In this document: in pieces, positions 1 to 64,000 of the stretch | Position numbering within the stretch: position 1 is the first letter of the stretch | Layout: each line of letters opens with the position of its first letter | Assembly: GCF_013035315.1 (NCBI RefSeq) | Contig: NZ_WQHP01000010.1 | Coordinates: 1-64,000, forward strand | Source: Ruegeria arenilitoris | Lineage (GTDB): Bacteria > Pseudomonadota > Alphaproteobacteria > Rhodobacterales > Rhodobacteraceae | Direction of reading: 5' to 3' | Length of the DNA stretch: 64,000 bases | Position numbers and translations under genes: made by a program | The notes under the pieces: model-generated | Told to the model about the DNA's origin: nothing | The model's database searches: none | What the model saw: the letters and a program-made list of their open reading frames with translations, nothing else

Positions 1-135
1 GTTTTTCGAACCGTGAATCATGCCACCAGACGGAAATCAATGGGTCCTGACCCTAGGTTTAAGGCTTGCACTCTAATGCCGAAACTTCAGAATTGGGGTG
101 CGCGCATTGAAAATTCAGATTTGGAGAAAATAGTA

Positions 136-1002
136 ATGAAGCGAGTATTTCAGCAACCATTTGACATGGGTTGGGCTACGGTTGTTGCTGCCGTTATTGC
201 TTCCGCAACTACGTTTATATTTTGGATTTTGGGTCCAGATGTTGAGAGCATCACCGAAGCAAAAAATGAAAGAATTAGTGAGCTTGTCAAGGAGCTGGAA
301 GTCGAAAAAGAAATGCTTCAGCTTTCGGAAAAAGCCAAAATCAACTGTCTTACAGAGAAGGCTAGCCTTGCGGCAACACTGACTGCTGAGCAGGCTAACA
401 GAAAGCAAATAATCGAAAGCGAGCGTGCAAAATTCTCTTGTAAATCCATAGAGTTAGAATACGGAAACGAAAGAGAGCTTTGGAATAAGCGCAACAAGGA
501 ACTTGAGCTTAATCTTCAAGATGCAACACTGAGGCTTAACCAAGCGGAAAACGACAAGGAAGCTGCTGAAAATGAAGCGAGAAAAGCAATAAACGACCTG
601 AATGCATTGAGGAGCAGGATGGACCGGAACATCGACTTGCAGTTGAGCTATGATAGTGTCGAGAAGATCTTGGAAGATCTGGCCTCGGAAAGCACTGATT
701 TTAATGAGAAAACTTCTGTGGAGCGATTGAGGGCTTTCCAGCTGGAGGTTATTCGTGAACTAAGTCTCATTGAAGATTTTCGTAGTCGGTCTGATGAAGT
801 GGAATACTACTTTAACGCGGACATTAAAGAGTTCCTTGACCGCCTTTTGGACCGCCAAGGCGAAACAGACGCCCCACTTGATGCGGAAACATATCAACGC
901 GAACTCGGTGAGCTTTTAAAGAACCATAATTCCCGAGAAGGCGATTTTGAAAAGAAACTGGATCTACTATTGAACGCCGAAAAGAACCTAAACTCGAATT
1001 GA
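136..1002 (+). CDS. Membrane-anchored coiled-coil protein, unknown function
   Basis: 288 residues from the ATG at 136, which has GGAG at 123-126; the frame stays open upstream to about base 13, but that stretch has no clear ribosome site. One hydrophobic segment at about residues 13-33 is followed by a long, charged, heptad-like helical region (about 40-200, rich in Glu, Lys, Leu) and a second acidic helical part. Expected topology is a short N-terminal tail, one membrane pass and a large coiled-coil domain. I do not recognise a family. Base composition is AT-richer than the chromosome further right, and the gene lies at the outer part of the satellite-like island, where cargo genes usually sit. 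A role in blocking phage or plasmids is possible but nothing in the sequence proves it. Confidence 0.7.
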   Translation: MKRVFQQPFDMGWATVVAAVIASATTFIFWILGPDVESITEAKNERISELVKELEVEKEMLQLSEKAKINCLTEKASLAATLTAEQANRKQIIESERAKFSCKSIELEYGNERELWNKRNKELELNLQDATLRLNQAENDKEAAENEARKAINDLNALRSRMDRNIDLQLSYDSVEKILEDLASESTDFNEKTSVERLRAFQLEVIRELSLIEDFRSRSDEVEYYFNADIKEFLDRLLDRQGETDAPLDAETYQRELGELLKNHNSREGDFEKKLDLLLNAEKNLNSN

Positions 1003-1094
1003 ACTGCCGGCGCTTTTGTTTTGTCGCCTGGTTGAAGAACAAGGTTGGAAGTGCTCCCTATCAGTACGAACTGGTAAAGCTCGTTTGATGGTTG

Positions 1095-1781
1095 TCACCA
1101 AAACCTTCGGCAAACGCCTTCGCTTATCATTATCCCGCCCAGGTCCCGGCCGTCTTCCAAACGGCAACTGCCGATCTTACGGTCATAGCTAGTTCGCCCA
1201 TTAAGGTAACAGGTCAGATTCTGGTCCGTGACTAGGGTTTGCATCCGCCCAGTTGCCTGGCGGCCCTTCGTCGTTCCCCGCTCTGAGCAGTCAAGCGAGC
1301 CGAAGCGAATAGGAACACCTGCAACCTCTATAGTGTCACCATCTCGGACGCGGGTCACGCGACCCCTGAGCTCTTGGGTACTAGTCAAGGCAACAACAGT
1401 ACCCAGATATTCCGGAAACCGTTCAACAGCCTGGAAAACCAAAAATATGGCAACACCCAAAGCAATGATCAAAGATAGCAGTTTGTTACCCTTTGCTTTG
1501 TGACGTCTGCGGTTCTTGGCGAAGGCTCTTCGGCTTGTTTTGAGCCTGGCTGGGGAATTTGGCTGACGGACGCTGCGTGATTTCATGCGCGTTTGCTTTG
1601 TCGTAATTTTCAGAAGTTGACTGTATTGCTTCTTGGTTAGGTTTGTTCCAGTGCCGTGGCGATCAAGCTTACTCTTGATGCCCCTAAGAAAATCTCGCTC
1701 CCACTCATTCAACAAGGTTGATGCGAGCGCCAAGTTAATACAGCGTTGTATCTCGTCCAATTTTTCGGGTGTAAATGGCAT
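1095..1781 (-). CDS. Membrane-anchored staphylococcal-nuclease-like (SNase) protein
   Basis: 228 residues. Residues 1-60 form a helical region, 65-99 are strongly basic, 100-118 are a membrane segment, and 139-228 are an SNase/OB-fold domain. The key nuclease residues can be aligned: the RVRDGDT strand (145-151) carries the metal-binding Asp, IRFGSLDCSE supplies Arg159, Asp164 and Glu167, and YDRKIG supplies Arg201. Four cysteines (165, 191, 206, 224) could form disulfides. The basic side before the membrane segment suggests N-in topology, placing the nuclease domain in the periplasm. GGAG lies about 11 bases before the ATG. SNase-like proteins cut DNA or RNA with calcium. In a mobile island it may degrade incoming DNA or be plain cargo; both are inference. 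Confidence 0.82.
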   Translation of the reverse strand: MPFTPEKLDEIQRCINLALASTLLNEWERDFLRGIKSKLDRHGTGTNLTKKQYSQLLKITTKQTRMKSRSVRQPNSPARLKTSRRAFAKNRRRHKAKGNKLLSLIIALGVAIFLVFQAVERFPEYLGTVVALTSTQELRGRVTRVRDGDTIEVAGVPIRFGSLDCSERGTTKGRQATGRMQTLVTDQNLTCYLNGRTSYDRKIGSCRLEDGRDLGGIMISEGVCRRFW

Positions 1782-1987
1782 TTTGCTTCAATCTCCACTC
1801 AGCTTACCCCCGAAAATTGGCTTATTTGGCAAAAGGGCAACCCACAGGTTCCTTTAGCTAAACCACTGTTGTGAATAAGCTGCGTAATGACAGTTTTACC
1901 GGAGGCATCCTAGTGCGCTAAAAACTCCGGCTCGTATAAATCTTGGTCTGCCCCCTGCGGGCAGTTGCTGCGGCTCCCGTCCTGCAG

Positions 1988-2365
1988 TTAGTTGATAGGT
2001 TCAGGACTGGTATGCTCTGAGGTGAAGTCACGCCTCAGCTTATTGTAATCAAGCAGGCTTGTACCCAACGCAGGGCTTAGGCCAAGCAGATGGGTGTATT
2101 GTTCGATCACCCCGGCCAAGGAAATCCGACGCAAACCCACAAGGTCCGCCTCTTCAGTTAGGAACCAGTCGTCTCCCTGTTTATCAATCTTCCGTTGCTC
2201 CAGTTTCCGCAGGTCGAGCAGGGTGCACACGGCGCTGACGTATATGCGTATCAGGTCGGCGTGCAGCACCGTAAAATACCCAATAGGACGACTGTGCACC
2301 ACCGCAGCCCATTTCGTTGCTTCGCGTTCGGGCAAGTCGGCAGGAGCCGGGAGATACTCGGTCAT
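1988..2365 (-). CDS. P27-like phage terminase small subunit (probable)
   Basis: 125 residues. The layout matches the P27 family of small terminases: an N-terminal LPAPADLPEREATKW segment, a first helical pair containing a DLIRIYVSAVCTL helix, a middle linker, and a C-terminal helical part ending with LLGLSPALGTSLL, the place where the family has its GLTPSSR-like motif. Small terminases recognise the packaging site and guide the large subunit. AAGGAC sits about 6 bases before the ATG. No large terminase, portal or capsid gene is near, so alone it could only redirect another phage's packaging machine, as satellites do, or be a relic. The family call rests on pattern, not on a profile search. 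Confidence 0.6.
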   Translation of the reverse strand: MTEYLPAPADLPEREATKWAAVVHSRPIGYFTVLHADLIRIYVSAVCTLLDLRKLEQRKIDKQGDDWFLTEEADLVGLRRISLAGVIEQYTHLLGLSPALGTSLLDYNKLRRDFTSEHTSPEPIN

Positions 2366-2463
2366 ACCAAGTCCTTTATACTTTGGGTGGAGCTAAAGGA
2401 TAGCGGTTACAACTTCTGGAGGTAAAGGGCACTATAAATAAGGCGAAATTCAACTTCGTAGTA

Positions 2464-2495
2464 GGTGGGCGCACCGCGCCACACCTCTGTTTTTT
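2464..2495 (+). terminator. Rho-independent terminator with no + strand gene before it
   Basis: GGTG-GGCGC (2464-2472), loop ACC, GCGCC-A-CACC (2476-2485), then a run of six T at 2490-2495. The T-run is on the + strand, but both nearest genes (1988-2365 and 2511-3428) run on the - strand. It may end an antisense or small RNA, or stop transcription entering from the left. Confidence 0.5.
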
Positions 2496-2510
2496 ATTAG
2501 TTGGTCAGTC

Positions 2511-3428
2511 TCATCGGTTTGGCACTAACAAACCACGCAGTTCTGGTGGTCCATAAACCGAGACAAAACCATTCTTTGTGTCCGTAAACCTTCCGGCTTC
2601 GACAATGACATCATTGTCTTGGGATCTAAGATGGAATTTCCCACCGTTGAAGCGATCCGAAGTTAAAGAGAACTGAAAAACGTCGTTCACTTTCGCTGAA
2701 ACTTCGACGTTTTCAGCGATATTGTGACCGACAAATAGAGATGATGCGCCTCGCTTGCCGGAAAAGAGGGCAAATCCATTACCGTTTATGTCTGACCCGA
2801 TCCTATAGAAAGGGATTTTATCGGAAATGGCTTGAATGGATGAAGTTCCGTCGCGATTTGCATAAATCCACGTCCCAAATTCTCCGCTGCTAGGTCCAAG
2901 CCAAATGGTCGACAACGCGGGGTCTTTGCCGGCGGCAAACCCGCCAACACTTTCGTTGTTCGAGTCCACAATTTCCAAGGCGGACGTTCGGACGATCTCC
3001 ACACCGTTGCCTATTGTTGATTTCACAACGGTTGTAACGAAGTCAGTTGACACATTTTCTACCGCCAGGGCCACTTCGTTTCTTACGCTTGCTTTGGCTG
3101 CAATGAGGGCTTCATCAAAGGCTGCACCCGCGTTTTCGACCGTTTTTTTCAAAATATTTGTTTGACTTATGACGACCCCCAGGTCCTTCTCAGCCCTTTC
3201 CAGTTCTTTCTTGGTAGTGTCCAGAACCTTGTAACCCCATGCACCACTCAGGCCGAAGATAATGGCAACTACACCAATGATTTTGCTATAAATTTCGTAT
3301 GTCTGGACTTTCGCGGCCAATGCCTCGACTTTTTCTTCCAGTTTTTTGACGGGGTCTTCCAATACAGTGTTCCTTTGGTTCTGCTTGTGTTGTCCAAGGG
3401 CGCAGCTAAGCCGCTCAACATGATGCAT
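2511..3428 (-). CDS. Single-pass membrane protein with coiled coil and beta-rich C-terminal domain
   Basis: 305 residues. AGAGGA lies 4 bases before the ATG at 3428. Residues 22-46 are a charged helix (DPVKKLEEKVEALAAKV), 49-67 a membrane segment (IIGVVAIIFGLSGAWGY), and 70-145 another amphipathic helical part. The rest, starting at ALEIVDSNNESVGGF, is rich in Gly, Ser, Phe and Asn with alternating hydrophobic residues, so probably beta-rich. The pattern around IVDSNNESVGGF resembles short repeats seen in some phage structural proteins, which is only a visual likeness. No known catalytic motif is seen. The gene has the AT-rich composition of the island and is followed on the - strand by the terminase-like gene. 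Confidence 0.7.
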   Translation of the reverse strand: MHHVERLSCALGQHKQNQRNTVLEDPVKKLEEKVEALAAKVQTYEIYSKIIGVVAIIFGLSGAWGYKVLDTTKKELERAEKDLGVVISQTNILKKTVENAGAAFDEALIAAKASVRNEVALAVENVSTDFVTTVVKSTIGNGVEIVRTSALEIVDSNNESVGGFAAGKDPALSTIWLGPSSGEFGTWIYANRDGTSSIQAISDKIPFYRIGSDINGNGFALFSGKRGASSLFVGHNIAENVEVSAKVNDVFQFSLTSDRFNGGKFHLRSQDNDVIVEAGRFTDTKNGFVSVYGPPELRGLLVPNR

Positions 3429-3500
3429 TAATTCCTCTGAATAGCTCGAGCAAGAACCTGAGACAAAATCTTTGGTTGTGTGGCTAAAGAAATCTTCGCG

Positions 3501-3677
3501 CTATTGTCCGATATTTCCAACTTGCTCCGGCTCAGTCGGCAACGGATGGTCTGGTGGGGCAACGCCGTGGGCGTCCAACCACTCCAGGACGACCAACCAA
3601 TCGTCCTGTGGACCGCGCGTACAACGCATCTGGCGCGCAGATTCAAGCTTACACCTCAAGTCATAAGGAATAGTCAT
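3501..3677 (-). CDS. Small conserved-looking protein, unknown function
   Basis: 58 residues from the ATG at 3677 (an in-frame ATG exists 5 codons earlier at 3692). The composition looks like a real small protein: DDWLVVLEWLDAHGVAPPDH has the helical, acidic-aromatic character of short phage-island proteins. It lies upstream of the 2511-3428 gene on the same strand, with 72 bases between. The ribosome site is weak. The remaining bases of the 3429-3791 gap show no other coding signal that I trust. Confidence 0.42.
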   Translation of the reverse strand: MTIPYDLRCKLESARQMRCTRGPQDDWLVVLEWLDAHGVAPPDHPLPTEPEQVGNIGQ

Positions 3678-3731
3678 TGGCCAGCGTCTCATACAGGTGT
3701 TCTATTTTTGTTCTTGGGGTCGTGCAAGGCC

Positions 3732-3743
3732 TAGCCAGCAACA
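3732..3743 (+). repeat. Direct repeat, left copy (TAGCCAGCAACA)
   Basis: The 12-base word at 3732-3743 recurs exactly at 4282-4293. A second shared word, TACCTGC, follows 11 bases later here (3755-3761) and directly in the right copy (4294-4300). The two copies bracket the DUF2441 gene. Confidence 0.6.
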
Positions 3744-3791
3744 AATCTCGTTGCTACCTGCTGTCAGTCGTGTTTGTCTGCACTTCCCAAA

Positions 3792-4274
3792 ATGAACAGT
3801 TCAAATACCGAGATGAATAATCCAATGCATTCAACATTCTATCACATCGCGCCAATACCTTTAGGCGTAGGGAGCGAGATACTACCCGGGAACTTTTGGC
3901 GCATTCGGTCCAATTTGGAAATTGATCGGAGAAAGGCTGATATGGAATTGGCCTATGAGACTGTGAGGGCAAAAGAGTTTAGTGGCAAACCGAGCAGACA
4001 AGACTGTGTATTTTGCTGCGAAAGCGAAGCAGATGCTCGCAGGTTTGCCGAAATCCACGGTCGTGCGACGAATTTGATCTATGAAGTAGAATTAGTCGAT
4101 CAAAGTGCTTTGGTTCACAAAACCAATTATGAACTGATAGATTTTGAGGCAGGGCCGACGAAATGGGATGAACTTGCTCGCAGTTATTGGTCTGATGGGC
4201 ACACTGAAAACATCGAAGTTATCTGCGGTGGAGCGATTAGAATTGTTAGGTTTGTCGGCCCGGTTACACCTTAA
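3792..4274 (+). CDS. DUF2441 family protein
   Basis: 160 residues from the ATG at 3792; ATGs at 3813 and 3825 are also possible starts, and the conserved core begins only at FYHIAP. Family features in order: YHIAPIPLGVGSEILPGNF, a RAKEFSGKPSRQDCVFCCE block, a LIYEVELVD strand, and a C-terminal YWSDGH...IEVICGGAIRIVRF part. The function of DUF2441 is unsettled; the single-domain layout opening with a Tyr-His strand recalls small ADP-ribosyltransferase-like folds, which is my inference. The gene is framed by the direct repeats at 3732 and 4282 and is clearly AT-rich, so it may have moved in as a unit. It has no obvious partner gene such as an antitoxin. Confidence 0.68.
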   Translation: MNSSNTEMNNPMHSTFYHIAPIPLGVGSEILPGNFWRIRSNLEIDRRKADMELAYETVRAKEFSGKPSRQDCVFCCESEADARRFAEIHGRATNLIYEVELVDQSALVHKTNYELIDFEAGPTKWDELARSYWSDGHTENIEVICGGAIRIVRFVGPVTP

Positions 4275-4281
4275 GAGAAAG

Positions 4282-4293
4282 TAGCCAGCAACA
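4282..4293 (+). repeat. Direct repeat, right copy (TAGCCAGCAACA)
   Basis: Exact copy of the word at 3732-3743, starting 7 bases after the stop codon of the DUF2441 gene, and continuing as TACCTGC. Confidence 0.6.
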
Positions 4294-4317
4294 TACCTGC
4301 AGTGTTACGCTGTGCGC

Positions 4318-4515
4318 ATGGAAGACATATTCATACTCGTGCTGTACGTTCTGGCGATGGTCGCGCTGCTGTGGCTGTATTTCGTCGTGCCGTGGAATAT
4401 GGCCAAGAACCGAAATCGCAACCCGTGGATCTGGGTCGGCATCAGCATCGTCGGATCACCCCTTCTGGCCATCCTGCTACTGTACGCTCTGGGCGACGCA
4501 CCGAACACGGTTTAG
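4318..4515 (+). CDS. Small membrane protein with two membrane segments
   Basis: 65 residues from the ATG at 4318 (a GTG two codons earlier is possible). Two hydrophobic segments, about 3-23 and 38-58, are joined by a basic loop NMAKNRNRNPWIW, giving a hairpin topology. Composition (Trp and Leu rich helices, Asn-Arg-Asn-Pro turn) is typical of a real short membrane protein. No clear ribosome site is seen. It faces the primase-helicase gene convergently, with the putative origin between them. Function unknown; a holin-like or superinfection role is possible but unsupported. Confidence 0.5.
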   Translation: MEDIFILVLYVLAMVALLWLYFVVPWNMAKNRNRNPWIWVGISIVGSPLLAILLLYALGDAPNTV

Positions 4516-4631
4516 GCCGCACAACGGAGTTTGGTGCGGGTCGTCAGGTCATACGGAGTGCGATTGTTTTGGTTTTCCCCTATTCTCCATTCTTCCCTCC
4601 TTATTCTTAATTTCTTCGCAATAAGAGAAAA

Positions 4632-4826
4632 GATACGACCCGTACGACCCGATGCTGTGTAACCCGCTGTTACTACGTGGAATTGATAAGGTCGTATCTA
4701 CGACCCGGGATACGACCCGCAAGGGAGTTTTCTATTGTCCGGTTGGTTTCTGTACGACACGCAGGTGCTTGCGGTCCACTGGTTCGTCATCCTGCAGGTC
4801 GGATACGACCCGGTAGATACGACCCG
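4632..4826 (+). repeat. Iteron array, candidate replication origin
   Basis: The word GATACGACCCG occurs at 4632-4642, 4709-4719, 4802-4812 and 4816-4826. The shorter form TACGACCCG occurs at 4643-4651 and 4699-4707. A degenerate TACGACACG is at 4753-4761, and an inverted copy GGTCGTATC is at 4690-4698. Most start-to-start distances are 10-14 bases or multiples, which suits protein binding along one helix face. An AT- and pyrimidine-rich stretch (about 4562-4632) lies beside it and could be the unwinding element. The array starts outside and runs into the last 95 bases of the primase-helicase gene. Iterons next to a primase-helicase gene are the usual origin layout of P4-like and PICI satellites. 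Confidence 0.72.
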
Positions 4827-7146
4827 CATTATCAGCAGCGATACCCATTGTGCTTCCGCGTGGGTCGAAGGGTGCGATACCAAGTAAAGACGACCAGTGC
4901 GCGGACAGCGGCAAGAAGTTCTTACGCACCAACTCGGAATTTGGTTCCTTGCCGAAATCGTGTTGGGAATAAAATCCCAATTTCGTCTGAACGCCGGAGC
5001 CTTGGAACAGCGACCGTCGGCGGTCCCAAACCTTACGGAAACCAAGAGCAGTCAGCACGTGTTTGGCGACGAGGTCCGGGCGGCCTTTCGGCTTGTCTAT
5101 TTGCCGGTCCTTTACCGCAGTCTTGATAAATTCGCGCACGTCCTGCGACGACAGCACAAGGGTTTTGGCGAAGGTGCCGAGGTGTTCTTGTACGTATTGC
5201 GCAGCTTCTGAAAGGTTGTCTTCTTGTAGGTCAAGTTTGCGGTCGGTAATCGGTGCTTCGACCGTGTAGCCTTTTTCAATGCCTTCTGGCGTCCCAATCA
5301 GGGACATTATCCGGGGTGCTTCGGCCAGCGCCCAATGTAGCACGGCTTGCTTGCCGCCTTTCTTATAGAACCAGCTGCGCAACCCCGATATCTGGTCCGC
5401 GGACATTTTGGTTTCGGTAACGCGCGGCACAAAGTAACGGCGGTCGGTGTCGTCGATGTTAATGGCGCTATCGTGGTTAGAGGACAGATACCAATAGCCG
5501 ATATTGCGGGTTGTGGCCTTGCCCCGGTAACGTTCCGCGATCGACACAAACTCGTTGGTAATGTACGGCTTCAAGGCTTCGGTAAAGCCCCACGGACTTT
5601 TGCCGCTCTCTCGGGCTTCTTCTACAACAATTATTCGCTTGCCTCGATACCATTCGTTAAACCTGTCGCTGCTAAACAACTGGGGTGTTATCTCGTCCGC
5701 GTTGTCCCGACCAACCAGTTCCGACAGCAGTTCGCCGAAGGTAGTTTTGCCTGTCCCGGTCTCATGCGATATCGCGCAGATAGCCCACAGGAACCCTCGG
5801 TCTCGCGTCCGGTTTCCAGCGACCACAGCGAACCAAGCAAGAGCGATATTCCGTTCGCGTGGGTCTGGGAATAGGTGTTCGGCGAAGGCCAGGAAGGGAG
5901 CAATGTCGCCTTCTACCGGGTCGAAGTCTGGGCCACGGAACAGGTTGGCGTATCTGCGGCCACCATCGTAGAACAGCGCGCCAAACGGTAGACTGGGGTC
6001 GGTGCCATAGTCGTACACGATTTCTGTGTGAGGCGACGCGACCACCTGTTCGTATGCGTTCTTACTTGGGGCAAACGGGTGGTGGTAGTAGCTGGTAAAC
6101 GTGCCAGAAGTTACTTCTTCGTCAGGGTCGAGCTTGCGCAGTTCGCACACGGTTTTGCGGTTCTTAAAGTGGACGAATAGTTCTGCGTAGTGTGGACGGA
6201 AGAAATACGACACTCGTTCTCCTCCTTGCGGCCCAGTGGTTACAATCCGATCATACGGAAACGTGCGCAGCCGAAACTTCGACATAAAATCCACACCCCG
6301 TGCACCAAACGTCCCGTCTGCTAAATCCCACCCAGACCCGTCGTGTTTCTTCGGGTTACGTAACTGGTCGAAGTAGGACGGGTCCGATATGTAAACCGCA
6401 GCAGCAATCCCTTCTAAAGCGTCGGCCAGCCGCACAGCTTTCTCTAATCCAGGCTTGTCCTTGTCGCGGAATATGTAAACGGTGCGACCGCGCAAAGGCC
6501 GAAGGTCCGTTTGCTGTGGTCCTGCGCCAGCCATAACCGAAGCGTGGGCCATACGCCGCAGTTGTTTGTGCCAAGGGTGGGTTTCGTCTTGCGTTGCGAT
6601 ATTGCCGGCGTCAGCCGCGTCTTCGCCTTCGTGCAGCGCCACGGGTATGTCTGGGGTGCGTTTCTCTATTCTGTCTAGGCCATACAGCGGTCGTTGTTCG
6701 CCGCTAGGCCAACCGGGCACCCACCGCTGGCCGTTTTCGTCCTTGCCGAAATAATAGGGCTTAACCACTTTGTCTTGCCCAGACCCCCAACGCAGAACAA
6801 CAGCCAGCAGGGCGTTTTCGCCGTTGCGTATTTCGTGGATTTTGTCTGCTTTATTTGCTTGTTTAGGTAGGCCGAACGACACGGGGACTTCTGGTATTCG
6901 CTTTGGTTTGTCGCGCTGGCTTGGTTTGTCAGCCCAAGCAACGTTTTCTACAAGCTCGTTTGCGGCGGTCTCTAGGTCGGACTTGCTACAGCGTCGAGCC
7001 AGACAGCACAGGTGGTAGGTGCCGGGTTGGTCGCCGGGACGAACCAGCAGCGACGGATTGTGGTCCGTGTGGCCAGGACCAATACACCGGATTGTGGTTT
7101 CTTTTCCTTGGTCTGCGAGTGCCAAGGCTTGCGTAAATGTAGGCAT
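4732..7146 (-). CDS. Primase-helicase (CHC2-like zinc site, TOPRIM, SF3/DUF5906-type helicase)
   Basis: 804 residues. N-terminal Cys/His cluster (Cys21, His26, Cys47, Cys48, Cys53) looks like a primase zinc site. A TOPRIM-like region follows, with Glu173 in LHEGEDAADAG and Asp228/Asp230 in VYIFRDKDKPG. The C-terminal ATPase has Walker A ETGTGKTT (462-469), Walker B RIIVVEEA (504-511) and a sensor/arginine part YLSSNHDSAINIDDTDRR (553-570), as in phage and satellite replication helicases. It should prime and unwind DNA at an origin; iterons lie at its own 3' end. AGGGGA sits 4 bases before the ATG. It is transcribed away from the HTH and 66-residue genes, on their strand, after a 379-base leader with repeated words. 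Full length and apparently intact. Confidence 0.9.
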   Translation of the reverse strand: MPTFTQALALADQGKETTIRCIGPGHTDHNPSLLVRPGDQPGTYHLCCLARRCSKSDLETAANELVENVAWADKPSQRDKPKRIPEVPVSFGLPKQANKADKIHEIRNGENALLAVVLRWGSGQDKVVKPYYFGKDENGQRWVPGWPSGEQRPLYGLDRIEKRTPDIPVALHEGEDAADAGNIATQDETHPWHKQLRRMAHASVMAGAGPQQTDLRPLRGRTVYIFRDKDKPGLEKAVRLADALEGIAAAVYISDPSYFDQLRNPKKHDGSGWDLADGTFGARGVDFMSKFRLRTFPYDRIVTTGPQGGERVSYFFRPHYAELFVHFKNRKTVCELRKLDPDEEVTSGTFTSYYHHPFAPSKNAYEQVVASPHTEIVYDYGTDPSLPFGALFYDGGRRYANLFRGPDFDPVEGDIAPFLAFAEHLFPDPRERNIALAWFAVVAGNRTRDRGFLWAICAISHETGTGKTTFGELLSELVGRDNADEITPQLFSSDRFNEWYRGKRIIVVEEARESGKSPWGFTEALKPYITNEFVSIAERYRGKATTRNIGYWYLSSNHDSAINIDDTDRRYFVPRVTETKMSADQISGLRSWFYKKGGKQAVLHWALAEAPRIMSLIGTPEGIEKGYTVEAPITDRKLDLQEDNLSEAAQYVQEHLGTFAKTLVLSSQDVREFIKTAVKDRQIDKPKGRPDLVAKHVLTALGFRKVWDRRRSLFQGSGVQTKLGFYSQHDFGKEPNSELVRKNFLPLSAHWSSLLGIAPFDPRGSTMGIAADNAGRIYRVVSDLQDDEPVDRKHLRVVQKPTGQ

Positions 7147-7172
7147 TTTGTCCCCTATCTATTTTGGCTAGG

Positions 7173-7249
7173 GGCTTTACTCGCTGGGTCCTCGTAGCTA
7201 AACTCAGGGTTGTAAAGCCGTGGTTGGTACCGTTGCGGTCGGCTTTACA
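7173..7249. repeat. GTAAAGCC repeat set in front of the primase gene
   Basis: GGCTTTAC at 7173-7180 and 7241-7248, and the reverse complement GTAAAGCC at 7212-7219. The last two form a 10-base perfect inverted repeat, TGTAAAGCCG (7211-7220) with CGGCTTTACA (7240-7249). The first copy is 27 bases from the primase start codon, so a protein bound here would block or steer its transcription. Confidence 0.5.
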
Positions 7250-7276
7250 CCGCCACAGAACTACGGAAAAATTTGG

Positions 7277-7302
7277 CCCACGACTGCTCATCCGGTCGTG
7301 GG
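7277..7302. repeat. Hairpin CCCACGAC / GTCGTGGG
   Basis: Eight-base stem (7277-7284 with 7295-7302) and a 10-base loop, in the leader of the primase gene; followed on the + strand by a T-rich stretch TACTTTTCTTT. It may be a terminator for + strand transcripts or a leader structure. Confidence 0.4.
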
Positions 7303-7525
7303 TACTTTTCTTTAATCCTGTAGCTCTGTAGTAAGCTGTGTTCGTGCGCAAAACACACGCCAAATATTCGCCTTTTAACAGACGCTTATGTGGGGTACAT
7401 TTCGTGTAAGCTTGGGGCATTTTCTGTTTTTTGTTGCCTCTTGTTGCATTGACCCCCGGTCGTCACAGATGCGGGGATCGATCAGTTTCTGACATCACAA
7501 CCTTAACGAGATATACCTTGCTGGG

Positions 7526-7726
7526 CTAGGTTTTGGGTTCGGCGTTGTCATTAGCTTCGGTGGCCGGATTGTAGATCAACAGCCGCACATCGGCGTTTAA
7601 GGCTTTCACGATGCTCCTGGCTGTGCGCAGTTCCGCCGCGTCTTCAACCTTCACGCCATAGCCGTTTGCCGCAGCGTGTTTGATCGCACCGATCAGTTCT
7701 TCGTCTCGCAGTGTCATTGGCTTCAT
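7526..7726 (-). CDS. Small protein, unknown function, coupled to the HTH gene
   Basis: 66 residues: a helical, charged N-terminal half (LRDEELIGAIKHAAANGYGV), a short second helix, and a C-terminal beta-like VRLLIYNP followed by a disordered tail. Its ATG overlaps the TGA of the HTH gene by the ATGA at 7723-7726, so the two are translationally coupled. No family recognised. Position between the HTH regulator and the primase suggests a control or replication accessory role. Confidence 0.62.
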   Translation of the reverse strand: MKPMTLRDEELIGAIKHAAANGYGVKVEDAAELRTARSIVKALNADVRLLIYNPATEANDNAEPKT

Positions 7727-7932
7727 GCGGCACCCTTCCCGACCACCTCAACCTTCGACTGGTTGATGTAGTCAATCAGGTCAGACCCCAGGATGCGCCG
7801 GGTTCGTGGACCGTATTGCTGGTGAGGGATGGCTTTGTGCCGAACCTTCGCTTGAATGGTTTGTATGTTGATCTGCAATATCTCCGCCACCTCGGGCAAT
7901 GTATACTGCTTGTTTGGTTCAATATCAGACAT
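7723..7932 (-). CDS. Small helix-turn-helix protein, excisionase/AlpA-like
   Basis: 69 residues from the ATG at 7932; the frame has earlier ATGs at 7944 and 7953. The core is a MerR-type winged-helix: YTLPEVAEILQINIQTIQAKVRH, then a wing with RTRRILGSDLIDYI. This is the form of excisionases and AlpA regulators, which bend DNA at att sites or switch on satellite genes. It is divergent from the 8046 gene and the integrase, and begins a leftward unit with the 66-residue gene and probably the primase. That divergent arrangement next to an integrase is common in Gram-negative phage satellites. Confidence 0.75.
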   Translation of the reverse strand: MSDIEPNKQYTLPEVAEILQINIQTIQAKVRHKAIPHQQYGPRTRRILGSDLIDYINQSKVEVVGKGAA

Positions 7933-8045
7933 ATTGTATTCCATTGGAAGCATTATTTGGAGTATATTGAAGCTATATAACTTTACTTCCCAGGTAAACC
8001 CTTATACTAAAAAAGAAGTAACTTATCGTACAGACAGGATTACAG
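7933..8045. promoter_or_regulatory. Divergent control region between HTH gene and integrase unit
   Basis: A strongly AT-rich stretch between two divergent start codons. It holds a TATACT word at 8003-8008 that could serve as a -10 box for the rightward unit, and TATACT on the opposite strand at 7966-7961 for the leftward unit; no good -35 boxes are seen, as expected if an activator is needed. Confidence 0.4.
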
Positions 8046-8585
8046 ATGATCGAAAAACGACAACAGGCCTTGCTCCGCGAGATGGCGGACGCACAGGACA
8101 ACGAACTGCGGTTCAGGGCTGTGCATTACCTGATTGCGGAATACGTGCCCCGGACCGAAGCGCAGATGGGTGCGTTGGCCGCAGCACTGGCCGAATTGAC
8201 CGGGGCAACGGACCTCGGGCCGCTGGAGAGCGTTGTAGAGGCGTGTAAGTTACTAAAGCTGGCCTATGTAACCGGCGAGGGCAACGAGAACGCCTCTAAC
8301 ACGCCTCTACGCCCGGTCCCAAACGCAGCCAGGATGGGGAAAGTGGCTGAAATACTCGGCCCACACCTGATCTGGGACTTCACGGCCAAGCACAACTTCT
8401 TCCCCAATGCGCGCGACCCACTAACGGCGGTCGCGGTGTCGGGGGTTCACACAATCATTGAAGGCAAGAGCATCATTCGCTGCGGGTACTGCGAACGGCG
8501 CATCGTCCCCAAGCGGTCTTCGGCTGCTTGGTGCGGCCCCAGTTGTAAGTCTGGCGCCCAGTACAGGAGGAACCGAGATGGCTAG
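8046..8585 (+). CDS. Protein with C-terminal zinc-ribbon-like motif, upstream of integrase
   Basis: 179 residues; AGGA lies 8 bases before the ATG at 8046. The N-terminal two thirds are helical. The C-terminal 40 residues hold CGYC and WCGPSCKSGAQYRRNR, i.e. Cys-x2-Cys ... Cys-x3-Cys followed by a basic tail, the form of the short zinc fingers that end CGNR/FCxxxC-type DNA-binding proteins. Its TAG stop (8583-8585) lies inside the integrase gene, an 8-base overlap, so the two are probably translated together. I infer a DNA-binding partner or regulator of the integrase. No named family. Confidence 0.68.
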   Translation: MIEKRQQALLREMADAQDNELRFRAVHYLIAEYVPRTEAQMGALAAALAELTGATDLGPLESVVEACKLLKLAYVTGEGNENASNTPLRPVPNAARMGKVAEILGPHLIWDFTAKHNFFPNARDPLTAVAVSGVHTIIEGKSIIRCGYCERRIVPKRSSAAWCGPSCKSGAQYRRNRDG

Positions 8586-9657
8586 CATCAATAAGGTCTA
8601 CACCAAGAAAGGCGAACCGCGCTGGCGGGTAAAATCTGAACGCACGACCCCGAACGGCGAACGGATTCACGCGCCTTCAGCCACGTTCAAGACCTACGCC
8701 GAGGCAAAGGCCGAAGCTGCCAAACGGGAATTGGTTGGCGGAACCTTCGGCAAGGGGTCGCTGGCCGCATATCTTAGCTCCTGGGTCGATTACCGGGAAC
8801 GCATGAACTTGGTCCGGCCGAGCACAGCAGTCGGATATCGGTCGGTTATTGACGACGCGAACGCACATATTGGTGCGGTCCCACTTGCCAAGCTTTCGGT
8901 GGACGAAATTGAATACTGGTTGGCCGCAATGCGGGAACGCGGTGTCAGTGCCGGTTCGCTTGTCAACTATAAGGCCATCATCAGTTCGGCCCTGAATGAC
9001 GCTGTGAAGGCGCGTAAGATCATCTACAACCCCTGTTCTGCTGCTCGGTTGCCAAAGACCTCACGACACGGCGAACGAGTGGTGCCACCGCTGGTGGATG
9101 TGCGCCTGTTTCTGGACGCCCTCGACCTCACTGAACACGGGTTGCTGTATCGGTTGTGCGCCTTGACTGGGTTGCGCCGGGGTGAAGCGGGTGGTCTGCT
9201 CTGGGACTGTGTTGACCTTGAAGGCAAGCAACTACATGTGCGCCGGAACCTAACGCGGGACAAGGCCGGAGAGTGGGTGTTAGGACCGCCCAAGACGCGT
9301 ACAAGCGAACGTACCGTTCCGCTTGTCTCTGACGCTGTCCGGGTGCTGCGCAGGGCGAAACTGAAAGCCGGGAGCAGTGACTTCGTGTTCCCCGGCAAGA
9401 ACGGTGGTCAACGGTCAATGGGTGCGGTTTCAGATGCGGGTCGCCGGGTTAAGCGGAACTTGGGGTTACCACAAGCTTTTAGTCCGGCGCACGGGATGCG
9501 CAATTTCTTCGCCACAATGATGCTGCGCAACGGAACCGAAATTCGTGTGCTTCAAGGCATTTTGGGCCACGCATCGCCGGAACAAACGATGAGCTACCAA
9601 AAGCCGGACGACGATGACCGCGCTCAGGCGATGAACGCGATTGATGGTTTGCTCTGA
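8578..9657 (+). CDS. Tyrosine-type site-specific integrase
   Basis: 359 residues from the ATG at 8578, which has a perfect AGGAGG at 8565-8570 with 7-base spacing; the frame is open upstream but lacks such a site. Residues 1-55 are an Arm-binding-like domain, 60-150 the core-binding SAM-like domain, 170-359 the catalytic domain. Catalytic set complete: Arg200 (TGLRRGE), Lys239 (GPPKT), His305 and Arg308 (HGMRNF), His331 (GHAS) and the nucleophile Tyr340 (TMSY). It should catalyse integration and, with the HTH protein, excision of the island. It is the rightmost gene of the island, as usual for an integrase next to its att site. Confidence 0.92.
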   Translation: MASINKVYTKKGEPRWRVKSERTTPNGERIHAPSATFKTYAEAKAEAAKRELVGGTFGKGSLAAYLSSWVDYRERMNLVRPSTAVGYRSVIDDANAHIGAVPLAKLSVDEIEYWLAAMRERGVSAGSLVNYKAIISSALNDAVKARKIIYNPCSAARLPKTSRHGERVVPPLVDVRLFLDALDLTEHGLLYRLCALTGLRRGEAGGLLWDCVDLEGKQLHVRRNLTRDKAGEWVLGPPKTRTSERTVPLVSDAVRVLRRAKLKAGSSDFVFPGKNGGQRSMGAVSDAGRRVKRNLGLPQAFSPAHGMRNFFATMMLRNGTEIRVLQGILGHASPEQTMSYQKPDDDDRAQAMNAIDGLL

Positions 9658-9660
9658 AAC

Positions 9661-9682
9661 GCCGGGGAAAGGCCGGGGAAAC
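9661..9682 (+). repeat. Tandem 11-base repeat after the integrase
   Basis: GCCGGGGAAAG at 9661-9671 is followed at once by GCCGGGGAAAC at 9672-9682. Short direct repeats beside an integrase gene may be arm-type binding sites. Confidence 0.4.
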
Positions 9683-9754
9683 CGAAGATTTTAATCCGCT
9701 TTTACTTTAAACAACAATACTTAGCGAATTTAAGAGTATTGGTTCCAAGAGCAA

Positions 9755-9791
9755 TTAGGCCCCAGCGTTGTTAGACAACGCCAGAGCCTAA
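9755..9791. repeat. Interrupted inverted repeat near the right island boundary
   Basis: TTAGGC (9755-9760) pairs with GCCTAA (9786-9791), and inside it GCGTTG (9765-9770) pairs with CAACGC (9776-9781), loop TTAGA. No T-run follows on either strand, so it is a poor terminator. Its place between the integrase and the first chromosomal-looking gene makes it a candidate for the recombination core or for a regulatory site. Confidence 0.45.
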
Positions 9792-9821
9792 AATTATCCC
9801 GTAAGAACGTGCGCGCTGCGT

Positions 9822-9932
9822 TCAGCGGGAACCGAATAGCCAGCTGAAAGCCCGTGCAATCGCTTTACTGCGCTCGGCATGCGCCCGCTGAAAGGCGCGG
9901 GCGGCTGCTGGATTTGTTGTCATTTCGATCAT
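9822..9932 (-). CDS. Small basic protein of 36 residues (DUF1127-like style)
   Basis: 36 residues from the ATG at 9932; AAGGAAG lies about 6 bases upstream (alternative ATG at 9923). The sequence is Ala-rich and basic (TTNPAAARAFQRAHAERSKA) and ends with an amphipathic aromatic helix, AIARAFSWLFGSR. This is the look of the short Arg-rich proteins common in Rhodobacterales, some of which act through RNA turnover; that function is not shown here. It is divergent from the LysR gene. GC-rich codon use suggests it is chromosomal, and thus sets a limit for the right end of the island. Confidence 0.6.
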   Translation of the reverse strand: MIEMTTNPAAARAFQRAHAERSKAIARAFSWLFGSR

Positions 9933-10045
9933 GGCAGTCTTCCTTTCAGTTCAGCTTTGTTTGACTTACACCCAATATGCGCCTTATCAATCATACTGAC
10001 AAACGAGCTTTCTTCGGGTTTCAGTTAAGATTTTCTTGTGCATCT

Positions 10046-10993
10046 ATGAGCGACTATCTTCCCCCTCTGACCGCCCTGCGCGCCTTTGACGCCGCCGCAC
10101 GCCATATGTCTTTTGCCAAGGCCGCCGAGGAATTACGCGTTACCCCAGCGGCCCTGTCGTTTCAGATCAAGTCGCTTGAAGAGCATCTGGGGAGACCGTT
10201 GTTTTTCCGCCTGAACCGCGCGGTCGAACTGACTGAAGCCGGGCGTGCCCTTGCCCCGGGTGCGGCCGAGGGGTTTGCCGCCTTGCAAACCGCATGGCAG
10301 GCCGCGCGACGGCAGGGCAACGATACCTCGCTGACAGTGACGGCGGGGCCCGCGTTAACGGCCAAGTGGCTTGCCCCGCGTCTTTACGACTTTGCCCGGG
10401 CGCACCCTGAGATCGACCTCAAATTCTCGGCCACCCTGCGCAACATGGATCTTGAGCGCGACGACGTGGATGTCGCCATCCGGTTCGGCTATGGCGGAGA
10501 TGAGGGGCTATACTCGCTACCCGTTCGCAAGGAATGGCTGACGCCGGTCATGACCCCCGAACTGGCCGAGCAGTTTCCAACCCCGGAAAGCCTGAAAGAC
10601 GCCCCGCTGATCTTTGACGACTCTATCGCGTTCCTGCAGCCACCCAGCGATTGGCCAAAGTGGTTTCGGGCGGTCGGTGTGGATTTTGCGCCCAGCCATG
10701 GGGCGCATTTCTCGAACGCGGACCATGCAATTGATGCCGCTGTTGCCGGTGTTGGCGTGGTACTGGGACGCCGCGCGATGATCATCAAGGACCTGACCGA
10801 GGGTCGCCTTGTTGCCCCATTCAAAACCGCGATTGAAACACAGGGCCGTTTTCGGTTCTTGTGCCTGCCGGGGGCGGAAAACAGACCGCAGATCGCAGCA
10901 TTCCGCGACTGGTTCATGTCAGAGATTGAAAAGACAGCCCATATCTCGGATGAGTTCGAGATTATTCCGGTGGAAGAGGTTCCGGCCACATGA
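10046..10993 (+). CDS. LysR-family transcriptional regulator (GcvA-like)
   Basis: 315 residues from the ATG at 10046; the in-frame extension back to 9977 has no ribosome site. Winged HTH at about residues 6-64 (LRAFDAAARHMSFAKAAEEL, then VTPAALSFQIKSLEE) with the GcvA-type phrase LGRPLFFRLNR. The C-terminal part is the periplasmic-binding-protein-like effector domain. Its TGA overlaps the ATG of the DMT exporter (ATGA at 10990-10993), so regulator and transporter are one unit and the regulator probably senses the transported compound or its precursor. The divergent 36-residue gene shares the 113-base upstream gap, where the operator should be. Confidence 0.88.
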   Translation: MSDYLPPLTALRAFDAAARHMSFAKAAEELRVTPAALSFQIKSLEEHLGRPLFFRLNRAVELTEAGRALAPGAAEGFAALQTAWQAARRQGNDTSLTVTAGPALTAKWLAPRLYDFARAHPEIDLKFSATLRNMDLERDDVDVAIRFGYGGDEGLYSLPVRKEWLTPVMTPELAEQFPTPESLKDAPLIFDDSIAFLQPPSDWPKWFRAVGVDFAPSHGAHFSNADHAIDAAVAGVGVVLGRRAMIIKDLTEGRLVAPFKTAIETQGRFRFLCLPGAENRPQIAAFRDWFMSEIEKTAHISDEFEIIPVEEVPAT

Positions 10994-11856
10994 CGAAATC
11001 GCGCGCCACGGCCATTGGGTTCATCGCCGTCCTCCTTTGGTCTCTGCTGGCACTGTTCACGGTGGGCTCGGTGCCGACGCCACCGCTGTTACTGAACGCC
11101 ATCTGTTTTTCCATCGGCGGAGCTTTGGGCCTGATCTGGACGTGGCGCAGCGGCGGGTTGCGCCAGTTGCTGGACATCACCTGGACCACATACGTTTTTG
11201 GTACAATCGGCCTGTTTGGCTATCACGCCCTCTATTTCTCAGCCCTGCGCATGGCACCTGCGGCCGAGGCGGGCCTGATCGCTTACCTCTGGCCATTGCT
11301 CATCGTTTTGCTTTCAGGGCTTCTGCCGGGTGAGCATCTTAGGATCGGACATCTGATCGGGGCCTGCCTGGGTTTTGCCGGGGCGGCCGTGATCATCGCA
11401 GGCGGCGGCAGCGCCGGGTTTCAAGCCGAGCATCTGCCGGGATACGCATTGGCCTTGCTATGCGCACTGACCTGGTCTGGCTATTCTGTGCTGTCGCGTC
11501 GTTTAGGCGACACCCCCACCAGTTCGGTCGCTGTATTCTGCATTGCCACGGCCATCGCCTCGGCCGCGCTGCATCTGGCGGTCGAGGATACGATCTTGCC
11601 TGACACGGCCCTTGGCTGGGCCTCCGTAGTAGCACTCGGGCTGGGTCCGGTCGGGCTGGCGTTCTATGTTTGGGATATCGGGGTGAAACAGGGCGACATT
11701 CAGGTCTTGGGCACGGCGTCGTATGCGGCACCCTTGTTGTCTACGCTGGTTCTTGTTTTGGCCGGGATCGCCGCCCCGTCCTGGGGTCTGGCGATCGCGG
11801 CACTTTTGATTACGGGCGGCGCGATCATTGCCGCGCGTGCAAGTCTGAAACGCTAG
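10990..11856 (+). CDS. DMT/EamA family exporter, YddG-like
   Basis: 288 residues with about ten membrane segments in two EamA repeats. The N-terminal part (ATAIGFIAVLLWSLLALFT) and the FGYHALYFSALRMAPAAEAG segment match the YddG branch of the drug/metabolite transporters, which exports aromatic amino acids and related compounds in enterics. Substrate here is unknown. Translation is coupled to the LysR gene. Its TAG stop overlaps, in the palindrome CTAG (11853-11856), with the TAG stop of the convergent DUF465 gene. Confidence 0.85.
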   Translation: MTKSRATAIGFIAVLLWSLLALFTVGSVPTPPLLLNAICFSIGGALGLIWTWRSGGLRQLLDITWTTYVFGTIGLFGYHALYFSALRMAPAAEAGLIAYLWPLLIVLLSGLLPGEHLRIGHLIGACLGFAGAAVIIAGGGSAGFQAEHLPGYALALLCALTWSGYSVLSRRLGDTPTSSVAVFCIATAIASAALHLAVEDTILPDTALGWASVVALGLGPVGLAFYVWDIGVKQGDIQVLGTASYAAPLLSTLVLVLAGIAAPSWGLAIAALLITGGAIIAARASLKR

Positions 11857-12017
11857 TTTGACAGGCGCTCGATCTCTTCCTTTAGCCTTAGCTTCTGTTT
11901 TTTGAGTTGAGCGATATGGAGATCATCGATGCCTGGCGAGCGTTGGGCTTGTTCGACTTCAAGACCGAGAGTTTCGTGCTTTTTCTTCAGTTCGGTCAGA
12001 TGTGCGCTCACGCTCAT
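11853..12017 (-). CDS. DUF465 / YdcH family small protein
   Basis: 54 residues from the ATG at 12017, with GAAGGAG about 8 bases upstream. Almost entirely a charged amphipathic helix: AHLTELKKKHETLGLEVEQA, then HIAQLKKQKLRLKEEIERL at the C-terminus, the recognised DUF465 signature. Function of the family is unknown; members are abundant small proteins. Convergent with the DMT exporter gene and sharing its stop palindrome. Confidence 0.88.
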   Translation of the reverse strand: MSVSAHLTELKKKHETLGLEVEQAQRSPGIDDLHIAQLKKQKLRLKEEIERLSN

Positions 12018-12138
12018 GGCGATACTCCTTCGTTGGTGTCTCAGGTTCACGTAAGAATTTGACCACATCGTTTCCACCCTGTCACGCTGCAGACGCACAG
12101 AATCTGTAATAAATCCGACAAATTCGGCTGGTTAATGC

Positions 12139-12912
12139 CTATTGACCAAAAAACCCGGTCATCGCAGCCCCATCACGCAGTACTGCTGACACCTGCGGTT
12201 CATAGCTTTCGCCGTCCTTTTCGTGGCGATCCCCCGCGTGCAAAATCAGCGGCGCATGCAGTCGAAAAGCAGCTTTTCCGCCCTTTCTGGCCCGTAGAAT
12301 AACCAATTCGGCAGCCCGACCGGTCCGCGCGGCCAAGGGCAGCACTTCGACCGATCCCAAGCGCCCCGCACAGGCTGCAAGCATGTCGGGCAGCCGGTCC
12401 GCTTTTTGGATCATGTGCAGATAGCCCCGCGGGGCAAGGCGTTTGGCCGCGCAATCGAACCAAAGCTCCAGCGGCGTCTGTTCGCCCAGCGCGACGCTGC
12501 GCCCCGCATCCTCTGCCGGGCTGTGTGCCCCAGCCCGGTAGTAAGGCGGGTTCGCAATCACGTAATCAAATTGTCGTTGTTTCAAGTCGGCGGGCAAGGC
12601 GCTCAGATCCGCCTCGACCACTTCAAGCGGTGCGTCATTCTCGGCCGCATTGCGGCGCGCCAGATCGGCGTAACTGGCTTGCAGCTCGACCCCGACAGCC
12701 TGCAAGCCCGACACGCGGGCGAGCAGACAAAGGACCGCCGCCCCTGCCCCGCAGCCCAGTTCCAAAACGGTGTGACCACGTGTCGCCGGTACCGTGGCGG
12801 CCAGCAACACCGGGTCTACCCCGGCACGATATCCAGACCGTGGCTGCCAAAGCCGCACACGGCCACCCAGAAAGTCGTTTCGAGTCAAATCAGTGTCGGA
12901 AAACAGGGTCAT
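12139..12912 (-). CDS. tRNA1(Val) adenine-37 N6-methyltransferase-like protein (TrmN6 family)
   Basis: 257 residues of a class I SAM-dependent methyltransferase. SAM-binding motif LELGCGAGAAV at 50-60, an acidic VGVELQ at the end of the second strand, and the amino-methylase signature NPPY at 121-124. The opening FLGGRVRLWQPRSGYRAGVD is typical of YfiC/TrmN6, which methylates A37 of tRNA-Val. The exact target in this organism is inferred from the family. Its start overlaps the stop of the DUF2007 gene by 4 bases (12909-12912), so the pair is one operon. Confidence 0.82.
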   Translation of the reverse strand: MTLFSDTDLTRNDFLGGRVRLWQPRSGYRAGVDPVLLAATVPATRGHTVLELGCGAGAAVLCLLARVSGLQAVGVELQASYADLARRNAAENDAPLEVVEADLSALPADLKQRQFDYVIANPPYYRAGAHSPAEDAGRSVALGEQTPLELWFDCAAKRLAPRGYLHMIQKADRLPDMLAACAGRLGSVEVLPLAARTGRAAELVILRARKGGKAAFRLHAPLILHAGDRHEKDGESYEPQVSAVLRDGAAMTGFFGQ

Positions 12913-13124
12913 CGACCCAGTGGGATGTCGTTGTCACGCATCACCCGTTCCGCGCGGGTCAGATCATCCGCGCGCACCATCAGGCGGCGCGGAAAGATTC
13001 CGATACCTCCTTCGAGGATGCTCATATTTACGTCCATCTGAAAGCAGTCTATATCCTCGCCTTCAAGAAGGGCGGAAGCAAAGGCCAGGATCGTCGGATC
13101 GGTGCTGCGCAGTAGTTCTTTCAT
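12909..13124 (-). CDS. DUF2007 domain protein
   Basis: 71 residues. KELLRSTDPTILAFASALLE at the N-terminus, then the DIDCFQMDVNMSILEGGIG core and FPRRLMVRADDLTRAERVM at the C-terminus are the DUF2007 pattern, a small ferredoxin-like alpha/beta fold sometimes called a putative signal-transducing protein. Coupled to the methyltransferase gene downstream and divergent from the polyprenyl synthase gene, with 56 bases between the starts. Confidence 0.85.
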   Translation of the reverse strand: MKELLRSTDPTILAFASALLEGEDIDCFQMDVNMSILEGGIGIFPRRLMVRADDLTRAERVMRDNDIPLGR

Positions 13125-13180
13125 GGGGATTGATGTAAGGGCAAGGCGAGGCGGAAGTCGAGCCTTGTATCAGGAGAGTG

Positions 13181-14179
13181 ATGAACATCGGCACTATCTC
13201 GAAACCGCACGAACGACTTGCTGAGCTTCTGGCAGGTGAAATGGATGCGGTGAACCAGCTGATCCGCACGCGCATGGCATCGGAACACGCGCCTCGCATT
13301 CCCGAAGTCACCGCACATCTGGTCGAAGCCGGCGGCAAACGTCTGCGCCCCATGCTGACGCTGGCAGCGGCCCGCATGTTCGAATACGCGGGCGACCACC
13401 ACGTACGTCTGGCCGCAACGGTCGAGTTCATTCACACCGCAACTCTGCTGCATGACGATGTCGTCGACAAAAGCGCCCAGCGGCGGGGCCGACCCACTGC
13501 GAACCTGTTGTGGGACAACAAATCCAGCGTGTTGGTCGGAGACTATCTGTTTTCCCGCAGCTTCCAGCTGATGGTTGAAACCGGATCTCTGCGCGTTCTG
13601 GACATACTGGCCAACGCCTCGGCAACAATTGCCGAGGGCGAAGTGCTGCAGATGACGGCAGCCACCGATCTGGGTACCACCGAAGCAATTTATCTGCAGG
13701 TCGTACGCGGCAAGACCGCCGCGCTGTTTTCTGCCGCGACCGAGGTTGGCGGTGTGATTGCCGGAGCCTCAGAGGCTCAGGTAAGGGCGCTGTACGACTA
13801 TGGCGATGCCTTGGGAATCGCGTTCCAAATAGCCGATGATCTGCTGGATTATCAGGGTGACAGTAAGGCGACTGGCAAAAACGTCGGCGACGACTTCCGC
13901 GAGCGCAAGCTGACGCTGCCGGTGATCAAAGCTATTGCTCAGGCCACGCCGGACGAGCACGCATTCTGGGAGCGCACAATTGGTCGGGGACGCCAGGAAG
14001 ACGGCGATCTGGACCACGCGCTGAGCCTGATGAACAAATACAGCACACTTGAGGCTACGCGCGCGGACGCCTTTGGTTGGGCCGCTAAGGCAAAAGCCGC
14101 GCTGGACACGTTGCCGGATCACGAAATCCGCACATTGCTGCGCGACCTCGCAGATTACGTAGTTTCACGCCTCAACTAA
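13181..14179 (+). CDS. ispB: Polyprenyl diphosphate synthase (octa/decaprenyl type)
   Basis: 332 residues; ATG at 13181 with AGGAGA at 13172-13177. Both aspartate-rich motifs are present: LLHDDVVD (first, residues 92-96) and ADDLLDYQGD (near 220). GGKRLRPML near residue 52 is the isopentenyl diphosphate-binding region. The enzyme makes the long isoprenoid tail of ubiquinone; alphaproteobacteria of this group usually make Q-10, so decaprenyl product is likely, but chain length cannot be read reliably from sequence. The gene converges with ispE, whose stop codon overlaps it by 8 bases; both act in isoprenoid supply. Confidence 0.88.
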   Translation: MNIGTISKPHERLAELLAGEMDAVNQLIRTRMASEHAPRIPEVTAHLVEAGGKRLRPMLTLAAARMFEYAGDHHVRLAATVEFIHTATLLHDDVVDKSAQRRGRPTANLLWDNKSSVLVGDYLFSRSFQLMVETGSLRVLDILANASATIAEGEVLQMTAATDLGTTEAIYLQVVRGKTAALFSAATEVGGVIAGASEAQVRALYDYGDALGIAFQIADDLLDYQGDSKATGKNVGDDFRERKLTLPVIKAIAQATPDEHAFWERTIGRGRQEDGDLDHALSLMNKYSTLEATRADAFGWAAKAKAALDTLPDHEIRTLLRDLADYVVSRLN

Positions 14180-14993
14180 GCTGCGTTGCGCGGCACCACC
14201 AATTGGGATGGGCCGCGCCGATCTCGTAGGCGGCGAAATGCGCTGCTTTCATCGTGGGGTAAAGTGCGAAACAGGTCGAACCTGAGCCCGACATGCGGGC
14301 CAGCAGCGCTTCTTTGGTATCCGCCAGCTCGTCCAGTACACGAGCCACTTCGGGCGCGAGGCCTTTGGTGGGGGGCTCAAGATCGTTTCGTTGGTTTTGC
14401 AGCCAAACGGCGCAGGCATCGGGCGTTTCAAAGGTCGGGATGTGGTCTTGCATCGCAGGGTTATCGCGGCTTTGCAGGGCCGAGAACACCGCACCTGTCG
14501 GCACCTCGACACCAGGATTGACCAATAGGGCAGGTAACTGCGGCAAGGTCACCGGTTCCAGCCGCTCACCAATGCCGCGCATCCGCGTGGCCTTGGCCGC
14601 TATGCACACTGGCACATCCGCACCAAGGGACAAAGCTGTGCCATCCGGGATTTCAGTGCCTTGCTCGGCGATCATTCGAAGTGTCGCGGCCGCATCAGAA
14701 GACCCACCTCCGATCCCGCCACCGTGCGGAAGCACTTTGTTCAACGCTATGTGCCCCGTCCAGCCCGTAGCTGCGGCCGCCTTCCACACTAAGTTACGGT
14801 TGTCAGTGGGCACGCCCACCGCATGTTCGCCCGTCACTGAAATCGACAATTCAGGCCCCGGAGTGAACTCCAGCGTGTCGCCGACATCCGCAAAGACCAC
14901 CAACGAATCCAACAGATGATACCCGTCGTCGCGGCGGCCGGTCACATGCAGGGTCAGATTGATCTTGGCGGGCGCGAAGGCCTTAGTTGCCAT
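14172..14993 (-). CDS. ispE: 4-diphosphocytidyl-2-C-methyl-D-erythritol kinase
   Basis: 273 residues of the GHMP kinase family. N-terminal FAPAKINLTLHVTGRRDDGY is the IspE hallmark, and the ATP loop PHGGGIGGGSSDAAAT lies at 89-104. C-terminal MSGSGSTCFALY is the third GHMP motif. It phosphorylates the 2-hydroxyl of CDP-methylerythritol in the non-mevalonate pathway. Its start overlaps the end of the TPR gene by 11 bases, so the two are co-transcribed; at the other end it overlaps the polyprenyl synthase gene convergently. Confidence 0.93.
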   Translation of the reverse strand: MATKAFAPAKINLTLHVTGRRDDGYHLLDSLVVFADVGDTLEFTPGPELSISVTGEHAVGVPTDNRNLVWKAAAATGWTGHIALNKVLPHGGGIGGGSSDAAATLRMIAEQGTEIPDGTALSLGADVPVCIAAKATRMRGIGERLEPVTLPQLPALLVNPGVEVPTGAVFSALQSRDNPAMQDHIPTFETPDACAVWLQNQRNDLEPPTKGLAPEVARVLDELADTKEALLARMSGSGSTCFALYPTMKAAHFAAYEIGAAHPNWWCRATQLS

Positions 14994-16698
14994 TGGCGAC
15001 CTTCAGCGGTTCGGCCCCTTCTTCGGCCAGAACCGCATCCAGTCCGATCTCAAGCTTGCGGCGGATTCGATCCGGGTCGGCCTCACCATCGGTGTCTTCG
15101 GGATCAATGAATGACAGCGCGCGCTTCCACTGGAACTCGGCCTCGCGGGCACGGCCCACGGCCCAGTACACGTCGCCCAGATGGTCGTTTACCACCGGAT
15201 CGACGGGCATAAGCTCTACCGCGCGCTCCATATGCCCTACCGCCTCGTCATACCTGCCCAAACGGAACAGAACCCAACCCAGGCTATCAACGATGTATCC
15301 GCTGTCAGGACGCGCTGCCACGGCGCGCTCAATCATGTCCAGCGCCTCGTCCAGTTTTTCTTTCCGCTCGACCAGCGAATAGCCCAGATAGTTCAGCACC
15401 TGCGGCTGATCGGGGTTCAGTTCCAATGCCTTGCGGAAATCCGCCTCGGCCGAGTCCCAATTCTTGAGCCGCTCATGTGAAATACCCCGGGCGTAGTATA
15501 GGAACCAGTTTCCGCTGATGCCCTGCTCGGTCAGTTCAATCGCCGTGTCGTACGTACGCACCGCGTCTGCATAGTCTTCCTGCCGTCGTTGCAGATCGGC
15601 AAGGGCCACGTGAACACTGGGCAGATCGGGGCTTTGGGCAGCAAGGTTTTGCAAAACCTCTGCCGCTGCATCGGTTTTGCCGGACCGGCCAAGAACTTCG
15701 GCCCGGCCCAGTTCGGCCGCGTGATAATCGCTGCTGGTGGTGGGCACCATGCGATAGGCCTCAACCGCCAGATCATATTGCTCCAACGCGTCCAGAAGCT
15801 CGGCGCTCAGAAGGATTGCATCTACATGATCCTGGCGCAGGAATGCAGCGATCCGTGCGTACAGCAGCACATAGTCCTGCGATGCCTCGCTGCTGAGCGC
15901 CGCACCCACGGAAAAGAACACCTCGGCCATGCCATCTTTGGCAGACTGGACATGAGTGAAGGGCAGTGTTTCACCAGTTTCCAACCGCGCCACATAGCCT
16001 TCTATGGAGGGGTCGCTGCCAGCGGCAAAAACCTCATCCAAATACTGTATCGCATCCTCGTTGCGATCCAGTTGCGACAGAATCTCGGTCCGGGCCAGGG
16101 CCGCTCGGCGTGAGAAACGCGAAACGGCCCCGTTATTGGCCGAAAAGATCTCTTCCGCCCCTTCGAAGTCACCGATCGACGCCAACGCCAGGGCTTTGTG
16201 GAACATTGCGAAATCCCGCAAGCCCTCCTGCGTGCCAACTTCGTCGAACTTTTCCATAGCGCTGGTCATCGAGCCCTGCGCCACATGGGCCCAAGCCAAG
16301 ATCAAGCCGTCGACCAGTGGCCCGACGCCTTGCGTCTCGGGATCGCGCGCAAGAAGCTCTTCAAGATTGTCGTCGGCGATCAGGTTCGCCATTATGACCA
16401 TCTTGGCCGCCTGGCTGGGCAGCCCAAGCTCTTCGATGGACCGTGCGACAGGCAAGGCGCGAGCAACTTCGCCCAAGGCGAGGCGGGCTACCACTACGTT
16501 TTCCAGAAGTTTGCCATTTTCGGGATCGGCGCGCAGTGCCTGCGCATAATACTTCTCGGCTGAAGTATAGTCGCTTTGGTAAATCGCCTGACGCCCGGCC
16601 AGATACGCCCCTGAGCCTGTATCCGACAGAGCCGGAAGTGCAAATGACGAGGTTAACAGCGCGACCAATGCTGCGCGACGAACGAGGGAAGCCACCAA
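14983..16698 (-). CDS. Secreted/periplasmic tetratricopeptide (TPR) repeat protein
   Basis: 571 residues. Signal peptide at 1-25 (basic start, LVALLTSS core, ALPALS cleavage). The mature protein is built of helical repeats; the clearest TPRs are near the C-terminus (WDSAEADFRKALELNPDQPQ, then YDEAVGHMERAVELMPVDPV). Such proteins act as scaffolds in envelope assembly. No enzymatic motif. It is the first gene of a unit with ispE (11-base overlap); the link is probably positional, as this pairing recurs in related genomes from my general knowledge. Confidence 0.85.
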   Translation of the reverse strand: MVASLVRRAALVALLTSSFALPALSDTGSGAYLAGRQAIYQSDYTSAEKYYAQALRADPENGKLLENVVVARLALGEVARALPVARSIEELGLPSQAAKMVIMANLIADDNLEELLARDPETQGVGPLVDGLILAWAHVAQGSMTSAMEKFDEVGTQEGLRDFAMFHKALALASIGDFEGAEEIFSANNGAVSRFSRRAALARTEILSQLDRNEDAIQYLDEVFAAGSDPSIEGYVARLETGETLPFTHVQSAKDGMAEVFFSVGAALSSEASQDYVLLYARIAAFLRQDHVDAILLSAELLDALEQYDLAVEAYRMVPTTSSDYHAAELGRAEVLGRSGKTDAAAEVLQNLAAQSPDLPSVHVALADLQRRQEDYADAVRTYDTAIELTEQGISGNWFLYYARGISHERLKNWDSAEADFRKALELNPDQPQVLNYLGYSLVERKEKLDEALDMIERAVAARPDSGYIVDSLGWVLFRLGRYDEAVGHMERAVELMPVDPVVNDHLGDVYWAVGRAREAEFQWKRALSFIDPEDTDGEADPDRIRRKLEIGLDAVLAEEGAEPLKVANGN

Positions 16699-16753
16699 AA
16701 TCCTGCCTTGCTATCGTTGACTGGCCAACAAGCTAGGGCTTTGGCAGGAAAGA

Positions 16754-16788
16754 GGCAATGGCAAGGCCTTCACGACCCCGCCATTGCC
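16754..16788 (-). terminator. Probable terminator after the ETF-QO gene
   Basis: GCCATTGCC (16780-16788) and GGCAATGGC (16754-16762) form a 9-base perfect stem with a 17-base loop; read on the - strand it is followed by CTCTTTCC, a weak T-rich tail. It starts 12 bases after the stop codon at 16800. Confidence 0.5.
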
Positions 16789-16799
16789 CATGTTTTCGC

Positions 16800-18446
16800 T
16801 TACATGTTGGGATAGTTCGGTCCGTCCCCGCCCTGCGGCGTGGTCCAGGTGATGTTCTGGCTGGGATCCTTGATGTCGCAGGTTTTGCAGTGGACGCAGT
16901 TCTGGAAGTTGATGACGAATCGTGGGCCGTCTTCATCCTCGACCATCTCGTATACGCCTGCGGGGCAGTAACGCTGCGCCGGCTCGTCGAACTTGGGCAG
17001 GTTGACTTTGACCGGGATCGACGGATCAGCCAGCTTCAGATGGCAAGGCTGGCTTTCCTCGTGGTTGGTCATCGCAAACGATACGTTGGTCAGACGGTCA
17101 AACGACAGCGTGCCATCAGGCTTGGGATAGTCGATCGGCTGGTGCTTGCTGGCATCCTCGGTCGCTTCCGCGTCATTCTTGCCATGACCCAGAGTGCCCA
17201 GCAGTGAGAAGCCAAGCGTGTTGGTCCACATATCCATACCGCCCAGCATCAGGCTGGCCGTCAGGCCGTATTTCGACCACAGCGGCTTGACGTTGCGGAC
17301 CTTCTTCAGGTCGCTGCCAATCGCGCCTTCACGGACATCGGTTTCATACGCGGTCAGTTCGTCGCCCGAACGGTCCGCTTTGATCGCGTCGAATGCCGCT
17401 TCGGCTGCCGCTTTGCCGGACAGCATCGCGTTGTGGTTGCCCTTGATGCGCGGCACATTGACCATACCCGCCGAACAACCCAGCAGCGCAACGCCCGGCG
17501 CAACCAGTTTTGGCATCGACTGATAACCGCCCTCGGTGATCGCACGCGCACCATAAGCGACGCGCTTGCCGCCTTTCAGCAGCTCGGCCACCATCGGGTG
17601 GTGCTTGAAGCGCTGGAATTCCATGTAGGGGTACAGGTGCGGGTTCTTGTAGTTCAGGTGAACCACGAAACCGACATAGACCTGATTGTTTTCAAGGTGA
17701 TAGATGAATGACCCGCCACCCGCGTTGCTGCCCAGTGGCCAGCCCATGGTGTGCGTGACGCTGCCTTCCTTGTGCTTGGCCGGGTCAATCTCCCAGATTT
17801 CCTTCATGCCGACGCCGTATTTCTGCGGCTCTTTGCCAGCAGACAGGTCGTACTTGGCGATGACTTCCTTGGAGAGCGAACCGCGAACACCTTCCGACAG
17901 GAAGACATATTTGCCGTGCAGCTCCATGCCCGGCTCGGTGCCTGGACCATAGGATCCATCGGGCTCCAGGCCAAAGACACCGGCAACAACGCCTTTGACT
18001 TCGCCATTGTCGCCGTAAACCAGCTCGGAACAGGCCATGCCAGGGAAGATTTCAACGCCCAGCTCTTCGGCTTGCTCGGCCATCCAGCGGCAAACGTTGC
18101 CCATCGAGACGATGTAGTTGCCGTGGTTGTTCATCAGTGGCGGCATCGGGAAGTTGGGGATCCGGATCTTGCCCGCCTCACCCAGCATGTAGAAGTTGTC
18201 CTCGTGCACCGGCACGTTCAGCGGCGCGCCTTTTTCCTTCCAATCCGGGATCAGAGCGTCCAGCCCGCACGGGTCCAGGACTGCGCCTGACAGGATATGC
18301 GCACCCACTTCCGAACCCTTTTCCAGAACGACAACGTTCAGGTCGGCATCCAGCTGTTTCAGACGGATGGCCGCCGACAGGCCCGCGGGGCCTGCACCCA
18401 CGATCACCACATCGTATTCCATCGCTTCGCGTTCAATCTCGGCCAT
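16800..18446 (-). CDS. Electron transfer flavoprotein-ubiquinone oxidoreductase (ETF-QO)
   Basis: 548 residues; AAGGAG 6 bases before the ATG. FAD-binding dinucleotide fold at 13-29 (VVIVGAGPAGLSAAIRL). The C-terminal ferredoxin-like domain holds the [4Fe-4S] ligands: an upstream Cys in RYCPAGVYE and CVHCKTC near 517-525 followed by D-P-S-Q-N-I-T-W. Family length is about 550, so it is complete. It takes electrons from ETF, reduced by acyl-CoA and dimethylglycine-type dehydrogenases, into membrane ubiquinone; the acyl-CoA dehydrogenase at 31.4-33.1 kb could be a distant feeder. Transcribed alone, as judged by spacing on both sides. Confidence 0.95.
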   Translation of the reverse strand: MAEIEREAMEYDVVIVGAGPAGLSAAIRLKQLDADLNVVVLEKGSEVGAHILSGAVLDPCGLDALIPDWKEKGAPLNVPVHEDNFYMLGEAGKIRIPNFPMPPLMNNHGNYIVSMGNVCRWMAEQAEELGVEIFPGMACSELVYGDNGEVKGVVAGVFGLEPDGSYGPGTEPGMELHGKYVFLSEGVRGSLSKEVIAKYDLSAGKEPQKYGVGMKEIWEIDPAKHKEGSVTHTMGWPLGSNAGGGSFIYHLENNQVYVGFVVHLNYKNPHLYPYMEFQRFKHHPMVAELLKGGKRVAYGARAITEGGYQSMPKLVAPGVALLGCSAGMVNVPRIKGNHNAMLSGKAAAEAAFDAIKADRSGDELTAYETDVREGAIGSDLKKVRNVKPLWSKYGLTASLMLGGMDMWTNTLGFSLLGTLGHGKNDAEATEDASKHQPIDYPKPDGTLSFDRLTNVSFAMTNHEESQPCHLKLADPSIPVKVNLPKFDEPAQRYCPAGVYEMVEDEDGPRFVINFQNCVHCKTCDIKDPSQNITWTTPQGGDGPNYPNM

Positions 18447-18581
18447 CGCGGGCTCCTTAGCTAACTTTCCGAATTGGCGCTTTCACTGCGTGGTCTGCGC
18501 AATTTTGTTTCTCGGCTGATTACATGGTCTGAAAGACGTTGGTCAATCGAAACACGGCGTAACATTGCTGCAATGCGGCAG

Positions 18582-19037
18582 TTATGCCTCGGGAGAGTCC
18601 CCCATCAGGTACCTGGGACCGCTACCATTGGATTTGGCGCGGTCATCCGGGTTGTAAAGGGCGCATTTTGGCAAGCTGAGGCATCCGCAGCCGATACAGC
18701 CGTCCAAACTGTCGCGCAACCGCGTCAGCGTATCGATTCGGCGGTCCAAATGCGCCCGCAACCCAACGCTTATGGCTTTCCAATCCTGCGGTGTTGGCGT
18801 GCGGTTGCCGGGCAGTTCGGACAGAACCTCGCGAATTTCGGGCAGGGTCAGGCCGAATTGCTGGGCGATCATGACAAAGCTTAATCGCCGGATATCTGCC
18901 CGCTGATAGCGCCTTTGTCCGCCAGCATTGCGCCAGGGCGAGATCAGCCCCTGCGCCTCATAGTACCGGATTGCCGATACGGCCAATCCCGTGCGCCGCG
19001 CCAACGCGCCAATTGCCAACTCTTCGGACACAGCCAT
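18582..19037 (-). CDS. soxR: Redox-sensitive transcriptional activator SoxR
   Basis: 151 residues. MerR-type HTH at 8-50 (IGALARRTGLAVSAIRYYE) and a dimerisation helix. The [2Fe-2S] cysteines are exact: Cys114, Cys117, Cys119, Cys125 (C-x2-C-x-C-x5-C in CIGCGCLSLPKC). SoxR is oxidised by redox-cycling compounds and then remodels a promoter with an over-long spacer. It is divergent from the VOC-family gene, and a matching promoter with a 19-base spacer lies in the gap. There is no soxS gene, in line with non-enteric SoxR that controls its targets directly. Confidence 0.95.
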   Translation of the reverse strand: MAVSEELAIGALARRTGLAVSAIRYYEAQGLISPWRNAGGQRRYQRADIRRLSFVMIAQQFGLTLPEIREVLSELPGNRTPTPQDWKAISVGLRAHLDRRIDTLTRLRDSLDGCIGCGCLSLPKCALYNPDDRAKSNGSGPRYLMGDSPEA

Positions 19038-19056
19038 TTCACCCTCACAAAATACC

Positions 19057-19087
19057 TTGACCTAAAGTTAGGTTTAGAAATTACGGT
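19057..19087 (+). promoter_or_regulatory. SoxR-type operator/promoter of the VOC gene
   Basis: -35 box TTGACC (19057-19062), 19-base spacer, -10 box TACGGT (19082-19087). Inside the spacer region lies the dyad ACCTAA-AG-TTAGGT (19060-19073). MerR-family activators, SoxR included, bind such a dyad between -35 and -10 boxes held 19-20 bases apart. The site is 38 bases before the VOC gene and 20 bases from the soxR start. Confidence 0.72.
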
Positions 19088-19124
19088 GAGTCGGGACAAG
19101 CCTCAAGACTGAAAAGGAGATCCC

Positions 19125-19505
19125 ATGATGGCGACGCTTGAACACACCAATTTCACCGTCCGCGACCCACAAGCTTCGGCTGCGTGGATGGAAAAGGTGT
19201 TCGGATGGAAAACACGATGGGAAGGCCCCGCCATTGCGGGTGGTTACACGGTTCACGTCGGCAGCCAGCACACTTACCTGGCGCTTTACGCACCCAGTGA
19301 TCCCAAAGCGTCAAGCGAAAGCAGCTATGACATCGTCGGCGGGCTGAACCACGTAGGTGTTTTGGTCGAGGACATTGATGCCACCGAGCAGAAAGTGATT
19401 GATGCCGGGTTCACCCCCAAATCTCATGCGGATTACGAACCAGGGCGGCGCTTCTACTTCAACGATGACAATGACATCGAGTTCGAAGTGATTAGCTACG
19501 ACTAG
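19125..19505 (+). CDS. VOC (glyoxalase/bleomycin-resistance) family protein, SoxR target
   Basis: 126 residues; AAGGAGA 6 bases before the ATG at 19125. Two beta-alpha-beta-beta-beta modules: TLEHTNFTVRDPQASAAWME opens the first and GGLNHVGVLVEDIDATEQKV the second. Metal ligands plausible for this fold are His5, His70-region and a Glu near the C-terminus (DIEFEVISYD). VOC proteins bind or modify small toxic molecules. The SoxR promoter upstream points to a role in handling redox-active compounds or quinone-like toxins. Substrate unknown. Confidence 0.82.
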   Translation: MMATLEHTNFTVRDPQASAAWMEKVFGWKTRWEGPAIAGGYTVHVGSQHTYLALYAPSDPKASSESSYDIVGGLNHVGVLVEDIDATEQKVIDAGFTPKSHADYEPGRRFYFNDDNDIEFEVISYD

Positions 19506-19584
19506 GCTGTAATCCGCGCGTTGCGCGACCGTACCCTCTTGCAATTCACGCCTCATTTGGGTCAGGTATCTGACGACCCATCAC

Positions 19585-19619
19585 TTCGCCCCGACGCTTG
19601 TCTCATGCGGCGGGGCGAA
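19585..19619. repeat. Hairpin in the greA leader
   Basis: TTCGCCCCG (19585-19593) and CGGGGCGAA (19611-19619) form a perfect 9-base stem with a 17-base loop, ending 26 bases before the greA start. It may end the VOC transcript (no T-run follows) or act as a leader element for greA. Confidence 0.45.
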
Positions 19620-19645
19620 ACAATTTATGCGTGGACGACAAGAAC

Positions 19646-20116
19646 ATGGAAAAAATTCCAATGACGCCTGCGGGCAATGCCGCGCTCGAGGCGGAGCTTA
19701 AGAACCTCAAGTCCGTCGAGCGCCCGGCCATCATCGAAGCCATCGCCTCGGCGCGCGAACTGGGCGACCTTAAAGAAAACGCCGAGTATCACTCGGCCCG
19801 CGAAAAGCAGGGCTTTATCGAAGGCCGCATAAAAGAGCTGGAAGGCATCCTGTCGCTGGCCGATGTGATCGACCCCACCAAGCTGACCGGCGCAATCAAG
19901 TTTGGCGCCAAGGTGACGCTGGTGGACGAAGACACCGACGAGGAAAAGACCTGGCAGATCGTTGGCGAATACGAAGCCAACATCGAAAACGGCCTGCTGA
20001 ACATCAAATCGCCCATTGCACGGGCATTGATCGGCAAAGAAGAAGGCGACAGTGTCGAAGTGCGCACGCCCGGTGGCGTGCGGTCATATGAAGTTCTGAA
20101 TATCGAGTACGCCTGA
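19646..20116 (+). CDS. greA: Transcription elongation factor GreA
   Basis: 156 residues from the ATG at 19646, the normal GreA length; the frame upstream to 19598 has no conserved sequence. The N-terminal coiled coil carries the acidic tip [14 protein letters not shown] that reaches the RNA polymerase active site and triggers transcript cleavage. The C-terminal FKBP-like domain ends with [17 protein letters not shown] hairpin precedes the gene. The following membrane-protein gene begins 14 bases after its stop, so they may be co-transcribed. Confidence 0.95.
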
Positions 20117-20130
20117 CCGGAGCCTTGACC

Positions 20131-21123
20131 ATGTCAGAGCCCAATCCAGAACAGGATGCCGAACGGCCAACCCCGCTGGGGATCTACGACAAGCCTTCGC
20201 ATCCTTCGGTGACCGAGATCGAGATAGTCGCCATTGCCCTGAGCGTGGTCTGGCTGATCGTATCGGTCGTGTTTCTGGTCCTGCCCGGCAAGGTCGATGG
20301 CGGCGGGTTCGTTGTGACTCTGCTGGCGGTGTTCATGCCGGTCGCGATGATTTGGGTCGCGGCCACCGCGATGCGTGCCAGCCGCGTCATGCGCGAAGAA
20401 AGCGCCCGGCTGCAAACAGCGATCGACGCAATCCGTCAGGCGTATGTGATCCAACAACAGCGTGCCGCCAGCCTTCAAGAACCGGGCGTCAGCAAAAAGC
20501 TGGACGAAATCGCCGAAGCCACCAAAAAAGCGGAAACCGCATTGGCGACGTTTTCGTCAAAACGAACCGAGCCGGCAAGGGGTGACAAACCGGCCCAAAG
20601 CGGCGACCAAACCTCGTTGGAGTTGGGCACTCCGGCGGAAGAGATTGCGCCGCCTCTGACAACGGATATTTTCATCCGCGCTCTGAACTTCCCTGAAACA
20701 CAGGATGACGCCGCCGGGTTCGATGCCCTTCGTCTGGCGCTGCAGGATCGCAAGGTCGCACAACTGGTGCAGGCATCGCAGGATGTGCTGACTTTGTTGA
20801 GCCAGGAAGGCATCTACATGGACGACCTGCGCCCCGATATGGCCCGGCCAGAAATCTGGCGGCAGTTCGCACAGGGCGCACGTGGTCGCGCCGTGGCCGC
20901 ATTGGGTGGCATTCGCGACCGGTCCTCGCTGGCGCTGACAGCGGCCCGGATGAAGCAGGACCCGATTTTCCGGGACGCCGCGCACCACTTCCTGCGCCGC
21001 TTCGATCACATGATTGTCGAGTTCGAGCCGGATGCCAGCGATGCGGACCTGACCGCCTTGGGCGACACACGCACTGCACGGGCATTCATGCTGCTGGGGC
21101 GTGTTGCAGGAACCTTTGACTGA
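20131..21123 (+). CDS. Conserved membrane protein with two N-terminal membrane segments
   Basis: 330 residues from the ATG at 20131. Two membrane segments (about 32-51 and 58-78) form a hairpin near the N-terminus; the next part is coiled-coil-like (SARLQTAIDAIRQAYVIQQQ), then a disordered linker rich in Lys, Glu, Pro. The C-terminal half is helical and globular without known motifs. Probably a cytoplasmic domain tethered to the membrane. I have no family name. It follows greA closely and ends right at the moeA stop on the other strand (adjacent, no overlap). Confidence 0.8.
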   Translation: MSEPNPEQDAERPTPLGIYDKPSHPSVTEIEIVAIALSVVWLIVSVVFLVLPGKVDGGGFVVTLLAVFMPVAMIWVAATAMRASRVMREESARLQTAIDAIRQAYVIQQQRAASLQEPGVSKKLDEIAEATKKAETALATFSSKRTEPARGDKPAQSGDQTSLELGTPAEEIAPPLTTDIFIRALNFPETQDDAAGFDALRLALQDRKVAQLVQASQDVLTLLSQEGIYMDDLRPDMARPEIWRQFAQGARGRAVAALGGIRDRSSLALTAARMKQDPIFRDAAHHFLRRFDHMIVEFEPDASDADLTALGDTRTARAFMLLGRVAGTFD

Positions 21124-22389
21124 TCAAATTCCAAAGCTGCCATAGGGAATAAAGCGCACCAGATCACCCGGCGTGATGTGGCGTTCGCCATCCCCAATCT
21201 CAACCAGCCCTTCAGCCCAGCTGAGGCCACTTATCCTGCCCGACCCTTCCGATGCAAACACCTCGACCCGGCCGTCTCGGACACGGGCGCGCAGGTATTC
21301 ACGACGCCCCGGCTTCTTGCGTTTCTCAAAATCCGCAGGCAGGTCAAAGCCCTGTGGAGCGGACCAGCCTTCACCCGCCATCAGGCCAAGCGCCGGGCGG
21401 GCAAAGATCAACGTGCAGACCATGGCAGCAACAGGGTTGCCCGGCAGGCCAAAGACTGGCGTCTTGTTCCACATCCCCAACGCCAGCGGACGACCTGGTT
21501 TCAAGGCGATGCGCCATTCCTGCATCGCTCCGGCTTCGCGCAACAGGGCCGAGACGTGGTCTTCGTCCCCCGCAGATGCGCCACCGCTGGTCAGGATGAC
21601 GTCTGCCTGTTCCGCTGCCTGATCCAAGCGGTTGCGCAAATCGTCCCGGCTGTCTGACACCCGCCCCATATCAACCGGCTGAAAACCAAGACGGTCGACC
21701 AACGACAACAACATCGGACGGTTGGCATCGAAAATCTGACCCGGCCCGGCTGTGTGCCCGGGCTCGACCAACTCATCCCCAGTCGACAGGACCGCAACCC
21801 GCAGAACCTTGCGCAATGGCACATCGGATATCCCGGTCGCCGACAGCAGCGCCAGATCGGCAGGTGTCAACCTGCGCCCGGCGGGCAGCACCAGTTCCCC
21901 TGCGGCCACGTCCTCACCGGCTTTGCGAGTGTTCGCCCCCTGTTTCAGCGGGCCGTGAAAGGCGATGTGACCATCCTGAACAGTCACATCTTCTTCCAGT
22001 ATCACCGTGTCCACACCGGCAGGAAGGGCCGCACCGGTCAAGACGCGCAATGCCATCCCGTTTGGCACGGCACCATCAAACGGTATCCCCGCCGCCGCGC
22101 GCCCCTGATGCAGGGGCATGACCTGCGGGCCATCCGGGGCTGCACCTGAGAACCCGTAACCATCCACGGCCGTATTCGGTTGAGGCGGATTTGACCGTTT
22201 CGCGCGAATATCTTGCGCAAGGATACGCCCCGAGGCTTGTTCCACAGGCAGAGTTTCAACCGCCGTCACTACAGAAAGCCGGTCCTGCAACAGGCCCAGC
22301 GCGTCGTCCACAGGCGTCCAGTTCACCCCGGCTGGCAAGGCAAAACAGTCGTTTCGCAGCGGTGGCGGAGAGATGTTCGGCGGCGTCAT
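21124..22389 (-). CDS. moeA: Molybdopterin molybdenumtransferase MoeA
   Basis: 421 residues. Family blocks in order: PPQPNTAVDGYGF (the NSAMDGYA-like region), TGAALPAGVDTVILEE, TRKAGEDVAAGELVL, and the MPT-binding domain with STGDELVEPGH, LTSGGASAGDEDH and GLPGNPVAAMV. It inserts molybdate into adenylylated molybdopterin. Its start overlaps the mobB stop by 4 bases, forming moeA-mobB-mobA read leftward from mobA. Confidence 0.94.
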   Translation of the reverse strand: MTPPNISPPPLRNDCFALPAGVNWTPVDDALGLLQDRLSVVTAVETLPVEQASGRILAQDIRAKRSNPPQPNTAVDGYGFSGAAPDGPQVMPLHQGRAAAGIPFDGAVPNGMALRVLTGAALPAGVDTVILEEDVTVQDGHIAFHGPLKQGANTRKAGEDVAAGELVLPAGRRLTPADLALLSATGISDVPLRKVLRVAVLSTGDELVEPGHTAGPGQIFDANRPMLLSLVDRLGFQPVDMGRVSDSRDDLRNRLDQAAEQADVILTSGGASAGDEDHVSALLREAGAMQEWRIALKPGRPLALGMWNKTPVFGLPGNPVAAMVCTLIFARPALGLMAGEGWSAPQGFDLPADFEKRKKPGRREYLRARVRDGRVEVFASEGSGRISGLSWAEGLVEIGDGERHITPGDLVRFIPYGSFGI

Positions 22390-22877
22390 AACCCGACCTC
22401 CTGCAAGATGAACGCAGCAACCGCAGCAGTGTCGTTCAGATCAATAACGGGGACGTCCAATTTCAGCGGTGTGTCGCTGGCAACGGCGCGTATCGTGCTG
22501 TTCTCTTGCGCCATCAACGGATTACCTGCTTCGGCGCGAAAGGCCTCGACTTTGGGATGGTTTTCCCGTTTGAACCCTTCGATCAACACCAGATCAACCG
22601 GGGACAAGCGGGTCAGCAAATCGGCCAAAGGCGGTTCGGGCGCGCCGCGCAGCTCCTGCATCACCGCGACACGTTTACCAGAGGCCAACAACACCTCGGA
22701 CGCGCCTGCTTCGCGATGGCGATAACTGTCCGTGCCCGGCTGATCCACATCCACCGCATGATGGGCATGTTTTACCGTCGAAACGGTGAATCCGCGCGCC
22801 GTGATCTCAGTCACCAACCGCTCCATCAACCCAGTCTTTCCGGCGTTTTTCCAACCGGTGACGCCGTAGACCCTCAT
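22386..22877 (-). CDS. mobB: Molybdopterin-guanine dinucleotide biosynthesis adapter MobB
   Basis: 163 residues. P-loop GWKNAGKTGL near the N-terminus (7-16), then STVKHAHHAVDVDQPGTDSY and the VDLVLIEGFKRENHPKVEAF segment, both MobB hallmarks. It binds GTP and helps MobA. Overlaps mobA and moeA by 4 bases on each side. Confidence 0.94.
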   Translation of the reverse strand: MRVYGVTGWKNAGKTGLMERLVTEITARGFTVSTVKHAHHAVDVDQPGTDSYRHREAGASEVLLASGKRVAVMQELRGAPEPPLADLLTRLSPVDLVLIEGFKRENHPKVEAFRAEAGNPLMAQENSTIRAVASDTPLKLDVPVIDLNDTAAVAAFILQEVGL

Positions 22878-23518
22878 ACATGCTCCAGCAGCTGTTGTGC
22901 CCGCGTCAAATCGTCAGGCGTGTTGACGTTAAAGAAGGGATCAAACGGTTCAGCGGGGAACAGGGCCTCGCGCCCGTCATGCTTGTCGGTCCACAACACA
23001 ACCTTGCGCAACCCACCGTTGAGAGCCTCGCGCAGATCATCGCGCAAAGCCACGGGCCACAGTCCAAAAGTCGGATGCCGGTTCACTCGCTTGCCGCCGC
23101 CCGATTTCAAAGCTTCGTCCCCGGTTCGCCGCGTAGTTGCCAGGACAAGTGGATGCGTTTGGCCGTCTGACGCTGCGACCAGCCTTTCGACCAGATCGCG
23201 CGGAAAGAACGGTGTATCGGCTGCAGCGGTGACGATACTGTCAGCCCCCTGCTCTGCGGCCCAGTCTAGGCCCGCCAGAACTCCGGCCAGGGGGCCAGCA
23301 AACCCTTCGATCGTATCGGGCAGGACGGGCAGGTTCAGATCGGCAAATCGTTCGGGATCACCATTTGCGTTCAGCGCTAGACCGCCCACTTGCGGTGTCA
23401 AACGGGCGATCACATGAGACAACAGGCTTTGCCCGCCGATGGTCAGCAAGCCCTTGTCACCACCCCCCATCCGAGTGGCCAGACCGCCTGCGAGGATTAC
23501 GCCCAAAGGGGTGTTCAT
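22874..23518 (-). CDS. mobA: Molybdenum cofactor guanylyltransferase MobA
   Basis: 214 residues. Nucleotidyltransferase signature LAGGLATRMGGGDKGLL at 10-26, then AADTPFFPRDLV with the metal-binding Asp. It attaches GMP to Mo-molybdopterin to make the MGD cofactor used by formate dehydrogenases and other DMSO-reductase-family enzymes. First gene of the leftward mobA-mobB-moeA unit. The fdhD gene a kilobase to the right serves the same enzyme class. Confidence 0.94.
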   Translation of the reverse strand: MNTPLGVILAGGLATRMGGGDKGLLTIGGQSLLSHVIARLTPQVGGLALNANGDPERFADLNLPVLPDTIEGFAGPLAGVLAGLDWAAEQGADSIVTAAADTPFFPRDLVERLVAASDGQTHPLVLATTRRTGDEALKSGGGKRVNRHPTFGLWPVALRDDLREALNGGLRKVVLWTDKHDGREALFPAEPFDPFFNVNTPDDLTRAQQLLEHV

Positions 23519-23577
23519 TGCCGCACCTTACTGCTTTCACCGAAGTGATCCGTTATTGGACACGTTGTAGATTGAAC

Positions 23578-24531
23578 TCAGTTCAATTGGAACGCCGTTG
23601 GATACATATGGTGCAAGACAAACAGCCACATGATCAATGTGCCAACCGCCAGAAAGGATGTCGCTGACACGATATGCGCGGCAAGTTGCGGTTCCTGATC
23701 GTAGTGCTTGGCCAAGAGAAAGATGTTTTTGGCCGTGGGCACAGCTGCGGAAATGGTCGCCGCGATGGTCCAGAGCGGATCAAGACCAACAAGATGCGCC
23801 GCCAACAGGACAAGACCCGGTGCCACGATCAGTTTGACGACCGTCAGAGACAGGATCAGCGGCCCCGTCTGAACAATGGTCCGAACGCTGGTCGTGAACC
23901 CGATTGCAAACAGCGCCACCGCGGCCAAGGCCTGACTGAGAAGTTCCAAATAGTCGGAAACGGCGTCCGAAAAACCGATACCAGTAAAGGAATACACCAC
24001 CCCCACAAGGGTTGCGGCAATGATGGGGTTCTTCAGGACGTTCAACAGGATCTTGTAGATTGGCGTTTTGGTATTTGCTTTGTGCCCCGCCGAGCTTTGC
24101 AGAACGGTTGTCATCACCAACAACAAGATCGCGACGACAAGGTTTGCCAGAACGGCTGGCAACGCCCCCTTGGACCCAAAGATCGCGTGCAGGATCGGCA
24201 GGGCAACCAACGCCGTGTTCGACGCCACACCTGCAAAAGCAGCCACGGTTGCCGAGCCCACTTGGAACCCAACTACTGTCTTGAGCCCCAGAAACAAAAC
24301 GGCAAACAGCGCCAGCAAGGTTCCACCGTAAGAGATGTAGAAGCCATAGTTCAGAAGGTTCGCGAACTCTTCCTGCCCGATCAGGTAGAACATGATGGCC
24401 GGAATCAGGACATAGACGGCAAACTGCACCAGTGCGTCGGATGTCTCCTTGCTCAGCAAGCTCGTCCAGGAAAACGCATACCCGGTCAGGATCACCGCAA
24501 AGACCGGCGCAATGAGATTGATCAGCTCCAT
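23578..24531 (-). CDS. AEC family (auxin efflux carrier-like) transporter
   Basis: 317 residues with about ten membrane segments, starting LINLIAPVFAVILTGYAF, the usual AEC opening. The crossover region NTALVALPILHAIFG in the N-terminal half and AATISAAVPTAKNIFLLA in the C-terminal half are the paired discontinuous helices of this family. AEC proteins in bacteria export or import organic acids such as malonate or malate; the substrate is unknown here. It separates the Moco genes from fdhD on the same strand, but with 97 and 59 bases of spacing. Confidence 0.86.
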   Translation of the reverse strand: MELINLIAPVFAVILTGYAFSWTSLLSKETSDALVQFAVYVLIPAIMFYLIGQEEFANLLNYGFYISYGGTLLALFAVLFLGLKTVVGFQVGSATVAAFAGVASNTALVALPILHAIFGSKGALPAVLANLVVAILLLVMTTVLQSSAGHKANTKTPIYKILLNVLKNPIIAATLVGVVYSFTGIGFSDAVSDYLELLSQALAAVALFAIGFTTSVRTIVQTGPLILSLTVVKLIVAPGLVLLAAHLVGLDPLWTIAATISAAVPTAKNIFLLAKHYDQEPQLAAHIVSATSFLAVGTLIMWLFVLHHMYPTAFQLN

Positions 24532-24628
24532 AGCGTACTCGGAAGGCCAAAACCCTTATCGGCCCAGCTTAGAGCATATCCATCGGAATTCGCAGAACTT
24601 TTTCGGATCGACTACAGGCGGCAGGAAA

Positions 24629-25570
24629 TCAGGCCTGCGAGCTTTTCCTTTTGTGCTTTTTGTCTTCGACCGGAACTGTTGACGGGTCCACATCCCGAAC
24701 CAGCCGATCCTCGCCCGACAGACACACGAACCGCTGCCCCCGCATGCGTCCGATCAGGGTCAGGCCAACTTCGCGCGCGATCTCAACGCCCCAGGCGGTG
24801 AAACCTGACCGAGACGCAAGCACGGGAATGCCCATCATTGCCGTTTTGATCACCATCTCCGAGGTCAATCGACCGGTGGTGTAGAGGATCTTATCCTCGG
24901 CAACCTCGCCCTCGGACAGCATCCAGCCTGCGATTTTGTCGACCGCATTGTGGCGGCCCACATCCTCCATATAGACCAGAGGGCGGTTTTCGCGGCACAG
25001 AACCGTGCCGTGGATCGCTCCGGCCTCTAGGTACAGGGACGGGGTCCGGTTGATCTTGGCGGCTAGCTCATACAGCCAAGAGGTTCGCACCTGAACTTGT
25101 GGCAGGCGGACATCCTCCAGCCCCTCCATCATGTCGCCAAACACCGTACCTACGGCACAACCGCTGGTGCGGGTCTTTTTCTTCAGCTTGTCCTCGTACG
25201 AGGTCTCGCGTGCGGTGCGCACGACCACGGTTTCCAGATCATCATCGTATTCGACGCGTGTGATCTGGTCGTCAGCCAGCAGCATCCCCTGATTGCGCAG
25301 GAAGCCCAATGCCAGATATTCCGGATAATCGCCAATCGTCATTGCGGTCACGATTTCCTGCGAATTGAGGAAAATGGTCAGAGGGCGCTCTTCGACCACC
25401 GAGATCTGGCTGGCCTCGCCATTCTGGTCCACGCCCTCAACGGCGCGGGTCAATCGCGGCGCGCCGGGATCGGGGGCGATGATGTAGTCTGACAGGTTCT
25501 GTTCCGTGGCCAATTGCAACCCTTTCCCAAGACCGCTACTGCTGCGGTCAACACCATAGGATTTAGCCAT
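24629..25570 (-). CDS. fdhD: Formate dehydrogenase accessory sulfurtransferase FdhD, with altered Cys motif
   Basis: 313 residues from the ATG at 25570; the open frame upstream runs through the azlC gene and is not coding. Family blocks: EERPLTIFLNSQEIVTAMTI, YPEYLALGFLRNQG, HGTVLCRENRPLVYMEDVGRHNAVDK and SRSGFTAWGVEIAREVGLTLIGR. The cysteine loop reads SGCAVGTV (Cys138): the first Cys of the usual C-x2-C is kept and the second is Gly. FdhD passes sulfur from IscS to the Mo-bisMGD cofactor of formate dehydrogenase. The start codon overlaps, on the opposite strand, the azlC start (CCATGG at 25567-25572). Confidence 0.9.
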   Translation of the reverse strand: MAKSYGVDRSSSGLGKGLQLATEQNLSDYIIAPDPGAPRLTRAVEGVDQNGEASQISVVEERPLTIFLNSQEIVTAMTIGDYPEYLALGFLRNQGMLLADDQITRVEYDDDLETVVVRTARETSYEDKLKKKTRTSGCAVGTVFGDMMEGLEDVRLPQVQVRTSWLYELAAKINRTPSLYLEAGAIHGTVLCRENRPLVYMEDVGRHNAVDKIAGWMLSEGEVAEDKILYTTGRLTSEMVIKTAMMGIPVLASRSGFTAWGVEIAREVGLTLIGRMRGQRFVCLSGEDRLVRDVDPSTVPVEDKKHKRKSSQA

Positions 25571-26285
25571 GGCAGACACCACATCCAAGTCATACTTCTG
25601 GAAGGGTTTTCGAGACGGAACTCCGTTTATCTTTGTGGCGATTCCCTTTGGTACCCTGTTCGGCGTGTTTGCGACCGAGGCTGGCCTGAACATCGTCCAG
25701 ACGATGGCCTTCACGTCGACCGTGTTTGCGGGGGCAGCCCAGTTCGCCGCATTGCAATTGCTGCAGGACCAGACCCCGACTGCGATTATCCTGATTTCTG
25801 CCCTGGCGGTGAACCTGCGGATGGCGATGTATTCCGCCTCGTTGACGCCTTATCTGGGTGCTGCGCCGATGTGGCAAAGGGCCTGCGCAGCTTATCTGAC
25901 TGTTGACCAGTCTTACGCAAGCTCGATCGATCAGTTTGAGAAAGAGCCGAACATGACCGTTCCCCAGCGCATGGCGTATTTTGTGGGTTCGGTCACGCCC
26001 ATTACACCGCTTTGGATACTGGCAACTTACCTCGGGGCGGTATTGGGTACGCGAATCCCGGAAAGCTGGGCATTGGATTTTGCCTTGCCGATCACGTTTC
26101 TGGCCATGATCGGACCGATGATGCGCACCTTCCCACATGTTGTGGCTGCGCTGGTGGCCATTATCGTCTCGCTGCTGACAGTAGGAATTCCATTCAATCT
26201 GGGTCTGCTGATCGCAGGTTGCGCTGGCATGATTGCAGGGGCGCAGGCCGAAGTGATTGCTGAACGCAGAAAGGTCAACGCGTGA
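25569..26285 (+). CDS. azlC: Branched-chain amino acid exporter, large subunit AzlC
   Basis: 238 residues; AGGA about 9 bases before the ATG at 25569. Family blocks FWKGFRDGTPFIFVAIPFGT, AGAAQFAALQLL and NLRMAMYSASLTPYLG, and about six membrane segments. AzlC with AzlD forms an efflux pump for branched-chain amino acids or their analogues. The azlD start overlaps the azlC stop by 4 bases. Confidence 0.92.
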   Translation: MADTTSKSYFWKGFRDGTPFIFVAIPFGTLFGVFATEAGLNIVQTMAFTSTVFAGAAQFAALQLLQDQTPTAIILISALAVNLRMAMYSASLTPYLGAAPMWQRACAAYLTVDQSYASSIDQFEKEPNMTVPQRMAYFVGSVTPITPLWILATYLGAVLGTRIPESWALDFALPITFLAMIGPMMRTFPHVVAALVAIIVSLLTVGIPFNLGLLIAGCAGMIAGAQAEVIAERRKVNA

Positions 26286-26614
26286 CCCAGCCGGATCCCG
26301 TCACTATCTGGACGATCATCGTCGGGCTTGCAATCGGCAGCTACGCCTTGCGGTTCGTCTTCATCGGTTTGGTTGGCGACCGCCCGATGCCGCCGTGGCT
26401 GCTGCGCCATCTGCGCTATACCGCCGTGGCCATCATTCCCGCCCTGATCGCCCCGTTGGTCGTCTGGCCGACGGCGACGGGCGGCCAACCCGATATCCCG
26501 CGCATGGCAGCGGCAGCCGTCGCGGTTACCGTTGGCTTGTTCACCAAAAACGTAATTGCCGCGATCTTTTCGGGCGCGGGTACATTGTACAGTCTTCTGT
26601 ATCTACTGGGCTGA
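26282..26614 (+). CDS. azlD: Branched-chain amino acid exporter, small subunit AzlD
   Basis: 110 residues with three or four membrane segments. SYALRFVFIGLVGDRPMPP near the N-terminus and PALIAPLVVWP in the middle are AzlD features. Coupled to azlC through an ATGA-type overlap. Its 3' end overlaps the convergent lipoprotein gene by 12 bases. Confidence 0.9.
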   Translation: MTQPDPVTIWTIIVGLAIGSYALRFVFIGLVGDRPMPPWLLRHLRYTAVAIIPALIAPLVVWPTATGGQPDIPRMAAAAVAVTVGLFTKNVIAAIFSGAGTLYSLLYLLG

Positions 26615-27235
26615 GGTCGTTTCCAGCTGGTTCAGACGTTCGTTGTTGAAAGCCAGACCCTTTTGCAGGTCCGCATCGTCGTTTTCACGATATTCAGCCG
26701 TTTGCACACCCGGCAACTCGCCAAACTGTTCGGACAATTTGACAGGGTAAAACGTTGTCTTGATCTGCTCGAAACCCGGCACCTGCTGCAACAGTTGCGC
26801 AGTCGAATTGGCGCAGAATGCACCGGCCACCGGGCCTGATTGTTTTGCCAACTGCAACGCGATCTCGGCCTGTTGGGGCGACACCTCGATCGTCTGGATA
26901 CGTGCGTAGTGTGTCTCACGTGCGTGGCTGCTGCGATAGGCGCGCTCGACATTCGGAGTGATACCGTACAGCACATCATCCTTGATCGGCACCACATCCG
27001 CCCGGAACGAGCCCGCAGGATCAAAGATCACCCGCTCACTGCCGCTGATCATCAGCGACGTGTGCGCACCCGACCCTGTCCGTGTGCTGATCATCGTGTA
27101 AAGAGTCAGGGTCGACGGCCCCGGATCCCGGTAGGACCGCGCCGCTACTTCAGCCAAGTCCGCCTGTGGTCGCTGCGACCCAGCGCAGCCCGCAACGGTT
27201 GCTGCCAGAAGGCAGGCACACAAAATCCTGATCAC
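26603..27235 (-). CDS. Lipoprotein, possibly a permuted NlpC/P60-like cysteine peptidase fold
   Basis: 210 residues from a GTG start at 27235 with GGGG upstream; the longer open frame lacks a signal sequence in its added part. Lipoprotein signal ends in the lipobox VAGC with Cys17. The mature protein has a His in TGSGAHTSLMISG (His58) followed by a strand IFDPAGSF, and a Cys in GAFCANSTAQLLQ (Cys141). A His strand followed later by a Cys at a helix start is the order found in permuted papain-like folds (the LRAT/YaeF type). I infer a possible hydrolase or acyltransferase of the envelope; this needs a structure model. Convergent with azlD. Confidence 0.72.
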   Translation of the reverse strand: MIRILCACLLAATVAGCAGSQRPQADLAEVAARSYRDPGPSTLTLYTMISTRTGSGAHTSLMISGSERVIFDPAGSFRADVVPIKDDVLYGITPNVERAYRSSHARETHYARIQTIEVSPQQAEIALQLAKQSGPVAGAFCANSTAQLLQQVPGFEQIKTTFYPVKLSEQFGELPGVQTAEYRENDDADLQKGLAFNNERLNQLETTSAQ

Positions 27236-27255
27236 GGTCGACCCCGTTTCTTGGA

Positions 27256-27390
27256 TTAAGAGGCGAAAACCGCCAGGAACAGGCAAAGGAAGGCGATGGC
27301 AACCACACACCAGGTGGTCGCTTTGATGAAGCCATCAAAGGTTTTGGTTTGAACAGTGATGTCCATTTCGCCGTGCTTGTGTTCAGCCAT
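27256..27390 (-). CDS. aa3-type cytochrome c oxidase subunit IV (44 residues)
   Basis: 44 residues, ATG at 27390, TAA at 27256-27258. N-terminal AEHKHGEMDITVQTKTFDGF is followed by one membrane helix (WCVVAIAFLCLFLAVFA). This is the bacterial aa3 oxidase subunit IV (COX4_pro_2), known from Paracoccus and Rhodobacter structures as a single-helix subunit of no known catalytic role. It stands apart from the main oxidase genes, which are not in this window. It lies between the lipoprotein gene (20 bases) and the phospholipase-like gene on the same strand. Confidence 0.9.
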   Translation of the reverse strand: MAEHKHGEMDITVQTKTFDGFIKATTWCVVAIAFLCLFLAVFAS

Positions 27391-27458
27391 GTGTCTCAGA
27401 TTCCCAATTCGCGTGTTTGAGATGTTGGATAATCGAAAATCCGAGGCCTGTCACCACG

Positions 27459-28019
27459 TCATTCGCGCGCAGGCGTCAAAGGTGCGAACACCGAGCATCC
27501 GGGATACCCAAACCCCCATCGCCACGGCAGCCCCGAACAAGGCCCGCCGCCAAAACGAACGGCTGCGAACATCGCCTCTGCCGTGACGGAATGAGCGGTG
27601 CGAATCTGCTCGGGCGTCATGTCGTACCGTTCGGCGTATTCATCGGCATGGTCTGCGCCGTGCTGGCTGACGCAGGCGCGCAAGGTGTCATCGGCAGACA
27701 GACGCGCCGTATAGCTGTCTTCGGCCCGAAGGGCACCACCCGCGTGGTGATAGGCGCGGTCATGGGCGACACAGCAATACTCCCACGGTGGATGCGCCTC
27801 ATAAAGTGCACGAAAACTGGGAAACGTATCAGCCACAAAACGCCAGCTGGTCGACAACCCGCCCGAGCATCCATCGGTCTCAAACGGCGACAATTCGGCA
27901 CCGCCCCTTTGCGCCATAAGCGCACGATGAGCGGGCAATTCAAACGTGCGCATGACATCCTGCGCCATCGCCGATGCAGCAGTCAGAGCAAGGACCGCCG
28001 CCAGACTAAGGGCTTTCAT
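27459..28019 (-). CDS. Secreted phospholipase A2-like protein (CCxxHD motif)
   Basis: 186 residues from the ATG at 28019. Signal peptide about 1-19 (ALSLAAVLALTAASAMA). The mature protein holds FETDGCSGGLS (49-55), which looks like the calcium loop of secreted phospholipases, and YCCVAHDRAYHHAGG, where Cys82-Cys83-x2-His86-Asp87 matches the CCxxHD active-site helix. Further cysteines (98-130 region, and near the C-terminus) could form disulfides. The usual Tyr-Cys after HD is changed to RAY. Role inferred: phospholipid hydrolysis outside the inner membrane. The gene's start overlaps the end of the membrane GDPD gene by 14 bases, another lipid-degrading enzyme, which supports the reading. Confidence 0.7.
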   Translation of the reverse strand: MKALSLAAVLALTAASAMAQDVMRTFELPAHRALMAQRGGAELSPFETDGCSGGLSTSWRFVADTFPSFRALYEAHPPWEYCCVAHDRAYHHAGGALRAEDSYTARLSADDTLRACVSQHGADHADEYAERYDMTPEQIRTAHSVTAEAMFAAVRFGGGPCSGLPWRWGFGYPGCSVFAPLTPARE

Positions 28020-29874
28020 CGCGCATCGCCTGAGTATCAACGGACATGCCGAAGGTTGTGGCCAGCCACAGCATCAAACGTTCGCCCGGGCCCATTTCTG
28101 CCCGCACGCGCAGCACTTCGTTTGCCATCGCGGGCCGGTCGGTGATCAAGCCGTCCACCCCCATCGACGCCATGGCTGACATCTGCAGCGGATCATTAAC
28201 CGTCCAAACATAGATATCCTTGCCCGCCGCATGCACTGAATTCACCAATCCGGGTGTTGCAATCGCTGCATTCACGGCAACAAAATCACCCTCTAGTCCC
28301 GACAGATCGCCCACGGCGGTCGCCGCCAGGACCCCCGCCCGCCACTCGGGCCGGATGGATTTCATCTTTTGTACGGCCGGGTACTTCAGCGACATCGTGG
28401 CGATATCGTCTTGCATACCAAGTTCTTCGACAATGGCGGCGACGCGGTTTTCCAGATCGACATCGTGACCGTAGTACTTCAGTTCAATGATGACCTTGGC
28501 CTTGCCTTTTGCGGCCTCCAGAACCTCGCGCAGCGTTGGCGTGCGTTCTTCTGCGTATTCTGGGCCGAACCAACTGCCGATATCGATCTGGGCGATATCC
28601 TCCATCGTTGCATCCCAGACCTTTAGGTCAACGCCAGCCAATTTCATGAAGTCGCTGTCATGGGCGACGATCACCACATCGTCCGCGGATTCCTGAACAT
28701 CGATTTCAACCCAGTCGGCCCCGTCCTCGATCGCCTTCATAACCGACGCCATGGTGTTTTCGGGCCGCAGCGCAGCTGCACCGCGATGGCCTATTACCTC
28801 GGCCCGGTCTGGGGCTTGGACGCGTTCCAACAGGTACTGTCCAAACCACAGCCCGATAAACACGGCGACGGCTGCCGCGCCAACTGCCGCCAACAACGGC
28901 ACGCGCAGGCTGCCGGGTTCAGGATGGGGCGGCTCAGATGTCTCGATCTCGAAGAACCCGTCCAGCAAAACGGCAAGCGCGCCAAGTGCCGTTGCCGCCA
29001 GAACCAAACCGGCCAGTGACCAGATACCGGCGACACCCAAGCTGTAGATTAGCGCCAGGCGCAGGTTCGCGGCCCCTTGCAGGGGGACCAGCGCGAACAG
29101 AAGCCCGGACACCCAAGCGATCAGCGCCGCAATGACTAGGCGCATCCCCAGCCATACAGCCAGTTCTATCTTGAGGCGCCCGCGCTTGCCCTCCATCCGG
29201 TTGGCGCTGACGTTGAACGCATGTCCCGGATGGACGCCTTCAAACAGCACCAAATGCAGTGACAGGGCCCAGGCCGAAAGACGGCGGATCAAAACCCAAG
29301 CCATGACCAGCACAACCGCGCCGATCATTACCACAGCCAGCCAAAACGATGGCGGTTGGAAGGTCAGGTAATAGTTGATGTCAAATTCCGTCAGCGTCCA
29401 CCACGCGATCAGCGCGGACACGGCTGCAAATGGCACGATCAGCACGAGAACCCGCAGCACAAACCGAACGGCAAAGCCGAACAGCGCAGGCAGGCGCGAC
29501 AAGATAAGACCAATGGCTGAACTGCCGGCGCGCCACGGGTCGGACTCTCCCATCCGCAAGGAACCCGCCATGACCGAGAAAACAAAGACCTCGGCCAGCA
29601 AAAACAGGCTGAGCACGGCGACGGCGGCGATGAAACCTGCCGGTGACAGAATGAACGCAGCGATGGCCTGATCTGTCAGCGCGGTTTGGTTGGACAACCG
29701 CACCGCCAGGTTCACAATGATGGCCACCCCGGGCGCGATCAGTGCGACCAGCAGCAAGCGCACCACGAAATAGATGGGAACAAACACGCGTCGGCGCGCC
29801 CATGCGCCTTTGTACGCAGTTGAAACAGCTGAGAAATGAGTCACGCGCGAACGCCCCCTTGAAGATGAACTCAT
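28006..29874 (-). CDS. Membrane glycerophosphodiester phosphodiesterase
   Basis: 622 residues. The N-terminal 320 residues carry about seven membrane segments (GDPD membrane domain). The C-terminal GDPD TIM barrel starts with VIGHRGAAALRPENT, whose His-Arg and Glu-Asn are catalytic, followed by DWVEIDVQESADDVVIVAHD with the metal-binding Glu and Asp and the general His. It ends with MGVDGLITDRPAMA. It cleaves glycerophosphodiesters to glycerol 3-phosphate and an alcohol, probably from degraded phospholipids. The phospholipase-like gene downstream overlaps it by 14 bases, and together they could take a phospholipid down to glycerol phosphate. Confidence 0.9.
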   Translation of the reverse strand: MSSSSRGRSRVTHFSAVSTAYKGAWARRRVFVPIYFVVRLLLVALIAPGVAIIVNLAVRLSNQTALTDQAIAAFILSPAGFIAAVAVLSLFLLAEVFVFSVMAGSLRMGESDPWRAGSSAIGLILSRLPALFGFAVRFVLRVLVLIVPFAAVSALIAWWTLTEFDINYYLTFQPPSFWLAVVMIGAVVLVMAWVLIRRLSAWALSLHLVLFEGVHPGHAFNVSANRMEGKRGRLKIELAVWLGMRLVIAALIAWVSGLLFALVPLQGAANLRLALIYSLGVAGIWSLAGLVLAATALGALAVLLDGFFEIETSEPPHPEPGSLRVPLLAAVGAAAVAVFIGLWFGQYLLERVQAPDRAEVIGHRGAAALRPENTMASVMKAIEDGADWVEIDVQESADDVVIVAHDSDFMKLAGVDLKVWDATMEDIAQIDIGSWFGPEYAEERTPTLREVLEAAKGKAKVIIELKYYGHDVDLENRVAAIVEELGMQDDIATMSLKYPAVQKMKSIRPEWRAGVLAATAVGDLSGLEGDFVAVNAAIATPGLVNSVHAAGKDIYVWTVNDPLQMSAMASMGVDGLITDRPAMANEVLRVRAEMGPGERLMLWLATTFGMSVDTQAMRDESP

Positions 29875-29910
29875 TCAAGGCTGCGCAGACGTGAATTGCA
29901 AGTCAGGCGG

Positions 29911-30363
29911 TCAGCTTTCTTCCAGATCCGCGGCCAATCGGAAGCCGATGCGGTTGGCGGGCTTGTCCTCGACCGATTTGGGCAGGGCCCGCAACATGAC
30001 GTTCAGCTGACTGATATGCTGCACCAATTGGGTCCGCGCCCCAGTCGCGTCGGACCCGTAGAAGGTGATGATGTCGGGATCAAAATACCCCATTCCCTCG
30101 ATCCGCATGACGCCTGCGTCCCCACCAGTGAAGCCCATCGCGACCTCTTGGTCGCCGGTCAGCGTCTTTTCGAAGTTCTGGATGTACAGGATCAGCCGCT
30201 CATAGGCCCATTGCGCCGGGCTTTTGGTCTCAACCGGTTTCTGCAGCTGGCCGGGCAAATCCTTGTTGCCCGACTCGGCCTCGGGGTTGGCATGCACTTC
30301 GTAACAGCGGGGCAGTGCCGCAGCTTCGGCGGCTTCGGCCGATGTTTCGATCTGATCCTGCAT
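29911..30363 (-). CDS. DUF6173 family protein
   Basis: 150 residues from the ATG at 30363, with AAAGGG about 7 bases upstream. Core SPAQWAYERLILYIQNFEKT, VAMGFTGGDAGVMRIEGMGY, and a C-terminal LVQHISQLNVMLRALPK. This pattern is the DUF6173 family, cytoplasmic and of unknown role, common in Rhodobacterales. It follows the MBL hydrolase gene by 4 bases and is surely co-transcribed. Confidence 0.8.
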   Translation of the reverse strand: MQDQIETSAEAAEAAALPRCYEVHANPEAESGNKDLPGQLQKPVETKSPAQWAYERLILYIQNFEKTLTGDQEVAMGFTGGDAGVMRIEGMGYFDPDIITFYGSDATGARTQLVQHISQLNVMLRALPKSVEDKPANRIGFRLAADLEES

Positions 30364-30367
30364 GGCT

Positions 30368-31414
30368 TTACCCTTTGCGCTGAAACTCCCACGCCCCGTC
30401 CGCGCGGCTCGTCCGGGTGACGGTTCCAATGTGGTAAAGATGGTTCAGATGTGCAACCGCTTCGACCAGGGCCAGGCCATACTCACCCGAGCCGATCTGA
30501 CGCTTGAACAAGGGGACAAAGCATTCTGCGGCCGTTTTGGGCGTGTCCAGATAGTCCTGCAACCGATTCAGCGCGCCATGGTGATTGTCGATCAGCTGTT
30601 TCATCCGAATGGGTAGTCCTTTGAACGGCAACTTGTGCCCGCCCAGCGCCAGATGATCGGGTTGTGCCAGGCCCATCAGCCTTTCACAGGCCTCAAGCCA
30701 TTCTGCAACCGGGTCCGCCAGTGGTTCGGTGACATAGACCCCCAGATTGGGGCTGATCGAGCTGAGAATCTGGTCGCCAGTGATCACGAGGTTGTCGTCG
30801 CGGCTCCAGAATGTGGCGTGTTCGGGGGCGTGACCGTTACCCATGTGGACGTCCCAGTCGCGCCCGCCCATGCGGATCACGCTGCCTTGCTTGATCCGGG
30901 TAAAGCCCAGTGGCATCGGGTAAACCGTATCGCAATAATTGAACGGCCGCTCGGCCATCCGCTTGGCCAGAATGTCGGGTGCCATACCCGCACTGCGGTA
31001 ATAATCCAGCGTTTCCTGCGGCCAGCTTTCCTGAACATCCAGCTGAAGCATGCGCGAAAACAGCCATGACGTGCGCGAGGTTATCAGCTCGGCGCCATGT
31101 TCCGACTGGAACCAGCCCGCGTTGCCCACATGGTCGGGGTGATGGTGCGTCACCACCACGCGCTTGATCGGCTTACCCGACAGCGGACCCGCCATCAGCG
31201 CTTCCCAAATACGCCGGGTTTTGTTCGACGACATGCCCGTATCGATGACGGTCCAGCCGTCACCATCATCCAGCGCATAGATATTGACGTGGTCCAGTGC
31301 CATGGGCAGCGGCAGCCGCATCCACAGAACGCCGTCGGCGACTTCGATCGCCTCGCCTTCCGCCGGAGGTTCGGGCCAAGGATATCTGATCGCCAAAGGA
31401 GTATCGCCGTCCAT
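30368..31414 (-). CDS. MBL-fold metallo-hydrolase
   Basis: 348 residues. Metal site VVTHHHPDHVGN with HHHPDH at 90-95; further ligands MGNGHAPEH and TGDQIL. C-terminal winged-helix-like domain as in lactamase-B2-type enzymes. It probably hydrolyses a thioester or ester, since it directly follows an acyl-CoA dehydrogenase gene with the two sharing a base (TAATG at the junction). Substrate not readable from sequence. Confidence 0.88.
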   Translation of the reverse strand: MDGDTPLAIRYPWPEPPAEGEAIEVADGVLWMRLPLPMALDHVNIYALDDGDGWTVIDTGMSSNKTRRIWEALMAGPLSGKPIKRVVVTHHHPDHVGNAGWFQSEHGAELITSRTSWLFSRMLQLDVQESWPQETLDYYRSAGMAPDILAKRMAERPFNYCDTVYPMPLGFTRIKQGSVIRMGGRDWDVHMGNGHAPEHATFWSRDDNLVITGDQILSSISPNLGVYVTEPLADPVAEWLEACERLMGLAQPDHLALGGHKLPFKGLPIRMKQLIDNHHGALNRLQDYLDTPKTAAECFVPLFKRQIGSGEYGLALVEAVAHLNHLYHIGTVTRTSRADGAWEFQRKG

Positions 31415-33117
31415 TACGTCAAAAACTCCTCAGCACTCAGAGCAAACACATCATCCGCCCCGGTTTGGGCCTGACCCAGCAAGCCTGAAAACTCGGGCAA
31501 CAGCGCGTTGATATAAAACCGCGCCAGTTTGAACTGTGGGCCGTCAGGCTGCGCCAAAGCAGCTTTCAGATGGTAGTGTGCGCCAAGAACACGCGCAAAA
31601 GCACGCAGATATGGCACAGCGCCAGCAAAGCGGGCATTCAGGTCTGACTGTGCGACCATCCATTCAGTCGTTTCACGCAGGCTTTCTGTCGCCTCCCAAA
31701 CGGGACCGGCCAGTTCGGGCATGGTCGCACGGGCCTGCTCGGCATGATCCTCGATCTCGTCCAGCAGGCGTGAGGCCGCATCGCCACCATCCATCATCTT
31801 GCGCGCGACGAGGTCCATGGCCTGAATGCCGTTTGTACCCTCGTAAATCGCGGTGACGCGGACATCGCGATAGTATTGCGCCGCACCGGTCTCTTCGATG
31901 AAGCCCATGCCCCCATGCACCTGCACACCGGTTTCAGATACGCGCATGCCAGTCTCGGTTCCAAAAGCTTTGCTGATCGGTGTCAGCAGAGCGGCACGGG
32001 CGATCCACTCGGGGTCGCCGGTGGCGTTGCCCATGTCGATTGCCGCGGCGTTGGCCAGCATGATAGCGCGCGCGGCGAATGTATCAGCGCGCATGCTCAT
32101 CAGCATCCGGCGCACGTCCGCATGGTCAATGATCGTACCCGACGGCGTCTTGCCCTGCTTGCGTTCCAGCGCATAGGCCAGCGCGTGCTGATATGCACCT
32201 TCGGCACAGCCAACGCCCTGACCGCCGACACCCAGACGCGCGTTGTTCATCATGGTGAACATCGCGGCCATTCCTCCGTGCTCCCGACCAATCAGCCACC
32301 CCTTGGCACCGTCATACTGCATGACACAGGTGGGAGAGCCGTGCAGGCCCATCTTATGCTCGATCGAAACGACTTTCAGATCATTGGCAATACCGGGGTT
32401 TCCCGCCTCATCCGGCAGGAACTTCGGAACCAGGAACAGGGATATCCCTTTGGTTCCGGGAACACTGTCGGGCAAGCGCGCCAGAACCAGATGGCAGATA
32501 TTCTCTGCAAAATCATTGTCGCCCCACGAGATATAAATCTTCTGCCCCGTGATCGCGTAGGTACCATCCCCGTTGGGCACGGCTTTGGACGTCAACGCGC
32601 CAACATCCGATCCGGCCTGCGGTTCGGTCAGGTTCATGGTCCCCGACCATTCCCCCGCCATCATCTTGGGCAGATAGAGCGCTTTGATCTCGTCGCTGGC
32701 GTGGTGTTCCAGCGCTTCGACCTGGCCCTGTGTCATCAGGGGGGCAACCTGTAGCGACAGGCAGGCCGCCGACATCATCTCGTTAACGGCCGTGGTCAGG
32801 GTCATCGGCAGACCCATACCACCAAACTCAGGGTCGCCGCTCATACCGATCCAGCCGCCATCGGCGATTGCCTTCCAACCGTCCGCGAATCCGGGCGAGG
32901 TCCGCATCACGCCGTTTTCCAACCGCGCAGGTTCAAGATCGCCGGGACGTTGCAGCGGGGCCAGGACCTCTTCGCAGAGCTTGCCAGCTTCGGTCAGGAT
33001 TGCCCCAACCACATCTTCGCTGGCGGAAGAAAACTTCTCGGTTGCCGCGATTTCGTCAAAGCCGACCGCGTGACGGAACAGGAATTCATAATCAGAGATT
33101 GGCGCGCGATATGGCAT
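31414..33117 (-). CDS. Acyl-CoA dehydrogenase (large, C-terminally extended type)
   Basis: 567 residues from the ATG at 33117, GAGGGAAG just upstream. Signature blocks: MNLTEPQAGSDVGAL (flavin site), ISWGDNDFAENICHLVLAR, VQVHGGMGFIEETGAAQYYRD and ITAIYEGTNGIQAMDL. The C-terminal extension of about 120 residues marks the class acting on long-chain or unusual acyl groups (the DUF/AidB-like branch). It passes electrons to ETF, whose quinone reductase is at 16.8-18.4 kb. Head of a unit with the MBL hydrolase and the DUF6173 gene. Confidence 0.92.
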   Translation of the reverse strand: MPYRAPISDYEFLFRHAVGFDEIAATEKFSSASEDVVGAILTEAGKLCEEVLAPLQRPGDLEPARLENGVMRTSPGFADGWKAIADGGWIGMSGDPEFGGMGLPMTLTTAVNEMMSAACLSLQVAPLMTQGQVEALEHHASDEIKALYLPKMMAGEWSGTMNLTEPQAGSDVGALTSKAVPNGDGTYAITGQKIYISWGDNDFAENICHLVLARLPDSVPGTKGISLFLVPKFLPDEAGNPGIANDLKVVSIEHKMGLHGSPTCVMQYDGAKGWLIGREHGGMAAMFTMMNNARLGVGGQGVGCAEGAYQHALAYALERKQGKTPSGTIIDHADVRRMLMSMRADTFAARAIMLANAAAIDMGNATGDPEWIARAALLTPISKAFGTETGMRVSETGVQVHGGMGFIEETGAAQYYRDVRVTAIYEGTNGIQAMDLVARKMMDGGDAASRLLDEIEDHAEQARATMPELAGPVWEATESLRETTEWMVAQSDLNARFAGAVPYLRAFARVLGAHYHLKAALAQPDGPQFKLARFYINALLPEFSGLLGQAQTGADDVFALSAEEFLT

Positions 33118-33252
33118 ATCTTCCCTCGGGGCTGTCTGATTGCGTTTTGCGACGGGCTTGGAATTTCTGAAGCCCACCTTTATGCATCTGGGTTCAACCG
33201 ATTACGTATCGGGCCACATGCTATACGCAATCAGAACGCGGCGTCACCACCC

Positions 33253-34197
33253 ATGATCCCCAACGGCACAATGAATTTATCCGCAGATCCGGCCGGAATC
33301 GCTCAGGCCGCAGACCTGTTGCGGCAAGGGCTGTTGGTGGCCATCCCGACCGAGACAGTCTACGGCCTTGGCGGCGATGCCCGCAATGGCGAGGCCGTCG
33401 CCAGCATCTATGCCGCCAAGGGGCGGCCCAGCTTCAACCCTCTGATCGCGCATGTGGCCTCGGTCGAAGCGGCGCAACGGTTTGTCACATGGTCCGATCA
33501 GGCACAGGCGTTGGCCGATGCGTTCTGGCCCGGTCCATTGACCCTTGTTCTGCCCTTGCGGCACGGTCACGGCATTTCCTCACTGGTCACTGCAGGGCTT
33601 GAAACCCTGGCGGTGCGCGTTCCCGCCCATCCCGCCGCGCGCGCGGTGCTGACTGCGTTTGACGGGCCGGTCGCTGCGCCTTCGGCCAATCCGTCGGGGC
33701 AAATCAGCCCCACGACGGCTGCTCATGTGCTGGCAGGCCTGAACGGGCGCATCGCAGCGGTATTGGACGATGGGCCCTGCGGGGTCGGTCTGGAAAGCAC
33801 GATTGTGGGCCTTGCCGATGAACCTGCCTTGTTGCGCCCCGGCGGCATTGCGCTGGAGCAAATCGAAGCCGTTCTGAACACGCAACTACATCTCCATCAG
33901 CCCGGCGACGCGCTGAATGCGCCGGGCCAGCTACAATCCCACTACGCACCGGATGCCCCCGTTCGCCTGAATGCCAGCAGCGCTCAGGGGGACGAGATCT
34001 TGTTGGGGTTTGGACCGGTGGACTGCGACCTGAACTTGTCAGCTTCGGGTGATCTGACTGAGGCGGCAGCGACCTTGTTCGCTGCGCTGCACAAGCTGAA
34101 CGAAACCGGCAGGCCCATCGCCGTCACGCCGATTCCGGATCACGGGTTGGGTGCAGCGATCAATGACCGCCTGCGCCGGGCCGCTGCCCCACGCTAG
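33253..34197 (+). CDS. tsaC: L-threonylcarbamoyladenylate synthase (Sua5 type)
   Basis: 314 residues from the ATG at 33253; another ATG at 33271 is in frame and neither has a clear ribosome site, while the long upstream extension overlaps the dehydrogenase gene and is not conserved. YrdC domain: AIPTETVYGLGGDA, KGRPSFNPLI (56-65) and APSANPSGQISPT. A linker then leads to a C-terminal Sua5 domain of about 100 residues. It makes the threonylcarbamoyl-AMP needed for t6A37 in tRNA. Divergent from the acyl-CoA dehydrogenase gene. The name sua5/tsaC is by family. Confidence 0.92.
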   Translation: MIPNGTMNLSADPAGIAQAADLLRQGLLVAIPTETVYGLGGDARNGEAVASIYAAKGRPSFNPLIAHVASVEAAQRFVTWSDQAQALADAFWPGPLTLVLPLRHGHGISSLVTAGLETLAVRVPAHPAARAVLTAFDGPVAAPSANPSGQISPTTAAHVLAGLNGRIAAVLDDGPCGVGLESTIVGLADEPALLRPGGIALEQIEAVLNTQLHLHQPGDALNAPGQLQSHYAPDAPVRLNASSAQGDEILLGFGPVDCDLNLSASGDLTEAAATLFAALHKLNETGRPIAVTPIPDHGLGAAINDRLRRAAAPR

Positions 34198-34752
34198 TTA
34201 AGCGCGCCCGGATTCGGCCGATAGGATCAGAGGGTCAACGCCAAGGGTGGCCAGCGCACCCTCCCACTTTTCGTCATCGGGCACATCGAACACCAGATTC
34301 GAGGACGCCTCGGTCGTCAGCCAGCCATTCATGCCGATCTCATCCTCAAGCTGCCCCGGACCCCAGCCCGAATAGCCCAGCACCAGAGTTGAGTTCAAAG
34401 GCCCGCGACCCGAGGCCAGATCTTCGAGAATATCCAGCGTCGCGGTCATGCTGAAATCTTCGTCGATATGCATGGAATGCAGGTTGGCCTCATAATCCGA
34501 ACTATGCAGGACAAATCCGCGCGACATCTCAACCGGACCGCCAAAATGAACCAACCGTTCCCCGACAACAGGGATTCGGCACGGGATATTGAGCTGCCCC
34601 AACAGGGTTTTGAGCCGCAGATCCGACGGTTTGTTGATGATCAGGCCCATCGCGCCTTCTTCGCCATGGCTGCAAAGGTACACCACCGAATGATCAAAGC
34701 GCGGATCGCCCATGCCAGGCATCGCAATCAACAGTTTTCCGGTCAGATCCAT
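34198..34752 (-). CDS. YqgE/AlgH family protein (DUF179)
   Basis: 184 residues from the ATG at 34752, the usual family length; the longer frame adds unconserved residues. LTGKLLIAMPGMGDPRFDHS, then VVYLCSHGEEGAMGLIINKP, GGPVEMSRGFVLHS and the GYSGWGPGQLEDEI motif are diagnostic. Function of the family is unclear; AlgH affects alginate genes in Pseudomonas. It converges with tsaC (adjacent stops) and is divergent from the DsbD-N gene. Confidence 0.92.
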   Translation of the reverse strand: MDLTGKLLIAMPGMGDPRFDHSVVYLCSHGEEGAMGLIINKPSDLRLKTLLGQLNIPCRIPVVGERLVHFGGPVEMSRGFVLHSSDYEANLHSMHIDEDFSMTATLDILEDLASGRGPLNSTLVLGYSGWGPGQLEDEIGMNGWLTTEASSNLVFDVPDDEKWEGALATLGVDPLILSAESGRA

Positions 34753-34897
34753 AGGCCGACATCTCTTGGTAGGTCTGTGGCAACAATGACCCTTGGTCAC
34801 CCGGAATAGCAAGGGATCAGCGCATATTTCCGCAGATTTCATCCCCATGACCGGAACGTGACTTGGAATCCTTGCGATGACCGCGCATTTATAGGTT

Positions 34898-35704
34898 ATG
34901 AATGTGAAAATCACAGTTTCGGCTATCGCTCTGGCTTTTGGCTTGTCCCTGCCCGCAACGGCGCAGGTCAATGGACCCGTGGCCGAGCTGGATATTCTGG
35001 ACGGCGGACGGACCGCGCAAGGGACCTATCTGGGCGCCGTACGCGTGACGCTGCAGGACGGGTGGAAGACCTATTGGCGCGCACCGGGCGACGCGGGCAT
35101 TCCGCCGGAATTCGACTGGAACCAGTCAAACAATGTCGGCAACGTGTCGATTACCTGGCCCGCCCCGGATGTATTTGACCAGAATGGGCTGCAATCGATC
35201 GGATATGAAAACCAACTGGTTCTGCCAGTCGAAATCACGCCGAAGAACCCTTCCAAGCCCGTAAAGCTGAAGGGAACCATGGATCTGGGTGTCTGCAAGG
35301 ATGTCTGCATCCCCGAACAGCTGGATTTCAATCACACACTGGATGCCGAGGCCGGGCGCAATCCGGCTATTGCCGCAGCGCTGGCCCAGCGGCCCTTCTC
35401 GGCACAAGAGGCGAGCGTGTCGCAGGCCAGCTGTCGCCTATCGCCCACTTCAGATGGAATGAAGATCGAAGCGCGGGTCACCATGCCCTCGGCCGGTGGG
35501 CGTGAGGTCGCCGTGATCGAGCCAGGAAATCCTGCCCTTTGGGCCTCGCAAACTCAGACCACGCGGACGGGCAACACATTGGTTGCGACGTCTGAGGTGA
35601 TCAACGCTGCGGGCGGGCCCTTTGCGCTGGACCGGTCCGAGATTCGGATCACCGTTCTGGGGGCCAATCACGCGGTGGACATCAAAGGGTGCAGCGCAGG
35701 CTGA
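34898..35704 (+). CDS. Secreted DsbD N-terminal-domain protein without a membrane domain
   Basis: 268 residues. Signal peptide about 1-22 ([16 protein letters not shown]). The rest matches the immunoglobulin-like N-terminal domain of DsbD/Scs[21 protein letters not shown] near residues 53-72 and the pair Cys133, Cys137 in GVCKDVCIP. In DsbD this domain takes electrons from the membrane domain and passes them to periplasmic proteins. Here no DsbD membrane domain or thioredoxin domain follows, and a NUDIX gene begins 13 bases after the stop. It may work with a separate CcdA-like protein, or be a copper/thiol protein of the ScsB kind. Confidence 0.85.
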
Positions 35705-35717
35705 GCCCGATGAGATC

Positions 35718-36137
35718 ATGACCCAATCTCCGAAAATCGGCGCCTTGGCGGTTGTCCTGCACCAGGATCAGGTATTGCTTGTGCAACGCAGCAAGCAACC
35801 GGACGCAGGCCTGTGGGGGTTCCCCGGCGGTCACGTAGAATGGGGCGAAACCGTCCTGCAGGCCGCACAGCGGGAGCTGCTGGAGGAAACTGCGGTCATC
35901 GCCGAGCCGCTCCACTATCTGGACAACCTCGACCTGCTGCGCCGGGATGAAAGTGGCGAAACTCTGGTGCACTATCTGCTGGTTGGCGTCGCTTGCCGAT
36001 ACCAATCCGGCACGCCGGTCGCGGGAGATGATGCGTTAGACGCGCGTTGGTTCCCGTTAGATCAGATCCGTCAAGGCAATCTGCCGATGAGCAACCGCGT
36101 CATTGACTTGCTGGAAACCGCCCTGCGTCGCGGCTAA
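35718..36137 (+). CDS. NUDIX hydrolase
   Basis: 139 residues from the ATG at 35718. The NUDIX box is complete: G38-x5-E44-x7-R52-E53-x2-E56-E57, within GGHVEWGE and QRELLEETA. Opening [20 protein letters not shown] and [10 protein letters not shown] suggest the ADP-ribose/NADH or 8-oxo-dGTP-type branch. Substrate unknown. It is close behind the DsbD-N gene and converges with the RND permease gene (4-base overlap of stops). Confidence 0.9.
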
Positions 36138-39100
36138 GTCAATGACCCTCTGAGCCGAGTGTAGACAAGCCCCGAAACCGTGACGCTGAGCACCAGTATC
36201 ACGGCAGCCCCGGCAAGAAATGCACCGAGGCCCATCTGCAAAATGGCCGGACCGTCCGCGGCGGCGTACAGGCCAGACAGCGCCCCGATAGGCGCGTCAT
36301 AGACCGCAGGCCAGACCATTGTCAGCGCGAACCAGACAAACATGGCAAGCCCCGTGCAGGCCAAGGCCCCCTGCACCACGCGATCCGGCGCGCGGGCAGC
36401 ACGGCGCATCGCTGTCATTGGGCGGGACAGATCGTTCAGAATGGCCAGAAGCGCAGGTACCAGAAGCAGAACCAGCAGCATCCCGAAGCCCAGCCCATAG
36501 ACCAGGGTAATCACCGTGGGTTTGAGGAACTGAGCTTGCTGTGATCCCTCATACAGCAATGGGGTCAATCCCAGCACCGTAGTTAGAGTCGTCAGCATAA
36601 CAGGCCGCAATCGATCCGCCGTACCTTCGACGATGGACGGCAAAAGACCTCGTTCCCTTTGGTATTCGTCGATGGTCGTCACCAGAACGATCGAGTCGTT
36701 GATGATGATCCCCGTCATCCCCAGCAGGCCGACAACCGTGAACATGCTGAGCGGCACATCCCATAGGTAATGCCCCCAAATCGCGCCCACCAAACCAAAC
36801 GGAATAATCGCCATCACCACCAAAGGCCGCGACCAACTGGCAAAGACCCAGGCCAACACGAGATAGATACCGGTCAGGCACAATATCAGGCCCGTACGCG
36901 CCTCTGACAGGAATTCGTCCTCTTGCTCGCTCAGGCCGGCCATGCGCCATTCGACCTGCCGTTCCGAGGCGATCTTGGGCAGGATTTCCTCGCCCATGGC
37001 CCGCGCGATCTCTGCCGCGCGTGCCGGGTCGTCTTCCGAAATATCGCCATTCACGGAAATCACCCGCAGACCGTTTTCGCGCCGGACAGTCGAGAAACCG
37101 GATTTCCGCTCGACCGACACGATATCCGCCAGAGGCACATAAACACCGTCTGGCGTGCGCATCAGCGTGCGCTCCAGGAAGTCGGCTGTCAGCTCGCCCT
37201 CGGGCAGCTCAACCCTGATCTCGGCGCTGCGCGGACCGTCGGGGAAGGTCGCCGCCTCGATCCCGTTCAACCGATCACGCAACACCCGGCCCAGCGTTTC
37301 GATGCGGAAGCCCAGAGCCTCTCCCTGCGCTGTCAGGTCGAGGATGTACTCTTCCTTGTCATAGGCCAGATTGTCTTCCAGCGCCGAAACCTCGGGGTAT
37401 TTTGACAATTCGGTCTGCAAGTCTTCGGATGCTGACTTGAGCGTATTCACATCCGCGCCGTAGAACTGGACGTCGATGGCATCGCCGCCCGGACCGGACC
37501 GCCAACCGCGGAAACTGAGCAGCTCGACCTTGGGATGACGCGGGACGAAATCCTGCAATTCACCCACAAACTCGAAACTGGAATAGGGTCGCAGGTCGGC
37601 ATCGATCAGCTCAATCGAAATTCCGCCCAGAAGGTCATTGTCCTTACCATCCGCAGCGGACAGCCCAAAACCCGCGCTTCCACCAACTTCGGCCAGAACA
37701 TAGTCGATTGGGTTCCGGCCATGGCGCTCTTCGTAGATTTGACCCAGCTCTTCGGTCGCACGCTGCAGTTCGTGCATCATAGCTAGCGTATCGGCCCGCG
37801 TGGCCCCTTCGACCATGATGAAATTGCCGGTGACCGAGCCACGTTCCGGAGCGTTAAAGAACCGCCAATTCACGTCGCCTCGGATGAACAATGCCAACTG
37901 ACTGGCCAGGATCACCACCATCAGCGCCACGACCACGTAGCGCGCCCAGACGACCCAGGCGATCAGCGGGCGGAACAGATGATCGCGCACCCAACGGAAC
38001 CCGCGATTGACCACGCGGTTGGGCATATCATACCAGTGTTCCTTGGCCGAATGCGCGATGGCATGAGCCATGTGGTTGGGCAGGATCAGAAACACCTCGA
38101 TCAGGGAGGCGATCAGAACCGCGATCACGGTGAAAGGGATGTCACGGATCAGCTCTCCAAAGCGGCCCCCGATGGCGGTCAGACCAAAAAAGGCAATCAC
38201 CGTTGTCAGGGTCGCGGCAAAAACCGGCATCGCCATGCGCCGCGCGGCGCGCTCGGCGGCTACCACCGGAGCCTCACCCAGACGGCGCGCGCGAAAGTCG
38301 GCATGTTCGCCCACAACGATGGCGTCATCTACGACAATGCCGAGCGTGATGATCAGCCCGAACAGCGAAACCATGTTTATCGACAGCCCGCCGATATACA
38401 TGAAGGCAATCGCCGCCGACATGGCGACCGGAATCCCCGCGGCAACCCAGAAGGCGATGCGCGCGTTCAGGAACAAAAACAGCAAGCAGACCACAAGGCC
38501 CAGCCCGACCAAGCCATTATCGACCAGAATATCCAGACGGTCTGTAATGGCTTGTGCGCGGGTGCGGATCAGCTCGACCGTGACGCCTTCGGGCAGGCTG
38601 GCCTGCATCTCGCGCACGACGTCTTCGACCGTGTGTTGAATTTCAATCGCATCGCCAAGGTTCGAGCGATCAATCCGCACCGACATCGCAGGGTTTTCAC
38701 CGACAAAATAGCTGCGGTCGCGGTTGACCCCTTCGACCCGGATCTGCGCCACATCGCCGACCAGCAGTTTGGAACCGTCAGTAAAGTTGCGCAGGGCGAT
38801 GCCCTCAATTTCCTCGGGGGTGCGCTTTTCCGTGCCCGTGCGAATGCGAGCATTCGCCCCGGTCACATCGCCCGCCGGGTTGGCGTTCACCTCGGCCGCG
38901 ACAGCTGATGCGACTTCGGACAGTGTGATGTCATTGGCAATCAGCTGGGCGGTGGGGACTTCGACCACGACACGCGGCGCAGCAAGGCCCCGGATCGTTG
39001 TCCGCGTCACCCCGACGGCGAACAGACGGTTGATCAGTTCATCCGTGAATTTGGCCAATTGATCCGGGTCGACAGGCCCTGTGACCACCACATCAGTCAC

Positions 39101-39532
39101 ACGATCCCGCCATGCCCCGCGGCGGATTGTAGGCTCTTCCGAGTCGTCTGGAAGACTTGTGACACTGTCGACCGCAGTACGCACTTCTTCGACGGCGCGC
39201 GACATGTCCCAATTGGGTTCGAACTCCAGCCGGATACTGGCCCGGCCCTCTCGTGAGGTCGCCTCGGTACTGGCAACCCCCTCAACGGCCAGCAAAGCAG
39301 GCTCCAGGACCTGAACGATGCCGTTGTCGACATCTTCAGGACCGGCCCCGTCCCAATCCACATTCACGTCTACGCGTTCTAGGATAACATCGGGAAAGAA
39401 CTGAGCCCGCATGTTCGGAATCGCCGCCGCACCTAGAACCAACATCACAAGAAGCAGCAGGTTGGCGACCGTCCGGTGCCGCGTGAAGTAGCTGAGGATG
39501 CCGCCCGCCGCGTCGGGGATCTCGCGCATCAT
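36134..39532 (-). CDS. RND efflux permease (AcrB family)
   Basis: 1132 residues with 12 predicted membrane segments. Transmembrane segment 4 carries the proton-relay Asp pair in [19 protein letters not shown]. The first residues include [19 protein letters not shown], then the periplasmic porter domain with [12 protein letters not shown]. The C-terminal half repeats the layout ([19 protein letters not shown]). It is longer than typical AcrB by about 80 residues at the C-terminal end. Adjacent adaptor gene (5 bases upstream) completes the inner-membrane part of a tripartite pump; the outer-membrane channel must be elsewhere. Substrate unknown. Confidence 0.95.
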
Positions 39533-39537
39533 GGCGC

Positions 39538-40992
39538 TTAACCCCCTGCCCGGTTTTCAAGCCGCTGCACCAGCGAGGCGGGTACCTTGGCCTCGCTCAA
39601 CTGCCCCAACACACGGTCCTTAACCGACTGCGGCATGCGAGTGCTGGCCTCGACCTGAGCCACCAACCGGGCACGTTGTTCCTCAGACAACTCGACCATA
39701 TCAGGCGCGGCCCCTGCGTTTTCATCAACGCGCAAGGGTCGTACACGAACACCTGCGCCCAACAGAGGCGTACGACCGATCACCACCTCGCGCCCGGCCA
39801 GCCCATCGCCGCGTAGCAGAACCTCATCCCCCTGGCGGCGGATCAACTGCACTGGCAGTGCCTCGAGCCGATCATTTTCGTCCAACACCAGAACCGTTCC
39901 AACAGCGTCCAGAACGGACGACGGCAGCCGCACCACGTTATCCAGCGGTTGTTCCTGTACCGTAACGGTTACGAAATCGCCCGGCTTGAACCCCGAGGCG
40001 TCGTCCATTCGAGCATAGATCAAGCGTCCGGTCTGGCCTTCACCCGCCGAGCCGCTGTCACGGCTGATACGGCCCTGTGCCGTCAGATCGGTTCCCGTAA
40101 CCTCGAGCGAAACGGTGACCGGTGCGTCGATCAGATCGCCATTGGCATCCAGCAACCGAACGTATTGTGCGGTCGAGACACGAAAAGCGACCTCAAGCGC
40201 GGTAGGGTCAACAAGCTCGGCCAGCTTTTCATTTGCGGACACCAGCCGCCCTTCGACCAGTGTCACATCGGTCAGCGTCCCGCCAAATCGGGCGCGAATG
40301 GTCATGTCGTCAAGATCACGTTCCGCGGCTTCCAGTGCGATGCGGGCCCGGGCCAGCAACGTGGTCGCCTGATCCACGCGGGACTCGGCCTGAGCCAACG
40401 CAATCCGACGCGCCAGAACTGCCTGCTGCGCAGCGGCCTTGGCCAGTTCAGCCTCTTCCACTGCGGCTGCAGCCCCAACACCACGGGTTTGCAAGTCTTG
40501 CTGGCGCTGCAACGCACGCCCACGCAGTTCCGCCTGCGCCTCGGCCGCGTTCAACTCGTCCTGCGCCAACAGCAAAGACCGTTCTGCGTCCCGCTCTTCG
40601 AATTGCGCATCCAGCAAGTCCGACTTGGCGCGATCCAAGGCAGATTGGGCATCGGCAGGGTCAAGCTCGACCAAAACCTCGCCCGCGGTGACTGCGCCGC
40701 CATCTTCGAAATCCTCGGACAGACCAACAACACGCCCACCTAAAGCGGCCCGTAGCTCCAACCTGCGGCGGCTTTGCACCTCGCCGAAGGCTTCAAGGTT
40801 TGGGGTAACTGTTTCAAATTCCGCTGGCCGAACGGTCACGGCAAAGACACGCTCGCGGGCCTGTGGGGCAGAGTCTTCGCGCGTCAGAACGTCCTGCACC
40901 GCGCCCGAGATCATCTGCGCGGCCACAAACAACAGCGCCAACGTCAGCGACGTCAGAAAGACCCCAACAAGGCTTTGCCTCAGAAATCGCAT
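39538..40992 (-). CDS. RND periplasmic adaptor (membrane fusion protein)
   Basis: 484 residues. An N-terminal anchor (SLVGVFLTSLTLALLFVAAQ), a barrel-sandwich half with VRPAEFETVTPNLEAFGEV, a long alpha-hairpin (about 120-230, heptad pattern with many Ala, Gln, Glu), and a second half with GRVVGLSEDFEDGGAV-like lipoyl sequence. It links the permease downstream to an outer-membrane channel. Start at 40992; 5 bases separate it from the permease gene. Confidence 0.92.
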   Translation of the reverse strand: MRFLRQSLVGVFLTSLTLALLFVAAQMISGAVQDVLTREDSAPQARERVFAVTVRPAEFETVTPNLEAFGEVQSRRRLELRAALGGRVVGLSEDFEDGGAVTAGEVLVELDPADAQSALDRAKSDLLDAQFEERDAERSLLLAQDELNAAEAQAELRGRALQRQQDLQTRGVGAAAAVEEAELAKAAAQQAVLARRIALAQAESRVDQATTLLARARIALEAAERDLDDMTIRARFGGTLTDVTLVEGRLVSANEKLAELVDPTALEVAFRVSTAQYVRLLDANGDLIDAPVTVSLEVTGTDLTAQGRISRDSGSAGEGQTGRLIYARMDDASGFKPGDFVTVTVQEQPLDNVVRLPSSVLDAVGTVLVLDENDRLEALPVQLIRRQGDEVLLRGDGLAGREVVIGRTPLLGAGVRVRPLRVDENAGAAPDMVELSEEQRARLVAQVEASTRMPQSVKDRVLGQLSEAKVPASLVQRLENRAGG

Positions 40993-41077
40993 GTAAAATT
41001 CACCCCGGTTGCATCAGGCTGCCATACACAAAAGGTAGCCGGACAGCAGAAAATGCCAAGCCACAAAGCGGTTACGA

Positions 41078-41089
41078 ACGTTTAAACGT
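41078..41089. repeat. Perfect 12-base palindrome ACGTTTAAACGT
   Basis: It lies 10 bases downstream of the moaB stop and 86 bases upstream of the adaptor start, so it may be an operator of the efflux genes. No other copy was seen in the window. Confidence 0.3.
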
Positions 41090-41098
41090 GCGACCAGT

Positions 41099-41641
41099 CT
41101 ACTTCCGTCGCAAATGTTCGTCCAATCGGGGCATTATTTCCACAAAGTTGCAGGGGCGGTGGCGATAGTCGAGTTGTTTCTCCAGAATCTCGTCCCATGC
41201 ATCCTTGCAGGCCCCCGGACTTCCGGGCAGCGCGAACAGATACGTACCACCCGCGACACCACCTGTCGCGCGGGATTGGACCGCCGAAGTGCCGATCTTT
41301 TGCATCGAAACGATCGTGAAAACGGTGCCGAAGGCGTCGATTTCCTTCTCATACACATCCCGATGCGCCTCGACCGTCACGTCGCGGCCTGTCAGACCGG
41401 TGCCGCCGGTCGAGATCACGACGTCAATTTCGGGATCGCCGACCCACAGGCGCAGTTGCGCCGCGATTTCACCGCGTTCGTCTTGGATGATCTTTCGGTC
41501 AACCAAGACATGGCCCGCGCGCTCGATCCGTTCGACCAGTGTCTGCCCCGAGCGATCATCTTCGATAGACCGCGTGTCCGAAACAGTCAGAACAGCGATC
41601 CGGACCGGAATGAACTCTAGGCTTTCGTCAATGCGTGACAT
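41099..41641 (-). CDS. moaB: Molybdenum cofactor biosynthesis protein B (MoaB)
   Basis: 180 residues of the MogA/MoaB fold. VRIAVLTVSDTRSIEDDRSG, VVISTGGTGLTGRDVT (molybdopterin-binding loop) and a C-terminal ALPGSPGACKDAWDEIL are the family blocks. It adenylylates or otherwise readies molybdopterin before MoeA acts; moeA is 20 kb away in this window. It is followed upstream by the LysE exporter gene with 6 bases between, so it is the last gene of a four-gene - strand unit (udg, phosphoesterase, lysE, moaB). Confidence 0.92.
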   Translation of the reverse strand: MSRIDESLEFIPVRIAVLTVSDTRSIEDDRSGQTLVERIERAGHVLVDRKIIQDERGEIAAQLRLWVGDPEIDVVISTGGTGLTGRDVTVEAHRDVYEKEIDAFGTVFTIVSMQKIGTSAVQSRATGGVAGGTYLFALPGSPGACKDAWDEILEKQLDYRHRPCNFVEIMPRLDEHLRRK

Positions 41642-41647
41642 TTTGCG

Positions 41648-42268
41648 TCAGGCCCTTTCCATAATCGCTAGGCGGATGGCGAGGGCTGTAAAAATCCCTC
41701 CGGTCACCCAACCCATGATGCGTGAGGCACGCGGGTTCGAGATCAGCACTTTGCCTGCGCCACCGGCAAAAATGCCAACCAGCCCGTTCACCACAAAACC
41801 GCCGACCGCAATAATCGCGCCAAACGTCAGGAACTGCACAAGGATCGAGCCCGCGGCCGGATTCACGAATTGTGGGATAAAGGCCAGTACGAACAGTATC
41901 ACCTTGGGGTTGGTCAGATTCACGATCAACCCATCCCGAAACGCGAACCGCGTGGGTCTAGGTGGTGCATCCGCCGAGACGGCACCATTTCGTATGGCTC
42001 CCCACGCCAGGTACAGCAGATACCCGACGCCTACCCAACGGATAACATCGAACAGCCACGGCAGGCTGTTCACCGCAGCGCCCAAGCCAAGACCGGCCAG
42101 TAGAACATGCACCAACAACCCGGTCGCAACACCCGCGCTGGCCACGAGCGCCGGTCTGGGGCCTGACTTCAGACCCTGACCAAAGCAGAACATCATGTCA
42201 GCGCCGGGCGTGAAATTCAGCGCCAAGGCTGCCGGGATGAAGGCCAGCAGCGTAACCGTGTCAATCAT
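41648..42268 (-). CDS. LysE/RhtB family amino acid exporter
   Basis: 206 residues from the ATG at 42268, which overlaps the phosphoesterase stop (ATGA). About six membrane segments. LNFTPGADMMFCFGQGLKSG is the family signature and VNLTNPKVILFVLAFIPQFV the second. Probable export of amino acids or homoserine-type compounds; substrate unknown. Confidence 0.9.
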   Translation of the reverse strand: MIDTVTLLAFIPAALALNFTPGADMMFCFGQGLKSGPRPALVASAGVATGLLVHVLLAGLGLGAAVNSLPWLFDVIRWVGVGYLLYLAWGAIRNGAVSADAPPRPTRFAFRDGLIVNLTNPKVILFVLAFIPQFVNPAAGSILVQFLTFGAIIAVGGFVVNGLVGIFAGGAGKVLISNPRASRIMGWVTGGIFTALAIRLAIMERA

Positions 42269-42864
42269 GTGGTGACCTCGAACCAATTTACTTTGGGGCC
42301 CAGGTTGGCGACCTGTGTTACGCCAATCGTGCCGCGAAACCCCCAGCTGTCATGAATGTGGCCGCACAGGGCGTATTGCGGCTGCAACCGCTCGATCGCA
42401 TCCCGTACGGCAACTGAACCGACCGCGTCGCCCATTGATGTCGTATCGCCGTAACCCTTTGGCGGAGAATGGGCGATCAGGATATCCGCACCTTCGCATC
42501 TGTCCAAAAGCTCGGCCGCTTCGGGCTCGGTCAGGTCGCAGGACCAGTCGCCGAATGGCGTCACCGGAACACCGTAGCCAAGGCCGAACAAACGCAGTCC
42601 GTCCACCGTCATGCCAGTCCCATGCAAAACGTGCACACCTTCGGGTGCGGCGTCCGTCAGTTCACCGGCGCTTTCGGCATTGCCCGGAACCAGAACCAGC
42701 GGAGCGTTGATGCCCGACAGCATCGCCATCGCCTCATCCAAACCCTGCCGCATGTTGCAATAGTCCCCGGCTCCGATGACCAGATCCGCCTTGTCGCTGG
42801 CCGCCACCACATCGGCCGCGCGGTTGCGCGCCATGTGCAGGTCCGAGAACGCCAAGATTTTCAC
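42265..42864 (-). CDS. Calcineurin-like metallophosphoesterase
   Basis: 199 residues. Metal-site blocks in order: FSDLHM, GAGDYCN (GDxxx variant), PGNAES (GNH variant with Asn-Ala), AHSPPKG and CGHIHDSWG. The fold is YfcE-like or a small MPE. Substrate unknown. It overlaps the uracil-DNA glycosylase stop by 4 bases and the LysE start by 4 bases. Confidence 0.88.
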
Positions 42865-43628
42865 GCCTTCCCCTCCAGCCTGGCTTTCAGCTCTAGCAAA
42901 TCAGCCCAGGCCTGCCGTTTCATCTGTGGCTGGCGCAGCAGGTAGGCCGGGTGGAACATCGGGATAACAGGCAGGTCCATCGCCTGATCCCACTGACCGC
43001 GCAGCCGCGTGATGCCGCGTTTGCCCAGGACCGCCTGACAGCTGATGTTGCCCATCACCACCAGGACCTCGGGTTTGGCAAGCGCTATATGCCGTTCAAG
43101 AAACGGCTTCATCATGCCTATCTCTTCGGGCTTGGGATCGCGATTCTGGGGCGGCCGCCATGGCAGGACATTGGTGATATACACGTTCTCGGCCCGGTTC
43201 AGGTCAATCGCTGCCAGCATTCGGTCCAGCAATTGACCGGCGCGTCCCACAAAAGGCTTACCCTCGCGATCCTCATCGCGGCCCGGTGCTTCTCCGATAA
43301 TCATCACGCGGGCACCCGGCGTGCCGTCGGCAAAAACCAACTGCCGCGCGCCGCGCTTGAGCTCGCAATGGTCAAACGCACCCATGGCAGCTTGCAATTG
43401 ATCCAGCGATCCCACGGCCGCAGCCGTGGATTTGGCTACTGCGACGGGATCCACCTTTTTCGGCTTTTCCGGCACAGCCTGAGCCTGCGTGGGCTTTTTG
43501 GCTTTCGGTGCGGTATCAGGCAGCGCATAGCGGTCCACCGGCACATCCCCGATCGCATCCGTTGCGCCCAGTTCGCTCTGCCATTCCAGCAGCGCCCGCG
43601 CGGTATGATAGTCCAAAGCCGATTCCAT
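42861..43628 (-). CDS. Uracil-DNA glycosylase, family-4-like, lacking most [4Fe-4S] ligands
   Basis: 255 residues from the ATG at 43628; GAGGG lies just upstream. A disordered Pro/Lys part (35-60) precedes the core. Motif [12 protein letters not shown] (111-120), then [29 protein letters not shown] (153-165) and motif [10 protein letters not shown] near the C-terminus place it in the UDG family 4 group. Family-4 enzymes ligate an iron-sulfur cluster with Cys in C-x2-C before motif A, in K-C-RPP, and about 15 residues later. Here only Cys88 (FDHC) is kept; KCRPP reads PWRPP and the last is replaced. It should still remove uracil from DNA if the fold holds without a cluster. Confidence 0.85.
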
Positions 43629-43713
43629 AACCCTCAATCTAACCACCTTTTGACCGAGGGAAAGCAGATAGGCCTTGATCGGACGGTCCGTCGCGCCGAC
43701 CATTGGCCTGTTC

Positions 43714-44328
43714 ATGTTGTGTGTTTTGCGATTCCTTTTATTCAGTTTGCTGCTGACCGTGCTCAGCGGCCCGGCCTCTGCGCAGTTTCCGGACAGATAT
43801 GGCCAATGCCGCGCCGGGCAATTCAAATGCGGCAGCAGTTGCTGTTCTGGCGGCCAAAGGTGCAGCTTTGACGGCCGCTGTATCCCCCTGGGCGGCACCT
43901 ATTGCGGGGGCGGCAGAACCTGCGGACCATTCGAGCGTTGCGTTGCCGGCGGTACGCGTTGTGCACCGGCCGGGTTGAACAAGTGCCGATCTCGGTTGGA
44001 TTGCCCCGGCGGTAGCTTTTGCAATGCGAGAGGCGAGTGTGAGAAAAACACCCCCGACATCCTGACCCTGCCGCCGCGCACTTGTGACGACGGCCGGACC
44101 TGTGCCTCGGGCACGTCATGCCTGCCGGGTGGAGGATGTTCACGCCCGGGCTGGTATTTTTGTGAGAAAACCGGCTCGCAATGCCGCCAAGGGTTCAAAT
44201 GTTCGCGAAATCAGGGATGCGTACCGGTCAAGGCCGTCGATTGCGGCTATGGCAAATGGTGCAAGCCCGGAGAACAGTGCCTGCCCGAGGGGGGATGCGA
44301 GAAACTGCCGGAAGGGTCTGATCCTTAG
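43714..44328 (+). CDS. Secreted cysteine-rich repeat protein
   Basis: 204 residues from the ATG at 43714. Signal peptide about 1-23 ([20 protein letters not shown]). The mature part has 26 cysteines, about one in seven residues, in a repeating pattern such as [21 protein letters not shown] and [20 protein letters not shown]. Glycines and Pro-Gly turns are frequent. It should fold as a chain of disulfide-knotted modules like EGF or granulin units. No known bacterial family comes to mind. Exported to an oxidising place, it may bind a surface or metal. Divergent from the udg gene, convergent with nothing; pyrB follows 59 bases later. Confidence 0.75.
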
Positions 44329-44387
44329 GTTGCCTTGCGCAGCGCGGCTTCTTATAAGCGGCTCGATTGTCAGATAGGAGCCCGCCC

Positions 44388-45323
44388 ATGCGTTTCGCCC
44401 ATCGTCACCTTCTTGGCATCGAGCATCTGTCGCAGTCCGATATCACCGCCATTCTTGATCTGGCCGAAAAATATGTCGACATGAACCGCCAGTCGACCAA
44501 GCATTCCGACGTGCTGTCGGGGCTGACGCAGATCAATATGTTCTTTGAGAACTCTACCCGCACGCAGGCCAGTTTCGAAATCGCAGGCAAGCGTTTGGGC
44601 GCGGATGTGATGAACATGGCAATGCAGGCCAGTTCGATCAAAAAGGGCGAGACTCTGATCGACACCGCGATGACGCTGAACGCGATGCATCCCGATCTGT
44701 TGGTTGTGCGGCATCCCCATTCCGGCGCGGTCGACCTGCTGGCGCAGAAAGTGAATTGCGCCGTGCTGAACGCGGGTGATGGCAAGCACGAACATCCGAC
44801 GCAGGCCCTGTTAGATGCATTGACCATACGCCGGGCCAAAGGTCGCCTGCACCGATTGAATATCGCGATCTGTGGAGATGTCGCGCATTCCCGTGTGGCC
44901 CGATCGAACCTGATCCTGCTGGGCAAGATGGAAAACCGCATTCGTCTGATTGGCCCCCCAACGCTGGTGCCCGGCCAGTTCGCCGAATTCGGAGCCGAGA
45001 TTTACGACGACATGAACGAAGGTCTGAAAGACGTCGACGTTGTGATGATGCTGCGCCTACAGAAAGAGCGGATGGACGGCGGCTTTATCCCTTCGGAACG
45101 TGAGTACTACCATCGCTACGGCCTTGACGCCGCCAAATTGGCGCAGGCCAAGCCCGACGCCATAGTCATGCACCCCGGCCCTATGAACCGCGGGGTCGAG
45201 ATTGACGGCACGCTGGCCGACGACATCAATCGTTCTGTCATTCAGGAACAGGTTGAGATGGGCGTCGCCGTTCGCATGGCCGCAATGGAATTGCTGGCCC
45301 GTAACCTGAGCGAGGCCGCATGA
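44388..45323 (+). CDS. pyrB: Aspartate carbamoyltransferase catalytic chain
   Basis: 311 residues from the ATG at 44388, TAGGAG at 44375-44380. Carbamoyl-phosphate site [17 protein letters not shown], then the aspartate-binding [10 protein letters not shown]. It condenses carbamoyl phosphate and aspartate in pyrimidine synthesis. First gene of the unit pyrB, two small membrane genes, pyrC, plsY, 88-residue gene, joined by overlaps. No pyrI-like regulatory gene is present. Confidence 0.96.
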
Positions 45324-45838
45324 ATAGTCTGACCGTCGCCCCCCATGAACGCGGTGTAATCCGCCTGTTCGCGCTGGATATGCGCCCGGAGGAAGCGAAG
45401 TTTCTGCGCGAGCCCGGAGCCGCAGATCAGATCTTGGGCGTCGAAGGGCTGGACCCCGATCAGATCGACATTTTCCCTGTCTCTGACCTCGAGGATCTGG
45501 GCCTTTATGGCTACCTGAACGAAGGCTGCGGCGTGTCCAAGGATCAATTGGATCACAATATGCTGGCCGGTATCGACGGCTGGGTCATGGTCCTGCGCAG
45601 TGCGGCATTCCACGACCGCGCGGCTACCCTGAAACCCGATCCGCGGCTGCGACTGATCGGCCTGTACACCGAAGAGGCCACGAACTGGGCTGGCGGGACC
45701 ATCGAAACCGAAAGCGCCAAACCGTATTCGGCCGCCCAGACGCCAGCTTCGGATGAAACCCCGCGTCGCGTCGGGTCGGCCGTTCTGGCGGTGATCATCC
45801 TTCTGGCCATCGGAGGACTTCTGTGGCTGATCCTGTGA
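45320..45838 (+). CDS. Conserved protein with C-terminal membrane anchor, between pyrB and pyrC
   Basis: 172 residues. A globular N-terminal 120 residues ([19 protein letters not shown], then [20 protein letters not shown]), a Pro/Thr linker, and one membrane helix at the end ([20 protein letters not shown]). Tail-anchored topology with the domain in the cytoplasm is likely. Overlaps pyrB by 4 bases and the next gene by 16. Recurs, as I know it, between pyrB and pyrC in related bacteria, without an assigned role. Confidence 0.85.
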
Positions 45839-46209
45839 TTTTCACCCCCGACAGGGGCACTTATATACGTACCAACGCATGGCTTGCTGCCGGGGCAATG
45901 GCCGGCGCGATGATCGTACTTTGGCTGATCGGCAATCCCTATGTCTGGACCGGCGCTCCGGCCGGGCTGGCCGCCGTGGTTGTTCGCGCGTGGTATCTGG
46001 CCTCGGAAGAGCTGGTCGCCAACTGGGAAATGACTGAAACCACCCTGACCGGCCCTGGCCCGCGCAAAGTCGCCCTGAACCAGATTGCCGCCGTGAACAT
46101 CCTGGGCAGCTTTGTCCAAATCGTCACCAAGGGCGGCGACAAACATCTCATCAAGTACCAGGCCAATCCAGCTGCAACCAAAGCCGCTATCGAAAGGGCA
46201 ATGGCATGA
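45823..46209 (+). CDS. Membrane protein with PH-like domain, between pyrB and pyrC
   Basis: 128 residues. FTPDRGTYIRTNAWLAAG leads into two membrane segments (about 19-36, 42-58), then a beta-rich part (NWEMTETTLTGPGPRKVALN, VNILGSFVQIVTKGG, HLIKYQ) in the style of bacterial PH domains. Overlaps the previous gene by 16 bases and pyrC by 4. Probably works with its tail-anchored neighbour at the inner membrane. Confidence 0.82.
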   Translation: MADPVIFTPDRGTYIRTNAWLAAGAMAGAMIVLWLIGNPYVWTGAPAGLAAVVVRAWYLASEELVANWEMTETTLTGPGPRKVALNQIAAVNILGSFVQIVTKGGDKHLIKYQANPAATKAAIERAMA

Positions 46210-47486
46210 GCAACATCACCTTCACCAACGCCCGTCTGATCGACCCGGAACAGGGAACGGACAGCATCGGATGGTTGCAAGTCTCGGATGGTCGGATCGC
46301 CGCCCTTGGCACAGGCGATGCCCCAGCCTCGGGCGCACAGGTCATTGATTGCGGCGGTCAGTGCCTTGCCCCAGGCATTGTCGACATCGGTGTAAAAGTC
46401 TGTGAGCCGGGTGAGCGTCACAAGGAAAGCTATAAATCCGCAGGGCTGGCAGCAGCCGCAGGCGGGGTAACGACCATGGTTACTCGTCCAGACACCAACC
46501 CTGCTATCGACACGCCCGAAAGCCTGGAGTTCGTTACCCGCCGCGCCCAGGCGGATACACCGGTCAACGTTCTGCCCATGGCGGCACTAACCAAGGGCCG
46601 CGAAGGCCGCGAGATGACCGAGATCGGGTTTCTGCAGGATGCTGGGGCGGTCGCTTTTACTGATTGCGACCATGTCGTTGCCAATACCAAGGTGTTTTCA
46701 CGTGCGCTCACTTACGCCCGCTCTTGCGGTGCACTGGTTATTGCGCACCCACAAGAGCCTGTGCTCAGCAACGGAGCTGCGGCCAGCAGCGGCAAGTTCG
46801 CCGTGCTGCGCGGACTGCCCGCTGTCTCACCCATGGCGGAACGCATGGGGCTGGACCGTGACATTGCCCTGCTGGAAATGACCGGGGCCAAGTACCACGC
46901 CGACCAAATCACCACTGCCCGCGCTTTGCCTGCTCTGGAGCGCGCCAAACGCAATGGGTTGGACATCACGGCAGGCACCTCGATCCACCATCTGACGCTA
47001 AACGAGTTGGACGTGGCCGACTATCGCACCTTCTTCAAGGTCAAGCCGCCGCTACGGTCCGAAGACGACCGGCAAGCGGTGATCGAAGCGGTACGGACTG
47101 GCCTGATCGACACGATCAGTTCGATGCATACGCCGCAAGACGAGGAAAGCAAGCGGCTGCCCTTTGAAGAGGCGGCCTCGGGCGCGGTGGCGCTGGAGAC
47201 GCTGTTGCCCGCCGCGCTGCGTCTGTATCACGCGGGCCAGCTGGACCTGCCGACCCTGTTCCGCGCAATGTCTCTGAACCCGGCAAAGCGGCTGGGCCTG
47301 GACAGCGGACGCCTGTCCGAAGGAGCACCGGCGGATCTGGTGCTGTTCGACCCGGATGTGCCCTTTGTCCTGGACCGGTTTTCGCTGAAGTCGAAATCTC
47401 AGAACACGCCGTTTGACGGTCAGCGTATGCAGGGTAAGGTCACCGCAACTTTCGTTGCAGGACAAGAAGTTTACCGGAGACCCTGA
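46206..47486 (+). CDS. pyrC: Dihydroorotase (type I, PyrC)
   Basis: 426 residues. TIM-barrel amidohydrolase. The normal first metal motif DxHxH after LAPGIVD is changed: LAPGIVDIGVKVCEPG. The second His in HPQEPVLSNG, the HLTLNELD region and the DTISSMHTPQDEESK block are kept. Loss of the DxHVHxR motif is seen in PyrC-like paralogs that act as inactive partners of ATCase or in a separate type I branch, so activity should be tested. Overlaps the PH-like gene by 4 bases and plsY by 1-3 bases (TGATG). Confidence 0.86.
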   Translation: MSNITFTNARLIDPEQGTDSIGWLQVSDGRIAALGTGDAPASGAQVIDCGGQCLAPGIVDIGVKVCEPGERHKESYKSAGLAAAAGGVTTMVTRPDTNPAIDTPESLEFVTRRAQADTPVNVLPMAALTKGREGREMTEIGFLQDAGAVAFTDCDHVVANTKVFSRALTYARSCGALVIAHPQEPVLSNGAAASSGKFAVLRGLPAVSPMAERMGLDRDIALLEMTGAKYHADQITTARALPALERAKRNGLDITAGTSIHHLTLNELDVADYRTFFKVKPPLRSEDDRQAVIEAVRTGLIDTISSMHTPQDEESKRLPFEEAASGAVALETLLPAALRLYHAGQLDLPTLFRAMSLNPAKRLGLDSGRLSEGAPADLVLFDPDVPFVLDRFSLKSKSQNTPFDGQRMQGKVTATFVAGQEVYRRP

Positions 47487-48091
47487 TGCCGATCATCGAC
47501 AGTACAATGACCCAGCTGATCCTGTGGGCCGTGCTTGGGTATCTGATGGGGTCTGTCCCGTTTGGCATGGTGATCGCCAAGGTCATGGGCTTGGGCAACC
47601 TGCGCAACATTGGATCGGGCAATATCGGTGCAACGAACGTGCTGCGCACCGGCAACAAGGCCGCAGCGGCCCTGACCCTGATTTTCGATGCCGCCAAAGG
47701 TGCGGTCGCGGTGTTGCTGGCCCGCACCATCGCCGGAGAAGACGCCGCCCAGATCGCCGCGCTTGCCGCGTTTCTGGGCCACTGCTTTCCGGTTTGGCTG
47801 GGCTTTAAGGGCGGTAAGGGCGTGGCCACCTTTCTGGGGATCTGGCTGGCACTGGACTGGCGCATCGGCGTCGCCTGCTGCCTGACCTGGCTGGTGGCCG
47901 CCGCGATTTGGCGGATCTCATCGCTTGCCGCCCTTGCGGCCGCCGCGATGTCGGTCGTCTGGGTTCTGGTCCTGACGGATGCAAACGCGCTGCTGTTGGG
48001 CTTCCTGCTGACCGGGCTAGTGTTTTGGCGTCACGGTGCCAACATTGGCCGTATCAGGGCAGGCACCGAGCCCAAAATTGGACGATCTTGA
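47486..48091 (+). CDS. plsY: Glycerol-3-phosphate acyltransferase PlsY
   Basis: 201 residues, five membrane segments. Signature SVPFGMVIAKVMG, NIGSGNIGATNVLR (the G-S-G-N-x-G-A-T-N-x2-R block) and FKGGKGVATFLG are the three PlsY loops. It transfers an acyl group from acyl phosphate to glycerol 3-phosphate, the first step in phospholipid synthesis. In the operon it follows pyrC with overlapping stop and start. Confidence 0.95.
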   Translation: MPIIDSTMTQLILWAVLGYLMGSVPFGMVIAKVMGLGNLRNIGSGNIGATNVLRTGNKAAAALTLIFDAAKGAVAVLLARTIAGEDAAQIAALAAFLGHCFPVWLGFKGGKGVATFLGIWLALDWRIGVACCLTWLVAAAIWRISSLAALAAAAMSVVWVLVLTDANALLLGFLLTGLVFWRHGANIGRIRAGTEPKIGRS

Positions 48092-48354
48092 GCGCCCCTG
48101 CCGCCTTTCTGAACGCTTTTTTCCGCATCCCCAAGGGATCATCGACCGGGCGCGCGCATGACAGGCGCTACATCGTCAGCCGGACGGAACTGGCCGGCGG
48201 AAAATCCCATAAGCTGGTCGCCCAACAGTTGGGCGGCGGGGATTACATCAGCCTCAACCTGTACCAGACACACAGCGGCGACTTGCTGCGTCCCTGCGAG
48301 ATGCCCGCAGAAAAAGTCATGGATTTTGTCTTGGATTTCGTTGCCGATCCCTAG
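48088..48354 (+). CDS. Small conserved protein after plsY, TTG start
   Basis: 88 residues if translation starts at the TTG at 48088, which overlaps the plsY stop as TTGA. Internal candidates are not better. Content: APAAFLNAFFRIPKGSS, then a beta-rich RRYIVSRTELAGGKSHKLVA, ISLNLYQTHSGDLLRPCEMP and VMDFVLDFVADP. Looks like a compact alpha/beta fold; no family recognised. Its place at the end of the pyr/plsY operon and the coupled start support a real gene. Confidence 0.7.
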   Translation: MSAPAAFLNAFFRIPKGSSTGRAHDRRYIVSRTELAGGKSHKLVAQQLGGGDYISLNLYQTHSGDLLRPCEMPAEKVMDFVLDFVADP

Positions 48355-48547
48355 GCCCAGCCCTGCATTTCTGAACATCAGCTCTTCACCTCTGCACATT
48401 CACAATTGATTGCTTTGAACGTGATGAGTCGCCTGCCCACTTGGGTTTCGTGAAAGCCAATTGCCGGCTGCACGGACAAAAACAACGGGTTGTCTGGGCG
48501 CAATTTTCTTCGTCATCGGATGGCCCTGTTCACGAAAGGTGAAAACC
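48355..48547. other. Intergenic stretch between the pyr/plsY operon and the YHS gene
   Basis: 193 bases. A TTGATT-like -35 near 48405 and no convincing -10; otherwise I see no structure. It should hold the promoter of the YHS-domain gene. Confidence 0.3.
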
Positions 48548-49021
48548 ATGAACAAGTTCAAATCCCTCATCGGCGGCGTTGCGCTGTCTGTCGCGATCGC
48601 AAGCTCGGCTCTGGCCGCGGGCGTCGAACTGAACGCAAGCTCGACCGGTCTGGCCTTGCAGGGCTATGACCCGGTTGCCTACTTCACCGAGGGTGAGCCC
48701 ACCAAAGGCGACTACCGCATCACCGCGCTGCACAACGACGCGCTGTACCGCTTTGCCAATGAAGAGAACAAAGCCGCGTTCGAAGAAAACCCCGAGGCAT
48801 ACCTGCCCGCATACGGTGGCTACTGCGCATTTGGTGCGGCGATGGGCTTCAAGTTTGACGGTGATCCGAACTACTGGAAGATCGTCGACAACAAGCTGTA
48901 CCTGAACCTGTCGCAAGACATCCAGCAACGCTGGGAAGGCGACATCCCGGGCTTTATCGACCAGGCCAGCGCAAACTGGGAAACCATTGCTGACAAGACA
49001 CCAGCTGAGCTGCAGCAGTAA
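48548..49021 (+). CDS. Periplasmic YHS-domain protein
   Basis: 157 residues from the ATG at 48548 with AAAGGTG upstream; the longer frame adds no conserved sequence. Signal peptide about 1-23 (ALSVAIASSALAA). YHS core: LALQGYDPVAYFTEGEPTKG, ALYRFANEENKAAFEENPE and YLPAYGGYCAFGAAMGFKFD. The YHS domain is thought to bind metal ions through Tyr, His, Ser and a Cys. Alone on its transcript, ended by a strong terminator. Confidence 0.88.
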   Translation: MNKFKSLIGGVALSVAIASSALAAGVELNASSTGLALQGYDPVAYFTEGEPTKGDYRITALHNDALYRFANEENKAAFEENPEAYLPAYGGYCAFGAAMGFKFDGDPNYWKIVDNKLYLNLSQDIQQRWEGDIPGFIDQASANWETIADKTPAELQQ

Positions 49022-49041
49022 TTTCTCTCAGCAAAAAACAG

Positions 49042-49072
49042 AACGGCGGCAGAAAATCCTGCCGCCGTTTTG
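49042..49072 (+). terminator. Rho-independent terminator after the YHS gene
   Basis: AACGGCGGCAG (49042-49052), loop AAAATC, CTGCCGCCGTT (49059-49069), then TTTGCG. An A-run before the stem gives a T-run on the other strand, so it may also serve the convergent quinone reductase gene. Confidence 0.9.
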
Positions 49073-49090
49073 CGTTTCGGGATCTGATGG

Positions 49091-50080
49091 TTAGTCCTGA
49101 AGCTCTAGCACCGTGCTGCCAGTGGTCTGGCGCGCCTCGAGCGCCCGGTGCGCTTCGGCCACCTGATCCAGCGGGAAACGTTGATCGATGTGGATCTTGA
49201 CCTCTCCCCCTTCGACCTTGCCGAACAGCCGCCGCGCCATCGCCTGACAGACGGCGTGATCAGCAATATGCGTGAACAGGGTCGGCCGGGTGATCTTAAG
49301 AGACCCCTTCTTGCCCAGAATGCCGATGTCCATCAGCGGCACGGGTCCCGAGGCATTCCCGAAGGAGATCATCATCCCCAAGGGTTTCAGACAATCCAGC
49401 GATCCGTTGAACGTATCCGCCCCGATCGAATCCATCACCACATCCACACCTTTGCCGCCCGTGATCTCGGCCACGCGTTCCGCAAAATTCTCGGTCCTGT
49501 AGTTGATGCAATGGGCGGCACCGTTGAACTGCGCCAGGCTGCATTTCTCATCGGTTCCTGCTGTTCCGATCAGAGTTATCCCCTCGGACTTGGCCCATTG
49601 GCAGGCAATCAGACCAACGCCACCGGCCGCTGCGTGGAACAGAACCGTGTCGCCCCGTTTCAGGGGCGTTGTGCGGTGGAACAGATACTCGACCGTCATG
49701 CCCTTGAGCATCATGGCTGCAGCCGCGTCATAGGAAATCCCGTCAGGCAGTGGGCAGACCTGCGCTGCAGGCATCACGCGCGCCTCGCAATATGCTCCCG
49801 ACGGGGCCGACGCATAGGCCGCACGTTGGCCCGGCTCCAGATGCGTGACACCTTCTCCGACCGCCTCGATTACGCCACCGGCTTCCATGCCCAGCGCGTG
49901 CGGCAGATCCAGAGGGTACAGACCGGTGCGCTGATAGACGTCTATGAAGTTCAGTCCGCAGGCCTTGTGACGGATGCGAACCTCGCCCGGGCCGGGATCA
50001 CCCAAGGGGCGGTCTTCGATCTGTAGAACTTCGGGGCCGCCGTGTTCATGGATGACGACGGTTCTTGCCGTTTGCTGCAT
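49091..50080 (-). CDS. qorA: NADPH:quinone oxidoreductase (zeta-crystallin/QorA type)
   Basis: 329 residues; AGGAGG 6 bases before the ATG. MDR fold without the catalytic zinc ligands: opening VVIHEHGGPEVLQIED, then the dinucleotide-binding FHAAAGGVGLIACQWAK and the RTENFAERVAEITGGKGVDV stretch. It reduces quinones with NADPH in one-electron or two-electron steps. The terminator at 49042-49072 lies at its 3' end. Divergent from the DUF2189 gene. Confidence 0.9.
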   Translation of the reverse strand: MQQTARTVVIHEHGGPEVLQIEDRPLGDPGPGEVRIRHKACGLNFIDVYQRTGLYPLDLPHALGMEAGGVIEAVGEGVTHLEPGQRAAYASAPSGAYCEARVMPAAQVCPLPDGISYDAAAAMMLKGMTVEYLFHRTTPLKRGDTVLFHAAAGGVGLIACQWAKSEGITLIGTAGTDEKCSLAQFNGAAHCINYRTENFAERVAEITGGKGVDVVMDSIGADTFNGSLDCLKPLGMMISFGNASGPVPLMDIGILGKKGSLKITRPTLFTHIADHAVCQAMARRLFGKVEGGEVKIHIDQRFPLDQVAEAHRALEARQTTGSTVLELQD

Positions 50081-50272
50081 GCTGACCTCCTGTTGCCTGA
50101 CGCCAAGCTAACACGGCTGAAAATAAGGGCAATTGGTAGGATTCCGCCGCAGCGCAACCGCAAGGCGAAAAACTGTGCTATAATGGGGGCCGAGCGTTGC
50201 CGGCTGGTCCGGCCAAGGGCAACCTGCACCGGATTCACCCCGCTACGCCGCTGGCTAAGGGAGGGGATCACG

Positions 50273-51130
50273 ATGGCCAAAACAATTGGGAATCCGGTAA
50301 GTTGGGCCGCCCGCAACATCGGGGCGACCGGAGATCATATTGCGGAAAGCGTCAACCGCATCGGCAGTGCTGACACCCGGCACCTGCCAAAGGTTCAAAC
50401 CCTGACGATGCAGGACCTGAAAGACTGCCTGCGCGCGGGGTACAACGATTTTCTGGAAACGCGGGCGGATGCGATATTTGTCGTGCTGATCTACCCGATC
50501 GCCGGCCTGTTGATGTTCGGGTTCGGCCTGAACCGCAACATGGTGCCACTGCTGGCACCGCTGATCATGGGATTTGCGCTGATTGGCCCGGTTGCAGCCG
50601 TTGGCCTTTATGAAATCAGTCGCAAACGTGAAATGGGGAAAGAGACCCACTGGTTGGATGCTTTCGGTGTGTTCCGATCCCCGTCCTTCGGCGCGATTCT
50701 GGCGCTGGGGTTCTACCTTGTGATGCTGCTATTGATCTGGCTGATGGCGGCGCAGAGCATTTTTGCGCATACGATCGGGCCTGATCTGCCCACGTCCTTT
50801 GGCGCTTTCCTAGGCGAAGTCTTCACCACAAGCGCGGGCTGGACCATGATCCTGTTCGGAAACGCGGTCGGGTTCTTGTTTGCACTGATCGCGCTGGCAA
50901 TCAGTGTGGTCAGCTTTCCACTGTTGCTGGACCGCCCAGTCGGTCTGCCCGTGGCCGTGGTGACATCGGTCCGCGTGCTGCGGCAAAACCCTGGCGTCAT
51001 TCTCGCATGGGGGTTTATCGTGGCAGCTTTGCTGATCATCGGGGCGATCCCGATGCTGCTGGGGCTGATCGTCGTCATACCGGTACTTGGTCACGCGACG
51101 TGGCACCTGTATCGCCGCGCGGTGGCCTGA
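50273..51130 (+). CDS. DUF2189 domain membrane protein
   Basis: 285 residues from the ATG at 50273, GGGAGGGG at 50258-50265; the frame upstream overlaps the qorA promoter and is not used. A cytoplasmic start (ADTRHLPKVQTLTMQDLKDC) leads to six membrane segments; LDAFGVFRSPSFGAILALGF and VVIPVLGHATWHLYRR are DUF2189 landmarks. Function unknown; some members accompany cytochrome oxidase genes. Set between two oxidoreductases of the quinone reductase type. Confidence 0.88.
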   Translation: MAKTIGNPVSWAARNIGATGDHIAESVNRIGSADTRHLPKVQTLTMQDLKDCLRAGYNDFLETRADAIFVVLIYPIAGLLMFGFGLNRNMVPLLAPLIMGFALIGPVAAVGLYEISRKREMGKETHWLDAFGVFRSPSFGAILALGFYLVMLLLIWLMAAQSIFAHTIGPDLPTSFGAFLGEVFTTSAGWTMILFGNAVGFLFALIALAISVVSFPLLLDRPVGLPVAVVTSVRVLRQNPGVILAWGFIVAALLIIGAIPMLLGLIVVIPVLGHATWHLYRRAVA

Positions 51131-51158
51131 GCGACCACGCGGCACCAGCCCCAGACGT

Positions 51159-52145
51159 TTAACCGGCGACTTTCAGGACGATCTTGCCGATGTGGCCCGA
51201 GCTTTCCATCCGCGCGTGTGCAGCCGCGGCTTCGGTCAGATCAAACTCGCTGTCCATGACAGGGGCGACCTTCCCGGCATCCAACAACGGCCAGACCGCC
51301 TCGTGTAGATCCTGGGCAATCTTTGCTTTTGCAAGATCGGATTGCGGACGCAAAGTACTGCCGGTCAGGGTCAGGCGTTTCACCATCATCATTGCAAAGT
51401 TCAACTCGACCTTCGGCCCCTGCAAGAACGCGATCTGAACCAGTCGCCCGTCTTCGGCCAACGCCTTGACGTTGCGCGGGATGTAATCCCCGCCAACCAT
51501 GTCGAGGATCAGGTTCGCCCCGCCTTCGGCCCGCATGACGCCAACGAAATCCTCATCGCGATAGTTGATCGCTTTTTCGGCCCCCAGTTTTACACAGGCC
51601 TCGCATTTTTCGGCAGATCCGGCGGTCGCAAAAACCCGGGCACCAAATGCGTTGGCCAGTTGGATCGCGGTGGTGCCGATTCCGCTGGAACCGCCGTGGA
51701 CCAGAAACCGCTCGCCCGCTTTCAGCCCACCGCGCGTGAAGACATTGGACCAGACGGTAAAAAAGGTCTCGGGCAGGCACGCAGCCTCTTTCATTCCCAT
51801 GCCTTTTGGCAGGGGCAGGCAATGCGCGGCAGGTGTTGCGACGTACTCCGCATAACCCCCACCCGGTAGCAAAGCGCATACCATATCGCCAATCGAAAGC
51901 CCCTCAACTCCGGCACCGATTGCAACGACCTCGCCCGAGGCCTCAAGTCCCGGCAGGTCGCTTGCACCCGGAGGCGGATCGTACGCCCCGGCGCGCTGCA
52001 ACGCATCGGGACGGTTCACGCCCGCATAGGCCACCTTCAGGATCACCTGGCCGTTTTGTGGTTCCGGGACCGGTCGTTCCGTCACCTGCAGAACATCCGG
52101 ACCACCCGGCTTGGTGATCTCGACAGCGCGCATCATCTGGGTCAT
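51159..52145 (-). CDS. NAD(P)H quinone oxidoreductase (PIG3/TP53I3-like)
   Basis: 328 residues from the ATG at 52145, AAGGAGA about 8 bases upstream. MDR family: AVEITKPGGPDVLQVTERPV, GVNRPDALQRAGAYDPPPGA, FLVHGGSSGIGTTAIQLA. The NRxDxxQRxGxYxPPPGAS block marks the PIG3 branch, quinone oxidoreductases. It is convergent with the DUF2189 gene. The coq9 gene follows upstream on the same strand, with 55 bases between. Confidence 0.88.
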   Translation of the reverse strand: MTQMMRAVEITKPGGPDVLQVTERPVPEPQNGQVILKVAYAGVNRPDALQRAGAYDPPPGASDLPGLEASGEVVAIGAGVEGLSIGDMVCALLPGGGYAEYVATPAAHCLPLPKGMGMKEAACLPETFFTVWSNVFTRGGLKAGERFLVHGGSSGIGTTAIQLANAFGARVFATAGSAEKCEACVKLGAEKAINYRDEDFVGVMRAEGGANLILDMVGGDYIPRNVKALAEDGRLVQIAFLQGPKVELNFAMMMVKRLTLTGSTLRPQSDLAKAKIAQDLHEAVWPLLDAGKVAPVMDSEFDLTEAAAAHARMESSGHIGKIVLKVAG

Positions 52146-52200
52146 GGGCAAATCTCCTTTGCCCAATGCCTAGCAGGCAATTTCTGGAAGGCCCAGACGC

Positions 52201-52893
52201 TTACTTGCGCGGGTTCAGCATACCTGGCAGGTCAGCCCGCATTTTCAACGGCGGCTTCACTTGACCGGCCAGCCAGTTCGGAACCGCAAGGAACGGCTTG
52301 AACAATGGGTTGCCATTCACCTGCGCCTTGATCTTTTCGATCTGCATCACGTCCGAGATACGGCGGTCCAGAAATTCCCACGTTTTCTGGTGGTCAGGGG
52401 AATCGTCGCCAAGCCAATACAGCAGGGTCGAGGAATAGACGCCCGACAGCGTCGCGCGTTTGGTATACCAATTCACATCGTCCGAGGTATCGCCCAGCGT
52501 GTCCCAAATCAGGTCGCAGGTCTGCCAAAGCGCCTTGGCCCCGTCCGCCGCGTTACTGGGTAGCGAGAACAAAGTCATTCCGCGTCGAACCAGCTCCTTG
52601 TCGGAAACCGCCTCAAGCCGGAACCGAACCGCAGCGGCGATGCGATCACGGAATTTCAGCGCGCTCAGATCCGTCGCGTTCAGCTTTTCGACCATTACCG
52701 CATCGCCACGGGCATGGAATGCCAGCGCCAGATCAACCGCGCCCCGCGGACAGATCGCGCGGGCCAGAGTGTCATCCATATCGCAATCCGAAACCGCAGC
52801 GCGAAAGCTGGCCTCGGACCAGCCGTCAAACGGAACATGGATCACAATCGCATCCAGCAACTGTTGCTTGGCGTCTTCATAGGTCACGGTCAT
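52201..52893 (-). CDS. coq9: COQ9 family ubiquinone biosynthesis protein
   Basis: 230 residues from the ATG at 52893; upstream residues are not conserved. Opening ATYEDAKQQLLDAIVIHVPF-like helix, then the COQ9 core FDGWSEASFRAAVSDCD (helix-turn-helix-like start) and the LDDKEL-type helices; WDTLGDTSDDVNWYTKRATL and LLYWLGDDSPDHQKTWEFLDR are the strong family block. COQ9 is a lipid-binding partner of COQ7 in ubiquinone synthesis. Divergent from rpsU with 111 bases between. Confidence 0.9.
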   Translation of the reverse strand: MTVTYEDAKQQLLDAIVIHVPFDGWSEASFRAAVSDCDMDDTLARAICPRGAVDLALAFHARGDAVMVEKLNATDLSALKFRDRIAAAVRFRLEAVSDKELVRRGMTLFSLPSNAADGAKALWQTCDLIWDTLGDTSDDVNWYTKRATLSGVYSSTLLYWLGDDSPDHQKTWEFLDRRISDVMQIEKIKAQVNGNPLFKPFLAVPNWLAGQVKPPLKMRADLPGMLNPRK

Positions 52894-53004
52894 GGCGGTT
52901 CTCCGGTTCTCGGGGCCAGTACTAGACAAGATAGAGCCGCTTTGCTATACGGCCAACTCCTGCAATTTCCTTGCAACTCTATCTAGAAAGGTGGTGACAA
53001 CCAC

Positions 53005-53211
53005 ATGCAGGTTAGTGTTCGCGACAATAACGTCGATCAGGCGCTTCGTGCCCTGAAGAAAAAGCTGCAGCGCGAAGGCGTGTTCCGTGAAATGAAGCTG
53101 AAGCAACATTTCGAGAAACCGTCCGAGAAAAAAGCGCGCGAGAAAGCTGAAGCGATCCGCCGTGCCCGTAAACTGGCACGCAAGAAAGCCCAGCGCGAAG
53201 GTTTGCTCTAA
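53005..53211 (+). CDS. rpsU: Ribosomal protein bS21
   Basis: 68 residues; GAAAGGTGGT 8-9 bases before the [23 protein letters not shown] and the C-terminal [13 protein letters not shown] are diagnostic. Small-subunit protein near the mRNA Shine-Dalgarno helix. Alone on its transcript, with a terminator at 53251-53282. Confidence 0.97.
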
Positions 53212-53250
53212 GCACCTGACGCTCGTCCAGCTTTGGATGACACTATTTGA

Positions 53251-53282
53251 CGACCCCCGAGGCCCCGCCCGGGGGTTTGTCG
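53251..53282 (+). terminator. Terminator after rpsU
   Basis: CGACCCCCG (53251-53259) pairs with CGGGGGTTTGTCG-type sequence (53270-53282): stem ACCCCCG / CGGGGGT plus flanking CGAC / GTCG; a short TTT run follows. 40 bases after the rpsU stop. Confidence 0.72.
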
Positions 53283-53503
53283 TTTCTGGACCTGTGCGAA
53301 TCCGCCGATCGGCCAAGCGGCATGTGCAACAAGCTGCCATTTGAGGGCCAGCAGAACTTTGCCCAGCATAATACAGCGCACGAATCATCCTTCAAAAGCA
53401 CTCTGACGCCGAATCCGGCCCGAAATCCAAAGCCCCCTGTCGTAGCTTCCAGTCCCTTCATTAACTGACGCCGTCCGAACCGAGACACCCCCACGGAGGC
53501 AAT

Positions 53504-54547
53504 ATGTCGACTGCAAGTTCATTCGAGCTAGAAATGCTGGCGCTCATCAACGAAGAGCGCACATCCCGCGGTTTGCAACCGCTACAACTTGAAACCCGCC
53601 TGAACGAGTCTTCCGAAGACCACAGCGCCTGGATGCTGAACACCGATACCTTCAGCCACACCGGAGCTGGCGGATCCTCGGCAACTCAGCGTATGCGCGA
53701 TGCCGGCTTTGATTTTTCCGGCAGCTGGCGCTCGGGCGAAAACATCGCCTGGCAATCCGAGCGCGGCGCGCCGGGTATCAGCGATGATGTGGCCCAGCTG
53801 CATCAAAGCCTGATGGACAGCCCCGGCCACCGGGCAAATATCCTCAACCCGGATTTCAAATACATCGGGATCGGGATCGAGCGCGGCGATATGCAGGGCT
53901 ATGACGCTGTTGTGGTCACGCAGAACTTTGCGACCACCGATGCAGATGTCGTGCTGGATACTGGCAATGCACCTGCAGCTCCGGCCCCGACCCCGCCGGT
54001 TGTTGTGGTTGACGATCCCGAAGAAGTCGAAGTCCCGGTGGTTGAAGAACAACCCGCCGAGCCGGAAGCCGAAGCGCCAGTTACTCCGCCGCAAACACCG
54101 GAACCTACCCCTGTGGCGGACGAGCCCACCCCGTCAGAGCCTGAGGCCCCCGAGACAGTTGTCGCAGACCCCGAGCCGGAGGTCGTCGTACCCGAGGCAC
54201 CGGCTGCCGAGGCGCCGGAACCAGAAGTCGTCGAAACCGAAACACCCGAACCTCCAATGCCAGCCCCCGAGCCGGTGGACATGGGCGAAGACGACTTTGA
54301 TTCCGCCGCTCTACTGGCGCAGCTCGAGATGATCTTCGAATCACTGCAGGCACAGTTTGACGATTTTTACTGGGCCCCATCTGCAGGAACAGCCCCTGCG
54401 TCCAACTCGGACACCGTCGATTTCGTTTCGGTCAGAACCCCCGATACAGATGTCGAAACGACCGAGCCAGCGGCGGAAACGAACACGTTCTGGGACTATG
54501 ACTGGTTCAGCGAGTACGACGTCAATTGCTCATTCGAAATCGCCTAA
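53504..54547 (+). CDS. CAP-domain (SCP/PR1) protein with a Pro/Glu-rich region, no signal peptide
   Basis: 347 residues; GGAGG about 7 bases before the ATG at 53504. CAP domain at 1-145: FELEMLALINEERTSRGLQP, the EDHSAWMLNTDTFSHTG His site, SGENIAW and DSPGHRANILNPDFKYIGIG. Residues 155-260 are a low-complexity linker of Pro, Glu, Ala and Val. The C-terminal 90 residues are acidic and aromatic, ending WFSEYDVNCSFEIA. No cleavable N-terminal signal exists, so export by a C-terminal signal (type I secretion) is plausible. CAP proteins bind lipids or act as proteases or toxins. Flanked by two terminators, so it is expressed alone. Confidence 0.82.
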   Translation: MSTASSFELEMLALINEERTSRGLQPLQLETRLNESSEDHSAWMLNTDTFSHTGAGGSSATQRMRDAGFDFSGSWRSGENIAWQSERGAPGISDDVAQLHQSLMDSPGHRANILNPDFKYIGIGIERGDMQGYDAVVVTQNFATTDADVVLDTGNAPAAPAPTPPVVVVDDPEEVEVPVVEEQPAEPEAEAPVTPPQTPEPTPVADEPTPSEPEAPETVVADPEPEVVVPEAPAAEAPEPEVVETETPEPPMPAPEPVDMGEDDFDSAALLAQLEMIFESLQAQFDDFYWAPSAGTAPASNSDTVDFVSVRTPDTDVETTEPAAETNTFWDYDWFSEYDVNCSFEIA

Positions 54548-54560
54548 CAAAGAAAACGAA

Positions 54561-54595
54561 AAGAGGCCGGTTCCCCACCGGCCTCTTCCTTTTTT
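54561..54595 (+). terminator. Strong terminator shared by CAP gene and ppk2
   Basis: AAGAGGCCGG (54561-54570), loop TTCCCCA, CCGGCCTCTT (54578-54587), then CC and six T (54590-54595). The T-run overlaps the stop codon of the convergent ppk2 gene at 54594, and the A-rich 5' flank lets it act for ppk2 as well. Confidence 0.92.
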
Positions 54596-55574
54596 AGTAG
54601 ATTTTGGGCACGTACAACTCGTCCGGCAGCGTCCGGCGTTCATATTCCGGGTTATACTTACGATCCGGCAGATTGACCTTTTCCTGCGCCACATCCGAAT
54701 AGGGGATCTTGGTCAGCAAGTGTTCGATGCAATTCAGACGCTCGCGCTTCTTGTCGTTGCCTTCAACAATATACCACGGCGCCTCGGGGATATTGGTACG
54801 GAAGAACATTTCCTCCTTGGCCTTGGTGTAGGATTCCCACCGAATGCGGGATTCCAGGTCCATCGGCGACAGTTTCCACTGTTTCATCGGATCGTGAATG
54901 CGCATCAGGAAACGCAACTGCTGTTCCTCGTCTGTAATCGAGAACCAGTACTTCAGCAGGATAATACCCGAGCGCACCAACATCCGTTCGAATTCCGGAA
55001 CGTCCTGAAAGAACTGTTCAACCTGGTCTTCAGTGGCAAAACCCATCACGCGTTCAACGCCCGCGCGGTTGTACCAAGACCGGTCGAACAGAACGATCTC
55101 ACCCGCCGCTGGCAGGTGCGGCACGTAACGCTGAAAATACCATTGGCTTTGCTCGCGGCGGCTGGGGGCAGGCAGGGCCACCACGCGCGCGACCCGCGGG
55201 TTCAGACGCTGAGTGATACGCTTGATCACGCCCCCCTTCCCGGCACTGTCGCGTCCTTCGAACAGGATACAGACCTTGGCACCCGTGTGCTGAACCCAAT
55301 CCTGTACCTTGATCAGTTCGGCTTGCAAGCGCAGCAGATTGCGGAAATAGACCTTGCGATCCAGCATGTCGGGATGCTGATCCTTATAGATCTTGCGGAT
55401 CTCCATCGAGAGCATCGGCTCGCTAAACTCAATCTCAAAATCTTCGTCCAGCGTGTCTTCCAACTCGGCTTCCAGCCAATCCTTTGGGGCACCATTGTTT
55501 TCGTAAGCCAAGATCTGCTCCTTATAGTCAACGGGTTGCGACCGTACCGGGAGAGTGTAACCGCCTGATGTCAT
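54594..55574 (-). CDS. ppk2: Polyphosphate kinase 2
   Basis: 326 residues from the ATG at 55574; the further extension has no support. Walker A FEGRDSAGKGGVI and the Walker B / lid block FDRSWYNRAGVERVMGF, with PPK2-class blocks QWYFQRYVPHLPAAGEIVLFD and KYWFSITDEEQQLRFLMR. It moves phosphate between polyphosphate and nucleotides, mainly GDP or ADP. Single-domain class. Convergent with the CAP gene. Confidence 0.94.
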   Translation of the reverse strand: MTSGGYTLPVRSQPVDYKEQILAYENNGAPKDWLEAELEDTLDEDFEIEFSEPMLSMEIRKIYKDQHPDMLDRKVYFRNLLRLQAELIKVQDWVQHTGAKVCILFEGRDSAGKGGVIKRITQRLNPRVARVVALPAPSRREQSQWYFQRYVPHLPAAGEIVLFDRSWYNRAGVERVMGFATEDQVEQFFQDVPEFERMLVRSGIILLKYWFSITDEEQQLRFLMRIHDPMKQWKLSPMDLESRIRWESYTKAKEEMFFRTNIPEAPWYIVEGNDKKRERLNCIEHLLTKIPYSDVAQEKVNLPDRKYNPEYERRTLPDELYVPKIY

Positions 55575-55778
55575 CCGAAGAATTGATGACGCCCCGCGCG
55601 GGTTCAATTCCGGGCGCGACGGGATCTGAGAAAACAGGCGATTGTACGGTCTTTATACGTTTGTGGACCCAGCTGCGCCGGGATACAAGCGTCAGAATTG
55701 CCGCAAGGGTAAGTAACTGGCGCGACCATTGGTCAAAAACGGTAACTAATTCAAAGGCTTATTGAGGCGACGCAGTTA
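55575..55778. other. Intergenic stretch between ppk2 and the Lrp gene
   Basis: 204 bases with no gene that I can support; contains a GGTTCAATTCC word resembling a tRNA T-loop but without a matching acceptor or D arm. Confidence 0.35.
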
Positions 55779-56237
55779 TCACACTGGCAAAGCCGTGGTC
55801 TTGAACACGGTGCGCAGTGCGAACGAGCTTTGCATCTGCGCCACCCCAGGCAAGCGCGACAGGTACTGGCGGTGGATACGGGCGAAATCCTCGGTGTTTT
55901 CCGCAACAACCTTCAGGATATAATCTGCAGTGCCTGCCATCAGGTGACACTCAAGCACATCCGGGATGCGCGCTACCGCTTTTTCAAAGGCATCCAACAG
56001 TTCTTCTGCCTGACCTTGCAGTGTAATTTCGACAAAGACGGTTGTTGGAACGTTCATCTTGCGCGCATCCAGCAGCGCCACGTAGTTGCGAATGTAGCCT
56101 TCCGCTTCAAGCCGTTGAACGCGCCGGTGGCAGGCGGACGGAGACAGATTCACCTGATCGGACAGTTCTGCGTTCGACATCCTGCCGTTTCGCTGCAAGG
56201 CGGCCAGAATCTTTCTATCGGTCGTATCAAGGCTCAT
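55779..56237 (-). CDS. Lrp/AsnC family regulator, probable regulator of alanine dehydrogenase
   Basis: 152 residues. HTH at about 5-45 (LDTTDRKILAALQRNGRMSN then LSPSACHRRVQRLEAEGYI) and the RAM effector domain with AYVEITLQ-type strand (VFVEITLQGQAEE), GTADYILKVVAENTEDFARI. It is divergent from the alanine dehydrogenase gene with 137 bases between, the standard arrangement of AldR-like activators that sense L-alanine. Confidence 0.92.
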   Translation of the reverse strand: MSLDTTDRKILAALQRNGRMSNAELSDQVNLSPSACHRRVQRLEAEGYIRNYVALLDARKMNVPTTVFVEITLQGQAEELLDAFEKAVARIPDVLECHLMAGTADYILKVVAENTEDFARIHRQYLSRLPGVAQMQSSFALRTVFKTTALPV

Positions 56238-56276
56238 TCACGCAATTCCTTTGCACAGATGCATCAATGTACCGAA

Positions 56277-56293
56277 TTTTCTCGCAAAGAAAA
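56277..56293. promoter_or_regulatory. AT-rich dyad in the lrp-ald gap, candidate Lrp-type operator
   Basis: TTTTCT (56277-56282), 5-base spacer, AGAAAA (56288-56293). AT-rich dyads with 15-17 base overall length suit Lrp-family operators. It lies 40 bases from the lrp start and 81 bases before the ald start. Confidence 0.45.
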
Positions 56294-56374
56294 ACCGAAA
56301 CGCGGGCAGAGTTTCACAGAAATTGCATCCCAACTTGCACATAATTTGAGCAGTTTATGAATGGAGGAGCAAAA

Positions 56375-57493
56375 ATGAAGATCGGTTGCCCCAAGGAAAT
56401 CAAACCCCAGGAATTCCGCGTTGGCATGACCCCGAACGCCGCGCAGGAAGCGGTTGCTCGTGGTCACGAAGTCATCATCGAAACCAATGCCGGCATGGGT
56501 TCCGGCTTTGATAACGAGTCCTACATTGCGGCCGGTGCGCGCATTGTCGACACCGCCGAAGAAGTGTTTGCCACCGCAGACATGATCGTAAAGGTCAAAG
56601 AACCCCAAGCCATCGAGCGCAAAATGCTGCGCGAAGGCCAGTTGCTGTTCACCTACCTGCACTTGGCACCCGATCCGGATCAAACCCATGACCTGATCGA
56701 ATCCGGCTGTACTGCTATCGCATATGAAACCGTGACCGACGCCAATGGCGGCCTGCCTCTGCTGGCACCCATGTCCGAAGTTGCTGGTCGCCTTGCACCG
56801 CAGGTCGGGTCCTGGACGTTGCAGAAGGCCAATGGTGGCCGCGGCGTTCTGATGGGCGGCGTGCCCGGCGTTGGCCCCGCAAAGGTCATCGTGATCGGTG
56901 GCGGCGTCGTGGGTACACACGCGGCCAAGATCGCGGCAGGCATGGGTGCGGATGTCACCGTACTGGACCGCTCATTGCCGCGCCTGCGTTACCTCGATGA
57001 CGTCTTTGGCGGCACCTTCAAAAGCCAGTACTCGACAGCTGGTGCCACTGCGGAGTTGATCCAAGACGCCGACATGGTTATCGGTGCGGTTCTGATCCCG
57101 GGTGCCGCCGCGCCTAAGCTGATCAGCCGCGACCAATTGTCGACCATGAAACCAGGCGCGGTTCTGGTTGACGTGGCGATCGACCAGGGCGGCTGCTTCG
57201 AAACCTCGAAGGCAACGACCCATGCCGATCCGATCTACGACGTCGACGGCATCATGCACTACTGCGTAGCCAACATGCCGGGTGCCGTTGCGCGCACTTC
57301 GACCATTGCATTGGGCAACGCGACGATGCCCTTCATGCTGGCGCTGGCCGACAAAGGTTGGAAACAAGCCTGCCAGGACGATCCGCACTTGCTGAACGGT
57401 CTGAACGTGCACGCAGGTCAGCTGACCTACTACGCGGTTGGCAAGGCACTGGGTATCGACGTCGTATCCCCCAACGTTGTGATCAAGGCCTGA
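56375..57493 (+). CDS. ald: Alanine dehydrogenase
   Basis: 372 residues from the ATG at 56375, GGAGGAG at 56363-56369. Opening [20 protein letters not shown], the substrate-side Lys in VKVKEPQ, the catalytic His-Leu-Ala in [10 protein letters not shown], and the NAD fold [21 protein letters not shown]. It oxidises L-alanine to pyruvate and ammonia with NAD, for alanine use as carbon and nitrogen source, under the Lrp neighbour. Followed by a cluster of hairpins from 57512. Confidence 0.95.
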
Positions 57494-57511
57494 CCTCTCC
57501 CGTCCCTGAAA

Positions 57512-57530
57512 GCACCCCCATCGGGGGTGC
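57512..57530 (+). terminator. Hairpin after ald
   Basis: GCACCCCC (57512-57519), loop ATC, GGGGGTGC (57523-57530). Perfect 8-base stem, 19 bases after the ald stop; followed by GTTAC, no T-run. Confidence 0.6.
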
Positions 57531-57548
57531 GTTACAGCGTTGGACCAA

Positions 57549-57580
57549 GCGCCGCGTCCCTGGACGCGGCGCGTTTGTTT
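57549..57580 (+). terminator. Strong hairpin with T-rich tail after ald
   Basis: GCGCCGCGTCC (57549-57559), loop CT, GGACGCGGCGC (57562-57572), then GTTTGTTT. The likely main terminator of ald. Confidence 0.82.
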
Positions 57581-57610
57581 TGGGGGGCAACGGTTGCAAG
57601 AAATGAAACA

Positions 57611-57633
57611 GCGCCGCGCGATCAGCGCGGCGC
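57611..57633. repeat. Third hairpin in the ald-mscS gap
   Basis: GCGCCGCGC (57611-57619), loop GATCA, GCGCGGCGC (57625-57633). A further GGGCAT / ATGCCC dyad lies at 57651-57665. Its stem sequence repeats that of the previous hairpin (GCGCCGCG), so the two may be a duplicated unit. Confidence 0.5.
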
Positions 57634-57684
57634 CGGGCCCAACCGGAGGAGGGCATTTTATGCCCGATCGACGGGCGGGAGGGC

Positions 57685-58491
57685 TTAGCCCTGCTTTTGA
57701 ATCTCGACCGAGTGCGGGTACGGGATCGAAACGCCCTTGGCGTCGAACGCTTCTTTGACCGCCTTGGTGACTTCGAACTTCACGTCCCAATAATCCGCAG
57801 CGTTGCACCACAGGCGCGCGGTCAGATCGACCGAACTGTCGCCAAGGTTGGTCACACGCACCCAGGGTTCCGGGTCCGAGTGAATACGCTCATCCGCCCG
57901 CGCGACATCAAGAATGATCTTCATCGCCTCGTCTGCGCTGTCCCCGTAGTCGATACCAAACACCAGATCGACACGGCGCGTGTCATGGGCCGAGTAGTTG
58001 GTGATGATCGAACCCCAGGATTGCCCGTTGGGCACGATGATCTGAACGTTGTCCGGAGTGACCAGTTCAGTCGTGAACAGGTTCAGGTCCTTGACCGTTC
58101 CCGCTGTGCCACCGATATCGACATATTGACCCAGTTTATAGGGGCGAAAAACGACCAGCATAACGCCCGCAGCAAGGTCACTCAGCGTGCCCTGCAAAGC
58201 CAGACCGATGGCCAGAGAAGCCGCGCCCAAAATGGCAACGATGCTTGTCGCCTGAATGCCAAAGATGCCCAGCACGGCAACCAGCACCATGGCCAGGATC
58301 ACCCATTTCACCAGACTGGCGACAAAGTTCCCAAGCGTCTGGTCAATATGCGGCGTCGCATTGATCCGACGGCGCACCATGCCACCAATGGCCCCGGCTA
58401 CGATCCAACCAAGGATCAGAACGACCAACGCCTTGACCGCGTTCATGATAAGCGGGGCGAACGCACCCACCTGTGTTACGACGTCATCCAC
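57685..58491 (-). CDS. mscS: Small-conductance mechanosensitive channel MscS
   Basis: 268 residues from a GTG start at 58491, chosen since AAGGAG sits exactly 6 bases upstream; a GTG at 58512 is in frame but lacks a site. Three membrane segments; the pore helix VAILGAASLAIGLALQGTLSDLAAGVMLV is the MscS TM3 with its Gly/Ala rows, and FRPYKLGQYVDIGGTAGTV starts the beta domain. It opens when turgor rises. The C-terminal cytoplasmic part is complete. Confidence 0.92.
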   Translation of the reverse strand: MDDVVTQVGAFAPLIMNAVKALVVLILGWIVAGAIGGMVRRRINATPHIDQTLGNFVASLVKWVILAMVLVAVLGIFGIQATSIVAILGAASLAIGLALQGTLSDLAAGVMLVVFRPYKLGQYVDIGGTAGTVKDLNLFTTELVTPDNVQIIVPNGQSWGSIITNYSAHDTRRVDLVFGIDYGDSADEAMKIILDVARADERIHSDPEPWVRVTNLGDSSVDLTARLWCNAADYWDVKFEVTKAVKEAFDAKGVSIPYPHSVEIQKQG

Positions 58492-58708
58492 GCGCTTCTC
58501 CTTTCGATTCACGACAAACCCGCGTCAACAGCGCAGGAATTCCGGAATATTGATCTATTCGCCCGCATCGGTCTAGGTGGCAGTTTCGCAGGATTTCCCC
58601 GTTGTTCCCGTGTAAACAGGCTCTGACCGGCTGCGCACAACCCAAAGACTGGTAACACGAGGGTGCTCTGCCTACCTTTTGAATGCAGCCCACAGACAGG
58701 AGCAAATC

Positions 58709-59407
58709 ATGCTGGACACCGCCTCTCACCCGATCACGGCCCGTTGGCCTGCCAAGTTTCCGGACCGTATCCAGCTGTATTCCTTCCCGACGCCCAACGG
58801 TGTCAAAGCGTCGATCATGCTGGAAGAGACCGGCCTGCCCTATGAGGCCCACAAGGTCACGCTGTCGGACACGGATGTCAAAAGCCCCGCCTTCCTGTCC
58901 TTGAATCCCAACAACAAGATCCCGGCGATTATCGATCCGAACGGCCCAGACGGGCAGCCTCTGGGCCTGTTCGAAAGCGGTGCCATCCTTGTGTACCTGG
59001 CCGAAAAAAGCGGCATGTTTCTGGGCCAGACCCAGTCCGACAAGTACCGTGTCATCCAATGGGTGATGTTCCAGATGGGCGGAATCGGCCCGATGTTTGG
59101 GCAATTGGGCTATTTCCACAAATTCGCCGGAAGCGAAATCCCAGACCCCCGCCCCCGCGAACGCTATGTCGCCGAAGCAAAACGCTTGTTGAACGTCCTG
59201 AACCAACAGCTTGAAGGGCTGGATTGGATTGTTGGTGACTATTCGATCGCGGACATCGCCATCGCCCCCTGGCTGCGCGGGCTAGAGTTCTACCAGGCTC
59301 GCGAGCTTGTGGGCTGGGAAGACTACACAAACGTCGTATCGTATCTTGATCGGTTCCTGGACCGCCCTGCTGTGCAGAAGGGATTGGTTACGCCGCCGCG
59401 GGATTGA
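58709..59407 (+). CDS. Glutathione S-transferase (YghU/Ure2p-like)
   Basis: 232 residues from the ATG at 58709, ACAGGAG at 58696-58702. Thioredoxin-like N-terminal domain: [40 protein letters not shown] (the cis-Pro loop), [16 protein letters not shown] (Glu-Ser, glutathione binding). C-terminal helical domain with [20 protein letters not shown]. This matches YghU/YfcG-type enzymes with disulfide-reductase activity toward glutathione. Its last 20 bases overlap the convergent GMC oxidoreductase gene. Confidence 0.9.
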
Positions 59408-60995
59408 TCCCGTCTGCGATCTTTTCTGCGATCATGATGGTGGGCGCGTTAGTGTTGCCGCCCACCAGCGTCGGCATGACCGAGGCGTCCACAACCCGCA
59501 ACCCGTCGACCCCATGCACTCGGCCTTCGGTATCGACGACTGCCATATCGTCGATGCCCATCTTGCAGGTGCCCACCGGGTGATAGATCGTGTCGGCGCG
59601 GTTGCGAATATCGGCTTCCAGCGCCTGATCGCTGCCATCATTCGGGTAAAGGCGCTTCGCACGCCACGGCGCCAGCGGCGGTGCCTCGAGGATTGATTCC
59701 ATGATCCGCGCGCCGCTTTTCAACAGGTCAAGGTCACGGTCATCGCTCAGATAGGCGGGATCTATCCGCGGCGGCGCGCCGGCTTTATCCGAGCTTAGCC
59801 CCACGCTTCCCTTACTGAACGGACGCAGCACGCAGACATGGCAAGAGAACCCGTGCTGAAGGTGGATTTTCCGCATGTGGTCGTCGACAATTCCGACGAC
59901 AAAATGCAGTTGAAGGTCAGGCTTGGACACAGAAGGGTCGGATTTGAAGAACGCGCCACCTTCGGCAAAAGGCGTCGAAAACAACCCCGTGCCGGTTCGC
60001 CGCCAGTCCAATCCGGCCTTGGCCAGATCCCACAATCCACCCGGTGTCAGGCCGATGACATCCTTTCGCTTGGATTTATAGCTGAGCACATAGTCCAGGT
60101 GATCCTGCAGATTCTGACCAACGCCGGGCAGATCATGTACGACCGGAATACCATGCTGGCTCAGTTCCGCCTCTGGTCCGACCCCTGACAGCATCAGCAG
60201 TTGAGGCGACCCAAATGCACCGCCAGACAGGATCACTTCGCGACGCGCGCGGGCCTCGATCACTTTGCCTTTCTGACGCAGTTGCACTCCGGTGGCGCGC
60301 TTTTTGTCGAACAGAACCTTCTGAGCTTCAGCGCTGGTCAGTATGGTCAGGTTCGACCGCAATTTGACGTCTCGTAAATAGGCAGCCGCCGCAGAACACC
60401 GTTCGCCCTTGTGATCGCCGTCATAGAACTGTGTCACCTGATACAGGCCCGCCCCTTCCTGGTCGGGTCCGTTGAAATCTTGTGTTTCGCGAATCTGATG
60501 CTGGCCGCACGCCTCGACAAAGGCATGAGAGATCGCCCTCGGCTCGGACTGATCCGAAACCTGCAAGGGCCCATCCGCGCCGTGGAGGTCATCCGCACCG
60601 CGCGCGTTGCCCTCTGCCTTGCGGAAGTAGGGCAGCACACTTTGCCAATCCCATCCCTCGCACCCCAACTCGGCCCATTCGTCGTAGTCGCTGGCGTGTC
60701 CACGCACATAAAGCATCGCGTTGATCGCTGACGATCCCCCCAATGTCTTACCTCGGGGCTGAAACCCTTTGCGCCCGTTCAGGCCAGGTTGCGGCACCGT
60801 TTCAAAAGCCCAGTTATTCAGCTTGGGCCGCCCCGAAATCATGGCAGCCACCAATGCTGGCGCGCGGATCACAAGATCCTCGCCCGCACCGCCCGCTTCA
60901 ATCAGGCACACAGATGTTTCTGGATCTTCGCTGAGGCGCGCGGCCATCACGCAGCCAGCGGATCCCCCTCCGACGACGACATAATCGAATTCCAT
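59388..60995 (-). CDS. GMC family FAD-dependent oxidoreductase (choline/alcohol dehydrogenase type)
   Basis: 535 residues. FAD-binding [20 protein letters not shown] at the N-terminus, GMC signature blocks [22 protein letters not shown] and [18 protein letters not shown], and the C-terminal [10 protein letters not shown] with the catalytic His and the [16 protein letters not shown] end. It oxidises an alcohol and may pass electrons to quinone; choline is possible but not shown, since no betB or BetT-like gene is near. Convergent with the GST gene. Confidence 0.9.
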
Positions 60996-61068
60996 GGCTG
61001 CCTCTCCCGTTTCGTTTCCTCAAACGGTAGAAAGCAGCCTGATTTCGGGCAAGAAAAACGTAACGTAT

Positions 61069-61515
61069 TTACTGCGGCAGCTGACCGGTCAGGACATAGC
61101 GCAAAACCTCCACGACCTGCGCGGGATGTTCGGCCACGGCCAATGCTGCGGCATCAACCTCTTTCAGCGCATGCTGGTGGTCGGGGCCGTGCAATACGAT
61201 CAGCGATTTACCCAACGCCGCGGCATACCCTGCGTCAAAGGCCGCGTTCCACTGTTTGTATTTCTCACCAAACCGAACGACCACAACATCAGCATCCGCG
61301 ATGCCCTTGCGGGTACGGATCGCGTTCACCATCGCACCTTTGTGGTCATGCCAGTACTTGTTCGGCTCTTCGCCCAGAATGGCGACCCCACAATCATCAC
61401 TGGCTGCGTGATCGGTGACGGGGCTGTTGAAGGTGACGTCCAAGCCTTGCGCGCCGTCGATGATCTGTTCGCGCCAGTCGGTGTGGATTTCGCCAGAGAG
61501 GTAAACGTTCAGCAT
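61069..61515 (-). CDS. YtoQ family protein
   Basis: 148 residues from the ATG at 61515, AAGGAGGAG about 7 bases upstream. LNVYLSGEIHTDWREQIIDG, DADVVVVRFGEKYKQWNAAF and AALGKSLIVLHG match YtoQ, a nucleoside 2-deoxyribosyltransferase-like fold of unknown substrate. Spaced 81 bases from pheT on the same strand, with a hairpin between. Confidence 0.9.
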   Translation of the reverse strand: MLNVYLSGEIHTDWREQIIDGAQGLDVTFNSPVTDHAASDDCGVAILGEEPNKYWHDHKGAMVNAIRTRKGIADADVVVVRFGEKYKQWNAAFDAGYAAALGKSLIVLHGPDHQHALKEVDAAALAVAEHPAQVVEVLRYVLTGQLPQ

Positions 61516-61537
61516 CTTTTGCTCCTCCTTAAACAAC

Positions 61538-61565
61538 GAAAGGGCGCACCCGCCCTTTCATTTTT
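61538..61565. terminator. Hairpin between pheT and ytoQ
   Basis: GAAAGGGCG (61538-61546), loop CACC, CGCCCTTTC (61551-61559). On the + strand an ATTTTT tail follows; on the - strand, the sense of both genes, CGTTGTTT follows. It may partly end the pheT transcript. Confidence 0.6.
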
Positions 61566-61596
61566 CCATTCTATTCGCGCCGTTTACGATCCGGCG

Positions 61597-63993
61597 TCAC
61601 CCGCGCAGAACGCCGCCGGTTGCCTTGGTGACCTTGGCGATGATCTTCTCAGCCACCGCTTCGATGTCTTTTTCCTTCAGCGTCGCATCCGTCGGCTGCA
61701 AACGCACGGTGATGGCCAGAGATTTCTTACCCTCACCCAGGCTGCCGCCGATGAACTCGTCAAAGACGCGGACGTCTTCGATCAGCGCCTTGTCGGCACC
61801 CGCCGCAGCATTCACCAACGTCAGCGCCTCGACGCCCTCATCCACGACAAAGGCAAAGTCCCGCTCGACCGCCTGCAGGTCACGCAACTCAAGTGCGGCG
61901 CGGGTGGCACCGGATTTACGGGGCAATGGCACCTCGTCCGGCCAGATGGTGAAGGCCATCGCAGGGCCTTTGATATCCATCGCCTGCAAGATACGCGGGT
62001 GCAACTCACCAAACACGCCCAGTACCTTTTTCGGGCCCAGGCAAATCTTGCCGTGACGGCCCGGATGCCACCAAGCATCACCATCGCGCAGGATCTGAAC
62101 TTTGGCCGGTGCACCGATGGCGGCCAGAACAGCCTCGGCATCCGCTTTTGCATCGAACACGTCAACCGAACGCGAGGCTCCGTGCACGTCCTTGGGACCA
62201 TTGCGACCGACCAGCAGACCGGTGATCTGGGTTTTCTGATCGCCGGGTTCGCCGTCATGGAACACCGGGCCAACCTCGAACAAGGCCACATCTGCGTAGC
62301 CGCGCGCCTGATTGCGGGCAGCGGCCTGCAGCAGACCGGGCAGCAGATCGGGGCGCATATGGCTCATCTCGGACGAGATCGGGTTTTCAAGCTGTGTCGC
62401 TTCATCGCCGCCCCCGAACAACGCGGCCGAGGCCTGATCAATGAAGGTATAGGAAACGCATTCATTGTACCCCAGAGCTGCACAGGTGCGGCGCGCCATC
62501 GACTGACGGCGTTGTGTCGGGGTCATCACCGGTTTCGGGATACCAGCAGTCACGCGCGGCAGAGGCTTGCCCTGCAGCTTGGTCAGCGACGCAATCCGCG
62601 CGACCTCTTCCACCAAATCGGCCTCACCCATGATATCAGGACGCCAGCTGGGCACATGCGCCATCTCGCCTTCCAGTCGGAAGCCAAGGCGGGTCAGGGT
62701 CTGGCGTTGTTCAGCCTCGGGAATATCCATGCCGACCAGCGATTGCACCCGCTCTGCATCCAGCTTGTAGGCCCGCGCGTGGTTCGGAGCCTTCCCTGCT
62801 TCGACCACTTTCGAAACCTCACCGCCGCAGATATCCAGGATCATCTGCGTCGCCTGTTCCAGACCTTCCAGCGTGTATTCAGGATCCACACCCCGCTCAA
62901 AGCGGTAGCGCGCGTCCGAGTTGATCTTTAGCGCGCGCCCGGTCAGAGCAATCTGCACGTGATCCCAGAACGCGCTTTCGAGGAAGACGTTCACGGTCTC
63001 TTCGGTACAACCGGTTTCCTCACCGCCCATGATGCCAGCAATGGACTCGGGACCTTTGTCATCCGAAATCACCATCATGCCGGGCTGCAGGGTGTATTCC
63101 TTTTCATCCAGCGCAACCAGCTTTTCACCGCCCTTGGCGCGGTGAACGCGCAGGTTGCCTTGAACCTTATCCGCATCGAATACGTGCAGCGGGCGGTTCT
63201 GGTCGAAGGTCATGTAGTTGGTGATATCGACCAAAGCCGAGATCGGGCGCAGACCAATCGCTTTCAACTGATCCTGCAGCCATTGCGGGCTGGGGCCGTT
63301 CTTAACACCCTTGATCAGACGACCGGTGAAATGCGGTGCTCCGTCCAGCGTATCCTCATCAATCGTCACCTTGATCGGGCTTTCGAAATCACCCGGCACC
63401 GGCACGTAGTCACGCTCTTTCAGCGTGCCGACCCCACGTGCCGCCAGATCACGCGCGATACCCGCGACACCCAGCGCATCGGGGCGGTTCGGCGTGATCG
63501 CAATCTCGATCATCGGATCGACTTTGGACGGCTCATTCTCGGCCAGCCAGTCGACGAACTTGTCGCCCACTTCGCCCGAAGGCAGCTCGATGATGCCGTC
63601 ATGCTCGTCCGACAGCTCCAGCTCGCGCTCGGATGCCATCATGCCAAAGCTTTCGACACCGCGGATCTTGCCGACGCTGATGGTCAGGTCCAGACCGGGG
63701 ATGTACATGCCCGGTTTGCAGACGACGACAGTGATCCCTTCGCGCGCATTGGGCGCGCCGCAGATGATCTGCAGATCGCCCTCATCCGTCGCAACCGTGC
63801 AGACGCGCAGCTTATCGGCGTCGGGATGTTTCTCGGCATGCTTCACATAGCCCAGCGTAAAGCCCGCCAGCCGGTCCCCAGGGTTCACGATCTCTTCGAC
63901 TTCAAGTCCAAGATCGGTCAACGTCTCAGCAATCTCATCAACCGACGCATCGGTGTCGAGGTGGTCTTTCAGCCAGGAAAGAGTGAATTTCAT
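61597..63993 (-). CDS. pheT: Phenylalanyl-tRNA synthetase beta subunit
   Basis: 798 residues, complete in the window. MKFTLSWLKDHLDTDASVDE, then the OB-fold tRNA-binding domain (HPDADKLRVCTVATDEGDLQ, VCKPGMYIPGLDLTISVGKI), B3/B4 editing region (ITNYMTFDQNRPLHVFDADK), and the B5 and catalytic-like core (GYNECVSYTFIDQ, NPISSEMSHMRPDLLPGLL), ending with the FDX-ACB anticodon-binding domain. pheS should lie just to the right of the window on the same strand. Confidence 0.97.
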   Translation of the reverse strand: MKFTLSWLKDHLDTDASVDEIAETLTDLGLEVEEIVNPGDRLAGFTLGYVKHAEKHPDADKLRVCTVATDEGDLQIICGAPNAREGITVVVCKPGMYIPGLDLTISVGKIRGVESFGMMASERELELSDEHDGIIELPSGEVGDKFVDWLAENEPSKVDPMIEIAITPNRPDALGVAGIARDLAARGVGTLKERDYVPVPGDFESPIKVTIDEDTLDGAPHFTGRLIKGVKNGPSPQWLQDQLKAIGLRPISALVDITNYMTFDQNRPLHVFDADKVQGNLRVHRAKGGEKLVALDEKEYTLQPGMMVISDDKGPESIAGIMGGEETGCTEETVNVFLESAFWDHVQIALTGRALKINSDARYRFERGVDPEYTLEGLEQATQMILDICGGEVSKVVEAGKAPNHARAYKLDAERVQSLVGMDIPEAEQRQTLTRLGFRLEGEMAHVPSWRPDIMGEADLVEEVARIASLTKLQGKPLPRVTAGIPKPVMTPTQRRQSMARRTCAALGYNECVSYTFIDQASAALFGGGDEATQLENPISSEMSHMRPDLLPGLLQAAARNQARGYADVALFEVGPVFHDGEPGDQKTQITGLLVGRNGPKDVHGASRSVDVFDAKADAEAVLAAIGAPAKVQILRDGDAWWHPGRHGKICLGPKKVLGVFGELHPRILQAMDIKGPAMAFTIWPDEVPLPRKSGATRAALELRDLQAVERDFAFVVDEGVEALTLVNAAAGADKALIEDVRVFDEFIGGSLGEGKKSLAITVRLQPTDATLKEKDIEAVAEKIIAKVTKATGGVLRG

Positions 63994-64000
63994 CGGTCGC

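Follow-up and report, generated by a model that had tools for sequence, protein, structure and literature searches.

At the left edge of the analysed window, a stretch of 64,000 nucleotides at the start of a Ruegeria arenilitoris contig, an integrase, a small regulator, a primase-helicase and a small terminase (TerS) gene occur together, and the question arises whether they make up a phage satellite, as proposed in a first-pass annotation, or belong to a prophage, to the core genome or to an island of another kind.

Extent of the island and its insertion site

Base 1 of the window is the end of its contig (C2) and falls within an 831-bp IS5-type element, of which positions 1..53 (minus strand) are 100% identical to the end and stand outside the satellite's own gene set, while the full 831-bp copy is situated on another contig of this genome, C19 (L033:11592-12422; DUF4096 transposase, E 3.6e-23). 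The far end of C2 matches the opposite end of the IS. A separate 144-kb circle of C2 closed by the IS was considered and rejected, because the island flanks on C19 and C2 are contiguous in the genome G018, and the homologues of the last C2 gene and of the first C19 gene past the IS are adjacent in G020 (identity 67% and 41%, with one gene inverted). The target duplications of the IS read TA at every flank, so that the joins are not decided by them.

The joined island comprises about 15.96 kb (15,961 bp), the right-hand ~9.7 of 16 kb being held by the window and the left 5.4 kb, up to attL, by C19 (L033), where the left end that was to be sought beyond base 1 has been found. The attR core, TTATCCCGTAAG, occupies 9794..9805, the similarity to 17 same-genus genomes beginning at 9794-9796, and the right end of the island is thus 9805 rather than the 9830 given earlier; the identical 12-bp attL core is located at C19:170201 (L033:6202). 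The island is inserted between two host genes that point towards each other, a gene of the acetoacetyl-CoA-reductase type on the left (TIGR01829, 342 bits) and, outside the island on the right, an ORF of 36 codons (9822..9932). The empty site was observed in 10 of the 11 same-genus genomes examined on both flanks, with 49-56 bp from the reductase stop codon to the unbroken core, and the eleventh genome (G002) has a different gene upstream of the core. The G+C content of the island is lower (0.508 and 0.520 versus 0.596). An integrase, the same core at either end and relatives with an unoccupied site, by which an integrative mobile element is recognised, are all present, and the island is very likely mobile and not core genome, as had been supposed.

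Genes for excision and replication

The tyrosine integrase (8578..9657, plus strand) is matched by both the PF00589 (E 5.1e-23) and the PHROG integrase (E 2.3e-67) profiles, in agreement with the first reading. It is overlapped by 8 nt by the gene 8046..8585 (plus), in the position of iolg of PICMIs, for whose product no family was matched among the Pfam and PHROG profiles. The AlpA-like protein of the HTH_17 family, a putative excisionase/activator, is encoded at 7723..7953 (minus; PF12728, E 9e-9), and its match to the NCBIfam excise profile TIGR01764 (E 1.1e-4) stays under the cut-off; hence the small HTH protein proposed earlier holds as to its family, and the coordinate 7932 given for it is an internal ATG. 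An ORF of 66 aa (7526..7726, minus) lies between this gene, which it overlaps by 4 nt, and the primase gene.

The primase-helicase (4732..7146, minus; 804 aa), with CHC2-like, TOPRIM and DUF5906 helicase motifs, was rightly named, since the DUF5906 (E 3e-16) and PHROG DNA primase (E 2.3e-23) profiles match; in the PDB, 6k9e and 6k9c ('Primase') were found by sequence (E 2e-12). The iterons, which lie where the primase gene ends (4634..4824, in groups 4634-4717 and 4804-4824) and form a putative replication origin, have been borne out by counting: 7 of the 13 copies of TACGACC, on either strand, in the 64 kb fall within 4634-4824, not more than 2 per 200 bp occur outside 4500-4900, and the maximum in 200 mononucleotide shuffles of the window part 1-9793 was 2. 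With one mismatch allowed, GATACGACC gave 22 matches in the window versus 9.88 expected from dinucleotide shuffles, none of 100 reaching 22. An A+T-rich tract (4600-4639; 0.70) lies at the edge of the iteron groups, and a lone GGTCGT at 4539 is placed beyond it. An iteron origin immediately 3' of the replication gene, by which PICIs are characterised, has its putative counterpart here, and the early module of integrase and partner, AlpA-like protein, small ORF, primase-helicase and iterons looks intact.

Two small terminases and the absence of recognised particle genes

TerS2 (1988..2365, minus; 125 aa) is HK97/P27-like, with a short C-terminus (PHROG TerS, E 1.9e-4). A second, longer and full-length terminase, TerS1, is encoded on C19, on the opposite side of the IS, with 34% identity to TerS2, which is devoid of the C-terminal part present in TerS1; a frameshift in TerS2 was rejected, the other frames showing by eye no continuing C-terminus. 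TerS1 has 34% identity (E 2e-22) to the TerS of an element in Tropicibacter sp. R16_0 (L002). Neither TerS1 nor TerS2 gave a match to Pfam Terminase_4 or NCBIfam P27, and the Tropicibacter TerS scores under the curated cut-offs (20.6 bits versus 24.7 and 12.7 versus 45.6). In the predicted fold of TerS2, a model of middling confidence, the best PDB match is the HK97 TerS, by a clear gap (8.7/8.5 versus 6.4), and the same holds, with a small gap (9.4/9.2 versus 8.2), for the Tropicibacter model of likewise middling confidence; the top matches of both models in a viral structure library are mostly small terminases. The identity of the HK97 small terminase (PDB 6z6e, 8pop) to these TerS is 12-16%, and a sequence search of the PDB with the TerS alignment returned no small terminase, the best matches (E 0.3 and 0.36) being unrelated. 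The P27-like TerS at 1988-2365 is, by the weak PHROG match and the HK97-like predicted fold, probably a small terminase, though not one that the P27 profile matches; both island TerS appear HK97-like in predicted fold, TerS2 as modelled and TerS1 by similarity.

Capsid, portal, tail and large-terminase families were not recognised in the 17 island ORFs scanned (11 window ORFs and 6 further C19 ORFs, plus TerS1), the sole tail-labelled match being that of a lipoprotein-like C19 ORF (E 0.089), nor were conjugation genes recognised in these family scans. The 11 window ORFs thus agree with the earlier statement for the window, and the 5.4 kb on C19, where a full set of head, tail and large-terminase genes would have indicated an ordinary prophage, contain none that is recognised and a second TerS in addition; the ordinary prophage is rejected, because the left end is found and no head, tail or large-terminase family is recognised there. 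As no gene for a shell, a tail or a packaging motor is recognisable, the island probably borrows the particles of another phage. A resident helper was sought in the genome by two families, PF03354 and PF05065, with no match at E<=0.001, the controls being positive in 3 and 4 of 14 genomes. P4-like satellites possess Sid-type capsid remodelling and psu/delta-type genes, and families of the Sid, psu or delta type did not turn up in the general family scans of the island; of the PICI/P4 plan suggested at first, the island is nearer to PICIs and PICMIs and less like P4.

The remaining genes may in part be cargo. A membrane coiled-coil protein (54..1002, plus; weak LmuB match, E 6.8e-4) has an uncertain true start, the start of ORF 1-1002 being artificial since 1-53 belongs to the IS. 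A membrane-anchored nuclease-like protein (1095..1781, minus; PHROG endonuclease, E 1.4e-5) is similar to an SNase-domain protein of C19 (29%, E 2e-4), whereas a further membrane coiled-coil protein, predicted from its ORF (2511..3428, minus), has no significant Pfam or PHROG family and is unrelated to the membrane protein of L002. A DUF2441-like protein, also possible cargo (3774..4274, plus), matches phrog_5663 (E 1.1e-16) and, just under the cut-off, PF10386 (E 1.3e-4); a small membrane protein of 67 aa (4312..4515, plus) belongs to the function-unknown family phrog_9201 (E 7.5e-6), and the HNH protein of the island is weakly similar to PtuB (E 1.4e-3). The interference role ascribed to this cargo agrees with the SNase domain of the C19 gene, the other matches being weak, and a role for the membrane, nuclease and HNH proteins in countering rival phages is a guess.

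Relatives, rival explanations and the proposed life cycle

The nearest relative is the Tropicibacter (Roseobacteraceae) element, of ~12.8 kb between two host genes, which is likewise integrative, with a primase about 50% identical, iterons at the primase 3' end (L002 12319-12629) and a TerS, but differs in its integrase (Arm-DNA-bind_3 domain), its site, its GIY-YIG/DUF4357 cargo and the presence of a major capsid gene of the HK97 type, with no portal or motor recognised. Elsewhere the matches are distant or partial. The integrase matched 294 plasmid records, all below 60% identity, and one distant locus in viral contigs (29%), with a content unrelated by eye. For the primase, none of the 330 phage records matched covers 80% of the query (22.9-30.7% identity among the 20 listed), the 8 plasmid records matched are all partial, and partial matches occur in 11 of 60 other genomes (E<=0.001); its alignment matched 4 of 393 other family genomes (E<=1e-20), each covering part of the query, and 0 of 384 other genomes of the class (E<=1e-30). 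Relatives of TerS or capsid were absent by phmmer with island queries from 8 neighbourhoods (L045-L052), drawn from 15 primase-matching genomes, with G006, G008, G009, G035, G042, G043, G055 and a second place in G020 outside this sample. Phage records gave no match to TerS1 or TerS2, and plasmid records none to the C19 island part; no relative was met among viral contigs, whether the query was TerS1, the TerS alignment, the primase or the capsid of L002. The TerS alignment was matched in 0 of 53 other same-genus genomes, and its one weak match among 393 other family genomes (E 3e-5) was dismissed as, by eye, a trigger factor ORF. Such satellites seem, from sequence comparison, to be rare in the genomes sampled, and no description of one from these bacteria was recognised among the titles and abstract openings listed, where subscription journals are thinly covered.

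As far as the accessible part of PMC10803314 extends, PICMIs unite int, alpA and a DUF5906 or DUF3987 primase, and the island likewise has int (PF00589), alpA (PF12728) and a primase of the DUF5906 type (PF19263); in both, int is overlapped by another gene, and alpA is separated from the primase by a small one. Unlike PICMIs, the island is not at fis, has 16 kb versus an average of 6.7 kb in Vibrionaceae and carries TerS, while in the same available text on PICMIs TerS is mentioned once and 'terminase' never. PICIs, by the accessible portion of PMC6092414, resemble it in the size of ~15 kb without recognised structural genes, in TerS, the AlpA-like regulator and the iterons 3' of the replication gene; however, Gram-negative PICIs are transcribed in one direction, whereas the island is divergent (int side plus, alpA-primase side minus) and has two TerS, and in PICIs two iteron sets flank an A+T-rich stretch, which in the island lies beside the groups, with the lone GGTCGT on its other side. 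PICIs are also marked by attachment sites that prophages never occupy, by genes found in PICIs alone, and by induction, interference and packaging that depend on a phage. The cf-PICIs, as the consulted part of PMC10690885 has it, encode capsid, portal, protease and connector proteins of their own together with the small and the large terminase subunit, in contrast to the island with only TerS recognised. In the portions of these sources at hand, PICIs are reported from numerous Firmicutes and Gammaproteobacteria, and cf-PICIs chiefly from particular other groups (PMC10803314), and satellite homologues are said to be widespread in Pseudomonadota and Bacillota (PMC10690885).

The island is probably a phage satellite that combines an early module of the PICMI type with a PICI-like TerS, by which the terminase of a helper phage would be redirected. 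A decayed prophage, which lost its structural genes and by chance retained the integrase, regulator, primase and TerS, would fit the occurrence of TerS and DUF5906 primases in phages too, the IS within the element, the short TerS2 and the capsid gene of the Tropicibacter relative, but it is very unlikely, as neither the integrase nor the primase reading frame is interrupted or shortened and both keep their motifs, both island ends are intact, the combination of primase, iterons and TerS recurs in a second genus, where site and integrase are different, and the size is satellite-like (around 15 kb in the accessible text of PMC6092414). Equally improbable is a self-replicating integrative island not travelling in phage particles, whose TerS would, for example, block the packaging of invading phages: conjugation genes are not recognised, and TerS1 is full length, its orthologue in the Tropicibacter element being encoded next to a capsid gene, although the short C-terminus of TerS2, the cargo with SNase-domain and PtuB-like HNH proteins, and the lack of a resident helper by PF03354 or PF05065 speak for it.

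Within the satellite reading itself, and not exclusive of it, two tandem satellites may have been fused by an IS-linked loss of the middle, which would account for the doubling of both the TerS and the nuclease gene, the TerS paralogues (34%) and the nuclease-like proteins (29%) standing on either side of the IS; this variant is unlikely, given that neither island part has an internal att core at up to 2 mismatches, that a single integrase and a single primase were found, and that the paralogues are far diverged.

For the phage satellite, the following cycle may be proposed, in which excision, induction and packaging are inferred and TerS-directed packaging is likely. Transcription of the alpA-orf-primase unit would be switched on by the helper phage. 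The island would be excised by the AlpA-like protein acting together with the integrase and the product of the gene that overlaps it, and the primase-helicase would replicate it from the iterons. The satellite TerS would then steer the large terminase of the helper to the island DNA, which would be packed into helper particles.

A more tentative possibility, doubtful at present, is a separate satellite lineage in an alphaproteobacterial line including Tropicibacter, which would combine a PICMI-type excision and replication unit with TerS packaging, the full-length TerS redirecting the helper and the short one serving a second helper or poisoning the helper terminase, with the Tropicibacter cousin as an intermediate that supplies a shell protein of its own. 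The bounded, apparently intact TerS satellite and its Tropicibacter relative suggest that TerS hijacking occurs in this alphaproteobacterial line too, and the two TerS paralogues in one element offer a test of whether duplication of the selector widens or defends the choice of helper.

Ends of the island and its two contigs

When window 9660-12000 was queried against 30 other genomes, 19 matched, 18 of them of the same genus, and in 17 of these 18 the similarity sets in at window 9794-9796 (the remaining one matches a later part only). This shared onset is where a foreign segment stops on the right. The window is G000:C2:1-64000, and its base 1 coincides with the end of an assembly contig. In one relative, G018 (locus L025), the DNA preceding the onset point is an 86% match to another contig of the window's own genome (G000:C19:164335-170130), which places the island's left flank on C19. 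The order there (locus L033) is a reductase-type gene, a terminator-like hairpin, TTATCCCGTAAG, and then foreign DNA, the left neighbour being of the acetoacetyl-CoA-reductase type (TIGR01829, 342.1 bits vs. a cut-off of 302.1). The core TTATCCCGTAAG is flanked by two convergent ORFs and is identical at both island ends (C19:170201 and window 9794-9805). The first-pass annotation had proposed a search for the empty site in relatives, and it was found: the core region is uninterrupted in all 11 same-genus genomes viewed (L014-L024), with the reductase stop codon 49-56 bp upstream in 10 of them (G002 has a different gene there), and a second retrieval of four loci (L067-L070) agreed; this left-side view covers 11 of the 17 same-genus genomes sharing the boundary. 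The island G+C is 0.508 in the left part and 0.520 in the right part, vs. 0.596 in the rest of the window. Immediately inside attR, an inverted repeat was seen by eye (window 9740-9793), possibly a replacement terminator for the adjoining 36-codon ORF, or an arm site.

An insertion sequence (IS) of 831 bp, with a DUF4096 transposase assigned by profile match, lies on C19 (L033:11592-12422; G000:C19:175591-176421). Its right end recurs without a mismatch at C2:1-55 and its left end at C2:144366-144420; besides the C19 copy, the IS query gave just two short weak matches in the rest of the genome. The simplest solution would be the order C19(left)-IS-C2-IS-C19(right). Gene order in relatives favours each of the joins: in G018 the two att flanks lie side by side, and in G020 the homologues of the last C2 gene and of the first C19 gene past the IS adjoin (67% and 41% identity), one being inverted. 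The joined island, its length resting on the inferred C19-IS-C2 join, is 15,961 bp including the IS. The two IS copies, in direct orientation and separated by 144 kb, explain why the assembler left C2 outside C19, and recombination between them could in principle delete the whole 144-kb stretch. Past the IS on C19, a DUF1254/DUF1214 protein (L033:13511-15019) adjoins an AraC-type gene, and lower-G+C DNA holds an ORF of 1108 aa (L033:15563-18889) to which no Pfam family matches at E<=0.001, perhaps another mobile region.

Early module and candidate origin

The integrase (8578-9657), assigned by profile families, is overlapped by 8 nt by an upstream gene (8046-8585), and divergent from this pair are the HTH_17 protein (7723-7953) and, on the same side, a 66-aa ORF and an 804-aa primase-helicase. 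The latter contains all three strings that we take to be zinc-finger-like, TOPRIM-like and Walker A motifs. The island hits the own profiles of the PICMI model, PF00589, PF12728 and PF19263. According to the PICMI description (PMC10803314), 21 of 35 subfamilies have a gene whose overlap with int is 1, 4 or 13 nt; in PICMI115 this gene is required for excision, and the alpA-primase interval often holds single genes.

At the 3' end of the primase gene, TACGACC occurs seven times in two groups (4634-4824), with at most two copies per 200-bp stretch elsewhere across the window and a maximum of two per 200 bp in 200 shuffles of window 1-9793. The PICI origin, as described in PMC6092414, lies directly 3' of the replication gene and has an A+T-rich stretch between two iteron sets; the A+T-rich tract of the island stands at the iteron edge.

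Structural genes and the Tropicibacter element

The first-pass annotation had also asked for head, tail and large-terminase genes left of base 1; the left end was found on C19, and none was recognised. Families of capsid, portal, protease, tail, lysis and large-terminase proteins gave no significant match in the 18 listed island ORFs, IS aside: 11 of the window and seven of C19 (L033:6497-6781, 7042-7236, 7364-7564, 7728-8081, 8593-9516, 9555-10037 and 10396-11508), or 17 without the longer small terminase TerS1. A 'minor tail protein' label on L033:7728-8081 was non-significant (E 0.089). Genome-wide, PF03354 and PF05065 had zero matches; therefore, a helper based on these families is not resident.

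The primase scan of genome contigs gave a single relative, locus L002 of Tropicibacter sp. R16_0 (Roseobacteraceae), with 49% identity in the best segment and 50% by alignment. This element (L002:7657-19368), located between two genes judged by eye to be polyamine genes, encodes a different integrase, an iteron-associated primase, TerS and a GIY-YIG/DUF4357 protein. It also has a major capsid protein of the HK97 type (PHROG E 2.7e-21; PF05065, 24.4 bits vs. 24.2; TIGR01554, 34 vs. 27.5), which shares 27.8% identity with the Pseudomonas phage PAJU2 capsid protein across 68% of its length. Nine TACCAC copies, with starts at 12319-12624, extend over the 3' end of the primase gene and a short way past it, seven in one 200-bp stretch, with at most one per stretch elsewhere. 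Portal and TerL families were absent among 12 ORFs, each searched against at least one of the two libraries, and a capsid gene without either being recognised is an uncommon partial capsid set.

Rarity, cargo and class

Within the genomes searched, the lineage is otherwise rare: TerS was found in none of 53 other same-genus genomes, and the primase gave matches, all of them partial, in 4 of 393 other genomes of the family and, at the stricter limit of E<=1e-30, none in 384 others of the class, the family and class samples being draws from larger groups. Distant DUF5906 primases in two other genomes are adjoined by genes alike at the start, L047:6933-8045 (a weak T7-type terminase match, PF22530, E 1.8e-4, below cut-off) and L048:6964-8409 (no family match at E<=0.001); these loci may represent further kinds of satellite or phage.

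The cargo comprises, on C19, an HNH-like protein (E 1.4e-3 for the best of the PtuB models), a lipoprotein-like protein and a nuclease whose SNase domain matches PF00565 (E 1.1e-9), and, in the window, a membrane nuclease-like protein, two membrane coiled-coil proteins and a DUF2441-like protein. About seven tandem short Cys-containing repeats were seen by eye in the translation of the C19 nuclease (L033:10396-11508) past the SNase domain. A defence role of the cargo is plausible.

The island departs from the PICMI definition in the fis site and size and, therefore, is not a PICMI as defined, and, classed from sequence alone, it fits PICI partially, its transcription not being one-way. The satellite reading of the first-pass annotation proved right in substance, and the element is predicted to behave as a PICI/PICMI-type satellite.
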